Shown here piece by piece: positions 1 through 9,514 of a stretch of DNA of 9,514 bases; within the stretch, counting starts at the first letter, position 1, and the number at the start of each line of letters is the position of its first letter. The translations under genes were made by a program, and so were the position numbers. Location of the stretch: NCBI GenBank assembly GCA_015487895.1, contig WFOW01000305.1, positions 1 to 9,514 on the forward strand, read 5' to 3'. Source of the DNA: Gammaproteobacteria bacterium (GTDB lineage: Bacteria; Pseudomonadota; Gammaproteobacteria; S144-34). The notes beneath the pieces are model-generated. The model searched no databases and was not told the origin of the DNA. It worked only from the letters and a program-made list of their open reading frames with translations.

Positions 1-524
1 GCATCGCGCGCGACGCCCTGGGAGAGGGGCGCTTCCGGGTGCTCGTGGTGGGATTCGACACCGCCCAGGACACGCCGCAGGCGATGCGGGTCTATGCCCG
101 TCGGCAGGGTGCGGCGGGCGAGCCGGGATGGATCTTCGCCAGCGCCGACGAGCGGACGGTGCGCGCGCTGGCGCGCGACCTGGGCTTCGTCTACGAGCGC
201 GCGCCTCAGGGCTTCGATCATCTGCTCCAGGTGACGCTGCTCGACGGGGAGCTGCGCGTGCGCCGCCAGCTCTACGGCGACGCCCTCACCGCGCCGCAGC
301 TCGTCGAGCCGCTCAAGCAGATCGTCTACGGCGAGCCCATGGGCCGCGGGCTGGTGGCCGAGATCGCCGACCGCGTGCGCCTGTTCTGCACCACCTACGA
401 CCCTGCCACCGGCGCCTACCGCTTCGACTACTCGCTGTTCATCGGTCTCGCCATCGCCACGCTCATCCTGCTGTCGACGTTCGTCTTCCTCGTGCGCGAG
501 CTGCGGCGCCGCGGCGCTTCTTGA
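1..524 (+). CDS. SCO1/SenC family copper chaperone, C-terminal part (partial at the window's left edge)
   Basis: The open frame enters from the left edge (first full codon at base 3) and ends with TGA at 522-524, giving about 173 residues. The visible part matches the second half of the SCO thioredoxin fold. It has the strand VLVVGFDTAQDTP, then the segment around GFDHLLQV carrying the usual SCO copper-binding histidine, then LDGELRVRRQLYG. The CxxxC motif must lie upstream and is not visible. After the fold there is a tail with one Cys (LFCTTYDPATGAY) and a C-terminal membrane helix (about LFIGLAIATLILLSTFVFLV) ending in RELRRRGAS. The complete sco gene at 6072-6914 has the same tail. SCO proteins deliver copper to, or reduce, the CuA site of oxidase subunit II. 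Its partner may lie upstream of the window or be the downstream cassette, 73 bases away. The family call is firm; the partner is not known. Confidence 0.85.
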   Translation, partial: IARDALGEGRFRVLVVGFDTAQDTPQAMRVYARRQGAAGEPGWIFASADERTVRALARDLGFVYERAPQGFDHLLQVTLLDGELRVRRQLYGDALTAPQLVEPLKQIVYGEPMGRGLVAEIADRVRLFCTTYDPATGAYRFDYSLFIGLAIATLILLSTFVFLVRELRRRGAS

Positions 525-597
525 CCCGGATCATGGTTCGGGCCCGAGGCGGCCCCCTAGCATGCGGCCGTGACCGCCCCCCCGGCGGGGCCACGAC

Positions 598-2178
598 GTG
601 GAGACGGCTGTGCGGATGCTCCTGCGGCTGCTGCGGGGCGCCTTCGAGCCCTGCGAGCGCCTCGCCTACCGGCTGTTCGGCGGCGAGAGCCCGTTTCACC
701 ACCTGGGCGCGCTGACGATCTATCTGTTCTGGATCGTGCTCGTCAGCGGGCTCTACGTGTTCGCCTTCTACGAGACCAGCGTCGCGGGCGCCTACGCCTC
801 GGTCGAGCGCCTCACCCAGGAGCAATGGTATCTCGGCGGGGTGATGCGCAGCCTCCATCGCTATGCCTCCGACGCCGCGGTGCTCACGATGGGGTTGCAC
901 CTGATCCGGGAGCTCTCGCGGGACCATCACCGCGGGCCGCGCTGGTTCTCGTGGCTGACCGGCGTGCCCAACCTGTGGATGGTCTACATGCTCGGGATCA
1001 CGGGCTACTGGATGGTGTGGGACGAGCTCGCCCAGTACGTGGCGGTCGCCACCGCCGAGCTCCTCGACTGGCTGCCCATCTTCACCGACCCCATGGCGAG
1101 GAACTTCCTGACGGAAGGAAGCCTGGGCGACCGCTTCTTCACCCTGCTGGCCTTCCTGCACCTCCTGGGCCTGCCGCTCATCCTCGTCGGCACCGTATGG
1201 CTCCACATCCAGCGCATCGGGCGCCCGCGCATCAACCCCCCGAGGCGCCTGGCGCTGGGGACCCTGCTGGCGCTGCTCGCGCTCTCCTTCGCGCAACCGG
1301 CCACGAGCCATGCTCCGGCGGACCTCACGCGCGCCCCCCGGGTGCTCGACCTCGACTGGTTCTATCTGGCCGTCTATCCCCTGTACGACCTGTTCGGCGC
1401 GCCGGCGGTGTGGGGGGTGCTGTGGGGCGGGACACTGCTGCTGTGCGCGCTGCCGTGGCTGCCGCCGCGCCGCCGCGCCCCCGTGGCCGAGGTGAATCCC
1501 GAGTGGTGCACCGGCTGCCGCCGCTGCTTCGGCGACTGTCCCTACGGGGCCATCGACATGGCCCCGCACCCGTACAGGCGCGGCAAGGAGGTCTCGGTGG
1601 TCGACCCCGCCCTGTGCGTGAGCTGCGGGATCTGCGAAGGCGCCTGCCCCTCGGCCACGCCATTCCGCAGCGTGCGCGAGCTCGTCAGCGGCATCGAGCT
1701 GCCGCAGTATCCGGTGCAGGTGCTGCGCGAGCGCGCGCGTGACGCCGCCCGCCGGCTGCGGGGACCGGTCCGCATCGTGGTCTTCGGCTGCGGGCACGCC
1801 GCCGATCCGGCGCTGGTGGCGCGTGCCGACACCGCCGCCGTGCCGCTGGTGTGCGCGGCCATGCTGCCGCCCTCGCTGGTCGAGTACCTGATCCGGCGCG
1901 AGGGCGTGGACGGGGTGGTGATCGCCGGCTGCCGGGCCGAGGACTGCGAGTACCGGCTCGGCACGCGCTGGGTGGAGGAGCGCATCTGCGGCGCGCGCGA
2001 GCCGCATCTGCGGCGCAACGTGCCGCGCGACCGCGTCGCCCTGTGCTGGAGCGGCGCGGACGGCGCGCTCCTGCGCCGCTGCGTCGAGGATTTCCGGGCG
2101 CGCCTGGCGCGTGCGGCGGACGCCGGGGACGGCGAGCCGCCTCAGGCGGCCGCGGCGGGAGGAGGCCGCAGTGCCTGA
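598..2178 (+). CDS. Cytochrome b6-like / 2x[4Fe-4S] ferredoxin / MvhD-type [2Fe-2S] fusion protein
   Basis: A protein of about 526 residues, counted from GTG 598. GTG 610 is also possible, with GGAG at 600-603 six bases ahead. Residues 33-215 are a cytochrome b N-terminal domain. Haem histidine pairs are H87/H101 (spacing 14) and H188/H203 (spacing 15); the extra residue in the second pair is a b6-type trait. The Qo-region motif is GITGYWMVWD (residues 133-142). Residues about 217-290 hold two more helices resembling the start of b6f subunit IV, with LDWF (252-255) where PEWY is expected. Two ferredoxin motifs follow: C304/C307/C310/C314 and C340/C343/C346/C350. Residues 390-505 resemble MvhD/FlpD, with candidate [2Fe-2S] ligands C398, C419, C445 and C450. 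In methanogens MvhD passes electrons to HdrA. I infer electron transfer between membrane quinone and a cytoplasmic carrier, in an unknown direction. No hydrogenase or Hdr gene is in the window. Confidence 0.88.
   Translation: METAVRMLLRLLRGAFEPCERLAYRLFGGESPFHHLGALTIYLFWIVLVSGLYVFAFYETSVAGAYASVERLTQEQWYLGGVMRSLHRYASDAAVLTMGLHLIRELSRDHHRGPRWFSWLTGVPNLWMVYMLGITGYWMVWDELAQYVAVATAELLDWLPIFTDPMARNFLTEGSLGDRFFTLLAFLHLLGLPLILVGTVWLHIQRIGRPRINPPRRLALGTLLALLALSFAQPATSHAPADLTRAPRVLDLDWFYLAVYPLYDLFGAPAVWGVLWGGTLLLCALPWLPPRRRAPVAEVNPEWCTGCRRCFGDCPYGAIDMAPHPYRRGKEVSVVDPALCVSCGICEGACPSATPFRSVRELVSGIELPQYPVQVLRERARDAARRLRGPVRIVVFGCGHAADPALVARADTAAVPLVCAAMLPPSLVEYLIRREGVDGVVIAGCRAEDCEYRLGTRWVEERICGAREPHLRRNVPRDRVALCWSGADGALLRRCVEDFRARLARAADAGDGEPPQAAAAGGGRSA
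2157..2165 (+). promoter_or_regulatory. Strong ribosome binding site that sets a GTG start
   Basis: GGGAGGAGG lies five bases before GTG 2171, inside the 3' end of the cytochrome b fusion gene. The same frame stays open upstream to an ATG at 2111, but that start has no comparable site. The extra residues it would add are arginine-rich and look like out-of-frame GC-rich sequence. The site therefore supports GTG 2171 as the start and coupling to the upstream gene. Confidence 0.75.
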
Positions 2179-2680
2179 TCGCGGTCCCGCATGGGTGGCG
2201 GCGGGCCGCGGGCTTGCCTACGTGCTCTTTGCCGCCTTTGTCGGCTTCTTCGCCGTGCGCCCGGCCTGGACGCATCTCGGCCCGGACGAGGCCGTGGTCA
2301 AGGTCAGCATCGTCCATCGGGGCCAGCCCGTGGGCGAGTGCCGCGAGCGCAGCGAGGAGGAGCTCGCGCGCCTGCCGCCCAACATGCGTGTCAAGCTTGT
2401 CTGCCCGCGCGAGCGCTCGCCGCTCGAGCTCGAGGTCTGGCTGGACGGGCGCCTGCTGCATCGCGAGGTCAAGGCGCCGAGCGGGCTGCACCATGACGGG
2501 CCCTCGTACATCTACCGGCGCTTCGTGGTGCCCGCGGGCGAGCACCTGCTGCGCGTGCGCCTGCGCGACAGCGTGCGCGCCGAGGGCTATCCCTACGACC
2601 GCAGCGAGCGGGTGCGCCTCGATCCCGGCCGCGTGCTGGCGGTGGACTTCGATCCGGTCGCGGGGATCCGCTTCCGATGA
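2171..2680 (+). CDS. Unrecognised membrane-anchored protein with a probable periplasmic domain
   Basis: 169 residues starting at GTG 2171. The start overlaps the upstream stop by eight bases, and the stop overlaps the next ATG (ATGA at 2677-2680). I do not recognise a named family. A short N-terminus is followed by one hydrophobic segment at about residues 14-30 (LAYVLFAAFVGFFAV) ending in RPAW. The rest is soluble, probably periplasmic, and rich in alternating hydrophobic residues suggesting a beta-sandwich. Notable elements are VKVSIVHRGQPVGEC, LARLPPNM, SYIYRRFVVPAGEHLLRVRLRDS and PGRVLAVDFD. Cysteines C57 and C78 could form a disulfide. There is no CxxCH haem motif, no CuA motif and no lipobox. 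Its position between the cytochrome b fusion and a subunit I homologue suggests an accessory or assembly subunit of that complex; this is inferred from context only. Confidence 0.8.
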   Translation: MPDRGPAWVAAGRGLAYVLFAAFVGFFAVRPAWTHLGPDEAVVKVSIVHRGQPVGECRERSEEELARLPPNMRVKLVCPRERSPLELEVWLDGRLLHREVKAPSGLHHDGPSYIYRRFVVPAGEHLLRVRLRDSVRAEGYPYDRSERVRLDPGRVLAVDFDPVAGIRFR

Positions 2681-4071
2681 AGGCGGGCGAGAGCGGAGTC
2701 TGGGCCCGGACGGCGGACGAGGCCGTTTCCTTCGCGCTGCCGGTGCCGGCGGGCGCCGCCGCGCGGCTCGCGCGCGGGTGGCTGCTGCTCGGCGTGGGGG
2801 CGCTGCTGCTCTCCGGGCTCTTCTCCGTGCTGATCGTGCTGGCGCGCGCGCCGGGCGTCTCCGAGCGTCTGCCGTGGGTGGACCTCTTCCATACCGCGCT
2901 GGTGGTGCACGTGGACCTGTCGGTGCTGGTCTGGTTGCTGGCTTTCGCGGGCGTCTTCTGGAGCCTGCACGGCGGCGACCGGGCCGTGGCGCTGGGGCGC
3001 GCGGCGCTCGCGCTGGCCGCAGCCGGCACTCTTGGCATGGCCGCCGCCCCTTTCCTCGGCGCCGGACGCCCGCTGATGAGCAACTACATCCCGGTGCTGG
3101 ACGACCCGCTCTTCCTCGGCGCGCTGCTGCTCTTCGCCACCGGGTGCCTGGGGCAGCTCGTGCGGGCCCTGCTCTTCGTGCCGCCGGTGGGGGCCGGCGC
3201 GGGCGGCGAGGGGGCGCTGCGCTTCGGGGTCAACACCGCGGCGGTGGCCGGCGGGATGGCCGTGCTGGCCTTCGTCTGGTCGTGGATCCTGCTGCCGGAT
3301 TTTCTCGAGGGGAAGGAGCGCTACGAGCAGCTCTTCTGGGGCGGCGGGCACGTCCTGCAGTACGTGCACACCCAGCTCATGCTGGTGGCGTGGCTTTGGC
3401 TGGCGCATGCCGGAGGGCTGCGCCTGCCCATCACGCCGCGCGTGGTGCTCGCGCTGTTCGCGTGGGGTCTGCTCGCGGTCTTCGCCACGCCGCTGATCTA
3501 CCTTGCCTACCCCTTCGGGTCGGTGCCGCATCTGCGTGCCTTCACGTGGATGATGGCCTTCGGCGGCAGCCTCGCCGCCGCGCCCCTCGGCGCGGCCGTG
3601 CTCGCCGGATCCCTCGGCCGGGTGCGAGCGGACGGAGGCGATCCCGTGGCGAGGACCGCGCTGTGGGCCTCGGTGACGCTCTTCGGCGTCGGCGGCATGC
3701 TCGGTTTCGCCATCGAGGGCGGAGACGTGCGCGTGCCCGCGCACTACCACGGGAGCATCGTGGGCGTCACCCTCGCCTTCATGGGGCTGGCCTACCACCT
3801 GATGCCGCGCCTCGGGCTCGGGGAGCCGCCGTCCGGTCTCGCACGCTGGCAGCTCGGGCTCTACGCCACCGGCCAGCTCCTGCACGTGCTGGGGCTGGCC
3901 TGGTCCGGCGGCTACGGCGTGCCGCGCAAGACGCCCGGTGCCGCGCAGGGGCTTGAGAGCCTGCCCGAGATTGCGGGCATGGCCGTGATGGGGCTCGGGG
4001 GCCTGCTCGCGATCGCCGGCGGCATGCTGTTTGTGGTTGCGGCCGGGCTGGCCCTCGCGCGCCGCCCCTAG
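2677..4071 (+). CDS. Haem-copper oxidase subunit I homologue lacking two CuB histidines
   Basis: 464 residues, about 12 hydrophobic segments, start ATG 2677 overlapping the preceding stop by four bases. The order of motifs is that of haem-copper oxidase subunit I, closest by eye to the B (ba3-like) family. H78 in helix II (ALVVHVDLSVLVW) is the expected low-spin haem ligand. Helix VI reads LFWGGGHVLQYVH, where H225 and Y229 keep the H-x3-Y spacing of the CuB histidine and cross-linked tyrosine. Helix X has VPAHYHG (H356, H358), the expected high-spin and low-spin haem ligands. Helix VII reads ATPLIYLAYPF where ba3 has STPVGFHH, so the two remaining CuB histidines are L276 and A277. The C-terminal stretch LAWSGGYGVPRK resembles the ba3 segment after helix XI. 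Canonical oxygen reduction looks unlikely. It may be a di-haem electron-transfer subunit, a sensor or a divergent enzyme. Family membership is firm; function is open. Confidence 0.85.
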   Translation: MKAGESGVWARTADEAVSFALPVPAGAAARLARGWLLLGVGALLLSGLFSVLIVLARAPGVSERLPWVDLFHTALVVHVDLSVLVWLLAFAGVFWSLHGGDRAVALGRAALALAAAGTLGMAAAPFLGAGRPLMSNYIPVLDDPLFLGALLLFATGCLGQLVRALLFVPPVGAGAGGEGALRFGVNTAAVAGGMAVLAFVWSWILLPDFLEGKERYEQLFWGGGHVLQYVHTQLMLVAWLWLAHAGGLRLPITPRVVLALFAWGLLAVFATPLIYLAYPFGSVPHLRAFTWMMAFGGSLAAAPLGAAVLAGSLGRVRADGGDPVARTALWASVTLFGVGGMLGFAIEGGDVRVPAHYHGSIVGVTLAFMGLAYHLMPRLGLGEPPSGLARWQLGLYATGQLLHVLGLAWSGGYGVPRKTPGAAQGLESLPEIAGMAVMGLGGLLAIAGGMLFVVAAGLALARRP

Positions 4072-4092
4072 CATATCTGGCCAGAGAGCCCA

Positions 4093-4106
4093 TTGATCTA
4101 GATCAA
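4093..4106. promoter_or_regulatory. Perfect FNR box
   Basis: TTGATCTAGATCAA is an exact match to the FNR consensus TTGAT-N4-ATCAA, and all 14 bases form one palindrome. It stands out as an AT-rich island in a GC-rich region, 22 bases after the stop of the subunit I homologue and 224 bases before fnr. All neighbouring genes point rightwards, so the likely target is fnr itself (autoregulation), possibly together with the genes after it. Confidence 0.85.
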
Positions 4107-4259
4107 CCGACAGCCTGCCCGCCCCCGCCATCCTGCTTCAGGTCAATTCCTGCAGGGGCGTTGCTGGAGATGTGCCTTGCCGTGGCTCTCACGGGCGCCA
4201 CGGACGGCCAGGGCACGGGACAGGGAAGGGCATGGCGGCACCGGAAGGCCCGGGGGGGC

Positions 4260-4293
4260 GTGGGGCACGCCGCCCGCCGGCGGCGTGCCCCAC
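4260..4293 (+). repeat. 15-bp perfect inverted repeat / hairpin in the fnr leader
   Basis: Left arm GTGGGGCACGCCGCC (4260-4274), loop CGCC (4275-4278), right arm GGCGGCGTGCCCCAC (4279-4293), with no mismatches. The hairpin ends 36 bases before the fnr ATG. No T-run follows, so it does not look like an intrinsic terminator. In RNA it would be very stable and could affect leader structure, RNA stability or translation of fnr. It could also be a single copy of a dispersed palindromic repeat, which one window cannot show. Confidence 0.7.
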
Positions 4294-4329
4294 GGAGCAC
4301 CTTGCGCTCCCCGGTTGCGTGACGGGACG

Positions 4330-5085
4330 ATGATCCGCAGCTCCGCAGCCGCCCGGGACGATGCTGCGCCTGGCCGCGAGGGCTTGCGCTGCCGGCGCTG
4401 CTGTCTCGGGTCCCTGTGCCTGCCCGCGGGCGTGCAGCCGGCGGAGGTCGCCCTCCTCGACGGTGTCGTGGACACGCGCCGCGAGCTCGCCGAAGGCGAG
4501 GTGCTGGTGGAGGAGGGCGCTCCCCTCCGGGCGCTGTGGGTGGTGCGCTCGGGCTCGCTGAAGGCCGAAACCCGGTGGGGGGGGCGCGCCCAGGTGGTGG
4601 CCTTCCACCTGCCGGGCGAGCTCGCGGGCTGGGACGCCATCGCCGGAGGGCGCCATCGCGCCACCATCCGGGCCCTCGAGCCCTCGGCACTGTGTGCGGT
4701 GCGCTACCAGCGCCTCATGGGGCTGGGCGACCGCATCCCCAGGCTGCACCGCCGTCTCCTGGCCATGCTCTCGGGCGCCGCGCGCTGCGACTGGGTGGTT
4801 TCGGCCGTGGGAGCGGGTGTGCAGGCCGAGGCCCGCGTGCTCGCCTTCCTGCTCAGCCTCGCCGAGCGGCTTATGGCCGCCGGCCTCAGCGTGGACGAGG
4901 TCCGTCTCAGCATGTCGCGCGACGACATCGCGAGCTACCTGGGGCTCGCCCCGGAGACCGTGAGCCGCGCCATGGTGCGTGTGGGACGGCTCGACTGCCT
5001 GGAGGTGCGCCGCCGTCGCGTGCGCTTCCACGACCTCGAGGCGCTGCGCGCGGCCCTGCATGCCATGACGGCTTCCCGATTTTGA
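4330..5085 (+). CDS. fnr: Fnr-type oxygen-responsive transcriptional regulator (CRP/FNR family, [4Fe-4S])
   Basis: 251 residues from ATG 4330; E. coli FNR has 250. The N-terminal cysteine motif is C21-x2-C24-x5-C30, the same spacing as E. coli C20/C23/C29. The fourth ligand is C122 in EPSALCAVRY. Together they should hold an oxygen-labile [4Fe-4S] cluster that drives dimerisation without oxygen. Residues about 45-150 are the cyclic-nucleotide-like beta-barrel and dimer helix. The helix-turn-helix (about 193-215) carries E209, S212 and R213 in PETVSR, the residues FNR uses to read TTGAT half-sites. A codon-wise open frame extends further upstream, but alignment to FNR and the lack of good upstream starts favour 4330, even though its Shine-Dalgarno is weak. 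C25 is an extra cysteine where E. coli has S24, a position known to tune cluster stability. It sits between two oxidase gene groups and probably controls both. Confidence 0.93.
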   Translation: MIRSSAAARDDAAPGREGLRCRRCCLGSLCLPAGVQPAEVALLDGVVDTRRELAEGEVLVEEGAPLRALWVVRSGSLKAETRWGGRAQVVAFHLPGELAGWDAIAGGRHRATIRALEPSALCAVRYQRLMGLGDRIPRLHRRLLAMLSGAARCDWVVSAVGAGVQAEARVLAFLLSLAERLMAAGLSVDEVRLSMSRDDIASYLGLAPETVSRAMVRVGRLDCLEVRRRRVRFHDLEALRAALHAMTASRF

Positions 5086-5095
5086 GTTTTGTCAA
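5082..5095. promoter_or_regulatory. Candidate FNR/DNR-like box in the cox operon leader
   Basis: TTGAGTTTTGTCAA has the conserved outer half-sites TTGA-N6-TCAA at FNR spacing, with mismatches to TTGAT-N4-ATCAA at the two inner positions. The right half (GTCAA) is closer to the DNR/NnrR form. It overlaps the fnr stop codon (TGA 5083-5085) and lies about 160 bases before the first cox gene. TTGTCA at 5089-5094 inside it resembles a -35 element, but I see no convincing -10 17 bases on. If it works, binding would most likely repress the cox operon at low oxygen. Confidence 0.5.
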
Positions 5096-5143
5096 ATCCG
5101 GGGCGCGCCGCGGTTGTCCGTGGCGGGTCCCTCGCATTACCAA

Positions 5144-5158
5144 AACCAAGCATTGGTT
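5144..5158. repeat. Short inverted repeat, possible operator, in the cox leader
   Basis: AACCAA (5144-5149), spacer GCA, TTGGTT (5153-5158): a perfect 6-bp inverted repeat in an AT-richer patch between the FNR-like box and the GC hairpin. Its symmetry and location suit a regulator site, but it is short and I know no protein for this sequence. Confidence 0.35.
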
Positions 5159-5183
5159 CCGCCCCGCCGCCACGGCGGGGCGG
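5159..5183 (+). repeat. 10-bp GC hairpin in the cox operon leader
   Basis: CCGCCCCGCC (5159-5168), loop GCCAC, GGCGGGGCGG (5174-5183), perfect pairing. It follows directly after the AACCAA/TTGGTT repeat and ends 70 bases before the coxIII start. There is no T-run after it, so it is not a standard terminator. Like the hairpin before fnr, it may shape the leader RNA. Confidence 0.55.
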
Positions 5184-5241
5184 CGCCGGCACGGGGCGCA
5201 AGATCCCGGCCGGCCGCCGGACCACCACCGGGAGGCCGAGG

Positions 5242-5247
5242 AGGAGG
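5242..5247 (+). promoter_or_regulatory. Ribosome binding site that sets the coxIII start
   Basis: AGGAGG directly abuts ATG 5248, which is too close for initiation there. It stands six bases before the in-frame ATG 5254. This favours 5254 over 5248 and over a TTG at 5089 that would add about 55 arginine- and glycine-rich residues. Confidence 0.75.
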
Positions 5248-5253
5248 ATGCCG

Positions 5254-6075
5254 ATGGCGCAGCAAGGCGCGGAGCTCGACCGCGAGCTCGGCGGCCGGCT
5301 CGCGGCCGCCGCCCACGAGGGCGAGGGGCATGCCGCCGGGGAGCATGCCCACGAGTGGGAGACCAGCCCCTGGCCGCTCACCATCAGCGTGGGCATCCTC
5401 CTCGCACTGCCCTTGGCCTTCGCCTTCAGGTTCGTCTACGGACAGCCGCTGCTCGCGGTCATCATGCTGGGCCTGGGGACGCCGCTCATCGTGGCCGGCG
5501 TGGTCGGATGGGTGCGCGAAGGGCTCGGGGCCCACGAGCTCGGTCTCAGCCCCGCGGCCATGCCGTGGTTCATCCTCGCCGAGGCCCTGATCTTCCTGAC
5601 GCTGTTCGCCAGCTACTGGGTGATGCGCCTCGGGGCCCCCGAGTGGCCGCCGGCGGGCACGGTGGATCTGCCGCGTCTGGTGCCCCTGGCGATGACCGCG
5701 ATCCTGGTCTCATCCAGCTTCACCATCCACGCGGCCGAGGCGCGCCTGGCGGAAGGGCGGCACGGCGCTTTCCTGCGCTGGCTGGCGCTGACGATGGTGC
5801 TGGGCACGGTCTTCGTGCTGCTGTCGGCCTTCGAGTGGCGCGAGCTCATCCACGAGGGCTTCACGCCCGCGACCAACGCCTACAGCACGGCCTTCTTCTC
5901 GATCACGGGCTTCCACGCGGCGCACGTCATCGTCGGGCTGGGCGCCTTCGTGGCGCTGCTCCTGCCGGCGCTGCGGGGCCGCGTCAGCGAGCCCTTCGTG
6001 AAGTCGGCCTCGATGTACTGGCACTTCGTGGACGTCGTGTGGCTGTTCGTCGTCTCGCAGGTCTATTTCTGGTGA
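5254..6075 (+). CDS. ctaE: Cytochrome c oxidase subunit III
   Basis: 273 residues from ATG 5254, with about seven membrane helices, as usual for bacterial subunit III. Diagnostic segments are FILAEALIFLTLFASYW (the Glu after Ala matches the conserved helix III glutamate), EWRELIHEGFTPATNAY, FFSITGFHAAHVIVGL and the C-terminal SMYWHFVDVVWLFVVSQV. Subunit III binds lipid next to subunit I, stabilises the catalytic core and supports proton uptake. The N-terminal region before the first helix is rich in His and Glu (HEGEGHAAGEHAHE, about residues 21-34). That is unusual and could bind metal, though this is a guess. It is the first gene of the oxidase operon and its stop overlaps the next likely start (GTGA, 6072-6075). 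Some genomes place coxIII last, so first place is mildly unusual. Confidence 0.93.
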   Translation: MAQQGAELDRELGGRLAAAAHEGEGHAAGEHAHEWETSPWPLTISVGILLALPLAFAFRFVYGQPLLAVIMLGLGTPLIVAGVVGWVREGLGAHELGLSPAAMPWFILAEALIFLTLFASYWVMRLGAPEWPPAGTVDLPRLVPLAMTAILVSSSFTIHAAEARLAEGRHGAFLRWLALTMVLGTVFVLLSAFEWRELIHEGFTPATNAYSTAFFSITGFHAAHVIVGLGAFVALLLPALRGRVSEPFVKSASMYWHFVDVVWLFVVSQVYFW

Positions 6076-6914
6076 CCGTGCGACGCATGGCGGAACTGGC
6101 GGCGCTGCTGGCGCTGGCGCTCGCGGCCGGGCGGGCGGCGGCGCTGCCCGGAGGGCCGCAGGCCGCCACCGAGCGCTCCGAGCTCGACCCGAACGTGCTG
6201 CGCATCGACGAGCCGCGCCACCTCGGCACGCGCCTCGACCCTGGTCTCCTGCTGCGCGACAGCGAGGGGCGCACCTTCCGGCTCGGCGACCTCTTCGGCA
6301 AGCCGCTGGTGCTGGTGCTCTCCTATTACAGCTGCGACGGGGTCTGCCCCACCATCGCGCGCAACCTCGAGCGGACCCTGGAAGGGGTGGAGCGCTTCCG
6401 CCCCGGCCAGGACTTTCGCGTGCTCACGGTCTCCTTCGACCGCCATGACACGCCCGAACGCGCGCGCGCCTTCCTCGCCCGCAGCCGCGCGCGCACCACA
6501 CCGGGCTGGACCGTCGCGGTGCTCGCCGATCCCGGCGACATCCGCCGGCTCACGGACGCGGTCGGATACCGTTATTTCTGGTCCGTGCAGGACCGCATGT
6601 TCGTGCACCCCAACGCCTACGTGGTGCTCTCGCCCGAGGGGCGCATCGTGCGCTACCTCTATGGGCTGCGCATCGGTCCGCGCGATCTGGAGCTCGCGCT
6701 CATCGACGCCAACTGGGACCGTATCACCGAGTCCGGGCGCGTGCTCGACATCGTCGCGGGCGTGTGCTTCAGCTACAGCTATGCCGACGGGCGCTACGTC
6801 CTCAACTATCCGCTCTTCGCGGGGATGGGGGCGCTGGCGCTCGGCATCGGCCTGGTGGCGTTCTCGTTCCTGGTCTACCGGCGCAGACGACACGGGAGGG
6901 TGGGGCATGCCTGA
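6072..6914 (+). CDS. SCO1/SenC family copper chaperone for the CuA site
   Basis: About 280 residues from GTG 6072, which overlaps the coxIII stop. GTG 6078 and ATG 6087 are alternatives; the upstream starts keep an RR-containing n-region before the hydrophobic signal segment AELAALLALALAAG. The thioredoxin-like SCO fold shows the copper motif C88-x3-C92-P (SCDGVCP) and the third ligand H179 (MFVHPNAYVVLSPEG). A tail follows with one Cys (GVCFSYSYADGRY) and a membrane helix (about PLFAGMGALALGIGLVAFSFLVY) ending in RRRRHG. The product would thus be held at the membrane, facing the periplasm, by its C-terminus. SCO proteins metallate or reduce CuA of subunit II; coxII follows directly with an eight-base overlap, which fits that job. 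The partial sco at the left edge shares the same unusual tail. Confidence 0.92.
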   Translation: MTVRRMAELAALLALALAAGRAAALPGGPQAATERSELDPNVLRIDEPRHLGTRLDPGLLLRDSEGRTFRLGDLFGKPLVLVLSYYSCDGVCPTIARNLERTLEGVERFRPGQDFRVLTVSFDRHDTPERARAFLARSRARTTPGWTVAVLADPGDIRRLTDAVGYRYFWSVQDRMFVHPNAYVVLSPEGRIVRYLYGLRIGPRDLELALIDANWDRITESGRVLDIVAGVCFSYSYADGRYVLNYPLFAGMGALALGIGLVAFSFLVYRRRRHGRVGHA

Positions 6915-7638
6915 GGTGCGATCCGTCCTCGCGGCCGTGCCGACCGGCCTGCTGGTCGCGGGTGCGGCCGTGGCCGGGCCCGGGCCCATCGCAGACCCGG
7001 CCGTGGGCTGGGACCGGCTGTGGGAGGAGATGCTGATCGACATCACCGTCATCGGGCTGGTGTTCGCGGCCGTGGCCGCCTGGTTCATGTGGCGCTATCG
7101 CCGCCGCGACCGCGCCGAGGGTGACCCCCCGCGCCTGAGCGCCACCGCTGCCGTGGGCTGGGCCGTGATCCCCGCCTTCGTCTTCATGGCCGACGATTTC
7201 TACCTGGCGGCGAAGGGCTGGGAGCTGTGGAAGGTCTACCGCACGGTCCCCGAGGGTGCCCTGGAGGTGCGCCTCGACAGCGCCATGTGGAGCTGGAACT
7301 ACACCTATCCCAACGGCGCGGTCACGGTGAACGAGCTGCGCGTGCCGGCCGGCCGCCCCGTGCTGCTGCGCATGACGAGCCGCGACGTCGTGCACAGCCA
7401 CTTCATCCCGGACTTCCGCGTCAAGGAGGACTCGATGCCGGGACGCATCACCTACCTCTGGTTCTACCCCAAGGAGCCCGGGGAGCACGTCGTCACCTGC
7501 GCCGAGTACTGCGGCCTGCTGCACTCGCGCATGGCCGGCAAGGTGATCGTCATGGCCCCCGACGCCTTCGAGGCCTGGTACCGGGCGGCGGGGCAGAAGG
7601 CGGCCGCCGAGGCCGCCTCCGGCGGGGAGGAGGTCTGA
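6907..7638 (+). CDS. ctaC: Cytochrome c oxidase subunit II with complete CuA site
   Basis: 243 residues from ATG 6907, preceded by GGAGG (6895-6899) and overlapping the end of sco. An N-terminal hydrophobic stretch (about 7-24) is probably a signal peptide. Membrane helices lie at about 42-62 and 84-100, then a periplasmic cupredoxin domain. The CuA ligands are all present: H163 (DVVHSHFIP) and C198/E200/C202/H206/M209 (CAEYCGLLHSRM). The aromatic patch MWSWNYTYP (127-135) fits the electron entry path from cytochrome c. No cytochrome c domain is fused at the C-terminus. Helix II is odd: the glutamate that guards the K-channel entrance (bovine E62, three residues before the conserved Trp) is A82 here, and the helix contains ADD (95-97). 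It accepts electrons from cytochrome c and passes them to haem a in subunit I. Confidence 0.94.
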   Translation: MPEVRSVLAAVPTGLLVAGAAVAGPGPIADPAVGWDRLWEEMLIDITVIGLVFAAVAAWFMWRYRRRDRAEGDPPRLSATAAVGWAVIPAFVFMADDFYLAAKGWELWKVYRTVPEGALEVRLDSAMWSWNYTYPNGAVTVNELRVPAGRPVLLRMTSRDVVHSHFIPDFRVKEDSMPGRITYLWFYPKEPGEHVVTCAEYCGLLHSRMAGKVIVMAPDAFEAWYRAAGQKAAAEAASGGEEV

Positions 7639-7641
7639 GCG

Positions 7642-9225
7642 ATGGGCGCCACACTGCGGTCCTGGCTGTTCACCACCGACCACAAGCGCGTCGGCATCCT
7701 CTACCTGATCGGCTCGCTCGCGGCCTTCGCCATCGCAGGCGTCATGGCGATGCTGATGCGCATCGAGCTCACGAACATCGGGCCCGACATCACGGACAAC
7801 CCCCAGGACTACAACGTGTGGCTCTATTTCCACGGGGCGGCCATGATCCTGGGGTTCCAGATCCCGGCGTTGACGGGATTTCTCGCCAACTACTGCGTGC
7901 CGCTCATGATCGGCGCGCGCGACGTCGCCTTCCCGCGCCTCAATGCCCTCAGCGTCTGGCTGTTCTGGGCGGGCATCGTGCTGGCGCTCGCGACCTTCGT
8001 GATCCCGGACCCGCCCGACGTCATGTGGACGGGCTATCCGCCCTACGCGACGATGACCTGGGGCAACACGGCCTTCTACAGCTTCACGGTGCTGCTGCTG
8101 GGCTTCTCGTCCATCCTCGGCGGCGTCAACTTCCTCACCACCGTGGCCTATATGCGCGCTCCCGGGATGGGCTGGAACCAGCTCAACGTCTTCGTCTGGT
8201 CCATCGTCGTCGCCTTCATCATTCAGCTCATCTTCGTGCCGGTGCTGGGCACGGCGGTGACCATGCTCCTTTTCGACAAGTATCTGGGCACCACCTTCTT
8301 CCAGCCCGCCAACGGCGGTGACGTGCTCATCTACCAGAATCTCTTCTGGTTCTACTCGCACCCGGCGGTCTACGTCATCCTGCTGCCCTTCCTCGGCATC
8401 ACCTACGAGATCGTGGCCACCTTCGCCCGCAACCGCGTGTTCAACTACAAGATGGTGGTCTACGGCGGCTTCGGCGGCGTGCTGCTGCTCGCGGGCGAGG
8501 TCTGGGTGCACCACCTCTACACCGCCGGGGTGCCCGACTGGCTGCGCGTGGGGCAGATGGTGACCACGCTGCTGATCAGCGTGCCGGTGGGGCTGCTCAT
8601 GATCGGCCTCGTCGGCACCCTCTACCGCGGCTCCATCGAGTACCGCACGCCCATGCTCTACGCCCTCGGGGTGCTCTTCTTCTTCCTCATCGGCGGCCTC
8701 ACGGGCATCCCCAACGCCATCGCCTCGCTCGACCTGCACCTGCAGGACACCTATTTCATCCCCGGGCACTTCCACTACGTGATGGCGGTGGCCGGCACCT
8801 TCGCCATCTTCGGGGCCGTCTACTACCTGTTCCCGAAGATGACGGGACGCATGTACCGTGAGAGGACCGGCAAGCTGGGCTTCTGGCTCACCTTCATCGG
8901 CATGAACCTGGTCTTCATGCCCATGATGATCGCGGGCATCGAGGGCATGCCGCGCCGCTACTACGACTACGCCCAGTTCCCCCAGGTCGAGGGCATGCAG
9001 CAGCTCATGACCGTCGGCGCCTTCGTCATCCTCGCCGGCGCCCTGGTCACGCTGTGGAACTGGCTGCACGGGGCCCTGCGCGGCGAGCCGGCGCCGGCCA
9101 ACCCGTGGGGCTCGCGCTCGCTCGAGTGGACGGCAGCGCCCTCGCCGCCTCCGCCCGGCAACTTCCCGGTGCCGCCGCGGCTCGAGCCCGGATGGAGCCC
9201 CTACGCCTACGGCGAGCGGGCCTGA
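7642..9225 (+). CDS. ctaD: Cytochrome c oxidase subunit I (A-family, A2-like)
   Basis: 527 residues, 12 membrane helices, start ATG 7642 with AGGAGG at 7628-7633. Ligands are complete: H64 and H378 (low-spin haem), H376 (high-spin haem), and H240, H290, H291 (CuB). Y244 sits in HPAVY for the His-Tyr cross-link. Helix VI reads WFYSHPAVY: the YS pair and Ala in place of the D-channel Glu mark an A2-type oxidase, as in Rhodothermus and Thermus caa3. D94 (IGARDVAFPRLN) keeps the D-channel entrance, but the second Asn of the usual NN pair is A102. An ungapped comparison from the HH pair puts L319 at the conserved K-channel lysine and V316 at its partner threonine. The last 50 or so residues are proline-rich. 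This is the catalytic subunit reducing oxygen to water; its proton path is probably atypical. Confidence 0.95.
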   Translation: MGATLRSWLFTTDHKRVGILYLIGSLAAFAIAGVMAMLMRIELTNIGPDITDNPQDYNVWLYFHGAAMILGFQIPALTGFLANYCVPLMIGARDVAFPRLNALSVWLFWAGIVLALATFVIPDPPDVMWTGYPPYATMTWGNTAFYSFTVLLLGFSSILGGVNFLTTVAYMRAPGMGWNQLNVFVWSIVVAFIIQLIFVPVLGTAVTMLLFDKYLGTTFFQPANGGDVLIYQNLFWFYSHPAVYVILLPFLGITYEIVATFARNRVFNYKMVVYGGFGGVLLLAGEVWVHHLYTAGVPDWLRVGQMVTTLLISVPVGLLMIGLVGTLYRGSIEYRTPMLYALGVLFFFLIGGLTGIPNAIASLDLHLQDTYFIPGHFHYVMAVAGTFAIFGAVYYLFPKMTGRMYRERTGKLGFWLTFIGMNLVFMPMMIAGIEGMPRRYYDYAQFPQVEGMQQLMTVGAFVILAGALVTLWNWLHGALRGEPAPANPWGSRSLEWTAAPSPPPPGNFPVPPRLEPGWSPYAYGERA

Positions 9226-9514
9226 ACGCGCTCCTGCCGGGCCTCGCCACGCCGGGCGCGCGGGGCATCGCGCGGGCCTGGCTCGCGGCCGCGGTCGCGG
9301 CGCTCGGGGCCTCGGGGCTGCTGGCCCTGCTGGTGGTGGCGGCAAGGGCCCCCGAGGTCGGCCGCAACGCCGCGCTCGCCGCCGCCTTTCCCCGCGCCCT
9401 GGTGGTGCACGTGACCTACGGCGTGATCGCCTGGCTCGCCGCGGGCGCCGCCCTCGTCTGGACGCTGCTCGGCTCCGGGCGCGCCGCCGGGGCGGGGGCC
9501 GGGGTGTTCTGGGC
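9192..9514 (+). CDS. Second subunit I-like protein, paralogue of the gene at 2677 (partial at the window's right edge)
   Basis: The frame opens at ATG 9192, inside the end of coxI (34-base overlap), and runs off the right edge without a stop, giving about 107 residues. The start lacks a clear Shine-Dalgarno and could be further in. The visible part holds the first two helices. It closely matches the protein at 2677: ARAPEVGRNAA versus ARAPGVSERLP, and RALVVHVTYGVIAWL versus TALVVHVDLSVLVWL. The histidine in LVVHV is the expected low-spin haem ligand of helix II. The CuB region is beyond the edge, so it cannot be judged whether this copy also lacks the CuB ligands. It probably continues the cox operon. 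Paralogy to the 2677 gene is well supported over this short stretch; the function is unknown. Confidence 0.75.
   Translation, partial: MEPLRLRRAGLNALLPGLATPGARGIARAWLAAAVAALGASGLLALLVVAARAPEVGRNAALAAAFPRALVVHVTYGVIAWLAAGAALVWTLLGSGRAAGAGAGVFW

Follow-up and report, generated by a model that had tools for sequence, protein, structure and literature searches.

A heme-copper oxidase subunit I homologue lacking the helix VII histidine pair, encoded near an eNOR-type reductase in gammaproteobacteria

The window, i.e., the whole stretch of 9,514 nucleotides analyzed here, encodes a homologue of heme-copper oxidase (HCO) subunit I, designated HCOL, from which the ligand set of CuB is very probably truly absent. 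A binuclear heme-metal centre is regarded as the defining feature of this superfamily, to which the enzymes of aerobic respiration and of most biological NO reduction belong. We tentatively propose that HCOL, with two hemes and no CuB, assists the neighboring eNOR-type reductase as an accessory heme protein that does not itself catalyze reduction, and that it probably binds NO. No earlier description of a CuB-less HCO clade was found in open-licence papers.

Gene order, reading frame and maintenance of HCOL

The window corresponds to an entire contig (C305) of the source genome, and its genes are listed in Table 1. Another contig of the same genome, C19, ends with the exact 35 bp that begin the window and carries the genes for subunit II, eNOR subunit I, and heme O synthase, along with the 5′ part of the SCO-like gene. 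In the near-complete genome G001 of the same genus, the genes for subunit II, eNOR, CtaB, the SCO-like protein, cytb-FeS, orf189, HCOL, and Crp follow one another on one contig. The subunit II-like gene adjoining eNOR on C19 scored 44.7 bits against TIGR02866, below the cut-off of 147.7. No Pfam match was obtained for the fragment at the beginning of the window, which we take to be SCO-like from the CxxxCP motif in its C19 half. A plasmid-borne element found no support, as the plasmids collection gave no match.

Table 1. Features of the window.
Feature	Positions	Strand	Basis or remark
SCO-like protein, C-terminal part	3..524	+	5′ part on C19; CxxxCP in the C19 half
cytb-FeS: cytochrome b6-like, two 4Fe-4S clusters, FlpD	598..2178	+	PF00033, Fer4, PF02662
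orf189, predicted periplasmic protein	2171..2680	+	GTG 2171 behind GGAGG; overlaps the previous stop (2178)
HCOL, copper-less (predicted) HCO subunit I homologue	2677..4071	+	Homologue alignments, tree, model
H78 codon, low-spin heme ligand position, helix II	2908..2910	+	121/121
H225 codon, sole retained CuB-type His, helix VI	3349..3351	+	121/121, 100/100
I274-Y275 codons, likely site of the reductase His-His, helix VII	3496..3501	+	MAFFT, hmmalign, spacing from H225
H356-Y357-H358 codons, high-spin and low-spin heme ligand positions, helix X	3742..3750	+	121/121, 100/100 (H356, H358)
Crp/Fnr-type regulator	4330..5085	+	PF00027, PF13545; ATG 4330, MIRSS start; open frame from 4177
Cytochrome c oxidase subunit III	5089..6075	+	PF00510; true start probably further in
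Second SCO protein	6087..6914	+	PF02630
Cytochrome c oxidase subunit II	6907..7638	+	PF00116; TIGR02866 above cut-off
A-type-like cytochrome c oxidase subunit I	7642..9225	+	PF00115, 461 bits; alignment, tree
HCOL2, second copper-less (predicted) homologue, start	9222..9514	+	Cut by contig end; start codon uncertain

HCOL is an intact reading frame of 464 amino acid residues running from ATG 2677 to the stop codon at 4069–4071, and its start overlaps the stop codon of orf189 as ATGA. COX1 was the only Pfam match of the protein, and the predicted structural model has the 12-helix subunit I arrangement, i.e., the HCO fold. The database contained 5727 proteins matching HCOL at E ≤ 1e-3. Two alignments were analyzed: the window protein with the best 120 of these 5727 matches (121 rows), and a fetched-locus set of 100 rows comprising 99 places in 98 fetched loci and the window, which reaches down to 39% identity. 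The dN/dS of HCOL relative to the same-genus copy (NG86 method) was 0.24, and that of eNOR was about five times lower (0.05), so constraint on HCOL is looser than on eNOR. The number of database matches and the dN/dS speak against a chance reading frame. The earlier note had considered HCOL a maintained protein of an operon, and the intact frame, the dN/dS, and the overlapping genes bear this out; the first two rule out a decayed gene. Judged from these sequence data, HCOL is under purifying selection, natural, and widespread.

The two genes preceding HCOL encode conserved proteins. In cytb-FeS, H87, H101, H188, and H203 at cytochrome b spacing, the eight cluster cysteines, and C398, C419, C445, and C450 of the FlpD part were kept in at least 93% of 68 rows. 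The model of orf189 consists of one N-terminal membrane helix and a beta-sandwich (AF2 pLDDT 96.5). Its C57 and C78 (numbered from 2171) were invariant and H49 was kept in at least 90% of 62 rows, and a structure search with the protein yielded no clear relative.

The A-type-like subunit I retains HPxxY and the His-His site and scored 559 bits against TIGR02891, below the cut-off of 670.75. HCOL2, which is more divergent than HCOL, sits after this oxidase operon. The fragment within the window shares 44% identity with residues 21–108 of HCOL, and the full-length HCOL2 of G001 (L093, 7453–8937) keeps GHLMQ and HYH and has no helix VII His pair.

Heme-ligand positions and the helix VII site

H78, H225, H356, H358, Q228, E217, and P272 were invariant in all 121 rows of the window protein and its best 120 homologues. 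In the fetched-locus set, H225, Q228, W221, H356, and H358 were found in 100 of 100 rows, and H78 in 97 of the 98 rows having a residue at that position. The heme-ligand histidines of helices II and X are present in the HCOL sequence where the earlier note had placed them (H78, H356, and H358). The note had also described a His/Tyr pair in helix VI; H225 and Y229 do occur in the window protein, but the tyrosine is no feature of the family. Position 229 (H+4) was occupied by Phe in 93 rows and by Tyr in only four of the 100, the window copy among them, and the pair is therefore no oxidase signature in HCOL. Thus, most of the family lacks the Tyr at H+4 of oxygen reductases, which is cross-linked in the A and B types, though the window copy carries it. 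Gln at H+4, which together with the helix VII His-His characterizes eNOR, occurred in none of the 100 rows, and the helix VI Glu found at the FeB site of cNOR and qNOR was absent from the aligned HCOL sequences. The residues at positions 221, 225, and 228 (W, H, and Q) are carried likewise by the eNOR rows.

The helix VII pair is present in every A-type, B-type, C-type, cNOR, qNOR, and eNOR reference displayed in the alignment. At the likely equivalent residues of HCOL, I274-Y275, a histidine at either position was found in 0 of the 121 rows (window and best 120 homologues), and a His pair in 0 of the 100 rows of the fetched-locus set including the window. Y275 was kept in 119 of 121 and 91 of 100 rows, respectively. 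In one row, L153, position 274 is occupied by a lone His, and H78 is missing as well. Of the three histidines that bind CuB or FeB, HCOL retains that of helix VI alone. These results uphold the central claim of the earlier note, that HCOL is a subunit I homologue devoid of the CuB ligand set. The note had raised the question of whether the pair is missing from the whole clade: it is missing from every relative examined.

The position corresponding to the pair was estimated in several ways. Of 54 MAFFT alignments (three modes, varied sampling), 52 matched I274-Y275 with the His pair of eNOR, and hmmalign of the references to the HCOL profile gave the same residues for 18 of 19 eNOR rows. For references other than eNOR, the pair drifted from 274 to 283 or into insertions on this profile, and two B-type rows placed it at L276-A277. 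Reverse alignment of HCOL to the eNOR profile pointed to L273-I274 for the window protein, with gaps in about one-third of 204 rows. The distance from the helix VI His to the pair is 49 to 52 residues among the references, being 49 in the eNOR of the same genome, A-type L094, and B-type L133, 50 in the COX1 of the window and a C-type sequence, and 51 in NORs; I274 is 49 residues past H225. In the HCOL model, helix VIII starts at 283, approximately 58 residues past H225, which, with the helix limits of solved oxidases as the yardstick, fits an alignment without an insertion.

One hhalign comparison gave a contrary result, in which helix VII was gapped and P284-H285 lay opposite the pair; on this alignment, HCOL would have two of the histidines and still be one short of three. 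H285 was conserved in 79 of 100 rows, and some homologues read HH at 285–286, with His at 286 in 10 of 121 rows. Within residues 262–292, 59 of 83 rows had one histidine, 16 had two, two had three, and six had none. Taken from the alignments, the pair-equivalent residues of HCOL are most likely I274-Y275, with the exact offset uncertain by a few residues because the distant references drift. The earlier note had put them at L276-A277; the lack of histidines stood, whereas the position was most likely two residues off. It had also named H231 and H285 as histidines that might occupy CuB positions. H231 was excluded, the position being His in 32 of 82 rows and otherwise Tyr, Trp, or Phe. H285 was judged unlikely as a ligand, given its incomplete conservation and the preference of MAFFT and hmmalign for I274-Y275, although the single hhalign run favors it.

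Descent, neighborhood and distribution of HCOL

The earlier note had proposed a phylogenetic tree of HCOL with the known families. In a tree of 78 rows built by a quick method, with long-branch warnings, from every third HCOL and every third eNOR row and from references typed (A, B, C, cNOR, and qNOR) by motifs and length, 28 HCOL rows and HCOL2 formed one clade with an SH-aLRT of 100. This clade joined subunit I of the operon reductase eNOR (19 rows) at 98; two B-type rows came next outward (84), and A-type, C-type, cNOR, and qNOR sequences lay elsewhere. The tree indicates that HCOL and the catalytic subunit of eNOR are paralogues forming sister clades.

The operon reductase has His-(Ser/Pro)-(Ser/Thr)-Gln-Gln in helix VI and His-His in helix VII in 57 of 57 rows. 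PMC8756737 lists Gln at H+4 for eNOR and Asn for sNOR, and NorY/sNOR was rejected on this basis as a name for the upstream reductase. The reductase on C19 carries both Gln at H+4 and His-His, adjoins the subunit II-like gene expected of eNOR (cupredoxin subunit II), and is predicted to reduce NO.

HCOL resembles subunit I of eNOR, a B-family HCO with an active-site Gln, in the heme-ligand histidines, the His of helix VI, and the H+3 Gln. In contrast to the Gln at H+4 and His-His of eNOR, HCOL mostly has Phe and Ile/Val-Tyr, respectively, and it lacks the His before helix X (HNT/HDS motif), where it has an 8-residue gap. It differs from the B-family oxygen reductases (Thermus ba3 type) in having no CuB pair and mostly no Tyr at H+4, and from cNOR and qNOR (NorB), whose reference His-to-pair spacing is 51 and which are separate in the tree, in having neither the FeB pair nor the helix VI Glu. 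In E. coli cytochrome bo3, variants deprived of CuB by site-directed mutation retain heme; those proteins were engineered, whereas HCOL is natural, widespread, and, judged by its dN/dS, under purifying selection.

Gene neighborhoods were inspected at 99 places, drawn from the best 80 of 564 confirmed loci, which lean to close relatives and perhaps to eNOR operons as a consequence of this choice, and from 20 loci picked from HCOL-only, eNOR-only, and mixed genomes; a few genomes may count twice (e.g., L004 and G002). orf189 was ahead of HCOL on the same strand at 58 places, 56 of which also had cytb-FeS. At 44 of the 99 places, eNOR, cytb-FeS, and orf189 were all upstream of HCOL on one strand, so that the paralogues share an operon; Herbaspirillum sp. 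ST 5-3 (L064) has eNOR, cytb-FeS, orf189, and HCOL in this order. eNOR was off the stretch at the other 14 of the 58 places, 13 of which have less than 4.2 kb upstream; in the remaining one, L042, orf189 and cytb-FeS were present and eNOR was absent from nearly 10 kb of upstream sequence. Another arrangement near eNOR or its partners was seen at 13 places.

HCOL lay in aa3-type oxidase loci at approximately 11 places, on the opposite strand in no fewer than five, and its link to eNOR is therefore not exclusive. Thirteen places had been labelled as oxidase loci, and two were discounted: L004, where the contig is cut just inside HCOL and the downstream order is that of the window, and L158, which has no oxidase gene within 3.5 kb. 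cytb-FeS and orf189 were not found near HCOL in the oxidase loci. Among the remaining places, two were beside rpoH, two were elsewhere, and 11 had too little flanking sequence. Genes for NirS-/NirF-type d1-heme proteins, a CysG-like protein, hemerythrin, CtaA, and DUF420 recurred in the fetched stretches, and genes for heme O synthase, heme A synthase, SCO, or Surf1 occurred near HCOL in both the eNOR and the oxidase contexts. In the aa3-type loci L149, L155, L157, L165, and L168, HCOL is on the opposite strand and adjoins the gene for heme O synthase; three of these loci (L155, L157, and L168) have HCOL flanked by this gene on one side and that for heme A synthase on the other.

A survey of 274 genomes of the class Gammaproteobacteria detected HCOL (E ≤ 1e-30) in 30, eNOR (E ≤ 1e-100) in 24, and the d1-heme domain (E ≤ 1e-60) in 54. 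Nineteen genomes had both HCOL and eNOR, 11 had HCOL only, and five had eNOR only (Fisher p 2e-17, kinship ignored); thus, HCOL was present in 19 of 24 genomes with eNOR versus 11 of 250 others. Within the 54 d1 genomes, HCOL was found in 18 of 21 with eNOR versus 5 of 33 without (p 4e-7, kinship ignored). The link to d1 itself was weaker, HCOL occurring in 5 of 33 eNOR-less genomes with d1 versus 6 of 217 (p 0.008, kinship ignored). In eight of the 19 genomes with both genes, eNOR is followed on its own contig and strand by HCOL within 4.4 kb, as it is, by contig overlap, in the source genome; in the other ten, the two genes are on different contigs or over 10 kb apart. Some of the 11 HCOL genomes without an eNOR match are incomplete, and G102, one of the 11, has orf189 ahead of HCOL at the end of a contig. 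cytb-FeS and orf189 persist in four of the five eNOR-only genomes, and HCOL therefore seems dispensable for the eNOR operon; the contig of the fifth genome stops at eNOR.

L131 (G016:C6:49000-52500) contains an unusual HCO homologue with H-N-L-M-E in helix VI, the helix VII His pair, and G-H-T-M in helix X instead of H-x-H, and its low-spin heme may therefore have a Met ligand. Short frames of approximately 170–210 residues match only about positions 300–430 (late helices) of PF00115 (G024:C27:68365-68685, G054:C15:41223-41546, and others), several of them sharing a contig with a full HCO or NOR gene a few kb away. The cytb-FeS fusion (598–2178 in the window) was found with eNOR in four of five eNOR genomes lacking HCOL.

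Possible roles of HCOL

With two of the three CuB ligands lost, the binuclear centre should be abolished, and HCOL is probably an accessory protein rather than a reductase. The occupancy of the heme sites and the absence of copper are predicted from the sequence, and a complex of HCOL with eNOR, or with cytb-FeS and the predicted periplasmic protein orf189, is inferred. NO is probably the ligand, a suggestion based on the gene neighborhood: the eNOR operon and the nir neighbors handle NO. Binding of NO may be the main task of HCOL, although we hold this part with some reserve. Among the roles considered in the earlier note, namely electron transfer, gas sensing, and new chemistry, the conserved distal pocket favors gas binding, as far as residue conservation can indicate, since such a set of residues would have little cause to be kept for electron passage or a scaffold alone.

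We propose the following course of events. From a copy of eNOR subunit I, the His pair and the H+4 Gln would have disappeared, and with them the binuclear centre. The high-spin heme would have kept a one-metal distal pocket, formed by W221, H225, and Q228 of helix VI, with Y275 standing at an old CuB ligand position. NO from nitrite reductase may then bind at this open heme, so that HCOL, its redox state set by the low-spin heme, would store, present, or sense NO at the membrane. In lineages without eNOR, HCOL beside aa3-type oxidase genes might serve an NO-sensitive oxidase likewise. The more specific idea that HCOL represents a widespread natural clade that has dispensed with the second metal and has a lone high-spin heme in a His/Gln/Tyr distal pocket, i.e., a globin-like membrane site that binds or converts NO for eNOR, is offered with less confidence.

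The best of the other explanations, itself rather unlikely, is that HCOL is a pure electron-transfer subunit passing electrons from cytb-FeS or quinol to eNOR, with both hemes six-coordinate and H225 perhaps supplying the second ligand to what was once the high-spin heme. The frequent position of HCOL behind orf189 and cytb-FeS, the invariant heme-ligand positions and H225, and the four histidines at cytochrome b spacing and complete cluster cysteines of cytb-FeS are consistent with such a chain. However, HCOL also occurs in oxidase loci where neither partner was found nearby, cytb-FeS and orf189 accompany eNOR where HCOL is missing, a separate subunit II gene provides eNOR with an entry point for electrons, and the invariant Q228 and W221 would have no obvious function in electron passage.

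It is less probable still that HCOL is an assembly factor, acting as a heme carrier to, or a template for, subunit I of eNOR or of the aa3-type oxidase. The heme synthase, SCO, or Surf1 genes near HCOL in both contexts would suit this function, and the way in which heme A is inserted into subunit I is described as unknown in PMC9145763. On the other hand, PF00115 matched in 51 of 56 sampled genomes of the class, far more widely than HCOL (30 of 274), and the invariant heme ligands and distal residues seem to exceed the needs of a carrier.

We consider it improbable that the site binds iron or copper through fewer or other ligands, e.g., H225, Y275, or H285, in which case HCOL would be an altered reductase. 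The conservation of these three residues, the hhalign run pairing P284-H285 with His-His, and the homologues with HH at 285–286 speak for this possibility, but the placement of I274-Y275 opposite the pair by MAFFT and hmmalign, the predominance of a single histidine in residues 262–292, and the start of helix VIII in the model argue against it. A signaling gas sensor acting, e.g., toward the adjacent Crp/Fnr-type regulator, whose gene follows HCOL in the window and G001, is very improbable, as COX1 is the only Pfam match in HCOL and a match to the Crp of the window lies beside HCOL in few of the 80 loci (best 80 of 564).

If HCOL keeps its hemes and has dropped the second metal, as predicted, the clade would be a natural experiment on the role of the second metal in the HCO superfamily, and would constitute an unrecognized component of eNOR-based denitrification.
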